DNA of 64,000 bases, from NCBI GenBank assembly GCA_035559535.1, contig DATMBG010000021.1, forward strand, positions 124,001-188,000, given 5' to 3'. Each line of letters starts with the position of its first letter. Position 1 is the stretch's first letter. The translations under genes and the position numbers were made by a program. The notes beneath the pieces were generated by a model, which was given only the letters and a program-made list of their open reading frames with translations, did not search any database and was not told the origin of the DNA. This DNA comes from Candidatus Limnocylindrales bacterium. Its GTDB lineage: Bacteria; Moduliflexota; Moduliflexia; Moduliflexales; JAUQPW01. Below are positions 1 through 64,000 of this stretch, one piece after another.

Positions 1-997
1 CCGTCAGGCGTTTGATAGGATCGTATAATTGCCTTAAATAAACATAAAAGGCCACAATAGCCCCTGGAGAAAGGCGACCCTCTAAAACCAATTTACCCCC
101 ATAGCCTAGAACAATGACCGGCGCAATGGAGGTGAGAAAATCGGTCAGGGTATTGGAAGCAGAACTGTATAAAACTTTTTGAATAACAAGCCTGAAATAT
201 TCTTTGCTTTTGTGAAAAAAATTCCGTGCCTCAGCATGCTCTCGGGTAAAAGCCTGGACCACTTCGATTCCGGCGATTTTTTCATGCAGGTCTCCGCTGA
301 TTTCCTCTATTTTGGAATGCTCGATATGGGTTAAGGTTCGCAGTTTCCGGCTAAAAAAGATCATGGAAGGGATATACAACGGAAAGATGCTCAGAGATAC
401 CCAGGCCATGTGGGGATTCAGGTAAAAAAGAATAGTTAAATTCGTTATCAAGGAAGTGATATCCATAAGAACATTGGTAATCGCGGAACCCACAAAACTT
501 TGGGCGACCTGGATATCGTTGATGATCCGGGTTACGACACTTCCTGTTTGGTGGCTTTGATAGAATCCCAGGGAAAGGCGTTGGAGGTGAAGATAGAGTT
601 GGTAACGAAAATCGAAAATGATTCGCTGACCCACTTTACCGGCCCAATAACTGCGACCGAAAGTAGCCAGGGCATAGATCACATAGACAAAAACCAATCC
701 CCAGACAATAATAAGTAAAGTTCGAAACTTCTGAGAGGTATCCCGGTTGGGATTGATAAGGACCTCATCGATCAGGACTTTAAACGTCCAGGGAAAGACA
801 AGAGGAATATTATAACGGATAACCCCGCAAACCGTCATCAAAATAACGAGATGTTTATAGGGGGCTACAAATTTCCAGAATCGACGAAGAGGACCGGCTG
901 AGGTAGTTTTATCTTGCCTGCCTTTGGATAGATCCGGATTCCAGTGAAAAGTAAAATACCTGTGACGATTTTTTCCCCTACAATTCCCTAGAGCCAT
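1..997 (-). CDS. MsbA-like ABC exporter, N-terminal permease part (partial)
   Basis: This is the first 332 codons of an ABC exporter half-transporter; the rest lies beyond the window start. The translation shows several hydrophobic helices and the stretch RLSLGFYQSHQTGSVVTRI followed by GDLHEKIAGIEVVQAFTRE, which is typical of the type-1 exporter membrane domain of MsbA/lipid-flippase transporters. The nucleotide-binding domain is not in view, so Walker motifs cannot be checked. The ATG at 997 is preceded by AAGGA five bases upstream. It is the last gene of the polysaccharide locus in the window, 344 bp downstream of the kinase gene, so it may move a lipid-linked precursor. The substrate is inferred from context only. 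Confidence 0.85.
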   Translation of the reverse strand, partial: MALGNCRGKNRHRYFTFHWNPDLSKGRQDKTTSAGPLRRFWKFVAPYKHLVILMTVCGVIRYNIPLVFPWTFKVLIDEVLINPNRDTSQKFRTLLIIVWGLVFVYVIYALATFGRSYWAGKVGQRIIFDFRYQLYLHLQRLSLGFYQSHQTGSVVTRIINDIQVAQSFVGSAITNVLMDITSLITNLTILFYLNPHMAWVSLSIFPLYIPSMIFFSRKLRTLTHIEHSKIEEISGDLHEKIAGIEVVQAFTREHAEARNFFHKSKEYFRLVIQKVLYSSASNTLTDFLTSIAPVIVLGYGGKLVLEGRLSPGAIVAFYVYLRQLYDPIKRLT

Positions 998-1341
998 ACT
1001 TATCCTTACTCCCCTTTTTAACTTCTCAAAGCTTACTTCTGAACCTGGCTAAGTAGAGAACAGACCCGGGTCCCAGAAGTACAACCTAAGAATCATGAAT
1101 AACCCTCCTCATGGGTCAGCTACGAAGCCATCTTTGATAGCCTCCATTCTTTATCAAGGTAAAAAATAATCAACTCTCTTCTACTTAGAAGATTTTTTTA
1201 GAATATTTTTTAAAGATGAGGAGGGATTAAGGGGAAGGAGCTTTCCGTTTCAAGATGAAACAACTCCGACCGGGTCCTTGTTTCAGGCAGGCACTGGGGA
1301 GCAAAGAATGTTGTAGGAAATCCAACTTTCTCTATTCCTTT
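998..1341. other. Intergenic gap between BY-kinase and ABC exporter genes
   Basis: No gene is supported here. The minus strand is AT-rich around 1130-1210. A short inverted repeat (CTTCT, ACTT loop, AGAAG at about 1179-1192) is followed on the plus strand by a T-run, but no plus-strand gene ends here, so I do not call it a terminator. A TTGATA/TATCAA inverted pair near 1134-1160 could be an operator for the ABC gene; that is speculative. Confidence 0.4.
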
Positions 1342-2061
1342 TTATTTATCTCCATAACTATAATAGGAAGAATAATAGTAATAATAGTTGTAGTAATATC
1401 TTTCTTTTTTCAAATCCACGGAGTTTAGAACAACTCCAACAATCCGGGCATTGACCGTTTCCAACTGGTATCTGGCTCTTAAGATCATATCCCGGCTGGT
1501 TTTATTAGCCAGAACAACCAAAAGCACATTGCCGACCAGAGAAGACAAAATAGCTGCATCGGCTAGGGAGGTAACAGGGGGGGAGTCCAACAAAACCATA
1601 TCAAAACGTTTTTGAACGAGCTTAAGAAAATCCTGCATCTTTTGGGAACTCAATAATTCTGAAGGGTTAGGAGGGATTAAACCACAAGTTGCAACCCAGA
1701 GGTTATTCACTCGCGTAGCCTGATAAATTTCATCGGGTTCCACAGTTCCTACCAGCATGTGGGTTAAACCCTTGGTATTGTTAAGTCCAAACAAGTGATG
1801 AAGAATCGGACGACGTAAATCGGAATCTATCAGAAGCACTTTATTCTGGGCCAGGGCAAAAGTAATTCCCAAATTCGCCACCGTCATAGACTTTCCCTCC
1901 TCAGGGACACTACTGGTAATTAATAAGGAACGAATAGGATGATCCGCCTGTGAGAAAGTAAGATTGGTCCGGAGAGTTCGATAGAATTCTGAGACTGCCC
2001 GGGGTGTTTTCTCTTCGTCAATCAGAAATCTGGTTTCTTCTTTTAATCTATATCTTTTCAT
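1342..2061 (-). CDS. Capsular/exopolysaccharide BY-type tyrosine kinase (CpsD/CapB family)
   Basis: A 239-residue P-loop ATPase of the bacterial tyrosine kinase family, which phosphorylates its own C-terminal tyrosine cluster and controls polysaccharide chain length and export. Visible motifs are Walker A (SSVPEEGKS, about residues 50-58), Walker A' (VLLIDSDLRRP, about 75-85) and Walker B (MVLLDSPP, about 155-162). The last 20 residues carry 11 tyrosines, an extreme version of the usual cluster. The ATG directly follows the TAA of the upstream Wzz-like gene, and AAGGGGAG inside that gene is the ribosome binding site. Kinase and membrane activator are therefore separate polypeptides, as in Firmicutes CpsC/CpsD, rather than fused as in E. 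coli Wzc. Confidence 0.93.
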   Translation of the reverse strand: MKRYRLKEETRFLIDEEKTPRAVSEFYRTLRTNLTFSQADHPIRSLLITSSVPEEGKSMTVANLGITFALAQNKVLLIDSDLRRPILHHLFGLNNTKGLTHMLVGTVEPDEIYQATRVNNLWVATCGLIPPNPSELLSSQKMQDFLKLVQKRFDMVLLDSPPVTSLADAAILSSLVGNVLLVVLANKTSRDMILRARYQLETVNARIVGVVLNSVDLKKERYYYNYYYYYSSYYSYGDK

Positions 2062-3537
2062 TTAATCACTCCCCTTTTCTATAAGGACAAGAGGTTCTTT
2101 TTCTAAAGAAAGAGGTTTCTTTTCAGGTATCACCTTCGGGATGATACCTAAAACCGGTAGTCCTAAATAATACTCCACATCAGCTGGGGTTTTAATCGAT
2201 CGGTCAAAGTACTCTGTCAAAAAAGCTACCACCAGGCCTGAAATCAAGGCAATGACAGAACCAATCAAAATATTTCGCACACGGTTTCTACTTGGAGTAA
2301 TATCATGGGCCTTAGCCCGTTCCAGGATTCGAATATTATTTTTCTCAAGGCCTCCTGTTACACTGGTTTCTTTCAATTGACGAAGAAGAATATTATAAAG
2401 TTCTTCATTCGCGGTTACTTCTCGTTGGAGAGCCGCGTATTCTACCGCCTTTTTATTATCGTTGATGGTTTCTTGCTTGTATTGATTGATGGAATCCAAC
2501 AGGGCACTTTCCCTGGCTTTTAAAACCGTTACTTCGGCCTCTTTAGCCTTAAAAAGGGATTCCACTTCACTTTTCATTTTATCCTTTAAAGTTTGAAGTT
2601 TTAACTCGGCCTGTTGAAGCTTTGGATGTTTCTCCTTATAGGTTTGCCGGAGGTTGGTGAGTTCGATTTCGGTATTGACCAATTCGGTATTGAGAGCCAT
2701 CAAAGAAGGGATACTCAGGTTTACGTTGGCAACGGTTGCTGCCGAGGTTGGTTGCTGATCCTGAAACTTTTTTAGCTCGTTCAATAAAGTCTCTGCTTCT
2801 ACACGTTTTTCTTTAACCTGGACGTACATGGTATTGAGTTCGGCCAGTTTTTCCGATTGAACCTTCTGATTTCCTTCCAGGGAAAAAATTTCATTTTGTT
2901 TTTGAAATTTCTGTAAAGCTTCCTGAGCTTCCTTAACCTTCGCTTTCAGATCTACAATCTGTTCACTCAACCAACTTACCGCTCGTCGAGCCGCTGTAAG
3001 CTTCGTTTGAAGGTTGTAGTCGATGTACACATCGGCCAGAGTGTTGGCTAATTTTTCAGCCTGTTCTGAATTTGAATCTCTAGCCAGAATCTTAACCATC
3101 AACGTTCCAGGAACCTGGGAAATAACCACCTGTTTTCGATACTGGGCCAGAGCAGTTTCATAACCGGCCGGATCCTTCTCCGGGTCTGCTAATTTCAACG
3201 TCGTCAACACCCGCTCGGCCATAATATTGCTGTTGAGGATGCCCAACTGGGTATTTAAATCGTAAGATTCACCAAAATAGTTTTCATAGGCAGACTTTCC
3301 ACCCTCTACGGTAACCAAAGCCGGCTTCTGAGAATCGATAATGAGGGTTGCGACAGCTTCATAGAAGGGTTGGGGGTCTGGTTGCAAATAAACTCCAATA
3401 GTAATCGTAGACGCCAAAGTGATAAAAACCAGCAGGATGACCCATTGCCGTCTTCGAATGATTATCCAGTAATCTATAAGGTGTAACGCTTTTCCTTCCA
3501 AAAGGGCTACTTCTCCTTCTTTCCATTCGGTCATCAT
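2062..3537 (-). CDS. Wzz/GNVR-type chain-length determinant and kinase activator
   Basis: A 491-residue inner-membrane polysaccharide co-polymerase. It has a transmembrane helix at about residues 31-51, a long periplasmic region rich in charged coiled coil (about 190-350), and a second helix at about 423-445. A short cytoplasmic tail contains SIKTPADVEYYLGLPVLG, the usual lead-in to the kinase domain in Wzc-like fusions; here the kinase is the next gene. Such proteins set chain length and bridge to the Wza pore. The start ATG at 3537 has AGGAGG five bases upstream; a second ATG follows immediately. It forms a tight unit with the export lipoprotein upstream (9-bp gap) and the kinase downstream. 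Confidence 0.92.
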   Translation of the reverse strand: MMTEWKEGEVALLEGKALHLIDYWIIIRRRQWVILLVFITLASTITIGVYLQPDPQPFYEAVATLIIDSQKPALVTVEGGKSAYENYFGESYDLNTQLGILNSNIMAERVLTTLKLADPEKDPAGYETALAQYRKQVVISQVPGTLMVKILARDSNSEQAEKLANTLADVYIDYNLQTKLTAARRAVSWLSEQIVDLKAKVKEAQEALQKFQKQNEIFSLEGNQKVQSEKLAELNTMYVQVKEKRVEAETLLNELKKFQDQQPTSAATVANVNLSIPSLMALNTELVNTEIELTNLRQTYKEKHPKLQQAELKLQTLKDKMKSEVESLFKAKEAEVTVLKARESALLDSINQYKQETINDNKKAVEYAALQREVTANEELYNILLRQLKETSVTGGLEKNNIRILERAKAHDITPSRNRVRNILIGSVIALISGLVVAFLTEYFDRSIKTPADVEYYLGLPVLGIIPKVIPEKKPLSLEKEPLVLIEKGSD

Positions 3538-3546
3538 CTTTACCTC

Positions 3547-5139
3547 CTAGAAGAAGCTCTCCGGGACAATAATCATATCCCCGGGATAGACGGGTGGATT
3601 TTTATCTCGAACTCCCTTCTTTACCACATCTTCCATTTTAACTTTGAAAGTTTCCGTCTTCCCATCGATTTCTCGAACAATTTTAGTTCCATTTTTTGCA
3701 GCATAGTCTGTAAATCCTCCGGCTCGCAGAACAACATCTAACACGGTATCTCCATTCTGATACTCATAAGCCCCTGGATTTTTCACACTCCCTAATACAT
3801 AAATCAGACCGGTGCCGACAAATGGGGACGTTTGTCCTACTCCCTGGCCTTTTTCCAAAGATGAAGGGCCTCCGGTGGCACGGGATCTTTTCTCATTTTC
3901 GGATACGATGAGTACATCCCCATCTTGAAGTGGAATATTCTGACTTATATCTCCCTGAATGAACAATTTCCGAAGATTCACAACAATCGGATTAATGATT
4001 TCCATACCTTCTTTGCCTTCGAGATCCTTCTGAGACAATCTGAGAATTTTTAATTCTGAATCAAAGGAAGAAGGTCCGCCGGCGCTCAATAGGGTACTTA
4101 AAACCCGACTATCTCCGGTCAGTTCATAAGACCCAGGTTGGCGAACCGCTCCGATAATATTGACCTTCCTGGACCGGAGTTTAACTAACTCTACGGCAAC
4201 CTGAGGATCCACCAAATAATCCCTGGCCAATAACTCCGTGATTTTTTCATCCAATTGGTTGACCGTAAGACCCTCAACCCGGATATCCCCTAAAAGGGGA
4301 AAAGTTACCAGACCCTCCGGGGAAACCGTATAGGTTTTACTCAAACTCTCCTCTCCAGAAACCGTAAGCCTGAAAACATCCCCTGGCCCGATGAGATAGC
4401 CTTGCGAAGTACTCATATCTGAAGGAGAAAATCGAGAAGTAGGGGAGGACGATAGGAAAGTCGATTTTTTCCTGGATGTAGATATCGTAGCCGAAGAGGG
4501 TTGAGGGGGACCAGAGGAGGATCCGGTATAAGAAAGCGGGGGTTGAGGCTTCTGCATAGACGGAGTTTTTATCTGCTTTAAGGGCGGATTGGGTGGTAAA
4601 GATGATTCTCCGGAAGTTTCAGAAGATAGCGCTAAAGACTCAGATTCTTCGGATTTAGGGGAACCTGGGATAGCCGTGGGTAATATCTTCTTGATATCCA
4701 GTATGATGCGAAAAGGTCGCTCCAACGTCTTAGGGCTATAGGCAACCTGTTCATCGGTCAGGGTAAAAATAGCCCGAACCATAGAGCTTCCAATTTGCTC
4801 TACCGTTACTGACTTGATTTGACCATTCTGAACCGGAATCTCTTGATGAGGGGGATTTATCACGGTATCCGGTATCTCCATAATGAGTTTATTCCGGGTC
4901 TGTAAGAGGTTATATTGGACCTCCCGATCCAATTCAAAAATGAACCGATCGATCCCTTCGAGATAAGCATGGGTAACTTGAGTTACTGTAGATAATTTTG
5001 AGGGGGAAATCCCGGATTGGGACGGGGAGGATAACTCTGGACCGGCCGGGGCCTTGGTTCTCGAAGAAGAACCGGCACAATACGTCAGTAAAAGAGGTAA
5101 TAGACTTAACACAAAAATTAACTTAATCCGATGATTCAT
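3547..5139 (-). CDS. Wza-like polysaccharide export lipoprotein with N-terminal AMIN domain
   Basis: This 530-residue protein should form or line the outer-membrane export channel. It begins with a signal peptide ending in a lipobox-like LTYC (Cys21). Residues about 55-150 look like an AMIN domain (for example FIFELDREVQYNLLQ and VRAIFTLTDEQVAY), which in other proteins binds peptidoglycan. A Ser/Pro-rich linker follows, then a polysaccharide-export domain (YLIGPGDVFRLTVSGEE) and two SLBB-type domains (NIIGAVRQPGSYELTGD and YVLGSVKNPGAYEYQNGD). The ATG at 5139 is preferred because GAGGTG lies just ahead of it; an in-frame ATG at 5151 has poor spacing. The AMIN addition is unusual for Wza homologues. 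Confidence 0.9.
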   Translation of the reverse strand: MNHRIKLIFVLSLLPLLLTYCAGSSSRTKAPAGPELSSPSQSGISPSKLSTVTQVTHAYLEGIDRFIFELDREVQYNLLQTRNKLIMEIPDTVINPPHQEIPVQNGQIKSVTVEQIGSSMVRAIFTLTDEQVAYSPKTLERPFRIILDIKKILPTAIPGSPKSEESESLALSSETSGESSLPPNPPLKQIKTPSMQKPQPPLSYTGSSSGPPQPSSATISTSRKKSTFLSSSPTSRFSPSDMSTSQGYLIGPGDVFRLTVSGEESLSKTYTVSPEGLVTFPLLGDIRVEGLTVNQLDEKITELLARDYLVDPQVAVELVKLRSRKVNIIGAVRQPGSYELTGDSRVLSTLLSAGGPSSFDSELKILRLSQKDLEGKEGMEIINPIVVNLRKLFIQGDISQNIPLQDGDVLIVSENEKRSRATGGPSSLEKGQGVGQTSPFVGTGLIYVLGSVKNPGAYEYQNGDTVLDVVLRAGGFTDYAAKNGTKIVREIDGKTETFKVKMEDVVKKGVRDKNPPVYPGDMIIVPESFF

Positions 5140-5241
5140 GTAACACCTCATCCCTCAAGACAAGCCTCAGGATTTAACTTCCAAACTCTGATTTAACAAT
5201 TCAGTCTTTAGCCTTTAAAGTTAATATCCTGAAACTACCGC

Positions 5242-5270
5242 GGATTAATCTAAAATAAAGGAGTTGTCAA
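5242..5270 (-). promoter_or_regulatory. Candidate sigma-70-type promoter for the wza-wzz-kinase unit
   Basis: On the minus strand a perfect TTGACA (5265-5270) is followed after 17 bases by TAATCC, a weak -10. It sits about 100 bases before the Wza-like start. The surrounding AACTTGACAA also occurs upstream of the beta-barrel gene and of rpsT. Only the -35 is convincing. Confidence 0.45.
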
Positions 5271-5311
5271 GTTAAATTAGGAGTTTAGAAACCAAAACAA
5301 TGGGGTAGAAT

Positions 5312-8284
5312 TTAATTCCTGTTCTTAATTTTCTTTTGGGCGATTTGATTGCCTGGTTGAAGATTCAATACGGCCTCATATTCTTCCTGCGCTTTATCAA
5401 ATCGAGAAAGCTTCTCATAGAGAGCAGCCAGTTGGAGTCGATAATCAGGATCCTTAGGGTTCTTCCGAACGATTGCTTCCCATTGTTGGGTAGCCTCATA
5501 AATCATCCCCTTGCTCAGGTAAAGATCTGCTAGGAAGCGTCGATAGGATACGTTTTGAGAATCTAAAGCGATGGCTACTTTAGTTTCTTTAACCGCCTCT
5601 AACCAGTTTCCCATCTGGTTCTGATACAGGGCCAGTTTATGTCTGGCTACTGCATCATCAGTCCTTATATCCAGGTACCGATTCCAGGTAGTAATAACTT
5701 CAAAGGGTTTTCCTATCTGGTGATAAAGATTCGCCAACCCCTCGTAATACTTCCGTTCAAGGGGTTGTAAACCTATCGCATCTTGATAGGCCTCGATGGC
5801 TTTAGGGAGGTTACCCATTTGCACGTATATTTCTGCCAGGAGTCCATAAAGTTCCGGTTGCCGAGGCATCAACTCCAGCGCCTTATGATAAGCTTTCAAA
5901 GCACGCTCCGGTTGCTTCATTTGAATCCATACCTCTCCTATTCCTCGCCAGGCTTGAATATTATCGGGTTTTATCTCAACAATTTTCTCATATTCTTCCA
6001 ATGCTTTCTTCCCACTTTCCTTTTCTCCCGGTTCATTGTTTCTGGTTTCTCCATATCCGGGTACTCCTACACCCCTACCAAGAGCCTGGTAAGCACGAGC
6101 GATTTGAAAACGAATCGACACATTTTCAGGATCTTTCTCCAGGAGGCGGCGCCAAAGAGAAATGGCCTTCAAGGGTTTCCCTCGTTGGGTGTAAAATCTG
6201 GCAAATTCTTCACAATAGATGGGATCGTTCTGGGTTAACTGAAGAACTTTCTCATATTCAGCCTCTCCTTCCGACCAAAGGTTCTTGTGAACCAGGAATC
6301 GAGCAAATTGAAGCCGGGCTTCCGGCGTATTTGGAACGCTTTCTTCGCATAGGTTATAGCGTTTTCCATAGAGGAGACATTCTTCGAGAACGTCGGAAAG
6401 TTGGGAGATATTCAGTAAGAGAGCCTGACGATAAGCAGAAATTCCACATTCTGGCTTCCCTTGCAAAAAGCAATAGCGAGCCAGGTTCCGATGGTAATAA
6501 GGGTTACGGGGGTATAATAAAACGGCTTTCTCAAACTCGGCCAGGGCCGCGGTCTGATTTCCCAGTCTTGCATACACCCATCCTAAATTTAGATGAGAAC
6601 CCGGCTCAAAAGGATTAAGGGCTACCGATCGGGCATGGAATTCCAGAGCTTTTTTCCAATTTTCTTGAATCTTTTCTTTTTCTTCCTCTGTTTCCTTACC
6701 TCCTTGTACGGTTACAGGCTTATTTCCTGCTTCCAAATAAGCATTTCCCAACCCGGTCTGATAAACGGCATTTCCTCCCTCCAGGCGAATAGCCTTTTCA
6801 TAAGCTTGGAAGGCTTCCTGCCACCGGCCATTTTTTTGATAACCCTGGGCCTGGTGAAAGTAAACTTCTGCCAGATATGCTTTTGCCGTCCAGGAAATAA
6901 AAATCAGAATCAGAAATATTCCTACCCAAAACGGGAGAATAGGCCAACGGGAGAACAGGAAGCGGAATATTGGATTCCAAATCCCTCCACCCTTCCCCTT
7001 TCCCCTTTTCCTTTGAGGGGTTGTGGTGAATCGTAAGGAGACCATTAAAATAGCCAGGATGGTGGTAAGGAGGAGGGCGTTGGCCGGGACCCGGAGATTA
7101 AAATCCACTATTCCATGGAATAGAAAAGCCAATACGCTGGTAAGGGCTGTCAAAGTGAGAAGCTTCAGAGATCGTTCCTCGGGTGAAAAATAGGCAGTTA
7201 AGGCCGATTGAAAAACCCGTTGGATTCCCCAAAGGAAAACAATCAATCCGAGTAATCCGGTATCTACGAGAAGTTCGATGTAGATACTTTCTGCGTGGAA
7301 GGCCCTGAGGGATTCACCCAGATAAGGGGCATATTTAAGGAAAACGTACTGAAAGGTACCCAGGCCGGTACCCAGCAAAGGTGCTTCTTTGAGGAGTTCT
7401 AGACTATTCTGCCAGAAGGTGAGTCGGATAAGTGTGGATTCATCCCATTGGCCACCTAGCCAGGTCTTCTCGATCCGCTCAATGACCGGCATGATTCCTA
7501 TCCAGGACAGATAGGTTAAAATGGCCAAGAAGAGAGCTAAGAGGATCCAAACAGGTTTCTGGTCTGTTCGGCGGATGGCCAGACAAATACTTAAAAAAAT
7601 CAGTGACAGGAGAAGACTGATGATGCCGCCCCGGGATAAAGAAAGCGCCAGGGCAGTTCCCATTATGGCAACCAGTAGACCTAAAAGGAGTTTTTTTTCC
7701 CATTGCCGGGTTAAGAAAGTCAGGCCGATGGCCAGCGGAATTATCAATTCAAGATAAACGGCAAAGTGGGTTGGGCTGATGAAGGTTCCGGCCATCATAC
7801 CCTGGGGAACTTCCCGTCCCAGTAAATGAGTAAACCCTTGAAAATAGCGGATAAGACCAAAAAAAGCTTCCAGACTCCCAGCAATCACAAGAATAGAAAC
7901 CAGCCCAACTAACTGACGTTGGGTTCGCAGATGGTAGACTAAAACCTGATAAAAGAGACAATAAGTTAAAAATTGGTAGAGCCACTCCCTGGTCACGTAG
8001 GGATAGATAGAAAAGCAGGTATTAAGAATCACGAGGATAAAACCCAGCAACAGTGGCGTATTCAATGGGGTTCGAGATCGAACAAAAAGATAAAATGGTT
8101 CCTCTTTACTTTCCAGATAAATCTGCAGGATCCAGGCCAGGGTTATAAATCCTACTGTGAGCCGCATCACCGTAGTAGCCCAGAGATCTATAGAACCAAA
8201 GGCCAGGGGGGTAAAAAAGACAAGAAAGAGGAAACCTAGCTGGGTAAAAATATAAAAGAACTTAACCTCCTTTGATCTGTTCAT
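5312..8284 (-). CDS. O-antigen ligase/polymerase (Wzy_C family) with long C-terminal TPR region
   Basis: A 990-residue membrane protein. The first about 470 residues form a dozen hydrophobic helices with the Wzy_C/WaaL region: LSRGGIISLLLSLIF, then APLLGTGLGTFQYVF and FHAESIYIELLVDTGLLGL in the large periplasmic loop. After the last helix at about 450-470, residues about 475-985 are tandem tetratricopeptide repeats (for example GRWQEAFQAYEKAIRLE, GNLPKAIEAYQDAIGLQP). Family members join O-antigen or capsule repeats or transfer glycan to an acceptor; which applies is not decidable here. The TPR half predicts a protein-protein platform outside the membrane. ATG at 8284 has no strong ribosome binding site. 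Confidence 0.87.
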   Translation of the reverse strand: MNRSKEVKFFYIFTQLGFLFLVFFTPLAFGSIDLWATTVMRLTVGFITLAWILQIYLESKEEPFYLFVRSRTPLNTPLLLGFILVILNTCFSIYPYVTREWLYQFLTYCLFYQVLVYHLRTQRQLVGLVSILVIAGSLEAFFGLIRYFQGFTHLLGREVPQGMMAGTFISPTHFAVYLELIIPLAIGLTFLTRQWEKKLLLGLLVAIMGTALALSLSRGGIISLLLSLIFLSICLAIRRTDQKPVWILLALFLAILTYLSWIGIMPVIERIEKTWLGGQWDESTLIRLTFWQNSLELLKEAPLLGTGLGTFQYVFLKYAPYLGESLRAFHAESIYIELLVDTGLLGLIVFLWGIQRVFQSALTAYFSPEERSLKLLTLTALTSVLAFLFHGIVDFNLRVPANALLLTTILAILMVSLRFTTTPQRKRGKGKGGGIWNPIFRFLFSRWPILPFWVGIFLILIFISWTAKAYLAEVYFHQAQGYQKNGRWQEAFQAYEKAIRLEGGNAVYQTGLGNAYLEAGNKPVTVQGGKETEEEKEKIQENWKKALEFHARSVALNPFEPGSHLNLGWVYARLGNQTAALAEFEKAVLLYPRNPYYHRNLARYCFLQGKPECGISAYRQALLLNISQLSDVLEECLLYGKRYNLCEESVPNTPEARLQFARFLVHKNLWSEGEAEYEKVLQLTQNDPIYCEEFARFYTQRGKPLKAISLWRRLLEKDPENVSIRFQIARAYQALGRGVGVPGYGETRNNEPGEKESGKKALEEYEKIVEIKPDNIQAWRGIGEVWIQMKQPERALKAYHKALELMPRQPELYGLLAEIYVQMGNLPKAIEAYQDAIGLQPLERKYYEGLANLYHQIGKPFEVITTWNRYLDIRTDDAVARHKLALYQNQMGNWLEAVKETKVAIALDSQNVSYRRFLADLYLSKGMIYEATQQWEAIVRKNPKDPDYRLQLAALYEKLSRFDKAQEEYEAVLNLQPGNQIAQKKIKNRN

Positions 8285-8290
8285 GGAAGA

Positions 8291-10045
8291 TCACTCGATA
8301 TAGATCCTTAGTCTCTTGGGATTTACCCCCATGGTGCGCAGATAATCCAGTTTACTTTCGGGTACTTTCGTACTTGAGACCAGCACCTCTTTAACCCCGT
8401 AAGTACGGATCAAATCCGGCAGTTTTTGGGTATCAAAAATGCGACAACCATGGATAAGCTTACCGGTCTTACGGGTATCATCATCCACGAAGCCTACCGG
8501 CAGGTAGCGATGATTTGGATTATTAAGGATTTCTCGAATCAAAAGCTCACCTCCATCGCCTGCACCATAGATGAGTACCGGTTTTGCATCTGGCAGAAGG
8601 TTTGAGCGATCTACAATCAACACCCGCAGTAATCGAAAGGATAGACGGCTTGCACTTACAAATACCAAAAGCAGAAGGGCATTCAGTACCAATACACCCT
8701 GCGAAGGTCCGTGGAAGTTATAGATGGTGAACACAACCATTGAACTGGATGTTGCCCCCATGATGACCGATTTTGCGATGACGACGAGGTCATCAATTCC
8801 CGTGTAACGCCACAACCCGCTGTAAACCCCTCCCAGTAAGAAAAACGGCATTTGTATCATAATCATCAGAGGGAGTGTTTCGATGAAAATGGCCAGTTGT
8901 TGGTCTGGTAGACTGGCATCCCAGCGCAATACATAGGCCCCATAGTAGGCCATGACCACAAGGATCACATCCAGCAAGATTTCGAAGACACGACGTTTAT
9001 AGTAGAAATCTGCCAGTGCATTAGTAATCGTATTCCCCGAGATGGGAGGTTCGTTCGCCGCCTGGATACTTACTTTACCCAGGTAAAGTCCCAGAAACAG
9101 GATGGTTAGTGCAAAGCTCGGGACGAGTAATAACACGGCTTCGACTTTTAGGACTCTAACCAGCAACGCCAGTATACCCGAAGCCGTCGCAAAAAGGTAA
9201 AGCATGAGGACGGCTCGACGTTCGGACATACCCAGGGCCACGAGCCGATGGGACGTATGGTCCCGTCCACCCTGAGAGATGGGGCGACCGGATAACTTCC
9301 GGGTGATCGTCACCATACAGGTATCAAAGATGGGGATCATCAGAATTAAAACCGGTGTGAATAAAACTGCGATGAGATTACGTGAACGGCCATAGTCACT
9401 GAGTAAAGCGATTCCACCCAGCATGAAACCTAAAAACATAGAGCCACAATCCCCCATGAAAATAGAGGCCGGATGAAAATTAAACACCAGAAACCCGAAC
9501 ACAGCACCGCCCAGAAGGGTCGAAATCAGGGCTTCCGGGGTCTGTCCATTGAGGAGGAAGGTAATCGTAAGAAACACACAGGAAATAAAGGTTATTCCAC
9601 CGGCAAGACCATCCATATTGTCCAGCAGATTAAGGGCATTGGTGATCCCTACCAGCCAAAAGATGGTTATGACATCGTTTATGGCCTTATAGCCTGTCCA
9701 GGGCAAGTGCAATCCAAAGTAAACGATCCCGGCCGCAGCAATCAACTGGATGATGAGTTTGGTGTAGGGTTTAATTTGAATAATATCATCTATCAGCCCG
9801 GTCAAAAACAGTAAGGTACCTGAGATCAGAATAGGATAAATGTACGAGGGTTTCGATCCAAAAAGAAGGTAACCTATACCAAACGCCAGATAAATGGCAA
9901 TGCCTCCCAGCAGAGGAGTAGCTTTTTTATGCCAGCGATCTTGCCGGGGGGTGGCTACAATACCGATCCAATATACAACGGCCCGGACTATGGGAGTCAG
10001 AGCCAATCCCAATAACCACGTACAGAGTCCGCCTAAGAGAATCAT
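8291..10045 (-). CDS. WecA/MraY-type phosphoglycosyl transferase fused to a FlaA1/CapD-like N-terminal half
   Basis: Residues 1-330 are a polyprenyl-phosphate HexNAc-1-phosphate transferase, the enzyme that starts a glycan on undecaprenyl phosphate. Seen are ALNLLDNMDGLAGG, ASIFMGDCGSMFLG and the HTSHR loop. Residues about 350-584 hold four more helices (LPLMIMIQMPFFLLGGVYSGL) and a Rossmann-like domain (VLIYGAGDGGELLIREIL, then LPVGFVDDDTRKTG). These match the N-terminal half of FlaA1/CapD/PglF-type nucleotide-sugar dehydratases, but the catalytic SDR half is absent. WecA proteins are usually about 350 residues, so the extra 230 are a true fusion within one open frame. It precedes the ligase/polymerase gene by 6 bp. 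Confidence 0.9.
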   Translation of the reverse strand: MILLGGLCTWLLGLALTPIVRAVVYWIGIVATPRQDRWHKKATPLLGGIAIYLAFGIGYLLFGSKPSYIYPILISGTLLFLTGLIDDIIQIKPYTKLIIQLIAAAGIVYFGLHLPWTGYKAINDVITIFWLVGITNALNLLDNMDGLAGGITFISCVFLTITFLLNGQTPEALISTLLGGAVFGFLVFNFHPASIFMGDCGSMFLGFMLGGIALLSDYGRSRNLIAVLFTPVLILMIPIFDTCMVTITRKLSGRPISQGGRDHTSHRLVALGMSERRAVLMLYLFATASGILALLVRVLKVEAVLLLVPSFALTILFLGLYLGKVSIQAANEPPISGNTITNALADFYYKRRVFEILLDVILVVMAYYGAYVLRWDASLPDQQLAIFIETLPLMIMIQMPFFLLGGVYSGLWRYTGIDDLVVIAKSVIMGATSSSMVVFTIYNFHGPSQGVLVLNALLLLVFVSASRLSFRLLRVLIVDRSNLLPDAKPVLIYGAGDGGELLIREILNNPNHRYLPVGFVDDDTRKTGKLIHGCRIFDTQKLPDLIRTYGVKEVLVSSTKVPESKLDYLRTMGVNPKRLRIYIE

Positions 10046-10081
10046 CTGAGATTGATTGACCTGATTCAGAAGGTAGGGAAA

Positions 10082-11089
10082 TTAGATCTGAAAAGCAGCA
10101 GGAGCCGGAGTACCAACTTGTTTGGCGATTTTAGCTCTCTGATGCTCAATAACGCTCAGGAGTATCTCATCTAGAGTGATTTTCGGGGTATAACCGATCA
10201 ACTTATGTATTTTAGATAGATCTGGAACTCGCCGCAGCATGTCTTCGAAGCCTTGTTCATAGGCTTTATCGTAGGGGATGAAAACTATGCGGGAATTAGA
10301 CCCGGTTAGCTGTTTAATCCTTTCAGCGAGTTCTAAGATGGTAACTTCCTGGGTACTACCGATATTATAAACTTCTCCTACGGCCTGGGGATGCTCTGCA
10401 AGTTGGATCAGTGCTTCCACCACATCGGAAACATGGGTGAAACATCGACTCTGAGAACCATCTCCAAATACCGTGATATCTTCCCCTGTAAGAGCCTGAC
10501 GCACGAAGCTGGGGATTACCATGCCATAACGACCGGTTTGACGAGGACCGACCGTATTAAATAGCCTGGCAATGACGGTTGGAACGCGCTTCTCTTTCCA
10601 ATAGGCAATAGCTAAAAATTCGTCGATGGCCTTCGAACAGGCATAGCTCCATCGGGCCTTACTGGTTGGACCCATGACCAAATCATCATCTTCCCGAAAG
10701 GGGACCTGGTTCCGCTTGCCATAAACCTCTGAAGTTGAGGTAATAAGAACCCGTTTACGTTTCTTAGCAGCCAACTCCAGTACGATCTCGGTACCCCGGA
10801 TATTCGTCTCAATGGTTCTAACCGGACTTTCCACAATTAACCGGACACCCACGGCCGCTGCCAGATGATAGATGATATCGCACAAATCAATAAGCTCAGC
10901 AGTAAGCCGATAGTTATTGACCGTATCAATATAATAGGTAAAGTTAGGATGAGTTTTTATATGCCGGATATTCTCGATGGTACCGGTTGAGAGATCATCG
11001 ATAATGTAAACTTCATCGCCTCGATCCAGGTGACGCTCAACCAGGTGTGAACCGATAAATCCGGCCCCGCCTGTAATTAAAACCTTCAT
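10082..11089 (-). CDS. NAD-dependent nucleotide-sugar epimerase/dehydratase (extended SDR)
   Basis: A 335-residue extended short-chain dehydrogenase acting on a nucleotide sugar in the cytoplasm. It has the N-terminal NAD motif GGAGFIGSHL, catalytic TSEVYG and YACSK (the YxxxK pair), and VFGDGSQSRCFTHVSD in the substrate domain. The closest groups are UDP-glucose/GlcNAc 4-epimerases and UDP-glucuronate decarboxylases; sequence alone does not separate them. The ATG has GGGAGG six bases upstream. It lies between a GT4 gene and the initiating transferase, consistent with supplying an activated sugar early in the chain. Confidence 0.88.
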   Translation of the reverse strand: MKVLITGGAGFIGSHLVERHLDRGDEVYIIDDLSTGTIENIRHIKTHPNFTYYIDTVNNYRLTAELIDLCDIIYHLAAAVGVRLIVESPVRTIETNIRGTEIVLELAAKKRKRVLITSTSEVYGKRNQVPFREDDDLVMGPTSKARWSYACSKAIDEFLAIAYWKEKRVPTVIARLFNTVGPRQTGRYGMVIPSFVRQALTGEDITVFGDGSQSRCFTHVSDVVEALIQLAEHPQAVGEVYNIGSTQEVTILELAERIKQLTGSNSRIVFIPYDKAYEQGFEDMLRRVPDLSKIHKLIGYTPKITLDEILLSVIEHQRAKIAKQVGTPAPAAFQI

Positions 11090-11132
11090 GTACTACCTCC
11101 CGTATCCGGTTGAAGATTCCGAGTTGAAGGTT

Positions 11133-12428
11133 TCAGGTAAAAAAAGCCTGAGAAGTTGAAACGTTAAACTCGAAACTTGAAACGTTAGGACGGTTTATTA
11201 ATTCTCGATATAGATTTTCTATATCTCCTATGAGTCGATCTTTAGAGAAATTTGCCTTCACAAAGGCATGCCCTCGTTTTCCCATCTCACGACGGAGCTC
11301 TGGATGCTCCATTAAATATTTCAGTGCACGGGCAAATAGGAAAGCATTCTGACCGGGTACGGTAATTCCATGATCCCAAATTGAAAAACCGTTATGTAAT
11401 TCTCTGCGCGTACCCATCAGATCAACAACTCCCCCAACCTCTGTTGCTATGACCGCTCGATGGTAACATAAAGCCTCAAGCAATGTCAAGGGAGTTCCTT
11501 CATTAAGTGAGGTGAGTACCACCAGATCAAAAGCAGCATAAAGCGATAAGACATCTTTGCGGAAACCCAGAAACGTTACCTGGGCTGAAATACCCAGCTT
11601 ATGGGACAATGATTCCAATTCCTTGCGCAGATGACCGTCCCCCACCATAACGAGGTGGACCTGAACTTCTTGTGCGGTAAGTTGCGCTACGGCTTCGAGC
11701 AGCAGAGCAGGATTCTTGACTTCACATAAACGACCTACCATCCCGATGAGTAACTTATCTCGGGTTACTCCCAGTTCTTCTCGCAAATTGCTCCTATCTT
11801 CAGCCCTCTCATTTAAATCAATACCCAGCGGAATGACCCGAAACTGTTCGGGGTTTCCTACACGAAAATGTTCTGAGATTTCCCGACGTTGTTGTTCACT
11901 GATGGCAATGATCCGATCTGTAAAAAGCCTGGCTAAAATCCGTTCAATGGTGATGAAAAACCGGGTCTTGAAGGGACCGTAATAGCTATGGAAAATGTGA
12001 CCGTGGTAAGTATGTACAAGATAACATGTACGCGGACGGAGCCATAAGATCGAGGGAGTTGCCCATTTATAAATGATTCCGGCGATACGTCCCACGGCAC
12101 CGGCTTTGGCTTTATGGGTATGGATAATGTGGGGTTTCAATTTCCAGAACCGGTAGAGTAGTTTCAGGATGACTACCACGTCCCTCAGGTTGATCTCCCG
12201 GCTCATCTCCTGGATCACCACCGGGTTGACGCCTGCTGCACGGGCAAAATAGCCCATGTCGCCTTCACCCCATGGAACAATACCCGTGATAAGCACGGTT
12301 TCGAACTCTTTTGGATTCAACCCGGAGGTTAACCAGGTAACGTGCTTGGCCGGACCTCCAATGTTAAGCCGATCAATGATACGTACAACACGGATAGGAG
12401 TATGAGTCGAAGCCTTTTCTTGATTCAT
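11133..12428 (-). CDS. Glycosyltransferase family 4 (GT-B)
   Basis: A 431-residue GT-B glycosyltransferase. The N-terminal domain has DRLNIGGPAKHVTWLTSGL (acceptor-side glycine-rich loop). The C-terminal domain has IGMVGRLCEVKNPALLLEA and the retaining-GT motif NEGTPLTLLEALCYHRAVIA, in which the two glutamates contact the donor sugar nucleotide. The donor and acceptor cannot be named. The last 17 residues (from NVSSFEF) are encoded by low-complexity DNA with repeated TTGAAACGTT-like words and are unlike the family, so the native end may have been near YRELINR and been extended by non-coding sequence. Confidence 0.9.
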   Translation of the reverse strand: MNQEKASTHTPIRVVRIIDRLNIGGPAKHVTWLTSGLNPKEFETVLITGIVPWGEGDMGYFARAAGVNPVVIQEMSREINLRDVVVILKLLYRFWKLKPHIIHTHKAKAGAVGRIAGIIYKWATPSILWLRPRTCYLVHTYHGHIFHSYYGPFKTRFFITIERILARLFTDRIIAISEQQRREISEHFRVGNPEQFRVIPLGIDLNERAEDRSNLREELGVTRDKLLIGMVGRLCEVKNPALLLEAVAQLTAQEVQVHLVMVGDGHLRKELESLSHKLGISAQVTFLGFRKDVLSLYAAFDLVVLTSLNEGTPLTLLEALCYHRAVIATEVGGVVDLMGTRRELHNGFSIWDHGITVPGQNAFLFARALKYLMEHPELRREMGKRGHAFVKANFSKDRLIGDIENLYRELINRPNVSSFEFNVSTSQAFFT

Positions 12429-12477
12429 CAGGGGATATCAATCGGACTTCTAAGGGGTTTAATTAGTTTTGTTGAAG

Positions 12478-13251
12478 TTATTTAACTCCCCGGTAAATTC
12501 TGTACCTCAGGTATTCCGCCAGGGTAGGGTGACTCCACAACCTGGATCTTCCTTCCGGGTAGGGTTTAATTTCAATTCGATTTTCAAATACTTCCTGGAT
12601 TGCTTTTTTTAAAAGGGGAATACCTGTGGCCAGTTGAAGCAAAGGATAGGTGACAAAATTATCTTTTTCGGTTGGCTCCACAACCTGCTGTTCAAGTATC
12701 TTTCCAGTATCTATACCTGTATCAACCAGATGAACGGTAACCCCACAGGCCTTTGGGTTGTTTTCAACTAAGGCCCAATAAGCTCCATGGACCCCTCTGT
12801 AGAGAGGGGTAATACCCGCATGGATATTAAGGAATTTAGAAGGAACACAATTAAGGACTTTATCTGAAATAATACGGGTCCCGCTGATAACCACAACCGA
12901 TGGGTGGACTTCTTTCAAAATGCCCAGGGTTTCATCGGAATTGACCGATCTTACGCGGGTTATTTTAACCTCATGGATAGGTTCATCATTCAACTTGAAT
13001 TCCTCCATCAGCTCCAGAATACGTTTCTGTGAGATCATGCGAAGGTAAGGAACCATTCCTATCTGAAAAAGAATTTGTCCCAGCACTTTAAAAAAACCGA
13101 GCCTCTGAATCCGCCTCCTTAAAAATTCGGTCCTGGGAACCGGCTCCTCCAGGACGACGGTTTCTATAGGGAAATCGTTTTTGAGGGCGTGATAAAGGAT
13201 ATGGGTTGGTTTTCCAGGACCTGCCAACATAACAAGGGTATTAGTTTTCAT
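12478..13251 (-). CDS. Formyltransferase-family enzyme (sugar N-formyltransferase or related)
   Basis: A 257-residue member of the formyl-transferase fold, which uses N10-formyl-tetrahydrofolate to formylate an amine. The key segment NIHAGITPLYRGVHGAYWAL contains the conserved Asn and His, followed by GVTVHLVDTGIDTGKIL, with the conserved Asp in VDTGID. It is too short for methionyl-tRNA formyltransferase (about 310 residues) and lacks its C-terminal domain. Its start overlaps the end of the deacetylase gene by 11 bases, so the two are co-translated. An amino sugar is the likely substrate, inferred from context. A purine-pathway transformylase is less likely here. Confidence 0.8.
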   Translation of the reverse strand: MKTNTLVMLAGPGKPTHILYHALKNDFPIETVVLEEPVPRTEFLRRRIQRLGFFKVLGQILFQIGMVPYLRMISQKRILELMEEFKLNDEPIHEVKITRVRSVNSDETLGILKEVHPSVVVISGTRIISDKVLNCVPSKFLNIHAGITPLYRGVHGAYWALVENNPKACGVTVHLVDTGIDTGKILEQQVVEPTEKDNFVTYPLLQLATGIPLLKKAIQEVFENRIEIKPYPEGRSRLWSHPTLAEYLRYRIYRGVK

Positions 13252-14242
13252 AAGCCAGGGAATCGTCCAGACGACGTTGGGCCAGTTCTCCCATGTTGAG
13301 GCTTTCCATCCCGTACGCTTCTTTAAGACTTAAAAAATGATCCAATATTTTCCTGAGAAAAGACAGATTTTCTTCTAAGTGGATTCCAAAATTATGGGGA
13401 TGCCACCACAAATGGTAAATCCACCTCCTTCTGGCCGCATACGTCAGGTCGGATAAAATTCGCCGTAATCGAAGGGGTTCTAAAACTTTCAATCTGTGCG
13501 AGTAAGGTCGAAGAAAACGGCTTGAAGGAATGTTACAGGGAAGGGTAGATCCCAGTGTACCCATGGAATAAGAATTGTGCCCGGAGATATTAACGTAGGC
13601 ATCTATGAACCGAAGGACTCTTCTTAACAGGGATTCCTCCTCCCGACTTCTGGGTCTATATATCCAGGAATTTTCGTTTCCTCTATAAGCTTTTATACCC
13701 ATTTCCTTACAGACGGAGAGATACTCACCGTTAAATTGATTTCGGGGAAAAACCAGACTTTTAAGTTCGAGGCTATAGTTCCCGGCAGCTTTTATCGCGG
13801 CGCTTAAATCATCTTTAAATGCTTCGATATCCTGACCCTGTTCTAAACAGTAATAGTGAGAAAAAGTATGACTTCCGATTTCTTGATAAGGAAAAGAGGA
13901 GATAAGTCTTATCCACGAAGGTGCATAATGAAAAGGATCTTCTTCTTCATTCCAACCAATCTGATGAATCTCTTCATAAGGACAGAGTTTACTGTTTACG
14001 TAGGCTGGTTTTTTAACAGGGAGTCCTCGAAGTAACTCATCCCGATTTTCAAAAAATAAAAACCCAACCGTTGCCCATGTGGCATGGATACTATACTCCT
14101 CAAATAATTCTAAAAGGCGAGGTATTACGGAACGAACCCCTAAAAGATTTTCTTTATAACTTTCCAGGGTTTTTCTATCCCGCACGCCCCAATAGAGTTC
14201 AAAATCCAACGAAATAACAAAAATACCGTTTGGTTTGTTCAT
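13241..14242 (-). CDS. Polysaccharide deacetylase family protein
   Basis: A 333-residue NodB-type carbohydrate esterase/deacetylase-like protein. Seen are FVISLDFELYWG (motif 1, with an Asp in the LDFE form), ATWATVGFLFF, EIGSHTFSHYY (metal-binding His pair, motif 2), VFPRNQFNG (motif 3 with Arg) and HLWWHPHNFG (late His). No signal peptide is evident, so it may act in the cytoplasm on a nucleotide- or lipid-linked sugar. Its overlap with the formyltransferase gene suggests a deacetylate-then-formylate pair. That order of reaction is my inference. Confidence 0.87.
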   Translation of the reverse strand: MNKPNGIFVISLDFELYWGVRDRKTLESYKENLLGVRSVIPRLLELFEEYSIHATWATVGFLFFENRDELLRGLPVKKPAYVNSKLCPYEEIHQIGWNEEEDPFHYAPSWIRLISSFPYQEIGSHTFSHYYCLEQGQDIEAFKDDLSAAIKAAGNYSLELKSLVFPRNQFNGEYLSVCKEMGIKAYRGNENSWIYRPRSREEESLLRRVLRFIDAYVNISGHNSYSMGTLGSTLPCNIPSSRFLRPYSHRLKVLEPLRLRRILSDLTYAARRRWIYHLWWHPHNFGIHLEENLSFLRKILDHFLSLKEAYGMESLNMGELAQRRLDDSLAYEN

Positions 14243-14299
14243 GGAACGATATCGCTTCTACATGGAAACAAGCGAAGGGGTAAGAGGGCGATGGGATTA

Positions 14300-16186
14300 T
14301 CAGGTCGGGAGTTCTCGATACCACAATTCCAGCATCAGTAAATTCCACAGTTTAAGGGAGTGATCTACCTGACGATCCAGGTGTTGGGTGAGGAGGTGGT
14401 TAATCTCCTGGAGTTTAAAACACTCACCGATGAAACTTCGTTGTGATAAAAGGGTATCTGAGAGCCATTGGCGTAATGGGCCTCGGAACCATTCTCCCAC
14501 CGGAACCCCAAAACCCATTTTACGTCTTCGGGAAATTTCGGTAGGGAGTATATCTTTAAAGGCAACCTTAAGCAAATATTTAGGGGTTCTTCCCCGTAAC
14601 TTCATCTGGGAGGGGAGTTTTGCCACAAATTCCATCACTTCATGGTCGAGAAAAGGGGATCTTACCTCCAGGCCATTAGCCATGGAGGTGATATCCACTT
14701 TTACCAGCAGGGCAAACGGCAGGTAAGACTGCACATCTACAGCCATGGAAGCCTCTACCGGATCCAGATCCTTGACTTCTTCAAACAGCGATTCCAGCCA
14801 GGCTTCCGGTCGTCTTTTGGTGAGTAGTTCACGTAAATCCCCCTTATAAAGTCTATCTTTCTCCATTTCGCTGAAGTAGCCCACCCAACGGCTATATCGT
14901 TCTGTTATAGAAGGATGGATTCCGGTTAAAAAGCGTTGTAGTCGCCGCAGAGGGCTTTTAGGATCTGGTGAATCCGGAAGGATAGGGGTTAAAAGCTTGA
15001 GAGTCCGTCCACCTCCTGGAATCCTGTGGATCCAATGGGCTATTTGATTCCCCCGGTAACGTGCATAGCCTGCGAAGTTTTCGTCTCCACCGTCTCCGTT
15101 AAGGGCAACCGTGACATAGGTTTGGGTCATCTGGGACAGATAGAAAGTTGGAACGGAGGCTTCATCGGCGTGGGGTTCGCCGTGATGGCGTGCCAGTTTT
15201 GGGAGAATGGGGAAGATATCCGATTTAACTATGAATTCATGATGATCCGTATTCCATCGTTGGGCCACGCAACGAGCATAAGCCAGTTCATTATAATTAA
15301 TTTCTTCAAAGCCAATGGAAAAGGTCTTTACCGGGCGATGGGATAGTTTTGCCATTAATCCGACTACGATACTGGAATCGATGCCGCCGGAAAGGAAAGC
15401 ACCTAAAGGCACATCGCTCCTTAGCCTTAACTGCACGGCCTCCGTAAGTTTCTCGCGTAGGGCTTCTGCAGCTTCCTCTTCACCCAGGGGCAACTTTGGA
15501 AGATAGGTTAGGGACCAATACCGTTCAACCTGAATCTGGAAACCCGAAGGGGTCGCTTCCAGCGTCAACCTATGTGCAGGCGGAAGTTTGTAAACATTGC
15601 GGAAAGCGGTTTTAGGGACCGGAATGTATCCCCAAGAAAGATAAGCATCGATGGCAGTAAAGTCTACCTCACGGGGAACAAGGGGATTGGCGAGCAGGCC
15701 CTGAAGTTCAGAGGCGAAAAGAAAAGAGTTACCGATCTGGGTGTAGCAGAGTGGTTTCTTACCGATGCGATCCCGTGCCAGGAAGAGTCGACGTCGGCGC
15801 TGATCCCAGAGGCCAAAAGCAAACATCCCACGAAATCGCTCAACACAAGCCGTACCCCACTGTTCATAGGCATGAACGATAACCTCCGTATCTGTCTGGG
15901 TACGGAAGCTGTGACCCAATCCCTCTAGTTCTTGTCGAAGTCTCTGAAAGTTATAAATTTCTCCGTTGAAAGTAACCCAGCAGGTACCCTCCTCATTAGA
16001 AAGGGGTTGACGTCCGGCTAAAGTGCGATCGATAATCGACAATCGACGATGACCCAGCGCACATATTTCATCGGACCATATCCCCCAATCGTCGGGACCC
16101 CGGTGATGTTGGGCCTCCAACATGGGCCAGATCTGGTACGCTAAGTTTTTAGCCGTATCGGAAAGAATTCCAGCAATTCCACACAT
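14300..16186 (-). CDS. asnB: Asparagine synthase (glutamine-hydrolysing) / sugar amidotransferase
   Basis: A 628-residue class-II amidotransferase. The N-terminal glutaminase begins MCGIAGIL with catalytic Cys2. The C-terminal ATP-pyrophosphatase synthetase domain has the PP-loop GAFLSGGIDSSIVVGLM at about residues 260-275. It can make asparagine, but AsnB-like genes inside O-antigen loci (such as WbpS) amidate uronic acids. The directly upstream wecB/wbpI-like, acetyltransferase, aminotransferase and dehydrogenase genes would make a diacetamido-uronic acid, which supports the second role as inference. Start and length are normal for the family. Confidence 0.88.
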   Translation of the reverse strand: MCGIAGILSDTAKNLAYQIWPMLEAQHHRGPDDWGIWSDEICALGHRRLSIIDRTLAGRQPLSNEEGTCWVTFNGEIYNFQRLRQELEGLGHSFRTQTDTEVIVHAYEQWGTACVERFRGMFAFGLWDQRRRRLFLARDRIGKKPLCYTQIGNSFLFASELQGLLANPLVPREVDFTAIDAYLSWGYIPVPKTAFRNVYKLPPAHRLTLEATPSGFQIQVERYWSLTYLPKLPLGEEEAAEALREKLTEAVQLRLRSDVPLGAFLSGGIDSSIVVGLMAKLSHRPVKTFSIGFEEINYNELAYARCVAQRWNTDHHEFIVKSDIFPILPKLARHHGEPHADEASVPTFYLSQMTQTYVTVALNGDGGDENFAGYARYRGNQIAHWIHRIPGGGRTLKLLTPILPDSPDPKSPLRRLQRFLTGIHPSITERYSRWVGYFSEMEKDRLYKGDLRELLTKRRPEAWLESLFEEVKDLDPVEASMAVDVQSYLPFALLVKVDITSMANGLEVRSPFLDHEVMEFVAKLPSQMKLRGRTPKYLLKVAFKDILPTEISRRRKMGFGVPVGEWFRGPLRQWLSDTLLSQRSFIGECFKLQEINHLLTQHLDRQVDHSLKLWNLLMLELWYRELPT

Positions 16187-16229
16187 AGACCCAAACTAAA
16201 AGTTCACACTCTAAGATTTATTTAGAAGG

Positions 16230-17387
16230 CTACCCCATTGACATGAGATGTCTGGGTTGATCGGAGAATTCTTCGACGGGTTCATTGAGTAAAATTTTTA
16301 TAATACGTTCTGCAGCCCGTCCATCCCCATAGGGATTGATAGCTTGCGCCATTTGTTGATAAGCAAATGTGTTTTCCCATAAATGAATAAAGGTATCCAG
16401 GATCTTAGAAGCATCTGTTCCTACAAGGTAAGCAGCTCCTGCCATAACGGCTTCTGGCCGTTCTGTGACTTCTCGTAATACCAGTACCGGTTTTCCCAGG
16501 CCTGGGGCTTCCTCTTGAATTCCTCCAGAGTCGGTTAGAATCAAATAAGAATGTGCCATAACCTGAATCAAGGATCGATAGGTTAAAGGAGGGGTTAGCT
16601 TCACTTGCGATAAATTTCCCAGTAATTGCTTTACAGGTTCCTGGACATTCGGATTGGGATGTACAGGGTAGACAATCCGGATGGCATCTCCATAGCGGAG
16701 ACAAATTTGTCTTACTGCCTGACAGATAGTTTCGATACCTCGACCGAAATTCTCACGTCGATGGACTGTGAGCAGTACTACGCGTATATCTGGATTCTGG
16801 GGTAATATCTTATTTATCAGTTCATCCTCCAGGGGGAGTTTTGCAATCCATTGAAGGGCATCAATAACAGAATTGCCGGTAACCCATATAGTTTCCGGCT
16901 TTACATGTTCTTTCAGTAAATTTTGACGTGCTATTTCTGTGGGCGCAAAATGTTTATCAGCTATAAGAGTGGTAATATTACGGTTAACTTCCTCTGGAAA
17001 AGGCTGCCACTTATTGTATGTTCGCAATCCGGCTTCCACATGCCCTACACCCACTTTAGCGTAAAAAGCTGCAAGAGAAGCAGCCAGCGTTGTGGTCGTA
17101 TCTCCCTGAACCAACACCCAGTCGGGTTGTTCGTGCTTCAAAATTGGTTCCAAACGAGAAAGAATAGCAGAGGCTACTTGCGTCGGAGTTTGATTATCCA
17201 TCATGATATTCAAATCATATTCCGGCTTGATATTAAAAAGATACAAGACCTGATCCATCATTTCTCGATGCTGGGCGGTAACCACTACTTTAGTACGGAT
17301 ACGATCCGCATGCTGGCCCAGTGCTTTAATAATGGGTGCCATTTTAATTGCCTCTGGACGGGTTCCTATGACGGAAAGAACTTTCAT
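16230..17387 (-). CDS. wecB: UDP-N-acetylglucosamine 2-epimerase (WecB/WbpI type)
   Basis: A 385-residue non-hydrolysing 2-epimerase in the cytoplasm. Visible motifs are VIGTRPEAIKMAPIIKAL at the N-terminus, QGDTTTTLAASLAAFY, GHVEAGLRTYNKWQPFPEE, LLTVHRRENFG and LTDSGGIQEEAPGLGKPVL. The family converts UDP-GlcNAc to UDP-ManNAc, or UDP-GlcNAc3NAcA to UDP-ManNAc3NAcA (WbpI). The neighbouring acetyltransferase, aminotransferase and dehydrogenase favour the WbpI role. I chose the ATG at 17387 because the frame upstream (to 17408) runs through a palindromic repeat and adds non-conserved residues. The repeat ends 11 bases before this start. Confidence 0.92.
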   Translation of the reverse strand: MKVLSVIGTRPEAIKMAPIIKALGQHADRIRTKVVVTAQHREMMDQVLYLFNIKPEYDLNIMMDNQTPTQVASAILSRLEPILKHEQPDWVLVQGDTTTTLAASLAAFYAKVGVGHVEAGLRTYNKWQPFPEEVNRNITTLIADKHFAPTEIARQNLLKEHVKPETIWVTGNSVIDALQWIAKLPLEDELINKILPQNPDIRVVLLTVHRRENFGRGIETICQAVRQICLRYGDAIRIVYPVHPNPNVQEPVKQLLGNLSQVKLTPPLTYRSLIQVMAHSYLILTDSGGIQEEAPGLGKPVLVLREVTERPEAVMAGAAYLVGTDASKILDTFIHLWENTFAYQQMAQAINPYGDGRAAERIIKILLNEPVEEFSDQPRHLMSMG

Positions 17388-17398
17388 TGCGCAAGACA

Positions 17399-17426
17399 GT
17401 AAGGGCACGGCGCGCCATGCCCCTAC
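17399..17426. repeat. GTAGGGGC palindromic repeat, copy 1
   Basis: A 28-base near-palindrome with 14-base arms. On the plus strand they are GTAAGGGCACGGCG and CGCCATGCCCCTAC, with two mismatched positions that remain G:U pairs on one strand. It shares its ends and arm length with the copies at 17546, 48358 and 56376. In mRNA it would form a hairpin 11 bases ahead of the wecB-like start. Confidence 0.85.
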
Positions 17427-17722
17427 TTAGACCTGGCAGGATTCAATAAGGGGGACTTAATACACTGTTTACTTAGTTTTGCTTGACTTTTAAGTGGCCT
17501 TCACCCCCGGTCCCTCTCCCCTCACCCCCGGTCCTCCTCTCCTGGGTAGGGGCGGGAGGCCTCCCGCCCCTACGGAGAGGGGGGATTGGGGGGCTAGGGG
17601 GGGATGGGGGTGAGGGGAGTTGGAGAGTAAAAGTAACCCTATGAGGTCAAAATTAAGATAACAGCGCATTAATTCTATTGGACTATCAGATTAACTAAAA
17701 ACCTCTCCAAAAGATAACCTTA
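17427..17722. repeat. Repeat-rich gap with G/C-tract inverted sequences
   Basis: No gene is seen. The left part (17504-17545) has C-rich words such as CTCCCCTCACCCCCGG and the right part (17574-17625) has G-rich words such as GGGGGTGAGGGGAG. They form a loose outer inverted repeat around a central perfect palindrome. This resembles a nested REP-like element. The remaining 80 bases before the acetyltransferase stop are AT-rich and featureless. Confidence 0.6.
17546..17573. repeat. GTAGGGGC palindromic repeat, copy 2 (perfect palindrome)
   Basis: A perfect 28-base palindrome with arms GTAGGGGCGGGAGG and CCTCCCGCCCCTAC and no loop. The outer eight bases match the other copies; the inner six differ but stay fully paired. 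Confidence 0.92.
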
Positions 17723-18355
17723 CTATGAAGGCAAAGGAGAAAGGATGCCGTTTATAAGCCTATAACCTTTTCCACACCGTTTACAATGTACTACCTCTTT
17801 AACAGAGAGTAGATCCGTATTACCCAGTGGATAACCACAAGCACTGACATACCCATGCACACGAGCAGGAGAGCCAAAGGCTAAGGCATAAGCAGGAATG
17901 CTCCTGGTTACCACACTACCCATCCCGATCATTGCAAACTCGCCAAGTTCTATGCCGGGACCAATTGTGGCATTTGCTCCTATTGTTACCCCCCGTCGAA
18001 CTATCGTCTGCAGCGTTTCATCGGTTGGTTCTGAAGGCATCAGATCGCTAAAATCGGGTAGGATGGCTCGAGGAAACTTATCATTGGTAAAAACAGTATG
18101 GGCAGAGATCATCACACCATCTTCAATGGTTACCGCAGTACAGATATAAACCCCGGCATTTAGTTTAACAAGGTTACCGATTTGCACAGCATAGGCAATG
18201 TATGTTTTTTCACCAACAATACACTTCTTCCCTATCCGGGTTCCACGCCGAATATGAACATTATCCCAGATAACAGAACCCTCTCCTATTTGAACCCCTT
18301 CTTCGATTAAAGCAGTTGGATGAATGCGAACATTGGGGAAGCGCGGGTCGGTCAT
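17723..18355 (-). CDS. Left-handed beta-helix sugar N-acetyltransferase (WbpD-like) with C-terminal CxxC tail
   Basis: A 210-residue hexapeptide-repeat acyltransferase. Residues about 5-165 are a beta-helix (IGEGSVIWDNVHIRRGTRIG, TIGANATIGPGIELGEFAMI) with HTVFTNDKFPRA, a stretch characteristic of the WbpD/WlbB group that acetylates the 3-amino group of UDP-GlcNAc3NA. The last 40 residues are an additional segment with Cys in YVSACGYP and a VHCKRCGKGYRL knuckle, suggesting a small metal-binding tail not usual for WbpD. It lies 3 bases after the stop of the aminotransferase gene and before the epimerase, matching the reaction order of the Wbp pathway. Confidence 0.88.
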   Translation of the reverse strand: MTDPRFPNVRIHPTALIEEGVQIGEGSVIWDNVHIRRGTRIGKKCIVGEKTYIAYAVQIGNLVKLNAGVYICTAVTIEDGVMISAHTVFTNDKFPRAILPDFSDLMPSEPTDETLQTIVRRGVTIGANATIGPGIELGEFAMIGMGSVVTRSIPAYALAFGSPARVHGYVSACGYPLGNTDLLSVKEVVHCKRCGKGYRLINGILSPLPS

Positions 18356-18358
18356 AGG

Positions 18359-19585
18359 TTAATTATACAGACAATCTTTAATAGCTTCGGCTATATACTC
18401 AATGTGCCTGTCGGTGTAAAGTTCATTCCAGGGCAGAACCAACATATGGGCTAATGCATCCATCGTACCCGGATAATCCTCCACGCGGTAGTGAATAGGG
18501 GGATCATCTTTTCGAAACGGGTTATTCCGCAATGGAAAGCCACTATTACCAAAGGTTTTAGCCTCCCTGAGAACCTCACATTGAAATGCAGGTTTCGCGA
18601 TATAGCGGGGAGCAGAAAAAATATCATAACGGGTGCGTAATCGTGTGGCAAGTTCACCTACGTCGATACCTGTAGCCTTTTCATCCACTCGCAAAACATA
18701 TTTCCAATATACATGGGTTGCGCCTTTAGTAATTTTTGGTGTTTGTATGCCTTTCAAGGTACTTATCAGATCAGTAAACTTCTGGGCCATTATTTGGCGA
18801 CGTTCCACAACAGTTTGAACTTTTTTTAATTGGGCCAGTGCCACCGCTCCTTGTAGCTCGGTCATTCTATAATTTAAGGCCAGGAAATAATGATCGGGCT
18901 TTGGATCCCCGTAGCCCCAGGCCTTATCATGAAACAGGCGAATATGGCGTGCAAGTTGAGGATTATTTGTAATAACCAACCCCCCTTCCCCCGCAGTCAT
19001 ATGTTTTGTTTGTTGAAGACTGAAACAGCCTATAGATCCCAGGGTACCAACCCGTTGACCCCGGTACGTTGCAAAGAAGGCCTGAGCCGCATCTTCAATA
19101 ACAAGAATTCCATGTTTGTTCGCCAAATCAAGAATCGGCTGCATATCGCAAGGATTGCCAAACAAGTGTGTAACAATAATCGCTTTAGTTCGTCGTGTAA
19201 TTTTTTTTTCGATAGTATCGGCTGTAATGTTATATGTGTAAGGATCTACATCCGCAAATACAGGAACTCCTGTTTGATAGAGGATGGGTGTTATAGCACC
19301 CATATCCGTGATAGGGGTTGTGATAACTTCATCGCCCGGTTCCAGGTTAGTTGCAGCAATAGCACAGTGCAGAGCCGCTGTTCCTGAAGTAACGGCAATA
19401 CAATTCTTAACTCCGTAAACACGGGCGAATTCTTTTTCTAGCTGCAAGACCATGGTACCTCGTGTACAGTTTAATGTTCCAGAACGGATTGTTTTAATTA
19501 AAAGTTCGATCTCCTCATTATCAAATGTCCGACCGGTTGCATTTGCTTCGGATGGTAAAACCATTTTCCGTTGGGTTTCAGACAC
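18359..19585 (-). CDS. DegT/DnrJ/EryC1 PLP-dependent sugar aminotransferase (WbpE-like role)
   Basis: A 408-residue nucleotide-sugar aminotransferase. The PLP-site segment is ITTPITDMGA early, EDAAQAFFATYRG (Asp contacting the PLP ring) and CFSLQQTKHMTAGEGG, with the Schiff-base Lys in QTKH. It begins with GTG at 19585, supported by AAGGAGG eight bases upstream. With the oxidoreductase and acetyltransferase genes it would convert a 3-keto sugar nucleotide to a 3-amino sugar. It is about 35 residues longer than the other DegT proteins here, with an inserted loop near YIAKPAFQCEVLREAKTFGN. That function is inferred from context. Confidence 0.88.
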   Translation of the reverse strand: MSETQRKMVLPSEANATGRTFDNEEIELLIKTIRSGTLNCTRGTMVLQLEKEFARVYGVKNCIAVTSGTAALHCAIAATNLEPGDEVITTPITDMGAITPILYQTGVPVFADVDPYTYNITADTIEKKITRRTKAIIVTHLFGNPCDMQPILDLANKHGILVIEDAAQAFFATYRGQRVGTLGSIGCFSLQQTKHMTAGEGGLVITNNPQLARHIRLFHDKAWGYGDPKPDHYFLALNYRMTELQGAVALAQLKKVQTVVERRQIMAQKFTDLISTLKGIQTPKITKGATHVYWKYVLRVDEKATGIDVGELATRLRTRYDIFSAPRYIAKPAFQCEVLREAKTFGNSGFPLRNNPFRKDDPPIHYRVEDYPGTMDALAHMLVLPWNELYTDRHIEYIAEAIKDCLYN

Positions 19586-19628
19586 CGTTTAATCCTCCTT
19601 AAATATTTATCCAGAACCGTTAGTCTTT

Positions 19629-20357
19629 TTACCAGCAGTTCCAAATGAGCTGTAAATAACCCAGAATATTACGCCAAACACGCATCTTACTTGCACCAAC
19701 CTTTTGGTCATAACGTAATACCAGAGGTACCTCAACAATACGTGGATAAAAACGGCTGAGTTTCAACAAAATTTCAGGTGTTACGGCAAAGGTAGTTGAT
19801 TGAATGAAGTCTTCACCATAAGTTGCCAGGGCACGCTGATAGAGTGCAACCCGCACTCCACGAAAACTACAGGAGTACTCTCGGACTTCAGGAATAGGAA
19901 ACAACAGTTTAATAACCCATCGTGCACTATGGCTAAGAATACGACGTACCAGGGGTATTCCACTCTCTCCGCCACCGGGTACAAAACGTGAAGCAAGTAC
20001 AATATCTACACCTTCATAAAAACACCTTAACATCTCCCCTATAAGGCCAGGATCATGGGTGTTATCGGCATCCAGGGTGATTAACACATCCTCGGGGGCC
20101 GCATATGAACAGATATGAGTGATTCCGGTACGGAAAGCGGCTGCCAATCCACGATTTGTTGGGTGCTTTATTATATCGATCTTCATATCTCCACTGAATT
20201 GCCGGGCACATTCCGCCGTTGCATCATTACTCCCATCATCCAGTACAACTACACACCAATCCTGGTTCCATGTAGATGCAGCTACCTTAATTCGCTCCAA
20301 TAATCTGGGTAACGCTTCTTGTTCGTTGTAAGCCGGTAATAAAATATGAATCCTCAT
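19629..20357 (-). CDS. Glycosyltransferase family 2 (polyprenyl-phosphate mannosyl/glucosyltransferase-like)
   Basis: A 242-residue GT-A enzyme. Seen are ILLPAYNEQEALPRLLERI at the N-terminus, VVLDDGSNDAT (donor-binding DD), LITLDADNTHDPGLI (DxD metal site) and RFVPGGGESGIPLVRRILS. The last is typical of dolichol/undecaprenyl-phosphate sugar synthases. No C-terminal helices follow, so it resembles the soluble type that loads a sugar on a lipid carrier. Such lipid-linked donors are used by GT-C enzymes, and two GT-C-like proteins are encoded nearby (21.6-25.9 kb); this link is inference. Confidence 0.85.
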   Translation of the reverse strand: MRIHILLPAYNEQEALPRLLERIKVAASTWNQDWCVVVLDDGSNDATAECARQFSGDMKIDIIKHPTNRGLAAAFRTGITHICSYAAPEDVLITLDADNTHDPGLIGEMLRCFYEGVDIVLASRFVPGGGESGIPLVRRILSHSARWVIKLLFPIPEVREYSCSFRGVRVALYQRALATYGEDFIQSTTFAVTPEILLKLSRFYPRIVEVPLVLRYDQKVGASKMRVWRNILGYLQLIWNCW

Positions 20358-20469
20358 AAAAGGAAGGCTTCCCTGAACTTTCTACTAAAATGAATAATCA
20401 AAGTTGACAGGGTTTAGAATAGAGTTCCTTTTGCAGGAATATAAAGGTTTGTTATGTCTGGCACACTTT

Positions 20470-21555
20470 TCAGGTATTTCCTACCAGTTGATTAAAATTT
20501 GTAACTTCTATTTTGGGTAAAAGAACCAGACTCTGCAAGTTCTGCCCAGGGGAGTCATTCCTGTTACCTATATCCAGCCATTTGTTAAACCTCGCCGATT
20601 CATAGGCAGCATCGATTACTCTTACGGATTCGACAGCATCCTGTGGAGTAATGATGGGTATTTCGTGGTGCAGCAGGCAATTAACAAAGTGCTGTAATTG
20701 TCGTGTGAAGGCCTTTTGTTTGTCGTAACCTTTCCCAAACCTGACCCAATTTAATTTCTCACTCTGCCGATATTTAGACTCTTGCCATCCTATGCTTAGG
20801 GTACCTTCAGTACCGTAAACACCAATATAGGTATCAGAATCCTTATAAATACTCCAGCTCAGATCTATAATTCCTAATACACCGGATTCCGTTTGAAAGT
20901 AAAAGCGACTTGTATCTTCAACTTCAATAGGTTGAACCTGTATGCCGTGTTGAGTTTGGACTGAAACGATAGGCCCGACAAGGAATCGAGCAATGTCTAC
21001 AGCATGGCTACCGTTATCAATCAGAACCCCACCTCCGGATATTTCGCGCATGGCATTCCATCGACCTGCCATATTTACCTTACTACAAAATACGTTCTCA
21101 TAAAGGATAATATTACCCAGAATCCCCGATTGGATGATCCCCCGTGCTTTGATAACATCTTCACTAAATCGGAACTTGGATGCCATCATGATAAGCCTGT
21201 CTTGTTTTTCAGCATACGCAACCATCTTTAAAGCATCTTCAAGTCTTGTGGCAAAGGGTTTCTCACAGAGGACATGTAATCCATACCCGATGGCATCACA
21301 GGCGATGGTAACATGGGAAGACGGAGGTGTACAAATAATAACCGCATCCAATTTCTCGGATTCTAACATCTTGCGGTAGTCGTCGTAAGCCTTTCGACAG
21401 CCGAAAGCCTCTTTTACACTTTGAGCTACAACATTATTTATATCACATACGGCGACTAACTCTAGCATGGAAGCTTCTTGACAGGCTTGCAAATGGGTCT
21501 GTGCGATGCGACCACAACCTATTACGGCAATCCTTATAGGTTCATGAACGGACAT
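20470..21555 (-). CDS. Gfo/Idh/MocA-family NAD(P)-dependent sugar dehydrogenase (WbpB-like role)
   Basis: A 361-residue oxidoreductase. Residues about 5-125 are a Rossmann domain with IRIAVIGCGRIAQTHL, then ALDAVIICTPPSSH-like text and LHVLCEKPFATRLEDAL, which holds the conserved EKP of the family. The C-terminal domain follows (GGGVLIDNGSHAVDIARFLVG). The ATG at 21555 is chosen because GGAGGG lies just upstream; an in-frame TTG at 21570 overlaps that site. In the Wbp pathway this family oxidises C3 of UDP-GlcNAcA before transamination. A UDP-GlcNAc 6-dehydrogenase (WbpA) is not in this window and would have to come from elsewhere. Confidence 0.87.
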   Translation of the reverse strand: MSVHEPIRIAVIGCGRIAQTHLQACQEASMLELVAVCDINNVVAQSVKEAFGCRKAYDDYRKMLESEKLDAVIICTPPSSHVTIACDAIGYGLHVLCEKPFATRLEDALKMVAYAEKQDRLIMMASKFRFSEDVIKARGIIQSGILGNIILYENVFCSKVNMAGRWNAMREISGGGVLIDNGSHAVDIARFLVGPIVSVQTQHGIQVQPIEVEDTSRFYFQTESGVLGIIDLSWSIYKDSDTYIGVYGTEGTLSIGWQESKYRQSEKLNWVRFGKGYDKQKAFTRQLQHFVNCLLHHEIPIITPQDAVESVRVIDAAYESARFNKWLDIGNRNDSPGQNLQSLVLLPKIEVTNFNQLVGNT

Positions 21556-21639
21556 ATTAATTCCCTCCAAAGATAAAATTGCAGGATTACAGTGCTTCTT
21601 AAACTTTAGGAGATAAAAAGTGTTCCAAAATTAATTATT

Positions 21640-23385
21640 TTAAAATGAACGTGCCAGAACGACGACCCATTCGGAATCGGTGATCCTCAGCGGTAGAGTT
21701 AAGGTATGAAACCGATTTGAATTAAGCAATTGTTCGCTCAGCTTTACCCACTGGGACCAGAACTGAGAGAATGGATAAGAACCTTTAGGATTCCAACTTT
21801 CCCGACTTAAGATGATAACATAATCTGATTGGTTTTCCACTTCCTCTACTATCTTATTGAGATATGCCTTATGCGTTTCATCCGAGTCGCTGGCATCTAA
21901 CCATGCCACAGCTGAGTGGATATGGAGGATGGGAGGTCTTGATGGTTTGAAAAGGTTAGACTCAGATTGCTTCCCTATCATCCTGACAGATTGATTTTTA
22001 TCAAACAGAAATACATTGGCAAGCGAATAACGGTTAAGAGTTCCCCAATAGGTTATAGATATCTGAAATTCCTGTTTGTCTTTATCAGCTTGCTGATGGT
22101 AAATGTCATCAAGAATGGATTGAGTAATTTGCAAGGTGGTTTGTTTGCTGAAAGACGGTGTAGTATGCTGTTTATACATGGTTATTACAAACCAAAAACT
22201 TGCAATTATGATCATCAGCATAAGTCCCATCCGATAGGATTTACTTTGTAGAATGCTTCTCTCCCTAGGGTTTTGTTTGAAGGGAAAAAGAAGAGTTAGA
22301 TAAAATCCCATATAAGCAGGAAAGGCATAAGGAAGATTTTCCGTATGCAGAAGCATAAGAATCAAGAGAGGACTTATACCCATCCAGATATAAATCCAAT
22401 TTAGCTGCTTCAGTAAGGAGATCCCATTGACTCCTTTTATAATAACAGACCCCGGAATCCAGGAAAGCCAAAGGGTCATTCCTATATAAGGAATATTGTT
22501 TCCAATTAATTCTCTTATGAAACCTTTCCATAAAAAGGGTAAACGGGCAGGCGACAGGTTACCCATCGATCCGAGAGGATGACCATACCAGAAGAAAAAG
22601 AATTTTATGAACTCGTATAGGGAGAAGATCAACCACCAGCCACTTACCATTAAAACGGTTGTTCCCAATATTAATAAACCTCGAAATACCACAGAACGCG
22701 TTGAATGATAGATGAGTCCCTTGATAAATAGGGGCATAACCATGATCCCTAATAAAATAGCCGTAGGTATCCGTCCTAAAACTAATAGTCCCCAGAACAC
22801 TCCGGCCAGAATAGTTGCCCAACTTTTACTTAAGTTATCGCTGAGCAGTAAGTAACAGATGGTACTGACACTTAGAACGTAGCTTAGAAAGTCTACATTC
22901 ATGTTTGTTAAGCCTTCATAAGCCGTAGCTACAGGGGAGATATAAATCATTGGAGGTATAGATAATAGGATGGATAACACTATAGAATGAGTTCTATCCC
23001 AAAATAACAAACCTAAACTCACAGACATGGCTAAATACCATATCCCATTGAATAAGGGGCCAACCGACATGCTAAGGTTCAGAAGGGGTCCTAAAAGAGC
23101 CGCCATAATCTGGTGTAAGATATACATGCTGGAGTTAACCGCGAAGTTTAAAGCCTGGAGAGTTCCCTGTGTTTTTGCTATCTGAATAGTTCTACCAACT
23201 GAAAAATAGATCCCCATTCCATCACTGAAAGACAGGTGGGTCTTATAAAACTGCTGGTTCATAACCATGGAGAAAGTTATTACCAGCAGGGCAATAGTTG
23301 AAATACTCAAAAAAACAATCCATTGACTTCGGGGGGCAATACCTGTCAGATTATTTAAGCCTGCCACTTCTGCAGATCTAAGCAT
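21640..23385 (-). CDS. Multi-pass membrane protein, possible GT-C-type glycosyltransferase
   Basis: A 581-residue protein with about eleven predicted helices in the first 410 residues and a soluble C-terminal part of about 165 residues. I do not recognise a family with certainty. The layout (hydrophilic first loop with FSDGMGIYFSVGRTIQ, many helices, trailing extracytoplasmic domain) resembles GT-C enzymes that use lipid-phosphate sugars; an O-antigen polymerase is another option. The ATG at 23385 has AGGTGATT just before it and is preferred to a GTG at 23391. The gene follows a GT4 gene with an 18-base gap. Confidence 0.55.
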   Translation of the reverse strand: MLRSAEVAGLNNLTGIAPRSQWIVFLSISTIALLVITFSMVMNQQFYKTHLSFSDGMGIYFSVGRTIQIAKTQGTLQALNFAVNSSMYILHQIMAALLGPLLNLSMSVGPLFNGIWYLAMSVSLGLLFWDRTHSIVLSILLSIPPMIYISPVATAYEGLTNMNVDFLSYVLSVSTICYLLLSDNLSKSWATILAGVFWGLLVLGRIPTAILLGIMVMPLFIKGLIYHSTRSVVFRGLLILGTTVLMVSGWWLIFSLYEFIKFFFFWYGHPLGSMGNLSPARLPFLWKGFIRELIGNNIPYIGMTLWLSWIPGSVIIKGVNGISLLKQLNWIYIWMGISPLLILMLLHTENLPYAFPAYMGFYLTLLFPFKQNPRERSILQSKSYRMGLMLMIIIASFWFVITMYKQHTTPSFSKQTTLQITQSILDDIYHQQADKDKQEFQISITYWGTLNRYSLANVFLFDKNQSVRMIGKQSESNLFKPSRPPILHIHSAVAWLDASDSDETHKAYLNKIVEEVENQSDYVIILSRESWNPKGSYPFSQFWSQWVKLSEQLLNSNRFHTLTLPLRITDSEWVVVLARSF

Positions 23386-23403
23386 AATCACCTGTTCTTA
23401 AAA

Positions 23404-24486
23404 CTATCCAGAGGCCGATCCAGTCACAGTTTTCAGGATACTTAAAACCCGAGGAGCCTGTACCTGAAGGGAATATTCGGTTTCTACGGTGGTACGTCCG
23501 GCCTGACCCATGGAGCGGCGAAGCTCAGGATCCCGAATCAAAGCAAGTAATTTCTCTACCCACTCGTCTTCCTTTGCAGCCAGAAATCCATTTTTCCCAT
23601 CCTGGATGATGGTAGAATTCACGCCAATGGGAGAGGCTACAACGGGAATCCCAACAGACATGTAAAGCAATGCTTTCATCCCACACTTGCCATAACTCCA
23701 GGGCTCATCAGGCAACGGCATAATGCCTATATCAAAGCCTTGAAGCTCTTTTATTTCGGTTTCCGGGGACCAGCGTCGTAGCAAGAGGGGTACTCCCGAT
23801 AACTGGAAATCTCCCCCCATTACCCGGAGTTCTACAGAGGTAGCAGCGGCTACCCGTCGTAATGCTCCCGAGATAATATGAAGGTGTCGGATGGTGGAAG
23901 GGCTACCACTCCAGCCTATGACTACAGGCCCCTTTCGAGGAGTAAGATTCCCGGGCAGATATCGTTCGGTATCTACGGTGCTGGGTACCACCCAAACATT
24001 TCTATTGTAGATACGCGCATAGTTTGCCAACCACTCATTTCCGGCAATGACGATGGATGCCATTCGACACAACTGAGCCGTCTTCCCCGGGCACTTCAAG
24101 ACACTCCAGCGACGGTTTACCTCCATGGTATCCGGGATCCAGATCGCATCATCAAAATCATAGATCAGGGGAATACCCCTACGAACCAACAGCCACTCCA
24201 CAAGGGGAGGTCCTGCTACCAGGGCTGTACGGGAGAGCCAGATGGCATTATACTGTCCGGGGCGTGGGAGATGGCATAAAGCCCGCACCAGACTCATCCC
24301 CACTATCTTCATTTTCTTTATGGGAGAAACCCGGGAGTAAAGGAGCCGCTGTTCTTCCGGGGTCAGCAAAGGTAACATCTCCGAACTTATCCCTGCATCC
24401 CGAAGATAAGGAAGCCATTGCTCTATACGATACCGTTGTCCCGGTACGAGATTTAAAGCATAGGGTAATACGCAGAGTATTTTCAT
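23404..24486 (-). CDS. Glycosyltransferase family 4 (GT-B)
   Basis: A 360-residue GT-B enzyme. The N-terminal domain begins KILCVLPYALNLVPGQRYRIEQW; the C-terminal domain has VIGWSGSPSTIRHL, MPLPDEPWSYGKCGMKAL and MSVGIPVVASPIGVN, which is the donor-binding half of the GT1/GT4 superfamily. The usual EX7E motif is replaced by KCGMKALLYMSVG, so the first glutamate position is Lys/Gly. The start follows the upstream stop by one base, indicating translational coupling to the GT-C-like gene. Confidence 0.85.
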   Translation of the reverse strand: MKILCVLPYALNLVPGQRYRIEQWLPYLRDAGISSEMLPLLTPEEQRLLYSRVSPIKKMKIVGMSLVRALCHLPRPGQYNAIWLSRTALVAGPPLVEWLLVRRGIPLIYDFDDAIWIPDTMEVNRRWSVLKCPGKTAQLCRMASIVIAGNEWLANYARIYNRNVWVVPSTVDTERYLPGNLTPRKGPVVIGWSGSPSTIRHLHIISGALRRVAAATSVELRVMGGDFQLSGVPLLLRRWSPETEIKELQGFDIGIMPLPDEPWSYGKCGMKALLYMSVGIPVVASPIGVNSTIIQDGKNGFLAAKEDEWVEKLLALIRDPELRRSMGQAGRTTVETEYSLQVQAPRVLSILKTVTGSASG

Positions 24487-24487
24487 T

Positions 24488-25855
24488 TCAAGCAGACCGT
24501 TTGATGGGCAAGGTAAATCGCATCAGAGGTCGTTTTCGTTTATACCTGCGCAGACGCCACTGGACATAACCTGCAGCCGTAAAGACCAGATAGAGAATAA
24601 TCACCTGGGAACGATAACGATAAGCAAGACCTATATTTGCGGATCCCAAGGTGTAGACAAAGCTAATAATGATGAGGGGTAATAATAAAGCCAGATTTTT
24701 CCTGGCCCCTTGCTTTAATGCCTGCTTCACTATCCGCCAGATAAAGGGGATGGTTAAATACCAGGTCAGCATTTCCGGTAGTGTAATCACCTGCCTGAAA
24801 CCTCTTATTTCCCAGGGAAACGGAGAGAAGAGGAAATAAACCAACCCAATGGGAATAAAAGTAATAAGCCCAAGGGGATTACTCAGGTCTATATCCCCAT
24901 AATAACCCGATTTTCCAGAGTATACACTGGCTATACCCTGGCGGAACTTCTCAATCTTCTCAAGGTCTATAAATTCGAGACCTTGTTTACCTATATCGAA
25001 TTGGTAGTATAGCAAGAGTAACAAGACCGAGAAGCCGATTCCGAGAAACAGACCACGTCCCAGATTTTTTGAGTGGGATAAAACAAATACACTCAGTACG
25101 GTAACCGCCATTATCACGAGAAGATAAGGCCGAACATACTGAAGCCCTATCATAACACCAAGAAGGGTGGCAAAGGAAGCCATGGATAATCGCTCGCGAA
25201 GGAGTAAGGTATGCCATACAATCACGAGGATGCTTAAAGTCAGCCAGATATCCCGTAAGTTTAAGACAGACCATAATACCAGAGAGGGAAAGAAGGTTAC
25301 CCACATAGCAGTAACCCTACCTTCTATACGCCCAAAAACATGAAGTCCGAGACGATAGGCATAAACGATGGTCAGAGCCCCGGCCAGGCAATTAAATATT
25401 CGAGGGACCAACAGGGAGGGACCGAAAATATAATACTGAAGTGCCAGAAACAGATAGTAGCCAATCCGGTCGGCGGACCGCCCTTCAAAAAGAAAAGCAG
25501 GCTTAGGGCTGATCCCCTGCCAGTAACGAACCAGGAAAAACGGCATGTGATCGTAACCGCCTTGATCCTCACCGAAGAGATCCCGATCGATCGGTCCATA
25601 AAAGATAGCAAAGGCTACCAATACCCGAATGAACAGGGCAATGAAACTCAGATAGAGAAGCCACTTACGATCTTCAAGGGGCAGGCTACGAAAACGCAAG
25701 AACAACCAGAGAAATATCATACATACCGACAATGCCATCAGTGCCGGAAATATCTCATCGACGGTACCAAAAGCCAGTCCCACCCCCGGGATAAAAGCGA
25801 TGGCAATAAGCACAAGAATATGTAAAAAAACCTGGAGAGTTCGTGTCGAAAGCAT
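24488..25855 (-). CDS. Multi-pass membrane protein, GT39/ArnT-like (GT-C)
   Basis: A 455-residue protein with about eleven helices. After the second or third helix comes DRDLFGEDQGGYDHMPFFL, an acidic first loop like the one that carries the catalytic carboxylate in GT-C enzymes such as PMT/ArnT. It would transfer a sugar from a lipid-phosphate donor on the periplasmic side. The C-terminus is basic and cytoplasmic (RLRRYKRKRPLMRF). The family call rests on topology and this loop only. Confidence 0.65.
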   Translation of the reverse strand: MLSTRTLQVFLHILVLIAIAFIPGVGLAFGTVDEIFPALMALSVCMIFLWLFLRFRSLPLEDRKWLLYLSFIALFIRVLVAFAIFYGPIDRDLFGEDQGGYDHMPFFLVRYWQGISPKPAFLFEGRSADRIGYYLFLALQYYIFGPSLLVPRIFNCLAGALTIVYAYRLGLHVFGRIEGRVTAMWVTFFPSLVLWSVLNLRDIWLTLSILVIVWHTLLLRERLSMASFATLLGVMIGLQYVRPYLLVIMAVTVLSVFVLSHSKNLGRGLFLGIGFSVLLLLLYYQFDIGKQGLEFIDLEKIEKFRQGIASVYSGKSGYYGDIDLSNPLGLITFIPIGLVYFLFSPFPWEIRGFRQVITLPEMLTWYLTIPFIWRIVKQALKQGARKNLALLLPLIIISFVYTLGSANIGLAYRYRSQVIILYLVFTAAGYVQWRLRRYKRKRPLMRFTLPIKRSA

Positions 25856-26260
25856 AGATATGAGAGTTCTTAGCCTGTGAGGGTTTTTTCTAAAATCGCT
25901 TTCTCGTCTTGGAAATTCTCAGAAATCCCCCTGACACCCCCTTTTCAGGAGTATGTTTTAAGAACCAGACCTGGGGTCTAGACACCCCCCTGGTCCCCCT
26001 CCAGGGGGGAACAAAGGGGTATTCCCCTTGGAGGGGGGAATTTGGCGGGTAACCTTCTAAATCCCCCCTGGAGGGGGACCAGGGGGGTGTTCAGGCCGAA
26101 AATAAGGTTTTCCCCCCCTTCTTAGCTGGATGTATAGGAGGTTAAGAGAGCGTTTTCTAAATTGGAGCAATGTCTTGAGCCATAACACGTCTCGGGAACC
26201 CAGACATCTCGCCTGCTGCCTCAGGTTGGATATTAAAACTGTATAAACCTTAAACGATTG
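25856..26260. other. Intergenic gap with a MITE-like element
   Basis: Apart from the inverted-repeat element at 25982-26090 I see no gene. Extra C-tract words (ATCCCCCTGACACCCCCTTTT) lie just outside it at 25925-25946, suggesting a degenerate older copy. Sequence 26100-26260 has no recognisable signal. Confidence 0.5.
25982..26090. repeat. ACACCCCCC inverted-repeat element, copy 1 (MITE-like)
   Basis: A 109-bp element bounded by perfect 29-base inverted repeats (25982-26010 and 26062-26090). The left arm begins ACACCCCCCTGGTCCCCC. The centre carries a further imperfect pairing of CCCCTTGG and G-tracts. A related 88-bp copy is at 56584. No open frame is present, so mobilisation would need an enzyme elsewhere. 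Confidence 0.88.
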
Positions 26261-26525
26261 TTACTTATGAAAAATCTCCTCAGGACCAGGGGTGGTAAAG
26301 AGATAGTTCAAATACCGGGGATGACCCCCACTCCGATCACGAAGAACAGGTCCATGGGGGGTTAACAGATAGTAATAATAACCCAGAGGATTCAGTATTG
26401 ATCTTTATGGGATCGATTCGATCCAGGCCGATAACTGTTAACAAACTATGAACGGTTGAAGTCATGAGATAATTGAAGGGTTGTGAAGCCCGAAGTTGTT
26501 TTAAAAAATGTTTGATATCATACAC
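26261..26525 (-). pseudogene. Frameshifted remnant of an unrecognised gene
   Basis: Two adjoining minus-strand frames together read like protein. The first starts at a GTG (26525) with VYDIKHFLKQLRASQPFNY and continues through TSTVHSLLTVIGLDRIDP. One frame over, the text continues as GYYYYLLTPHGPVLRDRSG and ends EEIFHK-stop at 26261. The switch is at about 26380-26392. I do not recognise the family. It may be the 3' end of a decayed gene, or a sequencing error. It overlaps the end of the GT4 gene by 8 bases. Confidence 0.4.
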
Positions 26526-27771
26526 GGGAACGGGTAATGAAGGAGGTAGTACAGGAAATAAGACTTTGATAAAGTGTGAGTTGTCGCTCACAGGCAGGCT
26601 CAAGGGCGTAATGGGTTTCCGCAGCACGTCGACAACGTAGGGATAATCCACGATCTTCGAGAAGTGATCGAAGCTCCCGAGCAGCCTGTCGATATTCGAT
26701 ATCAGAGTGTTCTTTCACAATGACTCCAACCCGCTCCCGGCGGATGATGTCATCTGTATCACTCACGTTAGGGGTTGTAACAACCGGTAATCCTGAAGCC
26801 CAATACTCCCCTATCTTGGTAGGCGAGCATCCATGCTCGCTGATTCCCTGGGCCAGGAAAAATAGACCTGCCTGTTGGTACGAAAGTTCCTGGGGGATCG
26901 CCGTATGTGGAACACTGACCACAGACCAGCTACCGGCAGGTAACCCACTGGCCTGAAGAGTTGAGTCGATCAAATCGGGTTCTGCCCGGGTGAGGACGCG
27001 AAAATGTATCCGATTTATTTCCCGGGAAGCAAGGGCTACAAAGCGCCCGATCTTATCAAAAAGGTATCGTCCCCCCACACTACCGATATAAACAAAACGA
27101 AGCATATCTTGCCGGATCAGGGATTTGGATGGGTTCCATGGGAAATGGTCCAGATCTACACAACTGGGAACTACAATTACAGGAGTGCTTTTACGTTGCA
27201 CAGCCGGAAGCTGCTGGATTACCTTCCTGGCTCGATACGATAAGGCAATAATCCCATGGGAGTGGGTATATAATTGCTGTTCGAGAAATTTAGCAATCCG
27301 ATGAGGGAGGGAATTTGCCTTCCAGATGCCTCCATCGACCTGCTCATCGGGATAAAATCCTTCATTATGATAAACCAATTTTGCCTGCAAAAGTGGGACA
27401 AGGATAAATCCTATCAAGCCACCGATAAAGGTACGTGCATGGATGATATCCGGACGAACCCGTAACCGGGCCATAATGGCATAAGCACATCCCTGGAGAA
27501 TATCAAAAATTTTTGCCGGTACCTTCGGGCGTTTATGATACCGGAGGGGGATCCAATACACCCCGCGTTCTTCCAGAAAAGCACGGATCTTTGCCATTTC
27601 ACTATGATGGGCCAGATCCTCAGGCTTTTCAAAGGTAACCAGGGTTACGTTTACACCGGATTTCGCCAGTCTGGCCACAGAAGGTAAAACGAGAGACTGC
27701 CCTAACGGCTCGGCAGCTCCCCAATAAACCAGGTAAAGGATCTTGGGAACCCCCTTCAACGGATTGGGCAT
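26518..27771 (-). CDS. Glycosyltransferase family 4 (GT-B)
   Basis: A 417-residue GT-B enzyme. N-terminal: ILYLVYWGAAEPLGQSLVL. C-terminal: FVYIGSVGGRYLFDKIGRF and GCSPTKIGEYWASGLPVVT, where the donor-binding Glu of the motif is visible. It lies 7 bases after the GT2 gene in the same transcription direction. Substrates are unknown. Confidence 0.86.
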   Translation of the reverse strand: MPNPLKGVPKILYLVYWGAAEPLGQSLVLPSVARLAKSGVNVTLVTFEKPEDLAHHSEMAKIRAFLEERGVYWIPLRYHKRPKVPAKIFDILQGCAYAIMARLRVRPDIIHARTFIGGLIGFILVPLLQAKLVYHNEGFYPDEQVDGGIWKANSLPHRIAKFLEQQLYTHSHGIIALSYRARKVIQQLPAVQRKSTPVIVVPSCVDLDHFPWNPSKSLIRQDMLRFVYIGSVGGRYLFDKIGRFVALASREINRIHFRVLTRAEPDLIDSTLQASGLPAGSWSVVSVPHTAIPQELSYQQAGLFFLAQGISEHGCSPTKIGEYWASGLPVVTTPNVSDTDDIIRRERVGVIVKEHSDIEYRQAARELRSLLEDRGLSLRCRRAAETHYALEPACERQLTLYQSLISCTTSFITRSRV

Positions 27772-27778
27772 GGTTTTG

Positions 27779-28702
27779 TCAGACCGTTTTTATAATCCGA
27801 CGGCCGGAATAATCCCTTGATTTTTCCAATCGTCGGACCATCCCTCCCATTACCTTTAACAGGTTGGGAGGCCACCACAGGATACTATAGAACCCATATC
27901 GGCAGGCATTTAGCCACTGTCCTGCACAGGCATGATCGCCGGCCAGCATATAGTAAAGCCGTCCGTAACACTGACAATGAAAACGCCAGCCCAGTCGTTG
28001 AACATAAGGACTATGTAATGCTTTATGATATAAACGCTTCCAGGCCTGGGTCATGATCTTCACATTGGCATGGGTATTACTCCCATGGAGACGATACAGC
28101 ACCAGGACCTCATCGACATAATCAATGGGATAACGGCTGGCGATACGCCAGAGAAGATCCGTATCCTCACAGGGAGGTAAGTTAATATCAAAATCTCCTA
28201 CCGTCTCCAGTACCCTGCGGGGGATAAGAGAGGTACTACCCACCCCACCCCCTGAAAACTTTCCCAATAAAACTCTTTCCAGTACATGTCCCCGGAGATC
28301 CGCCCGAAGGTCCCTTAAAGGATTACCCTCGATATCAATCTCCCGTAACGAACAAGAAACTAAACCCAGATCTGGATTCTGCTTGAAAAGGGCTATCTGC
28401 TTCTCAAGTTTTTGGGGTAGCCAGATATCATCTGCATCGATAAAAGCCATCAATTCCCCGGTTGCATGGCGTAATCCCTTATTCCGTGCAGCAGCCTGGC
28501 GTGCATTCCTTTGATAAATATACCGTACCCGATTTCCATATCCTCCAACGATAGAGGCTGTAGGGTCCGTAGAACCATCATCCACCACAATAAGCTCAAG
28601 CCTGGAATAGGTCTGGGCCAGGACACTATCTATGGCAGTCTTAATAAAGCGTGCGGCATTGTAAGCCGGCAGGATAACACTTACTAAAGGATCGGTAACC
28701 AT
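27779..28702 (-). CDS. Glycosyltransferase family 2
   Basis: A 307-residue GT-A enzyme with the classical pattern SVILPAYNAARFIKTAIDSV, LIVVDDGSTDPTASIV, RNKGLRHATGELMAFIDADD (DxD-type metal site) and a late PCEDTDLLWRIASRY (catalytic-base region). It is an inverting-type enzyme typical of O-antigen assembly. About 70 C-terminal residues beyond the catalytic core are basic and might touch the membrane. Confidence 0.9.
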   Translation of the reverse strand: MVTDPLVSVILPAYNAARFIKTAIDSVLAQTYSRLELIVVDDGSTDPTASIVGGYGNRVRYIYQRNARQAAARNKGLRHATGELMAFIDADDIWLPQKLEKQIALFKQNPDLGLVSCSLREIDIEGNPLRDLRADLRGHVLERVLLGKFSGGGVGSTSLIPRRVLETVGDFDINLPPCEDTDLLWRIASRYPIDYVDEVLVLYRLHGSNTHANVKIMTQAWKRLYHKALHSPYVQRLGWRFHCQCYGRLYYMLAGDHACAGQWLNACRYGFYSILWWPPNLLKVMGGMVRRLEKSRDYSGRRIIKTV

Positions 28703-28738
28703 TCGCTACCTCTTCGTCTTCCATAGGGTTTCACAAGA

Positions 28739-29857
28739 TCAAAGCCGTTCATATAAGTCTAAATGCCGCTCTACCTTAAGTTGATTACTAAAAAGCCGAA
28801 TAGCGTCTAATCGGGCCTGCCTGGCCAGGTTTTTACGTAGTTCAGGATCCCCCTTTAATTTCAGGATGGCCTCTGCAATTTGATCGGAATTACCGTAATC
28901 CACCACCATACAATTTTTCATATGTTGGGCGGTTGTAAAAGCATACCCTGATCTTGTTAAGATTTGCGGACGTTCTGAAATCATTCCTTCGATAACATTT
29001 ATCCCGCTATTCTCAACATATTTATTAATAGGGACATGGACGTGAATATCCAATAACTGAAACAACGCGATGGGATCTTCTATAAAACCCTTGTAGAACA
29101 CATGGTAGGACAGATTATACTCTTTTACTTTTTCCATAATTTTTTCATATTCAGGGCCTTGAGAACCAAAAATAAGTAATTTGACCTCGGGATGTTCTTT
29201 AACAATTTTCCGGATAGCCTCCACAAGGTAAATATGCCCCTTCCAATACTCAAACCGGGCAATAACGCCTACGATAAAATCCTGATCTTGAATCCCGAGC
29301 TGTTTTTTCAATTTAAGTATTCGATCCTTCGAGATGTTATCATAATCCGTAACCTTGAGACCTTGATAGATCGTCGTTAACTTTTCAGGTTTAATTTTCC
29401 ATTTTGTTTCCAGATACTCCCGGGCTGTGTCTGAAACGGCGATAACCTTTTTAGCAGACCAGAAAGTCAATCGGTCTATGATTTCTTGCTTCTTACTCTT
29501 AAAATCGTGGGCCCAGCTTGCATTTTCACAGGTGGTCACCCGTTTCTGAATTCCGGTCAGTAAAGCCGCCAACTGGCCGATTAAATTTCCATAGGGTAAA
29601 CTGGTATGTACGAGATCAACCGAATGCTTTTTCAAAATCAGGATGACCTTAAAAAGGTTGATAAAGTGTGAAAGAAAATTTTTATGTTTCAGATAATAGA
29701 CCTCCACCCCCAGTTCTTTTAAATCCCTGGCTAAAATTGGCTCATATTCATTGAGGATAATATGAAAGTGTTGAATATTTCTTTTAACCAATTCTTCAGA
29801 GAACCAATACCACTGAAGGGACTTATTGATATGGGAAGTAATATAAGCGATTTTCAT
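28739..29857 (-). CDS. Glycosyltransferase family 4 (GT-B)
   Basis: A 372-residue GT-B enzyme. The N-terminal domain has IAYITSHINKSLQWYWFSEE and LVHTSLPYGNLIGQLAA; the C-terminal domain has VGVIARFEYWKGHIYLVEAI, VFYKGFIEDP and NSGINVIEGMISERPQILT, with the donor-site Glu. Its start overlaps the stop of the preceding GT2 gene by four bases. Codon use here and in the next gene is more AT-rich than in the genes on either side. Confidence 0.88.
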   Translation of the reverse strand: MKIAYITSHINKSLQWYWFSEELVKRNIQHFHIILNEYEPILARDLKELGVEVYYLKHKNFLSHFINLFKVILILKKHSVDLVHTSLPYGNLIGQLAALLTGIQKRVTTCENASWAHDFKSKKQEIIDRLTFWSAKKVIAVSDTAREYLETKWKIKPEKLTTIYQGLKVTDYDNISKDRILKLKKQLGIQDQDFIVGVIARFEYWKGHIYLVEAIRKIVKEHPEVKLLIFGSQGPEYEKIMEKVKEYNLSYHVFYKGFIEDPIALFQLLDIHVHVPINKYVENSGINVIEGMISERPQILTRSGYAFTTAQHMKNCMVVDYGNSDQIAEAILKLKGDPELRKNLARQARLDAIRLFSNQLKVERHLDLYERL

Positions 29858-30858
29858 CGTATTTTGGAACGCCGAACCGATTCGATAAAAAAGTCGGGAA
29901 AGAAAGTAAGCCGCTGGATTACTTTTTTTAACTCCTTATCTTCTTCCATATAACTTTTATAATTTTTCTTCAGATAGGCAGCTACTTTGCGAGCTCTTGG
30001 AAAATTTCCGGTTCTATAATCGGCTTTAAATACGTAACTTAGAAAATAGAACAACATGAGCCTTGGGTCGATAACCTTCTGATGGAAATCAAAATTAAAT
30101 TTCACAGGATCGGAGAAATATGTATCAAAAACCTTCAATTTTTGTAATTCGCCACGAATCCAATCTAGTTTAAGATTACCTACGATATTTATAAAAATCC
30201 GGATCCAATCTTCGATAAAGTACCTGTCTAAGGCCACACTTTTACTTCCTGCATGGAGTCTATACTTAGAGAAAACATCCTTAACTTTTTTAAATTTGGT
30301 TACCAGGGCCAGTCGGGCAAACAAATCATAATCCATTCCATAGTGATAGGTTTCATTCAATAAACCAACCTTATCCAGGTATTTCCTTCGGATATAAGCC
30401 GAGGGCTGTGAGAAAGACATTCCGCTGAGATATCTTTCAAGGGTCGGATTTTCATATCCAAAATCTTCCCGGATATCTCCTTTTTGATCAAACAAAATGG
30501 TCCCTCCATGAATGAGTCCTATCTGATCCGATTCCTTTTGAAAAAGATCGGCGACTCTAAAAAAAGTACCCTCTGTAACCAGGTCATCACTGTTTATCCA
30601 GGTCACAATATCTCCCGTCGCTCTTTTAAGTCCCTTATTAATTGCGTGGCTCTGTCCTCTGTCGGGTTCACTTATCCAGTACGTAATTTTATGTTCATAT
30701 TTTTTGAGGATAGAAAGGGTGTTGTCCTTACTTCCCCCGTCGATGATAAAATATTCTAAATGAGGGTAATCCTGACGAATAATGGAGAGAATGGTCTGTT
30801 CAATGTATGGACCCTGGTTAAAGGAGGGAGTGACAACAGATATTTTAGGATATGTCAT
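29854..30858 (-). CDS. Glycosyltransferase family 2
   Basis: A 334-residue GT-A enzyme: PKISVVTPSFNQGPYIEQT at the start, FIIDGGSKDNTLSIL, ISEPDRGQSHAINKGLKRA and IVTWINSDDLVTEG (metal-binding DD). This is the WcaA-like group common in capsule loci. The ATG at 30858 is chosen because it overlaps the TGA of the preceding gene as ATGA; the longer frame to 30933 only reads through that gene. The C-terminal 90 residues are lysine-rich. Confidence 0.9.
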   Translation of the reverse strand: MTYPKISVVTPSFNQGPYIEQTILSIIRQDYPHLEYFIIDGGSKDNTLSILKKYEHKITYWISEPDRGQSHAINKGLKRATGDIVTWINSDDLVTEGTFFRVADLFQKESDQIGLIHGGTILFDQKGDIREDFGYENPTLERYLSGMSFSQPSAYIRRKYLDKVGLLNETYHYGMDYDLFARLALVTKFKKVKDVFSKYRLHAGSKSVALDRYFIEDWIRIFINIVGNLKLDWIRGELQKLKVFDTYFSDPVKFNFDFHQKVIDPRLMLFYFLSYVFKADYRTGNFPRARKVAAYLKKNYKSYMEEDKELKKVIQRLTFFPDFFIESVRRSKIR

Positions 30859-32069
30859 TTCCAGCAATATCGAATAGGTTCGAACTCGTCCAGGATCGAG
30901 AAAACCCCTTTGACATAATCTTCTCCCGTCCATTTAAGTGCCTGTTCTAATCCCCGTTGAATCAGTGTATGGCGTAGGGTATGATCTTCGTAAAGAGATT
31001 TGATGGCAAGGGCCATTTGTTCCGGGTCTTTAGGATCCACCAGCAAAGCCGCATTATCGAGACGTTCCTGAGCACCTGGGACATGGGAGGCAACTACCGG
31101 GCAACCTAAGGCGAAGGCTTCTAAGGGAGGCAGATTTTCTGGACCAAAGAAAGTCAGATAGGTCAGCGCAAAGGCCTTTCGATAAAGCGAGATTAAATCT
31201 TCTTGAGGTACAAATCCTAAAAAGTGAACCTGGGTGGACAGGCCCAACCCGGCGACCTGTTGCCTGATATAGGATTGGTTCCCTTTGTCGGAACCCACAA
31301 ACACCACAGGAAAAACGAGTTGATATTTCTCCCGTAACAATCGAACTGCTTGTAGCAGTCCGGCGTGATTTTTATGGGGCCAGAACTGAGCGGGGTAAAA
31401 GAGATAATTTTCAGGAATATGATATTTAGCAAGGACTTGTTTTCCGTCCTCCGATGAAGCCTTTAATGCATTTAATGCAAAGGAAGGAGTTGGATGGGGA
31501 AGTATTTTAATACGTTCTTTCGGGACCTGATAAAAATACTCAATTTCAGCTTTACCGGCCTCTGTGCCGGTAATAACTGCAGCAGCCCGACGTAATACGG
31601 TCCCATAAAAGCCCTCCCGCCACTTCCATTGCCCTTTTGTACTTACTTCCGGAAAATAGGGCTGAAGTCGATGTTGTAAATCCCAAACCACGGTAATGTA
31701 CGGAATTTCCATGGTGAAGCAATCGGGAGTCAGATACCAGATAAACTCAATTCCGTTTTTAAGAAGAAGTTTTTCGACCCGACTTTCTATGGTGAAGAGA
31801 CTTCTCGGATGTCGTAGTTTTTTAAAAACGCCCGTTGCCGTTCGAGAGAGTTTAGATATTACACGCTTTCCTAAACCCTGATAGAGGGAGACAAATTGAA
31901 TATTTCCGGTTGAAATTTTAGGAGATTGCCCTTTCGTCCAGGTAAGCACCACAAAAGTGTGGTTACTTTCCTGACCAAACTTAATCAGAGACTGATATAC
32001 TTCCCTTTCAAAGGTATATCCTCCTCCTTCTTCAGGTATATTCATTCCCAGGAACAGGCCAACTCTCAT
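30855..32069 (-). CDS. Glycosyltransferase family 4 (mannosyltransferase-like, GT-B)
   Basis: A 404-residue GT-B enzyme. Seen are LGMNIPEEGGGYTFEREVYQ, YLTPDCFTMEIPYITVVWDL, a strongly conserved donor half ENYLFYPAQFWPHKNHAGLL, VHFLGFVPQEDLISLYRKAF, and FFGPENLPPLEAFALGCPVV with the EX7E pair. Such proteins often add mannose or rhamnose, but the donor here is not determinable. Both ends overlap neighbouring genes by four bases, so it belongs to a tightly coupled block from the cupin gene to the GT4 at 28.7 kb. Confidence 0.9.
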   Translation of the reverse strand: MRVGLFLGMNIPEEGGGYTFEREVYQSLIKFGQESNHTFVVLTWTKGQSPKISTGNIQFVSLYQGLGKRVISKLSRTATGVFKKLRHPRSLFTIESRVEKLLLKNGIEFIWYLTPDCFTMEIPYITVVWDLQHRLQPYFPEVSTKGQWKWREGFYGTVLRRAAAVITGTEAGKAEIEYFYQVPKERIKILPHPTPSFALNALKASSEDGKQVLAKYHIPENYLFYPAQFWPHKNHAGLLQAVRLLREKYQLVFPVVFVGSDKGNQSYIRQQVAGLGLSTQVHFLGFVPQEDLISLYRKAFALTYLTFFGPENLPPLEAFALGCPVVASHVPGAQERLDNAALLVDPKDPEQMALAIKSLYEDHTLRHTLIQRGLEQALKWTGEDYVKGVFSILDEFEPIRYCWK

Positions 32070-32872
32070 GATACCTCGAACTCCTTTATTTCATTAAGAC
32101 TGTTTGGGGTTTTTCGAGCTACAGCTACAACATGCCAGGTCTGTTCTGTAATCTGTTCATCGGGAGTAAACCCGGCAAACCATTTAAGGGGTGTGAAACC
32201 ACTGGAGGATAACCAATAGGCCATTTCTTGAACCAGGAAGTAACGGTTTATTTGAGTTTCCTTAAAACTGGAATAGGTTCCGTTATCCCGTAACTCATAA
32301 ACGGTATAAGTTACCTGACTTAATTGTTGAGGATACTTTAAGTTGGTTTCAGAGATACGGAGCAACTCCCCACCGGGAATGGACCAGCGTCTGATCCGTA
32401 CAGGATCATAACTTCGAAGCATAGCGGCAGCATGCCAGAATTCAAACACAAATAAACCATTCGGACGTAAATGGTTATAGACCCCTTCTAAGACCTGCTT
32501 CAACGCTTCATTAGTTGCAACATATCCCATAGAATCAAACAAACAGATCACCGCATCAAAGGGGTCATCGGGTAGATTAAGAGCACGCATATCCTGCCAG
32601 CGAAAGTCTACCTGGGAAGAAACCTGGGTTATTTTACGTCGGGCACAGGCTAACATATCTACAGAATAATCCACCGCTACAATTTTATAACCCAACTTTT
32701 CAAGGGCGAGGGCATGTCTTCCGGTTCCACAGGCCAGTTCCAGTAACCTTCGGGTTTTACCTATACTGTATTTTTGTAAGCATTGATCGACAAAAGCAGC
32801 TTCAGCCTCGTAAGGTTTATTGGCATAGAAAATGTCGTATAACTCGGCATGTCGACCTATATAGGAACTCAT
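32066..32872 (-). CDS. Class I SAM-dependent methyltransferase
   Basis: A 268-residue methyltransferase with motif I LLELACGTGRHALALEK, motif II acidic residue in IVAVDYSVDMLACAR, and motif IV region FDAVICLFDSMGYV. The C-terminal part holds beta strands ending in ETQINRYFLVQEM, like small-molecule methyltransferases with a substrate-binding insert. Lying between an aminotransferase and glycosyltransferases, it likely methylates an amino sugar nucleotide or glycan. It overlaps both neighbours by four bases. Confidence 0.87.
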   Translation of the reverse strand: MSSYIGRHAELYDIFYANKPYEAEAAFVDQCLQKYSIGKTRRLLELACGTGRHALALEKLGYKIVAVDYSVDMLACARRKITQVSSQVDFRWQDMRALNLPDDPFDAVICLFDSMGYVATNEALKQVLEGVYNHLRPNGLFVFEFWHAAAMLRSYDPVRIRRWSIPGGELLRISETNLKYPQQLSQVTYTVYELRDNGTYSSFKETQINRYFLVQEMAYWLSSSGFTPLKWFAGFTPDEQITEQTWHVVAVARKTPNSLNEIKEFEVS

Positions 32873-33996
32873 AAGGTAGTTTTTTTTGCGTGCTGGGCGG
32901 CACGCCGAATACTTTCTGCAATGCTTTGAATCGTCGCTTCAGATAGCGTATAACTGGAAGGTAAATAAAGTCCTCTTTCCCACAACTTATCTGCCACCGG
33001 GCAGGAGATTTCACGGAATCCCGGCTGGGATTGCAGGCAGGGTTGCTGGTTCATGGGACAGAAAAAGGTACGGGTATCAATCCCCTCCCGACTTAACCAT
33101 TTCATGAGTTGATCTCGACTGATACCAAACTCAGGCTGAACAACCATCGCATACATCCAATAAACATTTCGTGCCCAGGGAGCTTCAGAGGGAAGTTGTA
33201 GGCCTGGAATATCAGACAGATAACGGTGATAGGTATGGGCCACCCGTCGCTTCTCAGTAATAATCTGTTCGATTTTGTGAAGCTGGACGACGCCCATGGC
33301 GGCCTGATAACCGGTCATCCTGAAGTTATACCCGGCCAGTTCGTGTCGGAAGCGCGGCTTTGTAAAGGCTAAATTCCGTAATAACCGCAGACGTTCGGCC
33401 AAGACTTTATCGTTGGTTATGACCATCCCCCCCTCGCCGGTGGTAATCACTTTATTGGCATAGAAGCTGAAGCATCCCATATCCCCAAAACTACCCGTCT
33501 TTTTTCCACGGCAGGTAGCCCCATGGGATTCCGCACAGTCCTCAATCACCTGGAGGTTATGGCGTCTGGCAATTTCACATAAGCGATCCATATCTACCGG
33601 ATGACCATATAAATGGACCGGAATAATGGCCCGGGTACGTGAAGTGATGAGAGATTCAATCAAATCCAGATTGAGGTTCCATGTGATTTCTTCAGAATCT
33701 ACCGGAACAGGAACGGCCCCATGGTGAAATACAGCCAGGGCGGTAGCAATATTGGTACTGGCACTAACCAGTACTTCTTCTCCAGGACCAATACCCGCAG
33801 CAGCAACGGCTAAATGCAAGGCTGCCGCCCCGCTGCTGACGGCAACTCCATATTTACAACCGCAATACCCGGCAAATTCCTGTTCAAATCGGACAATGGA
33901 TTCGCCAAAGGATCCGGAAATTTCACCCCGTCTCAAGGCCATAACGACCGCATTAATTTCTTCTTCACCGATTACAGGTTCAAAAACCGATATCAT
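32869..33996 (-). CDS. DegT/DnrJ/EryC1 PLP-dependent sugar aminotransferase
   Basis: A 375-residue nucleotide-sugar aminotransferase. Seen are GVAVSSGAAALHLAVAAAGI, VIEDCAESHGATCRG (Asp of the PLP ring contact) and CFSFYANKVITTGEGGMVI, with the Schiff-base Lys in ANKV. The ANKVITTGEGG form is that of perosamine-synthase-like enzymes that aminate C4, although regiochemistry is not provable here. The start overlaps the cupin gene by four bases. With the following methyltransferase it could produce an N-methylated amino sugar; that is inference. Confidence 0.9.
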   Translation of the reverse strand: MISVFEPVIGEEEINAVVMALRRGEISGSFGESIVRFEQEFAGYCGCKYGVAVSSGAAALHLAVAAAGIGPGEEVLVSASTNIATALAVFHHGAVPVPVDSEEITWNLNLDLIESLITSRTRAIIPVHLYGHPVDMDRLCEIARRHNLQVIEDCAESHGATCRGKKTGSFGDMGCFSFYANKVITTGEGGMVITNDKVLAERLRLLRNLAFTKPRFRHELAGYNFRMTGYQAAMGVVQLHKIEQIITEKRRVAHTYHRYLSDIPGLQLPSEAPWARNVYWMYAMVVQPEFGISRDQLMKWLSREGIDTRTFFCPMNQQPCLQSQPGFREISCPVADKLWERGLYLPSSYTLSEATIQSIAESIRRAAQHAKKTTL

Positions 33997-34406
33997 TTCT
34001 TCACCTTTACAAAAACCTTATCATGTTCGGTCCCTAAAAAGGGTCCCTGTTTAACGCTGATACATTGCATATCCTCAATCACACGGATTGCATGGACTCC
34101 ATGAACCAAAACGATGGCATCACCGGGATGCAGGATGATTTCACGCAGAAGATCTCCGTCATCACTATATAACTGAACCGCAACAACCCCCCGTTGAACA
34201 ACAAACATCTGCTGCAAATCATGAATTTGCCGGGAGATAGGCTTATGATAATGGGGTGGTTCTATAAACCCGGCCTCGTGAGCAAGTAATCCAAACTGAA
34301 AGGACGACTCAGGGGGAGAAAAGAAGGTGGTTTTCTCCACCCGGGTATCGGCCCAAATAATTTCGGCATATTTTACCCCGTTATATTCAATGGATTCAAT
34401 ACTCAT
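33993..34406 (-). CDS. Small cupin-domain protein
   Basis: A 137-residue single-domain cupin. It has PPHYHKPISRQIHDLQQMFV with two or three metal-type His and RGVVAVQLYSDDGDLLREI, followed by HPGDAIVLVHGVHAIRVIED, the second cupin motif. Related proteins in polysaccharide loci are sugar isomerases or acyltransferase partners of the WxcM/FdtA type, but the exact function is not clear. The ATG at 34406 is preceded by AAAGGATAAAG; the longer frame to 34589 is not conserved-looking. A gap of about 100 bases separates it from the preceding methyltransferase. Confidence 0.75.
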   Translation of the reverse strand: MSIESIEYNGVKYAEIIWADTRVEKTTFFSPPESSFQFGLLAHEAGFIEPPHYHKPISRQIHDLQQMFVVQRGVVAVQLYSDDGDLLREIILHPGDAIVLVHGVHAIRVIEDMQCISVKQGPFLGTEHDKVFVKVKK

Positions 34407-34509
34407 ATCTTTATCCTTTCTCTGCCGATTTAAAAATTTGTACTTTCTGCCGTCGAAAATTCTTGCCAATGACCTTCTTTCAAACGTCTGGGGGTCATTG
34501 GTACAACTT

Positions 34510-35331
34510 CTATCGTTTTCGTCTTGCCAACAGACCGACACTGAAGATGGGTCCACTCTCGATGGAGAACACATCACCTGGTTCATCAAACGTCATGACA
34601 ACGTCATAGTCCTTACTTATTGCATCGTAAAACGTGGATTCTCGCAGGAAGACAACTGGATATCGTACTTTTCGATCTTGTACACCGCTGGGCATGGCAC
34701 CAGGTCCATTACAACTGAGCCAGGATTCTTGAATGGTGATGATATCCTGGGAACCTTTTGTCAGATTGAGTCTATTGAATAGAATATGAGTCGCATGGAT
34801 TGAGACAAGAGTTCTTAAGTATTCACAGGGATTATTGACGTATTGAAGGGTTCCCGATGTATGCAACAAATCTATCTGCCTGAGAGAGTCAGCAGCTTCC
34901 CTCAAGTTAGATGAGAAAGTCAATTCATCGTTGGTAAAGATTTCTGCGGCTTTTTGGATCATTTTAGGTGTTTCAACGACAATCCACCTCAATTTGTAAG
35001 AAGGAGGAAGTACAGCACGTGCTAGATAGTAGTGGGCTCCACACGCCCCACCGAAATCGATGACTCGGATCTCCAGCGCTTCAAGGGATGCGAGGAGGGA
35101 GCAGAGGCTGTATGCACTGGTTGGACTGAGACGAATAGGTTTTCCCTCAGACAAGAGGCTGTCCCGGTATTTCTGGGTTTTTTGTAGAACTACCTCAATG
35201 ATATCTTCGTTTTCGTAGCCGTGCTCAGTACAGTCAGCTAACGCTGTCTCATAGGTAGTATATTGCTTCTGGCCTGCCTTTTGAGTAAAAGGGTTTAAAA
35301 TCCTTTTTAAGGTAGATTTCAACTTCCCCAT
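34510..35331 (-). CDS. Putative methyltransferase, TIGR04325/LIC12133-like
   Basis: A 273-residue protein with a degenerate Rossmann methyltransferase core: IRVIDFGGACGAHYYLAR (motif I), LRWIVVETPKMIQKA (motif II acidic residue), and DLLHTSGTLQYVNNP. This layout matches the LIC12133 family found in O-antigen clusters, whose substrate is unknown. I prefer the ATG at 35331, behind GAGG, over the TTG at 35337 that overlaps the upstream stop. Ends in VGLLARRKR. Confidence 0.75.
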   Translation of the reverse strand: MGKLKSTLKRILNPFTQKAGQKQYTTYETALADCTEHGYENEDIIEVVLQKTQKYRDSLLSEGKPIRLSPTSAYSLCSLLASLEALEIRVIDFGGACGAHYYLARAVLPPSYKLRWIVVETPKMIQKAAEIFTNDELTFSSNLREAADSLRQIDLLHTSGTLQYVNNPCEYLRTLVSIHATHILFNRLNLTKGSQDIITIQESWLSCNGPGAMPSGVQDRKVRYPVVFLRESTFYDAISKDYDVVMTFDEPGDVFSIESGPIFSVGLLARRKR

Positions 35332-35333
35332 GA

Positions 35334-36269
35334 TCAAACCTCAAGATCCCCCAGTCTAACCAGTTTATTTTTCTCTAGGTCGTAAACAAGCATATCCTTA
35401 ATGACTTCAAGACGTTCCTCTCCGGACAGGTAAGAAAGCTGCCCTTGCCTATCTCGGGAGTCTCTGAATTTAGATTTTACATACCCGGATTCAATCCGGA
35501 GGGGCTTAAGCCGGCCGAGTTTATCCTTTCGCACAAAATAAGCATTATTTCCCTGGCTATTCGAGCCAACAAAGGCATAACCCTTCTTTTCAGCCAGCAA
35601 ACCCAAAGCTTTTAATGAACATCCCCAGAACAGGTTAGAGAAATGGGCTTTGGTTCGATTAAAATTCGGATCGTAGGGAACTGTAATGGCGTATCGATCA
35701 CCAAAAACACTGTTGTATTCAATAATTACAAGGATGGGATCCACAACGTGAATACTCTCCCAAATCCAATAATCATTTCCATCGATATCGATACTTAAAA
35801 TTCCTATCTCGCCGGAGAAATTATTTTCCAACAAGATCCTGTTAATATTGTCCCTATCGACAAAAGCCTGCACGGCGGTCAGGTCATACTTCCAGTAGAG
35901 ACTGTCCTTCTGGATATAATCGATATTCGCTTTATTTCCATCGATCACAAGGCCTTTCCAGTTATTATTTACCAATAAAAACCTTGTATTGGATTCTGTA
36001 TAATTTTCGACTCCAAACTCAACAAAGGTCCGGTGGGTTATTTCAATCTGATTTATCAAATACTGAATAATCCCATCGTCTCCAAACTGGGAGAAGACTT
36101 TAAATTCTGTATCCCGGAGGTTTTCATATAGGCCGTGGGCCTTGATCTGATTGATCAGAAGTTTTGCCGTGAGAATTTTGACCTCCTCAATCTGGTTCTG
36201 TACAGCCGTAATCTGGGATATACCGGATATTTCTTTGATGAACCGTTTTATCAAACTAAGAATTTTCAT
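35334..36269 (-). CDS. FkbM-like putative methyltransferase of unknown substrate
   Basis: A 311-residue protein. After a 70-residue helical N-terminus comes FSQFGDDGIIQYLINQ, then TFVEFGVENYTESNTRFLL (glycine-poor but motif-I-like), LVIDGNKANIDYIQKD and GILSIDIDGNDYWIWESI (motif IV-like). This pattern is seen in hypothetical FkbM-type proteins in surface-glycan loci. No catalytic residue can be assigned with confidence. It lies between a sulfotransferase and the LIC12133-like gene in a compact block. Confidence 0.55.
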   Translation of the reverse strand: MKILSLIKRFIKEISGISQITAVQNQIEEVKILTAKLLINQIKAHGLYENLRDTEFKVFSQFGDDGIIQYLINQIEITHRTFVEFGVENYTESNTRFLLVNNNWKGLVIDGNKANIDYIQKDSLYWKYDLTAVQAFVDRDNINRILLENNFSGEIGILSIDIDGNDYWIWESIHVVDPILVIIEYNSVFGDRYAITVPYDPNFNRTKAHFSNLFWGCSLKALGLLAEKKGYAFVGSNSQGNNAYFVRKDKLGRLKPLRIESGYVKSKFRDSRDRQGQLSYLSGEERLEVIKDMLVYDLEKNKLVRLGDLEV

Positions 36270-36306
36270 CAAAGGAGTAGAGAAAATTCCCGAAATGATT
36301 TTTTGT

Positions 36307-37185
36307 TCACAGCCACCGGGATAAATCTCTTTGAATAAGCTCGCTTAACTTTACAATATCCTCTTTATAGGCATCCCGAAGCTTTTCCTTTAACGTTAAA
36401 GGTAATGTACCCTTATGTCCTAACTTCGTGTTTAAGGCCATCATGGCAAATAAATACCTGCGAACCGGCTCACCTAAGGGAACAGGCAGCCTTTCAGATG
36501 ACCTGCAGAACCAGCGCAGTAAATACTGGAGTCTGATAAACCGGGGAAGCCTGCTGGCATTATGAACCGAAAAGTCAGGCTGAAACCCATTGGAAATTCC
36601 AAGGAACTGGCAAATATCTTTATAAACCTGCGAAGGGTTATTCTTTAAATCCTCGAAGAGATAAATTCGAATCAACTCAGGTTCAAAAGTATCCAGATAT
36701 CTTTTAACCTGTTGGTAATAAAGGCCACTTCGAAAGTATATATAATCCCAAAAATACTCCGGATTTTTATTTTGGAAAGCCCGGCTGGAGAAGCGCCGTT
36801 CTTCTTCTTTCAACGCCCTTTCAAAGGTCGGAAGCCATTCATACCCTTCCATAATCATCCAGGAATATAAGGAAAAGGCTCTCTCAACGGGATTTCTAAG
36901 CAGTATGATAATTTTTAAATTTCCCAACTTTTCTTTAATCCAGGCCGGACTTTCGGGTGCAGCCAGATAGGCTGCCGAGCAATCACCTATGGCTATCTTT
37001 CCTCGTCCGGGCTCAAAGAGCGAAAGGTACTCCTCCCAATCTGAGATCCTATGCTTGTAACCGTGTACAAAAAAACAGGGTTCTTTCACATGGGGTACAA
37101 ATACCTCGGGATGGCTTTTAAGCCAATAATAAAGGGAGGTAGTACCGGCCCTTGCAGCACCAATAACTAAAAAATTCGGTAACAC
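36307..37185 (-). CDS. PAPS-dependent carbohydrate sulfotransferase
   Basis: A 292-residue sulfotransferase. The N-terminus FLVIGAARAGTTSLYYWLKS is the 5'-phosphosulfate loop (with Arg/Gly/Thr in place of the usual PKxGTT), and ILLRNPVERAFSLYSWM is the 3'-phosphate loop with RxPxxRxxS. The family transfers sulfate from PAPS to sugar hydroxyls or amines. The protein lacks a signal peptide and probably acts on the cytoplasmic side. It starts with GTG at 37185; the in-frame stop just upstream leaves no other choice. PAPS synthesis genes are not in the window. Confidence 0.88.
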   Translation of the reverse strand: MLPNFLVIGAARAGTTSLYYWLKSHPEVFVPHVKEPCFFVHGYKHRISDWEEYLSLFEPGRGKIAIGDCSAAYLAAPESPAWIKEKLGNLKIIILLRNPVERAFSLYSWMIMEGYEWLPTFERALKEEERRFSSRAFQNKNPEYFWDYIYFRSGLYYQQVKRYLDTFEPELIRIYLFEDLKNNPSQVYKDICQFLGISNGFQPDFSVHNASRLPRFIRLQYLLRWFCRSSERLPVPLGEPVRRYLFAMMALNTKLGHKGTLPLTLKEKLRDAYKEDIVKLSELIQRDLSRWL

Positions 37186-37215
37186 CGTACGAGTTTAAAA
37201 TCGAGTAACCTCTCT

Positions 37216-38442
37216 TTATAGATACCGACGGATAAGGTTTACCAACTCTTGCACGCGGTGGAAGTAAGTATGTTCCCTCAGGGTACGCTGTTGACCGGAA
37301 CGGGCTATGGTTTGGCGCTCCTCTTCGTGATCGAGCAGGTAACGGACCTTTTCGATACATTCTTCAACCGAGCGATACGTTACCACCTCTACATCTGGTT
37401 TGAAGAGGTCAGGCAGGTTGACCTTCCAATCTGTAAGCAAACAGGCACCCATTCCTGTGGCCTCATAGAGACGGAGGTTACCTGCATATTCCCCGGCACA
37501 ATCTATATGACTGTTGAAGACTATCCTGGATCTTGCCAAAATTTCATAGTTCTTTAATCCCATCACAGGCTCGTGAAACCTATGGGGATAGAGCTGCTTT
37601 ACGGAAGGTAGTGAAGGATCCGATATCCAGGGAACTCCCCGGCGAACGACCGGAAGTTTCGATCGGAAGCTTTGGGATACCCCCAGGCTTTTCAGAACTC
37701 TGTTCGCCTCATAGCTAACCTTGTCCAGAATCCGATCTTTTCGGGGCCGCAACCTGGGGTCACTGACCTGACCCCATACCTGTAAAGGCGTGCACGCTAC
37801 CAACTTCTCAATCCAGGCGTAGCGCTGGGAATGATATCCGTTTCGACTCCCTAAGTTTCCAACAAAGGAAAAGGATAAATCCCTTTCCATAGTAGGCTTT
37901 ACAACGTCCAGAATCGTATGCTCAAAGGCCAAGGGCATATATACTGCACGGGCACCATTCTGTTGGAGCAGCGTAACGAAGTTGGGAGCAGACGTCAGAA
38001 TCAGATCTAAATCTTTAAAAATGGTGAAATCCGGGGTCGGTGATGCTCTCCAACCCAGGATTATGACCCTTTTGTTGCAGACCTGACGTAACTGCCAGCG
38101 AAAGTCTTGATCAAACAGGTAGAGATCCTGGAGATACAAGATATCTGGTTGAAAAGCCTTAACCTGGGCAAGAACAATATCCTTTAGCCAGGTATCCTCC
38201 CCATACTTTATCCCTTTTTCTCTGGCCCAGGCTTTCTGGAGAGGTTCAAAGGAAGCAAACAGATCCTCCGCTTCATGGCCTAAAGCCTCCAGATGCTTTG
38301 CATAGAAGTCAGCCGATCCATACCGGGTATAGGTGAATCGCCTATACAGTTCCTGATAGGAAAGGCTTTCATAATCGGGATTATCTGCCAGAAATTGGTG
38401 GATAAAAATGGGATAAACCGTTGTGAATTTTTGGAATCGCAT
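37216..38442 (-). CDS. CgeB-like glycosyltransferase
   Basis: A 408-residue protein with weak GT-B signatures. N-terminal: VIILGWRASPTPDFTIFKDL and LDLILTSAPNFVTLLQQNGA. C-terminal: LKNYEILARSRIVFNSHI, then CAGEYAGNLRLYEATGMGAC, the donor-binding segment of the CgeB/Glyco_trans_1_2 group, and a trailing helix-rich end. The ATG at 38442 follows AAGG and the stop of the aminotransferase gene; a TTG at 38457 would overlap that gene by 11 bases. Confidence 0.82.
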   Translation of the reverse strand: MRFQKFTTVYPIFIHQFLADNPDYESLSYQELYRRFTYTRYGSADFYAKHLEALGHEAEDLFASFEPLQKAWAREKGIKYGEDTWLKDIVLAQVKAFQPDILYLQDLYLFDQDFRWQLRQVCNKRVIILGWRASPTPDFTIFKDLDLILTSAPNFVTLLQQNGARAVYMPLAFEHTILDVVKPTMERDLSFSFVGNLGSRNGYHSQRYAWIEKLVACTPLQVWGQVSDPRLRPRKDRILDKVSYEANRVLKSLGVSQSFRSKLPVVRRGVPWISDPSLPSVKQLYPHRFHEPVMGLKNYEILARSRIVFNSHIDCAGEYAGNLRLYEATGMGACLLTDWKVNLPDLFKPDVEVVTYRSVEECIEKVRYLLDHEEERQTIARSGQQRTLREHTYFHRVQELVNLIRRYL

Positions 38443-38446
38443 TACC

Positions 38447-39559
38447 TTAGCCAACAATCTTTGAATGCGTCCACGACCGGATCGAATCGGATATATAGGT
38501 CAGGTGTTTTTCCGTCAACTCGGCGTACATGGGTAAGCTGACCACTTCTTTGGCTATCCGTTCTGTTACCGGCAATACCCCTGCGGGAATTTTCAAATGC
38601 CTGTACGCAGGTTGTTGGTGAAGGGGAACAGGATAATGAATTCCCGTATCGATCCCCCTCTCTTTGAGCCAGGCCTGAAAACGTTCTCGTTCGGATACCC
38701 GGATGACAAACAGGTGCCATACCGATTCGGCATCGGGATGGATAACGGGTAAGGTAATTCCACACCCTTTCAACGCCTCCAGATAATAGGCTGCATGCCT
38801 GCGGCGCGCCGCATTCCACGTATCTAGATATCGTAATTTGACGCGCAATATAGCTGCCTGCAATCCATCCAGACGACTGTTTAGACCCTGAATCTCATGG
38901 AGGTATTTCTCCTGACGGCCATGATCGGCCAACATGCGAATCTGGCGGATCAGATCTTCATCCTGACTGACTACAGCCCCTCCATCTCCATAAGCCCCTA
39001 AGTTCTTTCCGGGATAGAAGCTAAAGCAGGCCACATCCCCAAAAGAACCTGCCCGCCGCCCTCGCCACCTGGCTCCATGGGCCTGGGCAGCATCTTCGAT
39101 CACCTTTAAATTGTATTGTCGGGCTATTTCCAGGATTTGATCCATCTCACAGGGCTGACCGTATAAGTGAACCGGAATGATGGCCCGGGTACGAGGTGTG
39201 ATGGCTGCTTCCAGTAACTTCGGGTCCATCAACATGGTTTCTTCCTGGATATCTACAAAAACAGGCTTTGCTCCGGTCAACGAGATGGCCTCTGCCGTAG
39301 CCATAAAGGTATGGGCTACGGTAATAACCTCATCTCCCGGTCCTATTCCCAAAGCTCGAAGGGCCAGATAGAGAGCATCTGTACCGTTACCTACCCCAAC
39401 ACACGCCCGGGTCTCACAATAAGCTGCGAACTCTGCTTCAAACCGTTGTACTTCTTCTCCCCCAATAAAGGCACTCCGCCTGATAACAGCCTGAATAGCA
39501 GCGTCTATTTCGACCTGGATTGAATCATACTGAGCCTTCAAATCTACAAGTGGAATCAT
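38447..39559 (-). CDS. DegT/DnrJ/EryC1 PLP-dependent sugar aminotransferase
   Basis: A 370-residue enzyme with [19 protein letters not shown] at the start, [35 protein letters not shown] and [19 protein letters not shown], the canonical PLP-Lys segment of the FdtB/WbpE/QdtB group that aminates C3 of keto-sugar nucleotides. The next gene in transcription is the CgeB-like GT, and just upstream is an N-formyltransferase gene, so together they could make an N-formylated 3- or 4-amino-6-deoxy sugar. The ATG at 39559 is preferred to a TTG three codons earlier. Confidence 0.92.
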
Positions 39560-39591
39560 ATTTTTCAATCCCCTTTCTTGGGAAATAAAAA

Positions 39592-40461
39592 TTAGAGTGG
39601 TATTTTTTCATTTATTTTGATGTTGTACTTAAACGGATCGAATCCGGATAGTCTTACACAAGACCCATCTTCACAAATGATGGTAGCTCCATCTGCGTGG
39701 ATTTCGCATACCAGCGGAGCCGAAAAGCCTACATATTTTTTATTGACCAGCTCGGCTGAAAATACCTGCACCTGCTGGGAGTTGAACATAAAGAAGGCAG
39801 GGTTACTTTCACTCCTCAAAGCCATGACTTTACAATATATCACCCGATTGGTCGACCAATCGGTTAGCTGACTATCTCGCGGAAACCGCCGTGTAACATA
39901 GGTTGCCTGGTCCCGGGGGTTTGGCATGGCCTTGATTTCCCCTTTTAGAAAATCCTCCAGGAACCGGCCAAACTCTTCTTCGACCAGATCCAGCAGGCGA
40001 TTTCGTAATTCTGCAACGGACATCCCCTCATCAAGCTTTATCATACGTTGCCAGTAAATGTCTCCGGCATCGATTTCTTCTATCATCTGATGGAGGGTTA
40101 TTCCAAATTCTTTTTCGTCGTTGATGAGGGCCCAATGCATGGGATGTCGTCCCCGATACTTAGGCAAAGGGGATGGATGCACATTAAGGGTTGGATAAAG
40201 TTCCAGGATCTTTTTAAAGCGAAAATTGCAAAAGCAGTTGATGAGCAGGTCGAGACTATAAGGGGCCGCAATCTGTATAAGTCCTGACTCATCGAAGCCT
40301 TCATAAAATCTGGCCTCTTCTATGAAGGTAAGATAAGCTTTTCTGAGAGTTTCATCGACCGGTTTCTGCAGCCCAACAAAAGCCGGTAACAAACCTACCT
40401 TATAAACCGATCGCAATAACCGTAAAGGACCATCATTATTTCCAACGATAGCGAAATTCAT
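39592..40461 (-). CDS. Sugar N-formyltransferase
   Basis: A 289-residue folate-dependent formyltransferase. Seen are [20 protein letters not shown] (conserved Asn-x-His and the SxLPxYRG run) and [16 protein letters not shown], with the catalytic Asp. A C-terminal domain of about 80 residues follows, as in enzymes that formylate dTDP- or GDP-linked amino sugars. Its ATG shares a base with the stop (TAATG) of the FemAB-like gene. Paired with the downstream DegT gene, the substrate is probably the amino sugar that enzyme makes. Confidence 0.87.
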
Positions 40462-41468
40462 TATAAAGGTGGAAAGTTATAAAATTGATAAGCGGCTAAA
40501 TTATCCAGTGCCCAGACATCCTTGAAGGTTGCCCGTCCCCCCATCCGTTCTTTGAATTCTAAAATACCCCATTTGATCCAATCCCCCCGGGAAGATAAAC
40601 CGAAATTAAACCATCTAAACCCCAGAGCTTTATAGTAATTGAAAACCTCGTAGAAAAGCAGGGGCATTACGTTCCAGCGGGCATAAGTATAATCCGGGGC
40701 GATATAAAATGTATGGACGGCCTGTTTATTTACCACAAATACAACCAGGGTCGCAAGGGTCAGATGATCTTTTATGGCTACCCAAAAGTGAATACGATCT
40801 GGATATCGGGACTTTAGGTCGGAGAGTTCCTCCAGGGAATGGGTGGGTTTTTTCTCATACCGGTTAGCCAGGTTTTGGGCTATCAGGGAATAGGGGGTAG
40901 AGGGGTCTTCAATCTGGCGAACCTGGATACCTTTATTTTTTAAGCTTCGAATGGTAGCCGGATTTTTCTTTCGTCCCATCCTTAGCCAGTTATCCTCGTT
41001 TTCTAGATTTACACAAGAGCAGACCTCACGGGTTACCAGCTTAAATCCCCGGTGCCACAGGAGGTACAAAAGTTCTCCATCGGTAGGATAGGAAAATAAC
41101 GCTTCTGCCAGGCGAAATTCCAGACGATAGAAGCCTTTATTTTTATAATATTCGATGGCTTTTTCCAGCATTAAAAGCACTTCCCGCACCGTCATTTCTT
41201 TATGATAAACCAGGGCTCCGGCAGTACTCCCTGGATGAGAGACAACAGCCAGTTGCTGATCAGCCGTGATGCAGCACGCTGCGGGTAAAACACCTATCAG
41301 ATGATGGCCTGAATAAAACAGTAAGCTTTCATCTTTAAATCTATCTTTGGGATGATAGGAAAGAAATTTGCGTTCTTGAAATATCCCCCCATTACGGGAT
41401 TGGTTTATGATAAAGGCATCCCATTCTGCGGCAAAGCTTTCTTGATAAGGCTGCAGGTCTATCTGCAT
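40461..41468 (-). CDS. FemAB/GNAT-fold N-acyltransferase
   Basis: A 335-residue protein with two GNAT-like halves. The N-terminus QESFAAEWDAFIINQSRNGG and the C-terminal FYIAPDYTYARWNVMPLLFY, followed by FRWFNFGLSSRGDWIKWGI, match the acetyltransferase_6/BioF2-like branch of the FemAB superfamily, which moves aminoacyl or acyl groups. In a polysaccharide locus it may acylate an amino sugar, perhaps with an amino acid. The substrate is unknown. Confidence 0.8.
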   Translation of the reverse strand: MQIDLQPYQESFAAEWDAFIINQSRNGGIFQERKFLSYHPKDRFKDESLLFYSGHHLIGVLPAACCITADQQLAVVSHPGSTAGALVYHKEMTVREVLLMLEKAIEYYKNKGFYRLEFRLAEALFSYPTDGELLYLLWHRGFKLVTREVCSCVNLENEDNWLRMGRKKNPATIRSLKNKGIQVRQIEDPSTPYSLIAQNLANRYEKKPTHSLEELSDLKSRYPDRIHFWVAIKDHLTLATLVVFVVNKQAVHTFYIAPDYTYARWNVMPLLFYEVFNYYKALGFRWFNFGLSSRGDWIKWGILEFKERMGGRATFKDVWALDNLAAYQFYNFPPL

Positions 41469-41827
41469 AGGAAAAAGATCCCTCTACACGCCCTCCCTCC
41501 CCCCCTATGCGGGCAGGGCTGTTAAGTTCTCAAGTATTTCGGGAAGTCTTTAACATTTTTGATAAAGTGAGTCCCAGAGAAGCGCCCTGGATTCGTGCTC
41601 ATCCAAAGAGACTCATCCGTACTTCTCAGAGAACTTAACAGCCCTGCCGCATAGGGGGGAAAGAGGGGGAGGAGCGGGTAGCAACCCTCACTGCCCTTAC
41701 CTCATAAGGGTATCTTTTTATTGACCTGACCTCCCATGGCGCCTTTTTTAAGCTGAAAAGCCCCGTCAGGGGCGAACAGTTGATAGCTTCCGACCCAAGT
41801 GGGGGGATTCGGATATCCAGAATTTTT
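41469..41827. other. Repeat-filled gap between FemAB-like and Gfo/Idh genes
   Basis: No gene is supported. The gap is almost entirely repeat: an inverted-repeat element (41500-41659) followed by about 90 unique bases and a second element beginning at 41751. The minus-strand FemAB-like gene must be reached by transcription through both. Confidence 0.7.
41500..41659. repeat. 160-bp element with 31-base terminal inverted repeats
   Basis: The ends (41500-41531 and 41629-41659) are inverted copies differing by one inserted G. The left end reads CCCCCCTATGCGGGCAGGGC and continues TGTTAAGTTCTC. The 97-base centre has no open frame or strong secondary structure. Size and structure fit a MITE-like non-autonomous element; no target-site duplication is obvious. 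Confidence 0.85.
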
Positions 41828-41867
41828 TCAAACTCCCTGGCAGCGGCCTGTTAAACAGGTCGCCCCG
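41751..41867. repeat. AGCCCCG dispersed element, copy 1
   Basis: This copy runs from AGCTGAAAAGCCCCGTCAGG to GGTCGCCCCG and aligns with the copy at 51777 over both ends. Compared with that copy it lacks about 55 central bases and the last CGGGGCTAACC. It extends into the 3' end of the Gfo/Idh gene, whose stop codon (41828-41830) lies inside it. Confidence 0.82.
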
Positions 41868-42928
41868 CACGCCCTGTTAAGGATTGAATTAAACTCCTTG
41901 AGATAAGGTCGCTCGCGAAGTGAGCGTTCTCCCATCTCCAACACGGCTACGACATCCCGAGCATGCCGGGGGCCCGTTAAAGGGGTTTCACCTGTTCGGA
42001 TACACTCTAAAAAATGGGCAACCTCCACCTTTAACGGTTCTTGAAAATCAATTCGAGGTAACCAGATATCCCCTGCCCGGTGAAACAGTTGATAGTTATT
42101 AAAATGATCGAAATCCATGCTCTCTCCGGCTTTGGGTACCCGATCAACTCCCTTATCCAATATGGCAATTTTGTCGTCACTGATATCATCATAGATAACC
42201 ATCTTGCGACTGCCCACAAGGGTCATTTTACGGATTTTACCGGGGTCTAACCAGCTCACCTGCATATGGGCGGTTATACGATTGGGCCAGGTCAGGGTAG
42301 CAAATACCACATCCTCAATTCCAGGCTGGATATAATCCACTCCATAGGCCATCACAGAAACAGGTAATTCGCCGTCCATGAGGTAAAGCAAGATACTGAT
42401 ATCGTGGGGAGCTAAGTTCCACCAGGCATTTATATCCGAACGTACCTGACCGAGATTAAGCCGCTGGCTATAGATATAGTAGACCCGCCCGATTTCACCC
42501 TTATCCAGGAGCTTCTTCACATAACGTACGGCAGCATTGTAGAGAAAAGTATGTCCTACCATTAAGATACGATTGACGGAGGCGGCTAAGGCTAGCAGCT
42601 CATCGGCTTCCCGGGTACACATGGCCAGAGGTTTTTCCACAAAGGTATGTTTACCCGCCTTGAGAGAGGCCTTTGCCAGTTCATAGTGGGTTGAGGCCGG
42701 TGTGGCTATCACGACAGTATCTACCTCTGGATCGCCTATTGCATCTTCCCAACTCGGAAGGGCTCTTGTCTTTGGATAGTTTTCCTCAACGTAAGCCCGT
42801 CGCTGAGGATTTAACTCTGCGACCCATTTGACATGGCAGTCCGGGTGCGTGGAAAAATTACGTAACAGGTTAGGACCCCAATAACCACAACCGATCTGGG
42901 CGACAGTAACTTTTGTCCGATTTTTCAT
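41828..42928 (-). CDS. Gfo/Idh/MocA-family oxidoreductase with repeat-derived C-terminus
   Basis: A 366-residue NAD(P)-dependent sugar oxidoreductase. The Rossmann domain has TVAQIGCGYWGPNLLRNFST, VDTVVIATPASTHYELAK and HTFVEKPLAMCTREA (conserved EKP), followed by the C-terminal domain (WWNLAPHDISILLYLMDGE). Such enzymes oxidise sugar nucleotides or myo-inositol. The last 12 residues (GATCLTGRCQGV) are encoded by a dispersed repeat, so the original C-terminus was probably replaced near NRAC. The start overlaps the acyltransferase stop by four bases. Confidence 0.88.
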   Translation of the reverse strand: MKNRTKVTVAQIGCGYWGPNLLRNFSTHPDCHVKWVAELNPQRRAYVEENYPKTRALPSWEDAIGDPEVDTVVIATPASTHYELAKASLKAGKHTFVEKPLAMCTREADELLALAASVNRILMVGHTFLYNAAVRYVKKLLDKGEIGRVYYIYSQRLNLGQVRSDINAWWNLAPHDISILLYLMDGELPVSVMAYGVDYIQPGIEDVVFATLTWPNRITAHMQVSWLDPGKIRKMTLVGSRKMVIYDDISDDKIAILDKGVDRVPKAGESMDFDHFNNYQLFHRAGDIWLPRIDFQEPLKVEVAHFLECIRTGETPLTGPRHARDVVAVLEMGERSLRERPYLKEFNSILNRACGATCLTGRCQGV

Positions 42929-43815
42929 TTCCTGGAGATAATTCGTGGATACTCAGAGACCACCAGACTATCTTCTGGAACCGATCCTGTAACCGTTGTC
43001 CCCATCCCCACAATCACCCGATCCCCTATCTTTGCCCCCTTAAGAATCAGGGATCGCATTCCAATCCAGACATCATTTCCGATTTCGATGGGTTTCGTGA
43101 GGGGTCTGGCAACTTCCTCCATCCCTACCGGATAACCCACTTCCATCCGATGACGACGCTCCTTCCAATCAACTGAATGGGCGTTTGTATCGTAAACCAC
43201 TACGTCATAGGATATCAAACAATAATCCCCGATCGTTATGGCCTCTTCGCATCGTAGCAAGGCTCCCATCCCGATGCCGGTATATTGGCCGACTTTGAGC
43301 CGACCTCCAAAGCGAACAAAAATATCTCCACTCACATGAACTCTGGGTCCAAATACCGCCGAACCTTTATTTATAATCACAGAGAACGGATGATTTGGTT
43401 CACAAACAAAGACACCGCCGGCAGCAATATCCAAAACCCCGGCCTGGGAAACCTGAATGCTCACCCCTCGAAGTTGGACCCCTTCACCCAACGTAACCGT
43501 GGAATTGTCCCCCACCATTATGGTGGCATCTTGCAGGGTACAGAAATCCCCGGCTTGTAAAGTTGCCTTTCTACCCACCTTTATGTGGACCCTGGATAAA
43601 GCCACGTGGTTGCCGAGTTGAATAGTGCCGAAGGGATCACATGATAAACGGGAATAAATATCGGCATGGCTGTCTCTTCCCATCCTTACAGATTTTGTAA
43701 GTCCCATACGGGGAAGCATATTGGCCTGAAAAAGATTCTCCAAAGCCCGGGCAACTCGGGCGACCTTTCGGGCAGCACGACCCATGGGGGAGTTTGACAA
43801 AACCAACAACCTCAT
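42925..43815 (-). CDS. Left-handed beta-helix O-acyltransferase (hexapeptide family)
   Basis: A 296-residue hexapeptide-repeat protein. The N-terminal 80 residues are not repeat-like; after that come rungs such as IQLGNHVALSRVHIKVGRKA, and near the end NDVWIGMRSLILKGAKIGDR and VIVGMGTTVTGSVPEDSLVV, the standard acetyl-CoA-dependent acetyltransferase signature. A VVVYDTNAHSVDW segment carries the candidate catalytic His. The ATG at 43815 overlaps the stop of the Wzt gene (ATGA); an ATG four codons earlier is less likely. Confidence 0.85.
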   Translation of the reverse strand: MRLLVLSNSPMGRAARKVARVARALENLFQANMLPRMGLTKSVRMGRDSHADIYSRLSCDPFGTIQLGNHVALSRVHIKVGRKATLQAGDFCTLQDATIMVGDNSTVTLGEGVQLRGVSIQVSQAGVLDIAAGGVFVCEPNHPFSVIINKGSAVFGPRVHVSGDIFVRFGGRLKVGQYTGIGMGALLRCEEAITIGDYCLISYDVVVYDTNAHSVDWKERRHRMEVGYPVGMEEVARPLTKPIEIGNDVWIGMRSLILKGAKIGDRVIVGMGTTVTGSVPEDSLVVSEYPRIISRK

Positions 43816-45065
43816 ACTACTTCCCATTCCTGGTCCACCAGGAGTCCTCCATGACTTGGAGGAGGTAAACGTCCGGTACCAAAAAAATCTCCGGCCTCTA
43901 CGGTCAACTGCCCGGCATCTTGAATCCAGTCTTCGATCTCTCCCTTCCGTCGCAGGATAAAGTTAAGATTAAACACACCGGGTGCCAGGGGGAGTCTGGG
44001 AATCTTGCACCGTATTCGGCCAGAACGATTAAGGCCACTAAACTCAGCCCCTGTCAGTTGATTGTTGCATTGAATCAAATGCTGGCCGTAAAGGGTAAAG
44101 ATACCGATCCCGAAAACCATATCATCCAGAGGTACAGAATCCCTGGCTTCATAGGACAATACGATATTAAGTTCCTGCCCGGATATGGCAAACTCGACTT
44201 TCCGGCCCTGATTATCCATTAAACAATAATCCGTAAGGACAATATGACCACAACCCCGTCGGTCTAAGCGATCCCGGAGAGGAATTGAACGCAGAACGGA
44301 GAGATCTTCCAGGTATTGACGGATAATAACCGAAACGGCTCCGGAATCGACCAGCCGACCCTCCTTTATCCAGCACGCCCGGTTGCAGAGGGCTTCCACA
44401 GCCGCCATATTGTGGCTTACAAAGAGTACACTTCGTCCTTCTTTAGCCACTTCTCCCATCTTTCCCAGACATTTTTTCTGGAAACCTGCATCCCCCACGG
44501 CCAGTACCTCATCCACCAGAAGGATCTCCGGCTCTAAATGGGCGGCTACGGAAAAAGCCAGCCGTACATACATGCCACTGGAATAATATTTGACGGGAGT
44601 ATTTAAAAATTTCTCTACTTCGGCAAAGGCCACAATTTCATCAAACTTTCGATCTATCTCGGCTTTTCTCATACCCAGAATGGCGCCATTCAGGTAGATG
44701 TTTTCTCGCCCCGTCAATTCAGGATGGAAACCCGTCCCCACCTCCAGTAAGGATCCTACCCGGCCATGAATCTCGGCGTAGCCTTCAGTGGGTTCTGTGA
44801 TGCGGGAAAGAATTTTTAGAAGTGTGGATTTACCGGCTCCATTACGACCGATGATACCCACCACTTCGCCGCGCTGGACCTCAAAGGAAACCTCTTTGAG
44901 GGCCCATAGCGTCCGGTCTATCGGGTATCTCTTGTGTTGTAGGAATCTGAGGGGAACTTGAACCGCCCTGATCACAGACTCACGCAAGGTTGCGTAGGGA
45001 GCTCTATAAGTACCTAGACGATATTGCTTCCCCAGCCCTTCAATACGAATGGCTATTTTACCCAT
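43812..45065 (-). CDS. wzt: Wzt-type ABC transporter ATPase with C-terminal carbohydrate-binding domain
   Basis: A 417-residue ATPase that drives export of a finished lipid-linked polysaccharide. Residues about 1-240 are the nucleotide-binding domain: GIIGRNGAGKSTLLKIL (Walker A), YSSGMYVRLAFSVA (signature), ILLVDEVLAVGD (Walker B) and VLFVSHN (H-loop). Residues about 265-417 form a beta-rich Wzt_C domain (GIGIFTLYGQHLIQCN, LAPGVFNLNFILRRKGEIED), which in O9a-type systems recognises the modified chain end. Stop and start overlap the next gene. It lies 30 bases after the permease gene. Confidence 0.95.
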   Translation of the reverse strand: MGKIAIRIEGLGKQYRLGTYRAPYATLRESVIRAVQVPLRFLQHKRYPIDRTLWALKEVSFEVQRGEVVGIIGRNGAGKSTLLKILSRITEPTEGYAEIHGRVGSLLEVGTGFHPELTGRENIYLNGAILGMRKAEIDRKFDEIVAFAEVEKFLNTPVKYYSSGMYVRLAFSVAAHLEPEILLVDEVLAVGDAGFQKKCLGKMGEVAKEGRSVLFVSHNMAAVEALCNRACWIKEGRLVDSGAVSVIIRQYLEDLSVLRSIPLRDRLDRRGCGHIVLTDYCLMDNQGRKVEFAISGQELNIVLSYEARDSVPLDDMVFGIGIFTLYGQHLIQCNNQLTGAEFSGLNRSGRIRCKIPRLPLAPGVFNLNFILRRKGEIEDWIQDAGQLTVEAGDFFGTGRLPPPSHGGLLVDQEWEVV

Positions 45066-45095
45066 TCCAAACCGTAGAATTTAATTGTAAGGTTC

Positions 45096-45947
45096 CTAGA
45101 TAACGTCGGCAAACCGCTTCTCCATACGACGAAAATAATACGCACCACTGACCAGCAGGAGTATCGATACCCATATTGAGACAACCAGCAGGGCCCCGGG
45201 AGGGTTGGCCCCCAGTAAAACCCAGCGAAAACCCTCTACCACACCTACCATGGGATTCAGACCGTATAAAGTTCGCCAGGGCTCGGAGAGAAGGCTGCTG
45301 GGATAAACCACCGGGGTGGCAAACATCCAGAATTGGATTAAGAAAGGGACCACATAACGGACATCTCGATATTCTACGTTTAGTGCAGAAAGCCAGGTAC
45401 CTGTTCCCAATGCGGTTATCAAAGCCAACAGTAGAAAAAAGGGTAATAATAAAATTTCCAGAGTCGGCCACACGCTATAATAGATCATCATCCCCAGCAG
45501 AACGGTAAAGGCAATGGCAAAATCTATCACCCCGGAGAGGACACTGGAAATAGGGATAATCAGGCGGGGAAAATAGACCTTACTGATTAAGTTGGAACTA
45601 CCGATCAGGCTATTGGAAGCCTGATGAAGGGAATGGGCAAAATAATTCCAGGGCAACAGGGCAGCATAACTAAAGAGGGGATAAGGAATTCCATCGGAGG
45701 GAATCTTAGCCAGGTGGCCAAAGAAAAGGGAGAATATCACCATACTAAAGAACGGCTGAATTACGGCCCAGGCCGCTCCCAAGAGGGTCTGTTTGTAACG
45801 TACTTTGATATCCCGCCAGGTTAGAAAATAGAGCAGCTCTCGATATTCCCACAACTCACCCAGCTTGAGGGAAACCCACCCTTTGGAAGGTTTGATGATA
45901 ATGACAGGTAAGGAAGTCATGGGTAATTTTTCATTTTTTATTGACAT
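45096..45947 (-). CDS. wzm: Wzm-type ABC-2 polysaccharide export permease
   Basis: A 283-residue inner-membrane permease with six helices. It begins with a cytoplasmic amphipathic part followed by WRDIKVRYKQTLLGAAWAVI, the conserved entry motif of ABC-2 exporters, and ends LLVSGAYYFRRMEKRFADVI, also typical. It pairs with the Wzt-like ATPase directly downstream. A length of 260-290 residues is normal. Confidence 0.94.
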   Translation of the reverse strand: MSIKNEKLPMTSLPVIIIKPSKGWVSLKLGELWEYRELLYFLTWRDIKVRYKQTLLGAAWAVIQPFFSMVIFSLFFGHLAKIPSDGIPYPLFSYAALLPWNYFAHSLHQASNSLIGSSNLISKVYFPRLIIPISSVLSGVIDFAIAFTVLLGMMIYYSVWPTLEILLLPFFLLLALITALGTGTWLSALNVEYRDVRYVVPFLIQFWMFATPVVYPSSLLSEPWRTLYGLNPMVGVVEGFRWVLLGANPPGALLVVSIWVSILLLVSGAYYFRRMEKRFADVI

Positions 45948-46545
45948 CTATGGGAAAACCGATAAACGGTTAAATTGAATCCAGCCTGATAACATGGCTT
46001 CGCCCTTTAGCTTACAGAATCCGTTTTCTAAAACCTCCAGATTCCCAGGACCTGTACGCAGAGAAACTTAAAACTACCCTTTAAAAACATTCCGCCCTTG
46101 CTTCTCAAGTCCGTATCGGTTTAGCAGGTAAATCTCTCTAAATTCCCTTCCAGGAGGAATATAAGGATATCTCCTCTCGAAAGTTTCCCTTTGAGGGGGT
46201 TAAGAGGTTTGACCTCGCCGGCTAATCGGTACGGCTGGTTACTTCCTTTAAAATCTGTTTCAAAAAAGACCGGAATGTCCAATTGTAAAAGAGCTTGCAA
46301 GCCACAAGCCATCTTACTTCTGGCCGGGTTTATTTGCAATCATTACCGGGTCCGATCTTTTATCCGGGTCGTCAAATTTTCATCTCCCAAGTTTTTGTAT
46401 CAATTTGGATCATTGTACCAAAATGAAAGACTGTTCCCATACCCGGTCGATATGGAAATATGGTATGAAGGCTAGGGATCACCCCTCCCCGTATGCAGGG
46501 AAGGGTGGTACAGACGCTTGTAGGGCAGGGGTCTTCTTTCCCCCT
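45948..46545. other. 598-bp gap between DegT and Wzm genes
   Basis: I see no confident gene. Short open frames exist on both strands (for example about 46121-46339 on minus and 46191-46475 on plus), but neither has a ribosome binding site or recognisable sequence. Near 46485-46510 lies CCCTCCCCGTATGCAGGGAA, a small GC-rich inverted repeat resembling the TATGC words in the 41.5-kb element. It lies just downstream of the DegT stop and may stabilise or end that mRNA. Confidence 0.4.
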
Positions 46546-47703
46546 TTACCCCAGAACCTTTTTTAGGGCCTTGATGACATCTTCTACATCCTCATCGGTA
46601 AGCTTAGGAGAAAGGGGAAGGGAAAGGGTTCGTTCTCCAATATACTCAGCATTGGGGAAGTCTCCCGGTTTATATCCGAAAGCTTGTCGGTAGTAGGGAT
46701 GTAAATGAAGGGCCGTATAATGGACGCCGGTTCCGATATTTTCCTGGATGAGTTCGTTTAAAACCTGATCCCGAGATTTTTTTATGCGATCGATGTGGAG
46801 AAGGACGGTATAAAGATGACGGGCATGGATCATGTAAGGTTCCACCGGAGCCGGAAGGGTCAGGGGTAATTCTGCCAGGGCCTCATCATAACGTTTCCAG
46901 ATTTCGTTACGCCGGAGGAGGTTTTCTTCCACCCGTCGGAGTTGATGGATGCCCAAAGCAGCCTGAAGGTCCATCATGTTATACTTGAACCCCGGAAAGA
47001 CCACCTGATAATGTTTATAACCCTCATCGGAGAAGCGCTTCCAGGCATCCTTGGTCATTCCGTGAAGTCCATACATCTTGATTTTGTCGGCATAGGATTC
47101 ATGACGGGTGGTGACCATGCCTCCTTCCCCTGTGATCACATTTTTGGTAACATAGAAACTGAAACAGGTTATATCGCCGATGTTACCGATTTTTTTCCCT
47201 TTATACCATCCTTCAATGCAATGGGCGGCATCTTCAATCACCAATAAACCATATCGTTGGGCAAGCTCCAGAATAGGATCCATCTCGCAGGGACGACCTG
47301 CAAAGTGTACCGGTAAAATGGCTTTAGTTCGGGGTGTGATGGCTTTTTGAATCCGGTCCGGATCTATATTGAGGGTTTTTCGCTCTACATCTACAAAGAC
47401 CGGCCTGGCTCCGGTATGGACAATGGCATTGGCCGTGGCACAGAACGTCATAGGGGTTGTGATGACTTCATCCCCGGGGCCTATGCCGGAGACCAGCATG
47501 GAAAGATGGAGGGCCGCTGTACAAGAATTCAAGGCTATGGCATAAGGGGCTCCTATGTAGGCCTTAAATTCTTTCTCAAACCGATCCACCTTGGGGCCTG
47601 TCCCCAACCAGCCAGACCGAAGGCTGTCCACTACTTCGGCAATTTCCTCTTCTCTGATATCGGGACTTCCAAATACTAAAAATGAGTTTCTAACCGGAGC
47701 CAC
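46546..47703 (-). CDS. DegT/DnrJ/EryC1 PLP-dependent sugar aminotransferase
   Basis: A 385-residue nucleotide-sugar aminotransferase: YAIALNSCTAALHLSMLVSG, VIEDAAHCIEGWYKG and CFSFYVTKNVITGEGGMVTT, with the PLP-Lys in VTKN. Start is a GTG at 47703 with GAGAGG five bases upstream. It follows the antiterminator gene by 33 bases and precedes the Wzm/Wzt exporter, so its product may belong to the chain exported by that ABC system. Regiochemistry is not assignable. Confidence 0.9.
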   Translation of the reverse strand: MAPVRNSFLVFGSPDIREEEIAEVVDSLRSGWLGTGPKVDRFEKEFKAYIGAPYAIALNSCTAALHLSMLVSGIGPGDEVITTPMTFCATANAIVHTGARPVFVDVERKTLNIDPDRIQKAITPRTKAILPVHFAGRPCEMDPILELAQRYGLLVIEDAAHCIEGWYKGKKIGNIGDITCFSFYVTKNVITGEGGMVTTRHESYADKIKMYGLHGMTKDAWKRFSDEGYKHYQVVFPGFKYNMMDLQAALGIHQLRRVEENLLRRNEIWKRYDEALAELPLTLPAPVEPYMIHARHLYTVLLHIDRIKKSRDQVLNELIQENIGTGVHYTALHLHPYYRQAFGYKPGDFPNAEYIGERTLSLPLSPKLTDEDVEDVIKALKKVLG

Positions 47704-47736
47704 AAAAACCTCTCCCCTCCAAACCTTTCCCCTTTT

Positions 47737-48252
47737 TTAAGAAACTGGCTCTACATCGGCGGCATCTATTTCCATAGCAGCCGATTGCTGAATAAGATCC
47801 ACCGAAATAACCAGACGGAACTTTCTCCTTTTTTCCATAAGAATCCCTTCCACACCTGCCAGAGGTCCTCTCTTGACACGAACCCGTTGCCCTTCTTTGA
47901 AATAAGGAACCGGATCATATTTTAAACCGCTGGTAATCATCCGCTGAATCGCGGAAATCTGTTCTTCAGGAATCGGAACCGGTCCTTCATGAAATCCAAC
48001 AATCTGAACCACACCGACAGTGGTTAAAATTTTCAATTTGTCCAGGAGCGGGAAATAGCCAAAAATATATCCCGGAAAGAGAGGAAAACTGACTAACTTT
48101 TTTCGATCTTTCCAATATCTTAATTTTTCTACCAACGGTAGGAAATGGACAATGTTTTTCTTTTCAAACTGCTCTTTTACCTTATGTTCATGACGAGATC
48201 TGGTATGAATAGCATACCAGTGAGGGTTTTCTAAAAGATTCCTTTGTATCAT
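47737..48252 (-). CDS. NusG-like antiterminator (UpxY/RfaH type)
   Basis: A 171-residue NusG paralogue. It has an NGN domain (WYAIHTRSRHEHKVKEQFEK, then FPLFPGYIFGYFPL) and a C-terminal KOW segment (FKEGQRVRVKRGPLAGVEGI). Such specialised NusG proteins at the head of capsule loci let RNA polymerase read through long operons. Given the length of this locus that role is likely, but no ops-like element was identified. The ATG at 48252 is chosen; a GTG at 48309 would add residues that are not NusG-like. Confidence 0.88.
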   Translation of the reverse strand: MIQRNLLENPHWYAIHTRSRHEHKVKEQFEKKNIVHFLPLVEKLRYWKDRKKLVSFPLFPGYIFGYFPLLDKLKILTTVGVVQIVGFHEGPVPIPEEQISAIQRMITSGLKYDPVPYFKEGQRVRVKRGPLAGVEGILMEKRRKFRLVISVDLIQQSAAMEIDAADVEPVS

Positions 48253-48357
48253 ACTTTCTTTGAATTCTAATTTACGATAAAACCCAACGATAAGACCTGA
48301 TACTGACACCTATGCCGGATAGCCCCGGCTTTTCAAATCCAGAACTACCTGCAACAT

Positions 48358-48385
48358 GTACGGGCGTAAGGCCTTACGCCCCTAC
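48358..48385. repeat. GTAGGGGC palindromic repeat, copy 3
   Basis: A 28-base near-palindrome with arms GTACGGGCGTAAGG and CCTTACGCCCCTAC, differing by one base in 14 pairs. It lies about 20 bases after the stop of the FecR-domain gene and 105 bases before the antiterminator start, so it would form a hairpin between two co-directional genes. Confidence 0.88.
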
Positions 48386-48405
48386 CCACCTGTTGACAGG
48401 ACTTC

Positions 48406-49719
48406 TCACGGGGACACCGGTGTGGGGGTTGGAGGGGGCAGCGGAGTAGGGGTTGGAGTTGGAACAGGACCTGGTCCTGCCGAGCTGACAACCAGGGTTA
48501 CCACTGCGATGGCGGTTTTACCTCCGTTATCCGTTCCAGAAATCGTTATGGCATAAGTTCCCCCTGAGGTTGTAGGAGAAGTCGTAATAAGGAGCTGAAG
48601 TTGGGCATTTCCGGCCCCACCCGTAGGGGATACAGGATTTTCGGTAAAGGCGCCTGTTGTATCCGGTGGGAGTCCTGTCACACTTAAAAGAGCCGAATTA
48701 CTGGAACCTGTAAATCCGGCCACAACATTATAAAAAGTAGAACCTCCGGCTTGAACCGTTCGGATGGGGGGGGCTGCAAGAAGGGCAAAACCCGGACTAA
48801 AAGTCGGGTTCGTAAGCTGTGAATCCCTGAAACCTCCTGCAGGAATTGGTTCACCTGGAGGATTTGAATGAACGCCAATTCGGAGCCCACCCGGGGGGAT
48901 AACGCCTGAGGTCCCATCGGGATTTGTAATTTCGATGGTTCCTTCAAGGGTGCGAATAATTAAAGTTTCACAATCAGAACGAACTTCCACTGCATTGCCA
49001 CCGTGAAGTTTAACCCCAGGAGTATTTACCCCGAGAAACTGGAATTGCATCTCACCACTCAAAACTTCAGTGGTCACCACCGTCTCAATATTTGAAAGAT
49101 CCGTCCTTGTGAATAAAACCTCCTGGCCCTCTCCTGATCGGGTAGAGAGTATTTCCCCGCAGAGAGGTACGTACACTTCAGTATTTCCGCTGAGAAATCG
49201 GACCCTTATGGTCCCTTCAAGGACCATGACTTCGGTTTTAGAAGATCCTTTGGGCTTCCGAACTTCCATCTCTGATAGTTCGACACCTGCAACGGCCGTA
49301 TCCGTCTCAATTTCATGAATGGTCCTGGTGTAATTTACCGATTTTTGAACTCGAGTCCGTACAACTCCCCACCATAACTTAAAACGGGACATGCGCTCAG
49401 ATTCAGAGATCTGGAGCTGACTGATTTCCAGTCTGGTATGATCCTTCAGATCTAGAGTACTTCCATCACTTAATGTTAACTTGGCTCTGGACCCAGAGCC
49501 TGTTTGAATATGATCTCCTTCCCCTAAAACCATGCCCGGTTCAGCCGAAATCCAATTCCCCTGGTCCTGGGGCAGGACTTCCACCTTCCCGGTAAAGTCC
49601 GTTAATAGAGCCGTCGACCCGGCAGAAACCGTTGATAAAGCCATGGATCCGCAAAACAGGAAAAAAACCGACCCGACACTTAACCCTTTAAAGAATCCAA
49701 ATCGAGATAGAAATTCCAT
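48406..49719 (-). CDS. Secreted FecR-domain protein with Ig-like domain and Pro/Thr tail
   Basis: A 437-residue exported protein. A signal peptide ends near STVSAGS. Residues about 35-170 are a FecR domain: GKVEVLPQDQGNWISAEPG, HIQTGSGSRAKLTLSDGST, ETDTAVAGVELSEMEV. A second beta-rich stretch contains TEVMVLEGTIRVRF. Around residues 320-410 is a cadherin/Ig-like fold (GGTYAITISGTDNGGKTAI). The end is a repetitive PTPTPTPLPP tail. No sigma/anti-sigma partner is nearby, so it is probably a structural or anchoring protein instead of a regulator. It follows the beta-barrel gene. Confidence 0.8.
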   Translation of the reverse strand: MEFLSRFGFFKGLSVGSVFFLFCGSMALSTVSAGSTALLTDFTGKVEVLPQDQGNWISAEPGMVLGEGDHIQTGSGSRAKLTLSDGSTLDLKDHTRLEISQLQISESERMSRFKLWWGVVRTRVQKSVNYTRTIHEIETDTAVAGVELSEMEVRKPKGSSKTEVMVLEGTIRVRFLSGNTEVYVPLCGEILSTRSGEGQEVLFTRTDLSNIETVVTTEVLSGEMQFQFLGVNTPGVKLHGGNAVEVRSDCETLIIRTLEGTIEITNPDGTSGVIPPGGLRIGVHSNPPGEPIPAGGFRDSQLTNPTFSPGFALLAAPPIRTVQAGGSTFYNVVAGFTGSSNSALLSVTGLPPDTTGAFTENPVSPTGGAGNAQLQLLITTSPTTSGGTYAITISGTDNGGKTAIAVVTLVVSSAGPGPVPTPTPTPLPPPTPTPVSP

Positions 49720-49791
49720 AATTACCCTGCCACCTTAAAGATTCCGAGATGTAAAACATAAAAACACACTTTAACCTTTGAGTACCACTCC

Positions 49792-51291
49792 TCAGAAGGT
49801 TGCCCGGCTAAAGATGTTGAACCGATTAACATTATAATCGTCGATATCAAAATTAGAGTTATTATCGACAAACTCATAGCCTATATTGATCGAGAGATAT
49901 CGGGTTAAGGAATAGCCTACACCTACATTAAAAGTCTGAGTGGTATCTTCCCGGTCTCCTCGAGTCGGGTCAAAGAAGATCTCACTGAAAAATTGCCTGT
50001 TGGCAATTTTATATCCTCCGAAGGTCCGTATCCTTTGAGTAATCATATACTCGATATCTCCTGCAAATCCTATGCTGTTTGCAGTATCATTACCCGTAGC
50101 AATACCGGGTACAGTAGCCGGAGTTTGAATCAGCTCCCGAGTCTCATGGAGATAATTAAGGGCCAGGCTCGCTCGGGCATTGTCCCCGAGTCGTAAAACA
50201 AGCCTACTTCTGATATCATCGGTTTCCAGGGTCTCTCCGAAATCATTTTCACTGAAAAAGCGGTCGTAGGTAAGAGCCAGGCTAGAACTTGCCGTGATAT
50301 TGAAATTCAACCCGAAGTTTGCTGCAAACCCACTGCGATCCCTCTGATCAATCCTCTGAACCTGTCCTGTAGTTGGATCTACAAACTCAACTGCCGAGAA
50401 GGAGTTAGTTTCAAATCCAATTTTGGCAAGACCACTCAATCTTGGAGAGAGTTTAAAATTAACCCCACCGGTCAAACGCTGACGGGTAACATCAGCCCGG
50501 GTTCTCGGATCCACAATCTCATTGGGTTTGGGTTCTTCACGGAGAAGTCGGGAAATATTATAATCCGTTACCAACGTTAATCTGGGGTTAAGGATATAAC
50601 CAAAATTAAAGACCCCTCCATGGGATTGACTGTTCGAGACCACCTGGGTCGTCTCGGTCACCAGGGGGGTTGACGTAAGCTGGACGGTATTTTTGGTATA
50701 ATCTATCCGCCTATAACTATATCCGGCATCGAAGAAGGTCCGTTTGGTATCTATAATTCGATAAGAAGGGGTGATTTGAAATTCATTCCGAAAGGTTTTA
50801 TTACCGGGAAGGAGGGCCTGGGTGGTATCAATAGGAACCGTAGTCAGGTTTTCTTTAATGTTAATGGTAAGTCGCTTGAAATAGGCACGCTTACCTACAT
50901 CAGCTTTTAATTCCAGGGTATGGATAAATTGATCATTCTCATCGTTATCGGCATAATTTTGATAATCCATTCGATACCCAAGACCGAGGGTAAGGAACTG
51001 AGTTATATCCACATCTAAACCGACTCCTGTAGATAAATTAAAAATCGAATCATCCTTACTTTTTGCGTTGATGGGAAGAGATTCTCCATCAGAAAGAAGA
51101 AAAACGTTATCATCGAAGGTCTCTCGGACCTCGACAAAGGGGGTTAACCGGGATCTTGAGGAAAGCTCGAAGGCCAAAGCATCTGGGGAAAGAAAAATAA
51201 GCCCGACTATGATGATCAAGCCACTTCCGAGTACCTTTTTTAACGCCTTTGGAAAACGCTGATTACCTGGAGTACTGAGATTCTGATTCAT
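49792..51291 (-). CDS. Outer-membrane beta-barrel protein of an exopolysaccharide locus
   Basis: A 499-residue exported protein. A signal peptide (hydrophobic GLIIIVGLIFLSPDALAFEL) is followed by about 16-20 amphipathic strands with alternating residues, for example FLTLGLGYRMDYQNYADND and RLTLVTDYNISRLL, and it ends in an aromatic residue (FSRATF), as outer-membrane barrels do. It resembles the BBP2-type barrel proteins of exopolysaccharide clusters. The ATG has GGAGG about 7 bases upstream. It is the first gene of the minus-strand locus and likely the outer-membrane exit or anchor; function is inferred from position. Confidence 0.82.
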   Translation of the reverse strand: MNQNLSTPGNQRFPKALKKVLGSGLIIIVGLIFLSPDALAFELSSRSRLTPFVEVRETFDDNVFLLSDGESLPINAKSKDDSIFNLSTGVGLDVDITQFLTLGLGYRMDYQNYADNDENDQFIHTLELKADVGKRAYFKRLTINIKENLTTVPIDTTQALLPGNKTFRNEFQITPSYRIIDTKRTFFDAGYSYRRIDYTKNTVQLTSTPLVTETTQVVSNSQSHGGVFNFGYILNPRLTLVTDYNISRLLREEPKPNEIVDPRTRADVTRQRLTGGVNFKLSPRLSGLAKIGFETNSFSAVEFVDPTTGQVQRIDQRDRSGFAANFGLNFNITASSSLALTYDRFFSENDFGETLETDDIRSRLVLRLGDNARASLALNYLHETRELIQTPATVPGIATGNDTANSIGFAGDIEYMITQRIRTFGGYKIANRQFFSEIFFDPTRGDREDTTQTFNVGVGYSLTRYLSINIGYEFVDNNSNFDIDDYNVNRFNIFSRATF

Positions 51292-51384
51292 GAGGATCCT
51301 CCGATTATAAATTAAAAATCTAGACCGGCTGCCATCTAAGGGCCTGGAAGAACAAAAAGATAAAGCGATAAAAAATTACTCCTT

Positions 51385-51415
51385 ATTTTAATGGAATTTT
51401 TCAGGGATTTGTCAA
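51385..51415 (-). promoter_or_regulatory. Candidate sigma-70-type promoter for the polysaccharide locus
   Basis: The minus strand has TTGACA (51410-51415) and TAAAAT (51385-51390), separated by 19 bases, or TTAAAA at 18. It is about 95 bases before the barrel-protein ATG. The context AACTTGACAA is shared with the promoters proposed near 5265 and 57194. Confidence 0.5.
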
Positions 51416-51776
51416 GTTAAAAAACGAGAAGTCAGTTTTCAGGATCTTGGTTAAACCTGTTTCAACAGGACCCCTTTGACCTCTTGGTCTTCAACATTAA
51501 AACCAAAGTTAAAAAGGCTTTACATAAAGCCTGTTGTTATGTTTTCCCCTTGACTTTTCCAGTTCTGTTCTTTATGATAATGATATTCCTGAATGGTTGC
51601 TATTTGCTTTGCTGTTTGCTTTCACCCCCGCCCTCTCTCCCGAAGCTTCAGGGGAAGGGTTGGAGACCTGGGGGCCAGGATAAGGCTTGACTGAGCATGC
51701 AACCCTCTGCTTCATCTCTCCTTCTCCCTTTCCGGACGCTTCAGGAGAGGGGGAGCGAGGACATAGCTGTCGGGTT

Positions 51777-51952
51777 ACGCTGAAAAGCCCCGCCAGGGGC
51801 GAACGGTTGATAGCCCCATGTAAGTCGAGGGATTCAGTCATTCAGAATTTTTTCAAGCTTCCGAAGGAAGCCCCCCTTTCCTCTATATCCCTCCGCATGC
51901 GAGGGGAATTGGGGAGCGGCCTGTTAAACAGGTCGCCCCGCCGGGGCTAACC
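51777..51952. repeat. AGCCCCG dispersed element, copy 2 (longest)
   Basis: A 176-bp element. The left end CTGAAAAGCCCCGCCAGGGG and the right end GGTCGCCCCGCCGGGGC are roughly inverted copies of each other. A central 55-bp insertion with CCCTCCGCATGCGAGGGG distinguishes it from copy 1. The other copies are at 41751 and 56341. Confidence 0.82.
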
Positions 51953-52106
51953 GAATTGTCAACCGGGGACGGTTAACCTACTTATCCTGGCGCGTATGGG
52001 GAGCGAGGGGGTGAGGGTAGATCCTAAAAAAATTAAAAATTTTAGAAACTAACGAAATTAGAGATTATAAAAAAAAATAAAAAGATTGAAAACAGGAGAG
52101 AGGTGC

Positions 52107-54605
52107 ATGGAAGCCCATTACGATTTTAAACGAATTGAAAGTAAATGGCAGAAAATCTGGGAGGAGACCAAGCAGTACAAGACCGAGCGTGATCCGCAGA
52201 AACCGAAGTATTATTGCCTGGAGATGTTTCCGTATCCTTCTGGAAGAATTCATATGGGGCACGTCCGGAACTATAGCATTGGAGATGTCATAGCCCGTTA
52301 TAAAATGATGCAGGGCTATAATGTGCTCCATCCTATGGGTTGGGATGCCTTCGGAATGCCCGCAGAAAATGCTGCCATTCAACATCGTGTACATCCAGCA
52401 ACCTGGACTCGGGAAAACATTGCTTATATGAAAAAGCAATTGAAGTCCATGGGAATCAGCTATGATTGGGATCGGGAACTGGCTACCTGTGACCTTATCT
52501 ATTATAAATGGCAGCAATGGCTCTTTCTAAAAATGTATGAACGCGGGTTGGTGTATCGAAAGAAATCCTTCGTAAACTGGTGTGAGAGCTGTCAAACGGT
52601 TTTGGCCAACGAACAGGCAGAAGGAGGAGTTTGCTGGCGGTGTGGAACCCAGGTAATCCAGAAGGAGCTGGAACAGTGGTTTTTTAAAATTACCGATTAT
52701 GCCGAAGAGCTGCTGGCATATTGTGACAAATTGACAGGCTGGCCGGAACGGGTTCTGACCATGCAACGGAATTGGATTGGAAAGAGCTACGGCGCCCAGG
52801 TTAAGTTTCCACTGGCCGACCGACCTGGTTTCATCGAGATCTTCACGACCCGACCGGATACCCTTTACGGTGCAACCTTCATGGTTCTGGCTCCGGAACA
52901 TCCTTTGGTTCGAGAGCTCACCCAGGGAACTCCACAGGAAAAGCCGGTTATGGAGTTTGTGGACCGAATCCTGAAACAGGATAAAAAGGTGCGTACAGCC
53001 GAAGAGGTGGTTAAAGAAGGAATTTTTACAGGGCAATATGCGATAAACCCCCTCACCCAAGAGCGAATTCCCATTTGGGTAGCCAATTTTGTTTTGATCG
53101 AGTACGGAACCGGAGCGATTATGTCGGTTCCAACCCACGATCAAAGGGATTTTGAGTTTGCCAAAAAATACGGGCTGCCGTTACGGGTCGTCATTCAAAA
53201 ACCGGATGGTTCTTTATCTGAGGAAACCATGACAGAAGCCTATGTGGGTGAAGGAATTATGGTTAACTCCGGCCCCTTCACCGGTCTTTCAAGCACCGAA
53301 GGAAAGGAAAAAATAACCAAATACCTGGAAGAAAAGGGGATCGGTAAGCAGGCCACGACCTATCGATTGCGAGATTGGGGAATCTCCCGACAGCGCTATT
53401 GGGGAAATCCCATTCCCATGATCCATTGTAAAACCTGTGGCATTGTTCCGGTTCCTTATGAAGACCTGCCGGTGGTTCTTCCAGAAGAAGGGGTTCAATT
53501 TACGGGAAGAGAAGGTAACCCGCTGGATCATGTTCCGGAGTTTGTCAATACCCTATGCCCTCGCTGTAAAGAACCGGCCCGACGAGAAACGGATACCATG
53601 GATACCTTTGTGGATTCTTCCTGGTATTATATGCGCTATACCTGCCCGCAGTACGATAAAGGACCTCTAGATTTGGAACAGGTTAATTACTGGCTACCGG
53701 TGGATCAGTATATCGGGGGTATCGAACATGCGGTACTGCATTTGCTCTACTCTCGCTTCTTTACCAAAGTCCTGCGAGATATGGGCCTGCTGAAAGTGGA
53801 TGAACCCTTCACGCGTTTACTCACCCAGGGTATGGTCCTTAAAGATGGGGCCGCCATGTCTAAATCTAAAGGAAATATTGTGGACCCGGATGAGCAAATC
53901 AATAAGTACGGTGCAGATACGGCGCGACTCTTTATCCTGTTTGCAGCTCCTCCGGAGAAAGAGATTGATTGGAATGATCAGGCTGTTGAAGGCGCGTTTC
54001 GATTCCTGAACCGGGTCTGGCGCATGGTATATAACCATATAGACTCCCTCCAACAGGTTAAGGAAGGAGTTATTGAACTCCAGAAGCTTTCCGGGCCCTC
54101 TCGGGAACTTTATCGCTGGACCCATAAAACGATTAAAAAGGTTACCGAGGACATAGAAGATCGCTTTCATTTCAATACGGCTATCAGTGCCGTCATGGAG
54201 CTGGTCAATACCATCTATCAATTTGAAGTGCCTCAACAAGAAGGAGAGGAACGAGATCAGGCCCTGAGGGTTCTGCGAGAAGCTATAAAGGCGGTTATTC
54301 TGTTACTGGGTCCTTTTACGCCCCATATTACCGAAGAGCTCTGGCACGAGCTGGGGTATACCACCAGCCTGTTCAGCGAACCATGGCCGACTTATAATGA
54401 AGAAGCCCTCAAAGAAGATCAAATCTTGATCGTGGTTCAAGTTAACGGAAAAGTTCGCAGTCGAATTACCGTGCCGGCCACCGCTTCAGGAGATGAGGTT
54501 AAGAAAGTCGCTCTAGGCGATGAAAAAGTCAAAAAATTCATGGAAGGAAAGCCCGCCAAAAACATCGTGGTTGTTCCAGGAAAGCTGATTAATATTGTAA
54601 CGTAG
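52107..54605 (+). CDS. leuS: Leucyl-tRNA synthetase
   Basis: An 832-residue class-I aminoacyl-tRNA synthetase charging tRNA-Leu. The HIGH motif is the HMGH in [16 protein letters not shown] (about residues 40-55). A first zinc knuckle is CESCQTVL with CWRCG (about 158-180). The editing domain includes [20 protein letters not shown] second zinc pair is CKTCG (about 440) and CPRCK (about 484). KMSKS appears as AMSKSKGN at about 584. The length is within the normal range. ATG at 52107 is preceded by AGGAGAGAGG; a TTG at 52086 is not needed. Confidence 0.98.
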
Positions 54606-54628
54606 GAAACTCTTTCTATTTAACCATC

Positions 54629-54660
54629 AAAAACCCGTTTTCCCTGGAAAACGGGTTTTT
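54629..54660 (+). terminator. Rho-independent terminator-like hairpin after leuS
   Basis: A perfect inverted repeat, AAAAACCCGTTTTCC, loop CT, GGAAAACGGGTTTTT, ends in a T-run on the plus strand and lies 24 bases after the leuS stop. It is also symmetrical on the other strand. The lptE start follows only 12 bases later. Confidence 0.85.
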
Positions 54661-54671
54661 CACAAGCTTAT

Positions 54672-55196
54672 ATGGTCAAATCGATCTTTTCTCTTTTGTT
54701 TTATCTTCTTACCCTCACGGTAAGTATCTCCGGCTGTGGTTATCATCTGGTCGGGAGTGGGAGTCTGCCGGCCCATATTAAAACCATCTCCATTCCGCTT
54801 TTTATAAACAAAACCCAGGAACAGGGAGCCGAAGATATCCTTACCCGGGCCGTTATTAACGAATTTATAACCGGTAAGGTCAAACTCGTAGATTCTTCTC
54901 AAGCCGACGCCCGACTTAGCGGTGAAATTGTGTCCTACCTCGTCCAGCCGACCCAGTTTAACTCCAATAAGCAGGTCATCCAGTACAAACTAACCGTCGG
55001 CGTTAATGTAAAGTTGGAAGATCTGGTCAATCGAAAAGTTCTATGGGAACAGCAGAACTTAACAGAAGATGAAGACTTCAATGTGAGCCCGGATATCAGC
55101 CCCATAGAGCTTGATGATAGAGAACGACGGGCTTTTGAAAGACTCGCCGAGGACCTGGCGGGAAGGATATTGGATCTGGCTACAGAGGGATTTTAA
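54672..55196 (+). CDS. lptE: LPS-assembly lipoprotein LptE
   Basis: A 174-residue lipoprotein that plugs LptD in the outer membrane. The signal peptide ends in the lipobox SISGC, then GYHLVGSGSLPAHIKTISIP, the family hallmark. INEFITGKVKLVDSSQADAR and the C-terminal FERLAEDLAGRILDLA also match. The position between leuS and holA is the classical one. The ATG lies 12 bases after the hairpin, and no good ribosome binding site is seen in between. Confidence 0.94.
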   Translation: MVKSIFSLLFYLLTLTVSISGCGYHLVGSGSLPAHIKTISIPLFINKTQEQGAEDILTRAVINEFITGKVKLVDSSQADARLSGEIVSYLVQPTQFNSNKQVIQYKLTVGVNVKLEDLVNRKVLWEQQNLTEDEDFNVSPDISPIELDDRERRAFERLAEDLAGRILDLATEGF

Positions 55197-55223
55197 CGGC
55201 TTCCCGAAGGTCAAACGGTACAG

Positions 55224-56231
55224 GTGGCTAAATCTTATCTGACTTATTCAGAGCTACGGAATAAACTCGAAGCGGGAGACATCCGACCCCTCTATCTCTT
55301 TCAAGGAGAAGAGGAGTTTTTAATGGAAGAAGCCATCGACCTTCTCAAGGAGAAGGTCTTAGGCTCTGCATCTTCTGATTTTAATTTCGAGAAATTTTAC
55401 GGTAAGGAAACAAAGGTAACCGATATCCTCTCCAGTGCAGAGACCACTCCCTTCCTCAGCCCGCGACGTCTCCTTCTCGTGAAAGATGCAGATCTCTTTC
55501 CGCCGGCGGACCTGGATGCCCTTGCCGATTATGCCATCAAACCCAATCCGGCTACCTGCCTGGTCCTTATGGCAAAAAAAATAGATACCAAGAGAAAAGC
55601 CTTTTGGGAAGCCTGGAAGACCTATGGGGAAATCGTCCAATTTTGGAAATTGTTTGAAAACGAAGTGCCCAAATGGATTCAACAGCGGGCTAAAAAATAT
55701 AACCTTTCTATGCCGCCGGAGACTTCCTTATATCTTTATGAAAGAGTCGGGAACGACCTGCGACAGTTGGACCAGGAGTTGGAAAAAGTTCGTACCTTTC
55801 TGGGTCCAGGACAGGAGGTATCCCGGGAAGTCCTGGAGAATTTATCCCAACATATTCGACCATATTCGGTTTTTGATTTAGTGGAAAGTTTAAGCCAGAA
55901 AAAATTGGATCAGACATTCAAAATACTGGATGTTCTCCTGAGGGAGGGTGAGGAACCCTTGAAAATCCTCGCCCTGATAGCCAGGCAAATCCGTTTGCTC
56001 TGGCAGGTTAAGCTGGCCAGGGCCGAGGGAAAATCCTCGACCTGGATGGAAAAAGAATTGGGTATTCCGGCAAGACACCTGAAAAACCTTCAGGAACAGG
56101 AGAAGAACTTTTCTTTAGACCGCCTTAAAAAAGCCTTTACACGGCTATCCGAAACCGATATGGCCCTGAAATCCAGCCTTCATACCCCCCAGATTTTGCT
56201 CGAAAGCCTGATCCTTGATCTGATTATTTAG
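55224..56231 (+). CDS. holA: DNA polymerase III delta subunit
   Basis: A 335-residue clamp-loader delta subunit. The N-terminal AAA-like domain begins with a conserved PLYLFQGEEEFLMEEAID and includes TPFLSPRRLLLVKDADLF; the C-terminal helical collar domain is DRLKKAFTRLSETDMALKSS. As usual for delta, no Walker A motif is present. The start is GTG at 55224, with no better alternative in frame. It is followed by the repeat-rich gap before rpsT. Confidence 0.93.
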   Translation: MAKSYLTYSELRNKLEAGDIRPLYLFQGEEEFLMEEAIDLLKEKVLGSASSDFNFEKFYGKETKVTDILSSAETTPFLSPRRLLLVKDADLFPPADLDALADYAIKPNPATCLVLMAKKIDTKRKAFWEAWKTYGEIVQFWKLFENEVPKWIQQRAKKYNLSMPPETSLYLYERVGNDLRQLDQELEKVRTFLGPGQEVSREVLENLSQHIRPYSVFDLVESLSQKKLDQTFKILDVLLREGEEPLKILALIARQIRLLWQVKLARAEGKSSTWMEKELGIPARHLKNLQEQEKNFSLDRLKKAFTRLSETDMALKSSLHTPQILLESLILDLII

Positions 56232-56340
56232 TCAAGGCGTTAAGGGATATCTAGACCTTATGTCTGATCCTTAGCTTGACGCGCATGGGGCACATGGGAA
56301 GTTGACCTGGAGATCCATCGGCTTCCATAAGCACCAGTTA

Positions 56341-56473
56341 AGCTGAAAAGCCGCGTCAGAGTGGGCGACGACATTGTAGGGGCACGGCGACGCCGTGCCC
56401 CTACGTGGATAGGATTTTGTTTCCCCTGGCGTAAGCCAGGGGCTATTCCCAGGTCGCCCCGCTGGGGCTAACC
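56341..56473. repeat. AGCCCCG dispersed element, copy 3 with nested insertion
   Basis: It starts AGCTGAAAAGCCGCGTCAG and ends GGTCGCCCCGCTGGGGC, like the other copies. A GTAGGGGC palindrome interrupts it at 56376. It also carries CCCCTGGC-GTAA-GCCAGGGG near 56423-56443, a short stem absent from copies 1 and 2. Confidence 0.78.
56376..56404. repeat. GTAGGGGC palindromic repeat, copy 4
   Basis: Perfect 14-base arms GTAGGGGCACGGCG and CGCCGTGCCCCTAC around a single A. The inner arm matches copy 1 at 17399 except where copy 1 has lost pairing. Confidence 0.92.
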
Positions 56474-56475
56474 TT

Positions 56476-56556
56476 CTTATGCTGATGTATAGGCCCCCGG
56501 CTCTCCTTTCCCATAGCGTGGGAGAGGGGAGCCGGGGGCCTATGCATCAGCATAAG
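56476..56556. repeat. 81-bp near-perfect hairpin
   Basis: Two 38-base arms (56476-56513 and 56519-56556) pair with only three mismatches around a TAGCG loop. The arms start CTTATGCTGATG and include AGGCCCCCGGCT. No second copy was found in the window. Confidence 0.9.
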
Positions 56557-56583
56557 ACCAGAAGGAATTACTTTATTAATCCC

Positions 56584-56671
56584 AACACCCCCCTGGCCTC
56601 CCTCCAGGGGGAACCTAAAAGGGGAATGGTCCTGACCGAAGTCCCTCCTGGAGGGGGGCCAGGAGGGTGTT
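56584..56671. repeat. ACACCCCCC inverted-repeat element, copy 2
   Basis: An 88-bp element with about 30-base inverted ends beginning AACACCCCCCTGGCC and ending GGCCAGGAGGGTGTT, with several mismatches. It is related to the 109-bp copy at 25982 in its terminal words and G/C tracts, but has a shorter, unrelated centre. Confidence 0.82.
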
Positions 56672-56785
56672 CTTCTCTGCTTAACCTGGCGCCTAGGGGG
56701 GCTGGGGTAAGGACGGAGAACTACCCGCAATTAACTTTACAAGGTAGTACCCTTCATCGGGAGGGATGGGGAAAGCTCTAAACCT

Positions 56786-57067
56786 TTAAGCAGAAGTTTG
56801 AGACGCTATGAGAGCATTCAATTTATGCATCAGACGGGATTTTTTTCGACTGGCTTTATTCAAATGAATGATTCCCTTGGCAGCCAGTTTGTCCAGAATA
56901 GGTATAGCCTTTTGTAAGGCGGCCTTAGCACCTTCTATATCTTTCTCAGCAATCGCCATCTCCACCTTCTTAACCAGATTTTTCATCCGCGTCTTATAAG
57001 ACGCATTTCGCCGCCGACGGACCTCGTCCTGCCGCATTTTTTTAATAGCCGATTTATGATTCGCCAT
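56786..57067 (-). CDS. rpsT: 30S ribosomal protein S20
   Basis: A 93-residue basic protein that binds 16S rRNA. It begins MANHKSAIKKMRQDEVRRRR and contains KGIIHLNKASRKKSRLMHKL near the end, both typical. The ATG at 57067 gives the normal family length; the frame continues upstream to 57142 without homology. It is the only minus-strand gene in this half of the window. Confidence 0.97.
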   Translation of the reverse strand: MANHKSAIKKMRQDEVRRRRNASYKTRMKNLVKKVEMAIAEKDIEGAKAALQKAIPILDKLAAKGIIHLNKASRKKSRLMHKLNALIASQTSA

Positions 57068-57172
57068 AGTTTGGAACAGGCAATGCGCACTACCTACAGG
57101 GGATTTTTTAACCTTACCTGCTACGCATCCTGCAGTACGCATTACAGGGGTTTATTTTAATTTTCTAAAAAG

Positions 57173-57199
57173 CTAATACCCCGTCCCTAACCTTGTCAA
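57173..57199 (-). promoter_or_regulatory. Candidate promoter of rpsT
   Basis: Minus-strand TTGACA (57194-57199) with TATTAG (57173-57178) 15 bases away, a short spacer. The -35 context AACTTGACAAGG matches the polysaccharide promoters. About 105 bases separate it from the start codon. Confidence 0.35.
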
Positions 57200-57355
57200 G
57201 TTCTTTCCTTTATAAAGTTTTGCAAAAAATTTCTTGATCAGAGAACGGTAATAGCGTATATGTCATGATAGAATGGGATTTATAATGGTAAAGATAGGCT
57301 TAAAGGTCTGTCTTCTTTTAGCAAACCACCTGGAGGGTATTTGGAAGGTGAGGTT

Positions 57356-60300
57356 ATGATGGGATTTTTTAAGGCGAATAATTCAGAGAAAAAAGCCGAG
57401 AAATTTATGTTAAAGGGCCAGGACTTATTTAGACGGGGTAAGGAGGAAGAAGCAATCCGAAAATTTGAGCAGGCCGCACTGTTATTGCCCACTTCTCCCA
57501 AACCAAGTTTGTGCCTTGGAAAAGCCCATGCAAAAAGGGGAAATTTCGATCTGGCTCTAAAGCATTATTATAAGGCCCTGTACTTCTGCGATCTTCTGGA
57601 AGAGCCTCACATCCTGTATGAAATCGCACGCATTTATATTCAAATGGGTAAATTTGATCTGGCCGAGGAAAAGTTATTGAAAATCCTGGATCTGAATAGC
57701 AATTTCGAACCGGCCTGGAGTGGACTCGGTTATGTTTACCAAATCACAGGTCGTCTTTCCAAGGCCATCGAAGCCCAGACTAAGGCTCTAGAATTAAGAA
57801 ATCAAGACCTTTCCAATCTCACAGATCTGGCGCAATCTTATGCCCTTCTGGGGGAAAATCAAAAGGCTTCCGAGTTGTTGAGAACCGCCCTACCCCTTGC
57901 AAAAAAATCGGGAAATGCTTACTGGATCGAGAAAATTTCCTTGGGGTTAAAGGAGATGGAATTTCGGGATGGAACCGAGTTAGGGATTAAAGATCGACTG
58001 TATATCGATCAAGAAATCCTCTGTCTGGGGGGAGATCGGGATGATGGGATTCAAATCCCGATTTATCATAACTATGAACTTCAATATACGGACTTTGCCC
58101 GATTCGTCCAGCGATTTCTGGCCTTTAAAAGGGTCTTCAAATGGAACATTACCTGTACCGCCTTTCAAGATAAAGAGTCTTTACCCCTGGCTACTGCCCT
58201 GGCCTGCTTAATGGAGATTCCGGTTAAAAGTGTCTCCAAGGTACAAAGTTCGGATCGGGTTTTGCTGTGCTATACCCTCTTAAAAGAATTGGATTCCCTG
58301 GCCACGACCCTCTCAAAATTAGGTAAAAAATCCAAAAGTATTATCTCCTTTGCCGCAGCCGTTGTCTTTCCGGTGATCCCAGAAAGACCTCTACCGGATA
58401 TTATCGGTATTCCGGTCAGTGGTGAAGTTTCTTTACCCTGGACGGATCGCCTTCTGAACGGAGAGACAACCACTTCTTCATCGCCGATTCGAGAAAATCG
58501 TTTTTTCCGCCCGCGCCACGCTTCCCCGGCGACCCAGGAAACCGGCTCTTCAAGTCCCCAAACCGATATCTCTCAAAATATCCTGACCGCTTTATATAAT
58601 ATTTTGGAGGATCGAAATTTAGAGGCCCAGATTTCCTACTATTTTTTGAATCATCCCCAGATTCGGGACCATTTAAAAACCCCTTCCCTTCATCGAAGTC
58701 CCTCGGAGATAACCAAAGCCTTAACCCGGGAAATGAATGAGGAAACTATCATTGAGAATCTCTCGTCCCACAATAAAGGGAGGATTCTATCGGTTGTTGG
58801 ATGTATGACCGAGCAACATCTCCAATCTCCCAAAGTGATTGAATCCTTAAAGAAGGCTTACCTCGAAAATCAGGACCCCATGGTTCGAAATTTTCTGGGC
58901 AAATTGTTGATGAATGTCCGGGACGATGAGGGATTAGATTACCTGATTAAGATTTTTCTAAATTCTCGGGCCGAAGTCCTTAAAGGGGAAACCCAGCAGG
59001 TTCAGAATTCTGCACTTTCTCTAAGAAGAGCGGCCATTCAGGACATCATTACCAGTAACCACCGAAGAGTGGCCGATGTTATTTATCGGGCTTTGAAGGA
59101 TCCAGATGAAGAAATCCGCTATGCGGCTACCCAGGGACTGGATAAGTTAGAGCCTGCACCTAAAACTACCCAACTGGTTCTCCAACTCTTAAAGGATAGT
59201 CCCCGAATTTGTTGTGCCGCTTTGCAGTACCTGAGTAAAAATGAACGGGAAACTTTACTGGATCACCTTCCTACCCTTTTGCGGCATGAGCAGCCGGTGG
59301 TTGTCTATGAAACTTTGAAGGTCATTAAAGATCTGGGGGCTGAGGTAACCAACCGGTTGTCCTTACTTCCCCATGTGGTCAGACTCCTTTCCCATTCCGA
59401 TCTGAACCTCATCCGGGAAGCGGTAGGGGTCCTCGGAGCCATAGGAGATGTAGATTCCGGAAGGTACCTGTTTCCTCTTCTGGAACATGAAAATCCTGAA
59501 GTAAAAAAAGCGGTTATTAACAGTCTGGTAAAAATAAACGGAACGGGAGCAACCCTCTTTCTGTTAGAATGGCTCAAGAAGGAAATCCCGGAAATAAAAG
59601 GTAAAATCATCGAATTATTGGGAGAGGCCGGCTCCGAGGAAGTTACCCAATCGGTTATTGAATGTGTAGAGGAAGATCCCGAAAATTTGGAGCTTCGGAT
59701 CGCAGCCATCCGGTATCTTAAAAAGTTCAAGGATCGTAAATCTCTCCCCTTCATTCGGAAAATGTTGAAGAGGGAGAAGGATGAAGATGCCCTGGTTGAC
59801 ATGATCCAAATCCTGGATGAAATTGGAGAAGAAGAAGATATAGAACTTCTTACTTCTCTGCTGGCTTCCTCTCCCAGGGTTCAGTTTAAGGCCGCAGGAG
59901 TCCTCTACAAGAAAGGAAGAGAAAAATATTTTGAGATCCTGGAAGATGGGATTCGATCTAAAAAGCTCTCCATGAATCTGGAAGCGGTAAAAATCCTGGG
60001 GGAGATCGGAGACAGTCGGAGCCTAGAAAAGCTTTTTGAAGCTTTTAAGAAACGGGATATTCAATTGGATGAACGGATTGTGGAGATCCTTTATAAGCAT
60101 AAAGATCAGACCACGCTATTACCCCTTGTTCAAGAATCTACAGAAACAGACCAGGAACCCCAGAAAGTGGATATCGAAGGAATCCTCCGGGTTGCCCAAG
60201 GCGGCACCCTACGAGAAACCTCTTATAAGGCCCTATTAATACTCGAGCAGTTTATTGGAAATAAAGTCATGAAGATCGTAAAAGATTTGCTAAAACCCGG

Positions 60301-60475
60301 GGTGGACTATAAACTTAAATGTAATGCGCTTCAGTTTTTAAGTAAGCATAAAGCAGAGCAGAATCGACGGCTTATAGAACAAATGCTGGAAGATGAAAAT
60401 ATCTACGTGGTTAATACAGCGCGGAAGTTGCTCATGCAGGGAAATTCGTCTGTTACCCGTTGTGTGGAAAGCTAA
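57356..60475 (+). CDS. Large TPR and HEAT-repeat protein
   Basis: About 1040 residues with no signal peptide or helices for the membrane. The first 190 residues are tetratricopeptide repeats (LFRRGKEEEAIRKFEQAALL, GNFDLALKHYYKALYF, GRLSKAIEAQTKALEL). Residues about 230-440 show no recognised domain and include a Ser/Pro-rich stretch near 390-415. From about 480 to the end are HEAT/PBS-lyase-type repeats (DPDEEIRYAATQGLDKL, HSDLNLIREAVGVLGAIGD, HENPEVKKAVINSLVKI). It is probably a scaffold. ATG at 57356 or 57359 follows GGAAGGTGAGG. It lies 72 bp upstream of tolQ and might share its operon. Confidence 0.8.
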   Translation: MMGFFKANNSEKKAEKFMLKGQDLFRRGKEEEAIRKFEQAALLLPTSPKPSLCLGKAHAKRGNFDLALKHYYKALYFCDLLEEPHILYEIARIYIQMGKFDLAEEKLLKILDLNSNFEPAWSGLGYVYQITGRLSKAIEAQTKALELRNQDLSNLTDLAQSYALLGENQKASELLRTALPLAKKSGNAYWIEKISLGLKEMEFRDGTELGIKDRLYIDQEILCLGGDRDDGIQIPIYHNYELQYTDFARFVQRFLAFKRVFKWNITCTAFQDKESLPLATALACLMEIPVKSVSKVQSSDRVLLCYTLLKELDSLATTLSKLGKKSKSIISFAAAVVFPVIPERPLPDIIGIPVSGEVSLPWTDRLLNGETTTSSSPIRENRFFRPRHASPATQETGSSSPQTDISQNILTALYNILEDRNLEAQISYYFLNHPQIRDHLKTPSLHRSPSEITKALTREMNEETIIENLSSHNKGRILSVVGCMTEQHLQSPKVIESLKKAYLENQDPMVRNFLGKLLMNVRDDEGLDYLIKIFLNSRAEVLKGETQQVQNSALSLRRAAIQDIITSNHRRVADVIYRALKDPDEEIRYAATQGLDKLEPAPKTTQLVLQLLKDSPRICCAALQYLSKNERETLLDHLPTLLRHEQPVVVYETLKVIKDLGAEVTNRLSLLPHVVRLLSHSDLNLIREAVGVLGAIGDVDSGRYLFPLLEHENPEVKKAVINSLVKINGTGATLFLLEWLKKEIPEIKGKIIELLGEAGSEEVTQSVIECVEEDPENLELRIAAIRYLKKFKDRKSLPFIRKMLKREKDEDALVDMIQILDEIGEEEDIELLTSLLASSPRVQFKAAGVLYKKGREKYFEILEDGIRSKKLSMNLEAVKILGEIGDSRSLEKLFEAFKKRDIQLDERIVEILYKHKDQTTLLPLVQESTETDQEPQKVDIEGILRVAQGGTLRETSYKALLILEQFIGNKVMKIVKDLLKPGVDYKLKCNALQFLSKHKAEQNRRLIEQMLEDENIYVVNTARKLLMQGNSSVTRCVES

Positions 60476-60547
60476 CCCCCAAGCCCATGGTTTTGATTTT
60501 AAAGTAACCAACAAGGAACAACGGGCAGCAGACAACAGGTAAAACCG

Positions 60548-61264
60548 ATGTTACAGACTTTCCAAACCCTTGATATCGTCGAAATGATTCAGCAGGCGGG
60601 CATCGTAGCCAAGATGGTCCTGCTACTTCTGGTTCTCATCTCTATTTTTTCCTGGGCTATTATTCTTCTTAAATTCAAGATCCTGACCACATCCCAACGA
60701 GAATCCCGGAAGTTTTTATCTATTTATGAAGAAAATAAGGATTTTGCCGACCTTTACTCCAGTTGCAATATGTTACGGAAAGGCTCCCTGGTTAAGTTAT
60801 TTAAGGCAGCTTATCTGGAACTCCAGCAAATAAGAAAGGATATTCTCTCTAAGAAAATAGCCGGAGACCTTAACCTGAAGAGCGATGTGGCCGACTGGAT
60901 AGAAGATCTTAGCGATCTTCTTCAGCGGGTTCTGCTGACCGAAACGGCTTCTCTGGAAAGATATCTGGTATTTTTGGCTACCATAAGTACCTCCGCCCCT
61001 TTAATCGGATTGTTCGGTACGGTTTGGGGCGTTATGAATGCTTTCCGCAGCATTGGAGGTCAGGGATTTGCCAGCATTGGAGCGGTAGCCCCCGGTATTG
61101 CAGAGGCTCTGGTAACCACCGTTGCAGGACTGGCTACGGCCATTCCGGCTGCCATCTTTTACAATTATTTTATTAATAAAGTGCGACTTTATTCTCTGGA
61201 AATGGAGGCATTTTCCTCTGAGTTGACCAGCGTTATTAAGCGAGAACTGAAGGGAATGAAATAA
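60548..61264 (+). CDS. tolQ: TolQ/ExbB-family proton channel subunit
   Basis: A 238-residue inner-membrane protein with three helices (about residues 18-40, 135-160 and 170-195). The conserved segment is APLIGLFGTVWGVMNAFRSI, followed by the third-helix AEALVTTVAGLATAIPAAIF. With TolR it couples the proton-motive force to the Tol-Pal system that keeps the outer membrane in register during division. It starts the tolQRAB block, four bases before tolR. Confidence 0.95.
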   Translation: MLQTFQTLDIVEMIQQAGIVAKMVLLLLVLISIFSWAIILLKFKILTTSQRESRKFLSIYEENKDFADLYSSCNMLRKGSLVKLFKAAYLELQQIRKDILSKKIAGDLNLKSDVADWIEDLSDLLQRVLLTETASLERYLVFLATISTSAPLIGLFGTVWGVMNAFRSIGGQGFASIGAVAPGIAEALVTTVAGLATAIPAAIFYNYFINKVRLYSLEMEAFSSELTSVIKRELKGMK

Positions 61265-61268
61265 CCCT

Positions 61269-61700
61269 ATGCAAAGAAAAGAGCATCACACCCTGGCCGA
61301 AGTTAATATCATCCCTCTGGTCGATGTGGTTTTTGTTTTACTCATTATTTTTATGGTTACAGCCCCCATGATGCATCGGGGTATCGATGTGCAATTACCC
61401 CAGGCGGGGGTAGGGGCCATGGGGCCCGAGGAAAAACTGATTATCACCATCACCGGGGATCGGCAGGTTTATCTCAATGACCGCCCGGTTTCCCTAGAAG
61501 ATCTTCGCGATTTGCTTCAAAATCTAAACTTATCGAAACCCGAAGAGACTGTCTACATCCGTTCGGATCAGTCGGTGCCTTACGGTTTCGTCGTCAGTAC
61601 CATCGCGAAGATTAAGGAAGCGGGAATTCAAAAGATAGGCCTGGTAACCAGTCCGGTAACCTCGGAGAAGAAAACAGAAACCGTTAATAAAAAGCGATGA
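61269..61700 (+). CDS. tolR: TolR/ExbD-family protein
   Basis: A 143-residue protein with one N-terminal helix containing the essential Asp in PLVDVVFVLLIIFMV and a periplasmic domain ending GFVVSTIAKIKEAGIQKIGL. It pairs with TolQ. Its stop overlaps the tolA start as ATGA. Confidence 0.95.
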   Translation: MQRKEHHTLAEVNIIPLVDVVFVLLIIFMVTAPMMHRGIDVQLPQAGVGAMGPEEKLIITITGDRQVYLNDRPVSLEDLRDLLQNLNLSKPEETVYIRSDQSVPYGFVVSTIAKIKEAGIQKIGLVTSPVTSEKKTETVNKKR

Positions 61701-62941
61701 AGACTCAAGATAAGGGATATAAAGGCCCAGAGATACAAAAGCGCGGAGAGGACCCAGAGATCCGAAGACCCGGGGCCGAAGAAAAAATCTCCGGGTCCCC
61801 AAAGCTTGGAGTCTCCGTGTTACAGGATGTGGTATCTCCACATCCCCAGGCTCCCTCCTCTCAAATATGGAGCATGATCGGGGTCTCTCTTCTGCTTCAT
61901 ATCCTCTTTGTAGGGATTGTCCTCTTTGCTGCTACCTACCTCCTTAAACAGCAGGGAGTGATTTTCTCAGGGCAAGCCATCACAGTAGGGTTGGTTTCCG
62001 ATTCGGATCTGGGAGGTCTTCCTTTAGGAGAATCCCTGACAGGCTCTAAACCGGGCCCGGCTAAATCAAGTTTTGAAGATATTCCGAAACCTGAAGTCAA
62101 AAAGGCTTCCACAGAAACCCCGCAAATAGAGGTTAAAGAACCCATCACACCTCCTGTGGAAAAAAAAGATACACCTGAGAAAAAGGACGAAGTCCTTCCA
62201 ACCGGCAAGGAAGCAAAGGTAAAAAAGGATGATCCCAAAACCTCATTTCGAGAGGTCAAGGATATTCCAAAGGTAAAAGACGAACCATCGGCCATTGCCG
62301 AGAAGCAATTTTCTAAACCCCCCAAGAAAACGGAAAAGGCCCCGGCCAGGGTTACAAATCGTGAGGAACGGTCTGCGGTGAGCCCTGTGGAACCACGCTC
62401 GTTTTCCGTTGAGGAAATCAGGGAAAAGCGCTTAAAGCAAATGGCAGAAGTTCTCCCCGAGAAACGACCTCCGCCCATTCCTACCCGAGAGCCAACTCCG
62501 AATCCTCCAGAAGCTCTGCCTCCGACCTCTCAACCGGAAGATAACCCTTCCCTGCGGGGTCAGAGAGTGGAATCCTCAGATGGAAAGATGGGAGGAAGTT
62601 CGGGATCGGCCTCCCTGGAATTAGGAGGAGATTTCCAGCAGGGTTCTCGGGCCCTGGTGAGTTACATGGAATCGGTTACCAATATCATCAGCAATCGCTG
62701 GCTCCCTACCAGTGGAAAGGGTCGGGGAATTATTCAATTTACCATTTTTAAAAGCGGAGAGATCTCCGATCTTCATATTTTAAAATCCTCTGGAGACAAA
62801 AACCTGGACGAATCCATTTTAAGGGCGGTAGAAGACTCTAATCCTCTTCCCGAATTCCCACCGGAATTACAACAGGAATTGGATCGCCTGAATGATTCAT
62901 TCATACGAGTAAAATTTCATTTCGGACGCAGAGTGTCCTGA
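61697..62941 (+). CDS. tolA: TolA-like protein with TonB-type C-terminal domain
   Basis: A 414-residue protein. A transmembrane helix lies at about residues 60-83 (MIGVSLLLHILFVGIVLFA), then a long Lys/Glu/Pro-rich periplasmic linker, then a TonB_C-like domain at about 330-410 (GIIQFTIFKSGEISDLHILK). It should link TolQR to TolB/Pal. The N-terminal cytoplasmic part of about 59 residues is unusually long and is encoded by purine-rich low-complexity DNA. A second ATG at 61874, at the helix, could be the real start, but the ATGA overlap with tolR supports the first. Confidence 0.85.
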   Translation: MKTQDKGYKGPEIQKRGEDPEIRRPGAEEKISGSPKLGVSVLQDVVSPHPQAPSSQIWSMIGVSLLLHILFVGIVLFAATYLLKQQGVIFSGQAITVGLVSDSDLGGLPLGESLTGSKPGPAKSSFEDIPKPEVKKASTETPQIEVKEPITPPVEKKDTPEKKDEVLPTGKEAKVKKDDPKTSFREVKDIPKVKDEPSAIAEKQFSKPPKKTEKAPARVTNREERSAVSPVEPRSFSVEEIREKRLKQMAEVLPEKRPPPIPTREPTPNPPEALPPTSQPEDNPSLRGQRVESSDGKMGGSSGSASLELGGDFQQGSRALVSYMESVTNIISNRWLPTSGKGRGIIQFTIFKSGEISDLHILKSSGDKNLDESILRAVEDSNPLPEFPPELQQELDRLNDSFIRVKFHFGRRVS

Positions 62942-62959
62942 GCCTGGAGGATAAGAATA

Positions 62960-63006
62960 GAAGATCGAGGATAGAAAGTCTGTTTCTTCCTCGATCTTCA
63001 ATTTTT
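62960..63006 (+). terminator. Hairpin with T-run between tolA and tolB
   Basis: GAAGATCGAGGA (62960-62971) pairs perfectly with TCCTCGATCTTC (62988-62999), loop of 16, followed by AATTTTT. It has the form of a Rho-independent terminator or attenuator but lies inside the tol gene set. Confidence 0.6.
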
Positions 63007-63021
63007 AATCCTCAATCCTTC

Positions 63022-64000
63022 ATGCGTAACTGGAGTAAGTACAGTATTGTTTTTGGCCTCCTCTGCATAGGGGGAATCTTTGGATTTTCATCTCCAGTAC
63101 TCGCTCTGGAGTACGAGACTGGTTCCGATATCATAGGAACTAAAAAAATCAAGATCGCCATAGCCCCTATGATATCCTCCCCGAACTCCCAGGCTTCGGT
63201 AGAGGGGCTTTCAGAGGATTTAACGAAGATCCTACGAAACGATTTGGAGATATCCGGATTTTTTGATACGCTGAAAGATAAAACTTCCCTTATTGCCCAG
63301 TTAGATCAATCTGAAAGGGGAACAGAGAATATCAACTTTGATCAATGGCGATCTCAAACCGAAGCCCAGGCCCTGGTCAAGTGTATCCATACCCTTCAAC
63401 CGGGTAAACTTTCCCTGGAATGCCGGGTTTACGATACCCAGAAAGCCGCACAAATTTTAGGAAAGGCCTATGAGAGTGATCCTAAACAGACGCGTAAAGT
63501 CATCCATCGATTTGCCGATGAAATCATCTTAAAGTTCACAGGGGAACGCGGCGTCTCGGATACCAGTCTGGCTTTTGTTTCCACACGAAGTAAAAACCGG
63601 GAGATTTATCGGATCGATTTTGATGGAGAGAACCTCCAACGCCTGACCAACGATCGTTCCATTGTGCTTTCCCCTAGCTGGTCACCGGATGGACGTGAAA
63701 TTCTTTATACCAGTTATCGGAATAATAACCCGGATCTTTTCGTTATCAGTGCCAACGGCGGAGAGCCTAAACCCATATCGATACAACCAGGGCTTAATCT
63801 GGGTGGAAAATGGTCTCCCGACGGAAAACAAATTGCCTTAACCCTTTCAAAGGATGGAAATTCAGAGATTTATGTGATGGATTTGAGTACCCGTAATTAT
63901 CGGAGACTTACCAAAAATCGCTGGAACGATGTCTCACCGTGCTGGTCACCCGATGGAAAACAAATAGCCTTTACCAGCGATGAGTCTGGAACACCTCAAA
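63022..64000 (+). CDS. tolB: TolB periplasmic beta-propeller protein (partial)
   Basis: The first 326 codons of TolB; it continues past the window. A signal peptide ends near SSPVLA, giving a mature protein starting LEYETG. The N-terminal domain (KIAIAPMISSPNSQASVEGL, ISGFFDTLKDK) is followed by propeller repeats with WSPDGREILYTSY, WSPDGKQIALTLS and WSPDGKQIAFTSDE. TolB binds Pal and TolA in the periplasm. ATG at 63022 gives a good signal peptide. Confidence 0.95.
   Translation, partial: MRNWSKYSIVFGLLCIGGIFGFSSPVLALEYETGSDIIGTKKIKIAIAPMISSPNSQASVEGLSEDLTKILRNDLEISGFFDTLKDKTSLIAQLDQSERGTENINFDQWRSQTEAQALVKCIHTLQPGKLSLECRVYDTQKAAQILGKAYESDPKQTRKVIHRFADEIILKFTGERGVSDTSLAFVSTRSKNREIYRIDFDGENLQRLTNDRSIVLSPSWSPDGREILYTSYRNNNPDLFVISANGGEPKPISIQPGLNLGGKWSPDGKQIALTLSKDGNSEIYVMDLSTRNYRRLTKNRWNDVSPCWSPDGKQIAFTSDESGTPQ

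Follow-up and report, generated by a model that had tools for sequence, protein, structure and literature searches.

Modules built of four transmembrane (TM) helices and a Rossmann domain (PF13727) are known from two settings, the FlaA1/CapD/PglF dehydratases, where they accompany an SDR domain (PF02719), and the large monotopic transferases (Lg-PGTs) WbaP, WcaJ and EpsZ, where they accompany PF02397. The authors of the WbaP structure called the N-terminal domains common to large monotopic transferases and PglF-like dehydratases "puzzling" (PMC10942596). In WbaP, the PF13727 domain is stabilised by UMP, UDP and UTP and destabilised by UDP-Gal, and the full-length enzyme is inhibited by UMP with an IC50 of 4.1 uM (PMC10942596). 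Dimerisation of WbaP is mediated by a beta6/beta7 hairpin (PMC10942596).

In the window, which is the whole 64,000-nucleotide stretch analysed here, a module of the dehydratase type is attached to a third, unrelated enzyme of the pathway, a predicted polytopic transferase of the WecA/MraY fold. The component families and the principle of an accessory module on an initiating transferase are already known, but we found no earlier description of a polytopic transferase combined with a FlaA1-type half in the open-licence PMC literature. Together with a natural lineage that has lost the nucleotide-binding motif, this arrangement provides a directly testable comparison, and it bears on how undecaprenyl phosphate is rationed among competing glycan pathways.

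Architecture of the fusion protein

The protein is encoded by a single ORF that is read from 10045 to 8291 on the minus strand, the plus strand being closed there; the initial annotation had named no strand.

8291..10045, minus strand: fusion ORF, 584 aa, ATG start, WecA-type polytopic phosphoglycosyl transferase plus FlaA1-type membrane/Rossmann module without SDR
9056..10045, minus strand: WecA/MraY-fold half, residues 1-330, 11 predicted TM helices (PF00953; PDB fold matches to MraY and DPAGT1; helices from the model)
9785..9790, minus strand: catalytic Asp pair D86-D87 (D in 45/46 and 46/46 thinned fusions and in 29/29 unfused proteins)
9245..9271, minus strand: cytoplasmic His loop GGRDHTSHR, residues 259-267, nearly invariant in fusions
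8999..9055, minus strand: linker, residues 331-349 (17-25 aa between both profile matches in 81 sequences)

Pfam recognised PF00953 (Glycos_transf_4) at residues 72-216 (E 5.5e-35; 121.1 bits against a gathering threshold of 27) and PF13727 (CoA_binding_3) at residues 412-556 (E 3.9e-7, above the gathering cut-off) in this ORF and nothing beyond them, with no SDR family, PF02719 or PF02397. The ORF ends after Rossmann strand beta5, and because its stop codon lies at 8291-8293 and the downstream gene begins at 8284, 6 bp past the stop, there is no space for an SDR domain. An AlphaFold model of the whole protein, based on a 62-row alignment, had a mean pLDDT of 86 and a pTM of 0.83. Judged from the model helices and the positions of the catalytic loops, the cytoplasmic side would contain these loops together with the WRY loop (406-414), the linker and the Rossmann domain. 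The initial annotation had described a WecA-type transferase fused to a FlaA1-type half that lacks the SDR part, and this anatomy proved right: the Pfam halves agree with the predicted structure, the SDR part is absent, and the C-terminal half, put at 230 residues, comprises about 235 (350-584) with four TM helices and a Rossmann domain, in which the GAGDGGELL stretch occupies residues 494-502.

Foldseek matched the model of the N-terminal half to MraY structures at a target TM of 0.67-0.76 and also to human DPAGT1. With WecA, MraY and DPAGT1 this half shares the fold, the DD, NxxNxxD, MGD and His-loop residues and the 11-helix topology; unlike them, the fusion protein bears an additional four-TM and Rossmann module. 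The transferase residues D86, D87, N136, N139, D142, D145, D199, H263 and H266 are conserved. The score against TIGR02380, the E. coli WecA equivalog model, was 119.6 bits with a cut-off of 326.05 bits, so the protein is not that equivalog. We infer that the fusion functions in the manner of a WecA and starts polymer synthesis by UDP-HexNAc-dependent priming, as a HexNAc-1-phosphate:undecaprenyl-phosphate transferase with the WecA/MraY fold.

Affiliation of the C-terminal module

8606..8998, minus strand: four-helix membrane bundle, residues 350-480, from the model, with a cytoplasmic GxYxGxWRY loop at 406-414
8306..8587, minus strand: Rossmann domain, residues 487-580 (PDB matches 3nkl, Rex and WbaP 8t53; DSSP), without a beta-hairpin after beta5
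8549..8566, minus strand: predicted nucleotide-binding motif GAGDGG, residues 494-499 (G494 in 100%, A495 in 100%, G496 in 97% and G499 in 99% of 110 fusions)
8477..8485, minus strand: DDD triplet 521-523, where strand beta2 ends (99/96/92% conserved in fusions; position by DSSP)

Modelled alone, the C-terminal half reached a pLDDT of 90, and its structure matched WbaP (8t53), Rex repressors and 3nkl, a Rossmann domain whose deposited name is UDP-quinovosamine 4-dehydrogenase. Residues of the nucleotide site show 90-100% conservation among the fusions, and DDD 521-523 are expected to provide ribose contacts. According to DSSP of the model, strand beta5 spans 575-578 and the chain ends about 6 residues past this last strand; the beta6/beta7 hairpin is therefore absent, as it also is from some EpsZ-type Lg-PGTs (PMC12802240).

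Profile scores, signature residues and tree position agree that the C-terminal half is FlaA1-type rather than Lg-PGT-type, which bears out the name it was initially given. In Acidobacteriota, the fusion profile matched full FlaA1 proteins at 1e-38 to 1e-61 while Lg-PGTs fell short of 1e-35; in the window's order the corresponding values were 1e-58 for FlaA1 and about 1e-28 to 1e-30 for Lg-PGTs. W412/R413/Y414, R471, G494-A495-G496, D521/D522 and K526 are common to the fusions and FlaA1 modules and variable in Lg-PGTs. In the module tree, Lg-PGT modules separate with 100/97 support, and next to FlaA1 the 68 fusion modules cluster together (94/81). NCBIfam matches had hinted at an Lg-PGT (WbaP) half; this candidate was rejected, as full FlaA1 proteins match the same models and both the tree and the signature residues place the module with FlaA1.

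The module thus shares with the FlaA1/CapD/PglF dehydratases its tree position and a membrane half with the WRY loop, R467, R471, GAGD, DD and K526, and differs from these proteins in that the SDR domain is missing and the module sits on the C-end of a transferase. With WbaP, WcaJ and EpsZ it shares the placement of a four-TM and Rossmann module on an initiating transferase, a fold that matches WbaP 8t53 and, as predicted for the fusion, the by-product UMP. In contrast to these enzymes, the catalytic fold of the fusion is polytopic and unrelated, PF02397 is absent, and the module lies at the opposite chain end, comes from another family branch (the 100/97 split) and lacks the beta-hairpin. In the host genome (96% complete), PF13727 is confined to five monotopic transferases and the fusion, and we found no true FlaA1 and no strong PF02719 protein (best 64 bits). 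We also observed, in the window's order, an 835-aa FlaA1 dehydratase in which the four-helix bundle is duplicated (L102:223-2727).

Distribution, origin and variant forms

Scanning GTDB species genomes yielded 80 loci, and 80/80 encode the same two-part protein without an SDR domain (median 599 aa, range 523-641 aa). By their record titles, these relatives belong to Acidobacteriota, Omnitrophota, Nitrospirota, Nitrospinota, Planctomycetota and Abditibacteriales, and the titles include Blastocatellia, Pyrinomonadaceae, Fuerstiella and Gemmataceae. We then surveyed even genome samples of single phyla, reading the counts by hand from the match tables. The fusion was complete in 19/119 Acidobacteriota genomes (and in one more lacked the Rossmann part), and was present in 22/145 Omnitrophota (one more at a contig edge) and 6/148 Nitrospirota (one more broken); in Planctomycetota it was complete in 7/149, with 7 more in which the match stops after the helices. 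Among four genomes examined from the window's phylum it occurs only in the window's own genus, and the WecA proteins of two genomes from another family of the window's order are unfused.

The window protein and a near relative (L003, 92% identity) gave dN/dS values of 0.17 for the WecA half, 0.145 for the bundle and 0.12 for the Rossmann domain; at about 0.12-0.17 in each part, these values indicate that both halves are maintained. The initial annotation had named separate genes in close relatives as the sign of a local error, and had called for the taxonomic spread to be checked; the 80 relatives retrieved are all fused, with the same architecture in several phyla. That the fusion is an artefact of annotation or assembly, or a gene in decay, is suggested by a few relatives with an in-frame stop or a contig-edge break (L154, L194), but it is refuted by the identical architecture of 80/80 relatives from independent assemblies and by purifying selection, and we give it virtually no chance. 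The in-frame stops in L154 and L194 may themselves reflect MAG error or decay.

In a tree of WecA halves, from which the MraY outgroup (L088) was dropped because its long branch gave an unusable root, those of the main fusions are set apart from unfused WecAs as a single group (support 100/99). It is thus well supported by the sequence comparison that the main fusion type arose once. L167 (Nitrospirota) led us to reject a single origin of all fusions: its WecA half falls among unfused proteins (AU p 0.016 against a common group), and its C-terminal half is compatible with a separate origin. L167:1411-3408 is a second, independent WecA and FlaA1-type fusion, and the same Nitrospirota genome (G388) has the main type too. 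In two Acidobacteriota, separate WecA and full FlaA1 genes adjoin each other in the same order and orientation (L146:1783-5175 and L178:1134-4204). Such gene pairs are plausible forerunners of a fusion with SDR loss.

Other combinations of these families were also encountered. L145:730-3867 encodes a 1046-aa three-part protein of WecA, FlaA1-type half and GT4, the GT4 being the usual neighbour gene. An Omnitrophota WecA of 760 aa is fused to an O-antigen ligase/Wzy_C domain (L183:2271-4550), and a 962-aa protein joins a Bac_transf monotopic transferase, a complete FlaA1 dehydratase and a response-regulator receiver domain (L152:1138-4023).

Seven Planctomycetota proteins from the 149 sampled genomes (L197-L203) keep the WecA catalytic residues and the helix bundle, including its signature at the D359, P392, Y408, W412, R467 and R471 positions, while their Rossmann part is short and GxGxxG and DDD are lost. 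Without the usual nucleotide binding, the module would have at least one other role there, as a scaffold or dimer contact. This motif loss shows that nucleotide sensing cannot be the module's only role everywhere. It also raises the alternative that the module is mainly structural, in which case bundle and Rossmann domain would keep the transferase dimeric or place it in a complex and nucleotide binding would be ancestral or fold-stabilising. In line with this alternative, the homologous WbaP domain forms most of the dimer interface (PMC10942596). However, the hairpin that mediates WbaP dimerisation is missing here, and the nucleotide site, which a pure structure would not need, has some of the best-conserved residues of the whole module in the remaining 110 fusions; we consider a mainly structural role rather unlikely. 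That several little-studied bacterial groups start their surface sugar polymers with an enzyme joined to a borrowed, non-catalytic membrane and nucleotide-binding module suggests that a sensor or dimer scaffold within the protein itself governs this costly initial step.

Proposed role and gene neighbourhood

The architecture of the fusion, its one main origin, its broad distribution, its maintenance by purifying selection and its intact transferase and nucleotide-site residues are well supported. A regulatory or substrate-sensing role of the C-terminal half, as initially put forward, is plausible, given that the nucleotide-site residues are kept and that the homologous WbaP domain binds uridine nucleotides. 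The reading we favour, to which we give an even chance, is that a priming transferase has been permanently joined to a non-catalytic FlaA1/CapD half acting as a uridine-nucleotide-sensing (UMP/UDP-sugar), dimerising regulator of the first committed step. The Rossmann domain would recognise a uridine nucleotide, for which UMP, the product, or a UDP-sugar is the likeliest candidate. The signal would then travel via the WRY loop and the helix bundle, which probably forms a dimer contact, to the transferase, and would throttle how much of the scarce undecaprenyl phosphate is committed to this exopolysaccharide. UMP is a by-product of polytopic transferases as well, and WbaP-like logic would therefore fit the fusion.

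Several points count against this reading. The ligand precedent comes from the Lg-PGT branch whereas the module belongs to the FlaA1 branch, and we know of no ligand for any FlaA1-type module. Rex structures, which bind NADH, resemble the fold roughly as closely as WbaP does, and the seven Planctomycetota proteins retain the module without its nucleotide motif. The WbaP dimer hairpin is likewise absent from the window protein. The Rex likeness leads to a different proposal, in which the Rossmann domain would respond to NAD(H), as Rex does, and tie exopolysaccharide initiation to the redox state of the cell. Foldseek matches to many NAD(H)-bound Rex structures (E 1e-5 to 1e-3), weak NCBIfam matches to Rex, and GxGxxG with acidic residues at the beta2 end are all consistent with a redox sensor, but these Rossmann features are generic and the sole measured ligands that we found for a PF13727 domain are uridine nucleotides (PMC10942596); we regard redox sensing as very improbable.

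Returning to uridine nucleotides, we tentatively extend our favoured reading, with somewhat less than an even chance, to the PF13727-type four-TM and Rossmann unit in general. This unit would be a portable uridine-nucleotide checkpoint on undecaprenyl-phosphate commitment, placed on two unrelated transferase folds and on the polytopic one at least twice, and the dehydratase-derived version would sense too. If true, nucleotide sensing by the dehydratase-derived module would explain why FlaA1 carries it.

The fusion lies in an exopolysaccharide locus that encodes a BY-kinase and Wzz (both named by eye), a Wza-type protein, Wzy_C-TPR, the fusion, an SDR, GT4 and a formyltransferase, and further AsnB (TIGR03108-like), a WecB-type epimerase, a hexapeptide transferase and a DegT aminotransferase.

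10082..11089, minus strand: extended SDR of LegB/UXS/GalE type rather than FlaA1 type, conserved neighbour, in several phyla the gene just upstream of the fusion
11133..12428, minus strand: GT4 glycosyltransferase, conserved neighbour, in L145 joined onto the fusion protein at its C-end
5312..8284, minus strand: O-antigen ligase/Wzy_C plus TPR, conserved neighbour

Within the window, the fusion is the only match to PF00953, PF13727 or PF02397, which makes it the likely starter of the locus polymer. The gene order AsnB-GT4-SDR-fusion-(x)-Wzy is repeated in many relatives. We rejected, as a simple reading, that a FlaA1 is split here and that the upstream SDR (10082-11089) supplies its catalytic part, since LegB/UXS/GalE models fit that SDR better; its PF02719 score is only 69 bits, and the genome holds no strong PF02719.

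The conserved neighbourhood could also mean that the module is a docking platform for the neighbouring SDR/GT4 or for a regulator protein, which would couple sugar-nucleotide synthesis, priming and second-sugar transfer. The order GT4-(SDR)-fusion is kept across phyla, GT4 is fused to the end of the L145 protein, and the module is of dehydratase descent, with separate adjoining WecA-FlaA1 pairs in L146 and L178. There is also a precedent in EpsW~P, which stimulates the large monotopic transferase EpsZ, probably by direct contact (PMC12802240). Synteny is, however, common in polysaccharide clusters, and the SDR neighbour is missing from many Pyrinomonadaceae loci; we judge a docking role distinctly unlikely. 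We also note that an ABC transporter ATPase with Wzt_C is encoded at 43812-45065 of the window, in the same cluster as the Wza/Wzy-type genes, which places two export routes in one locus.
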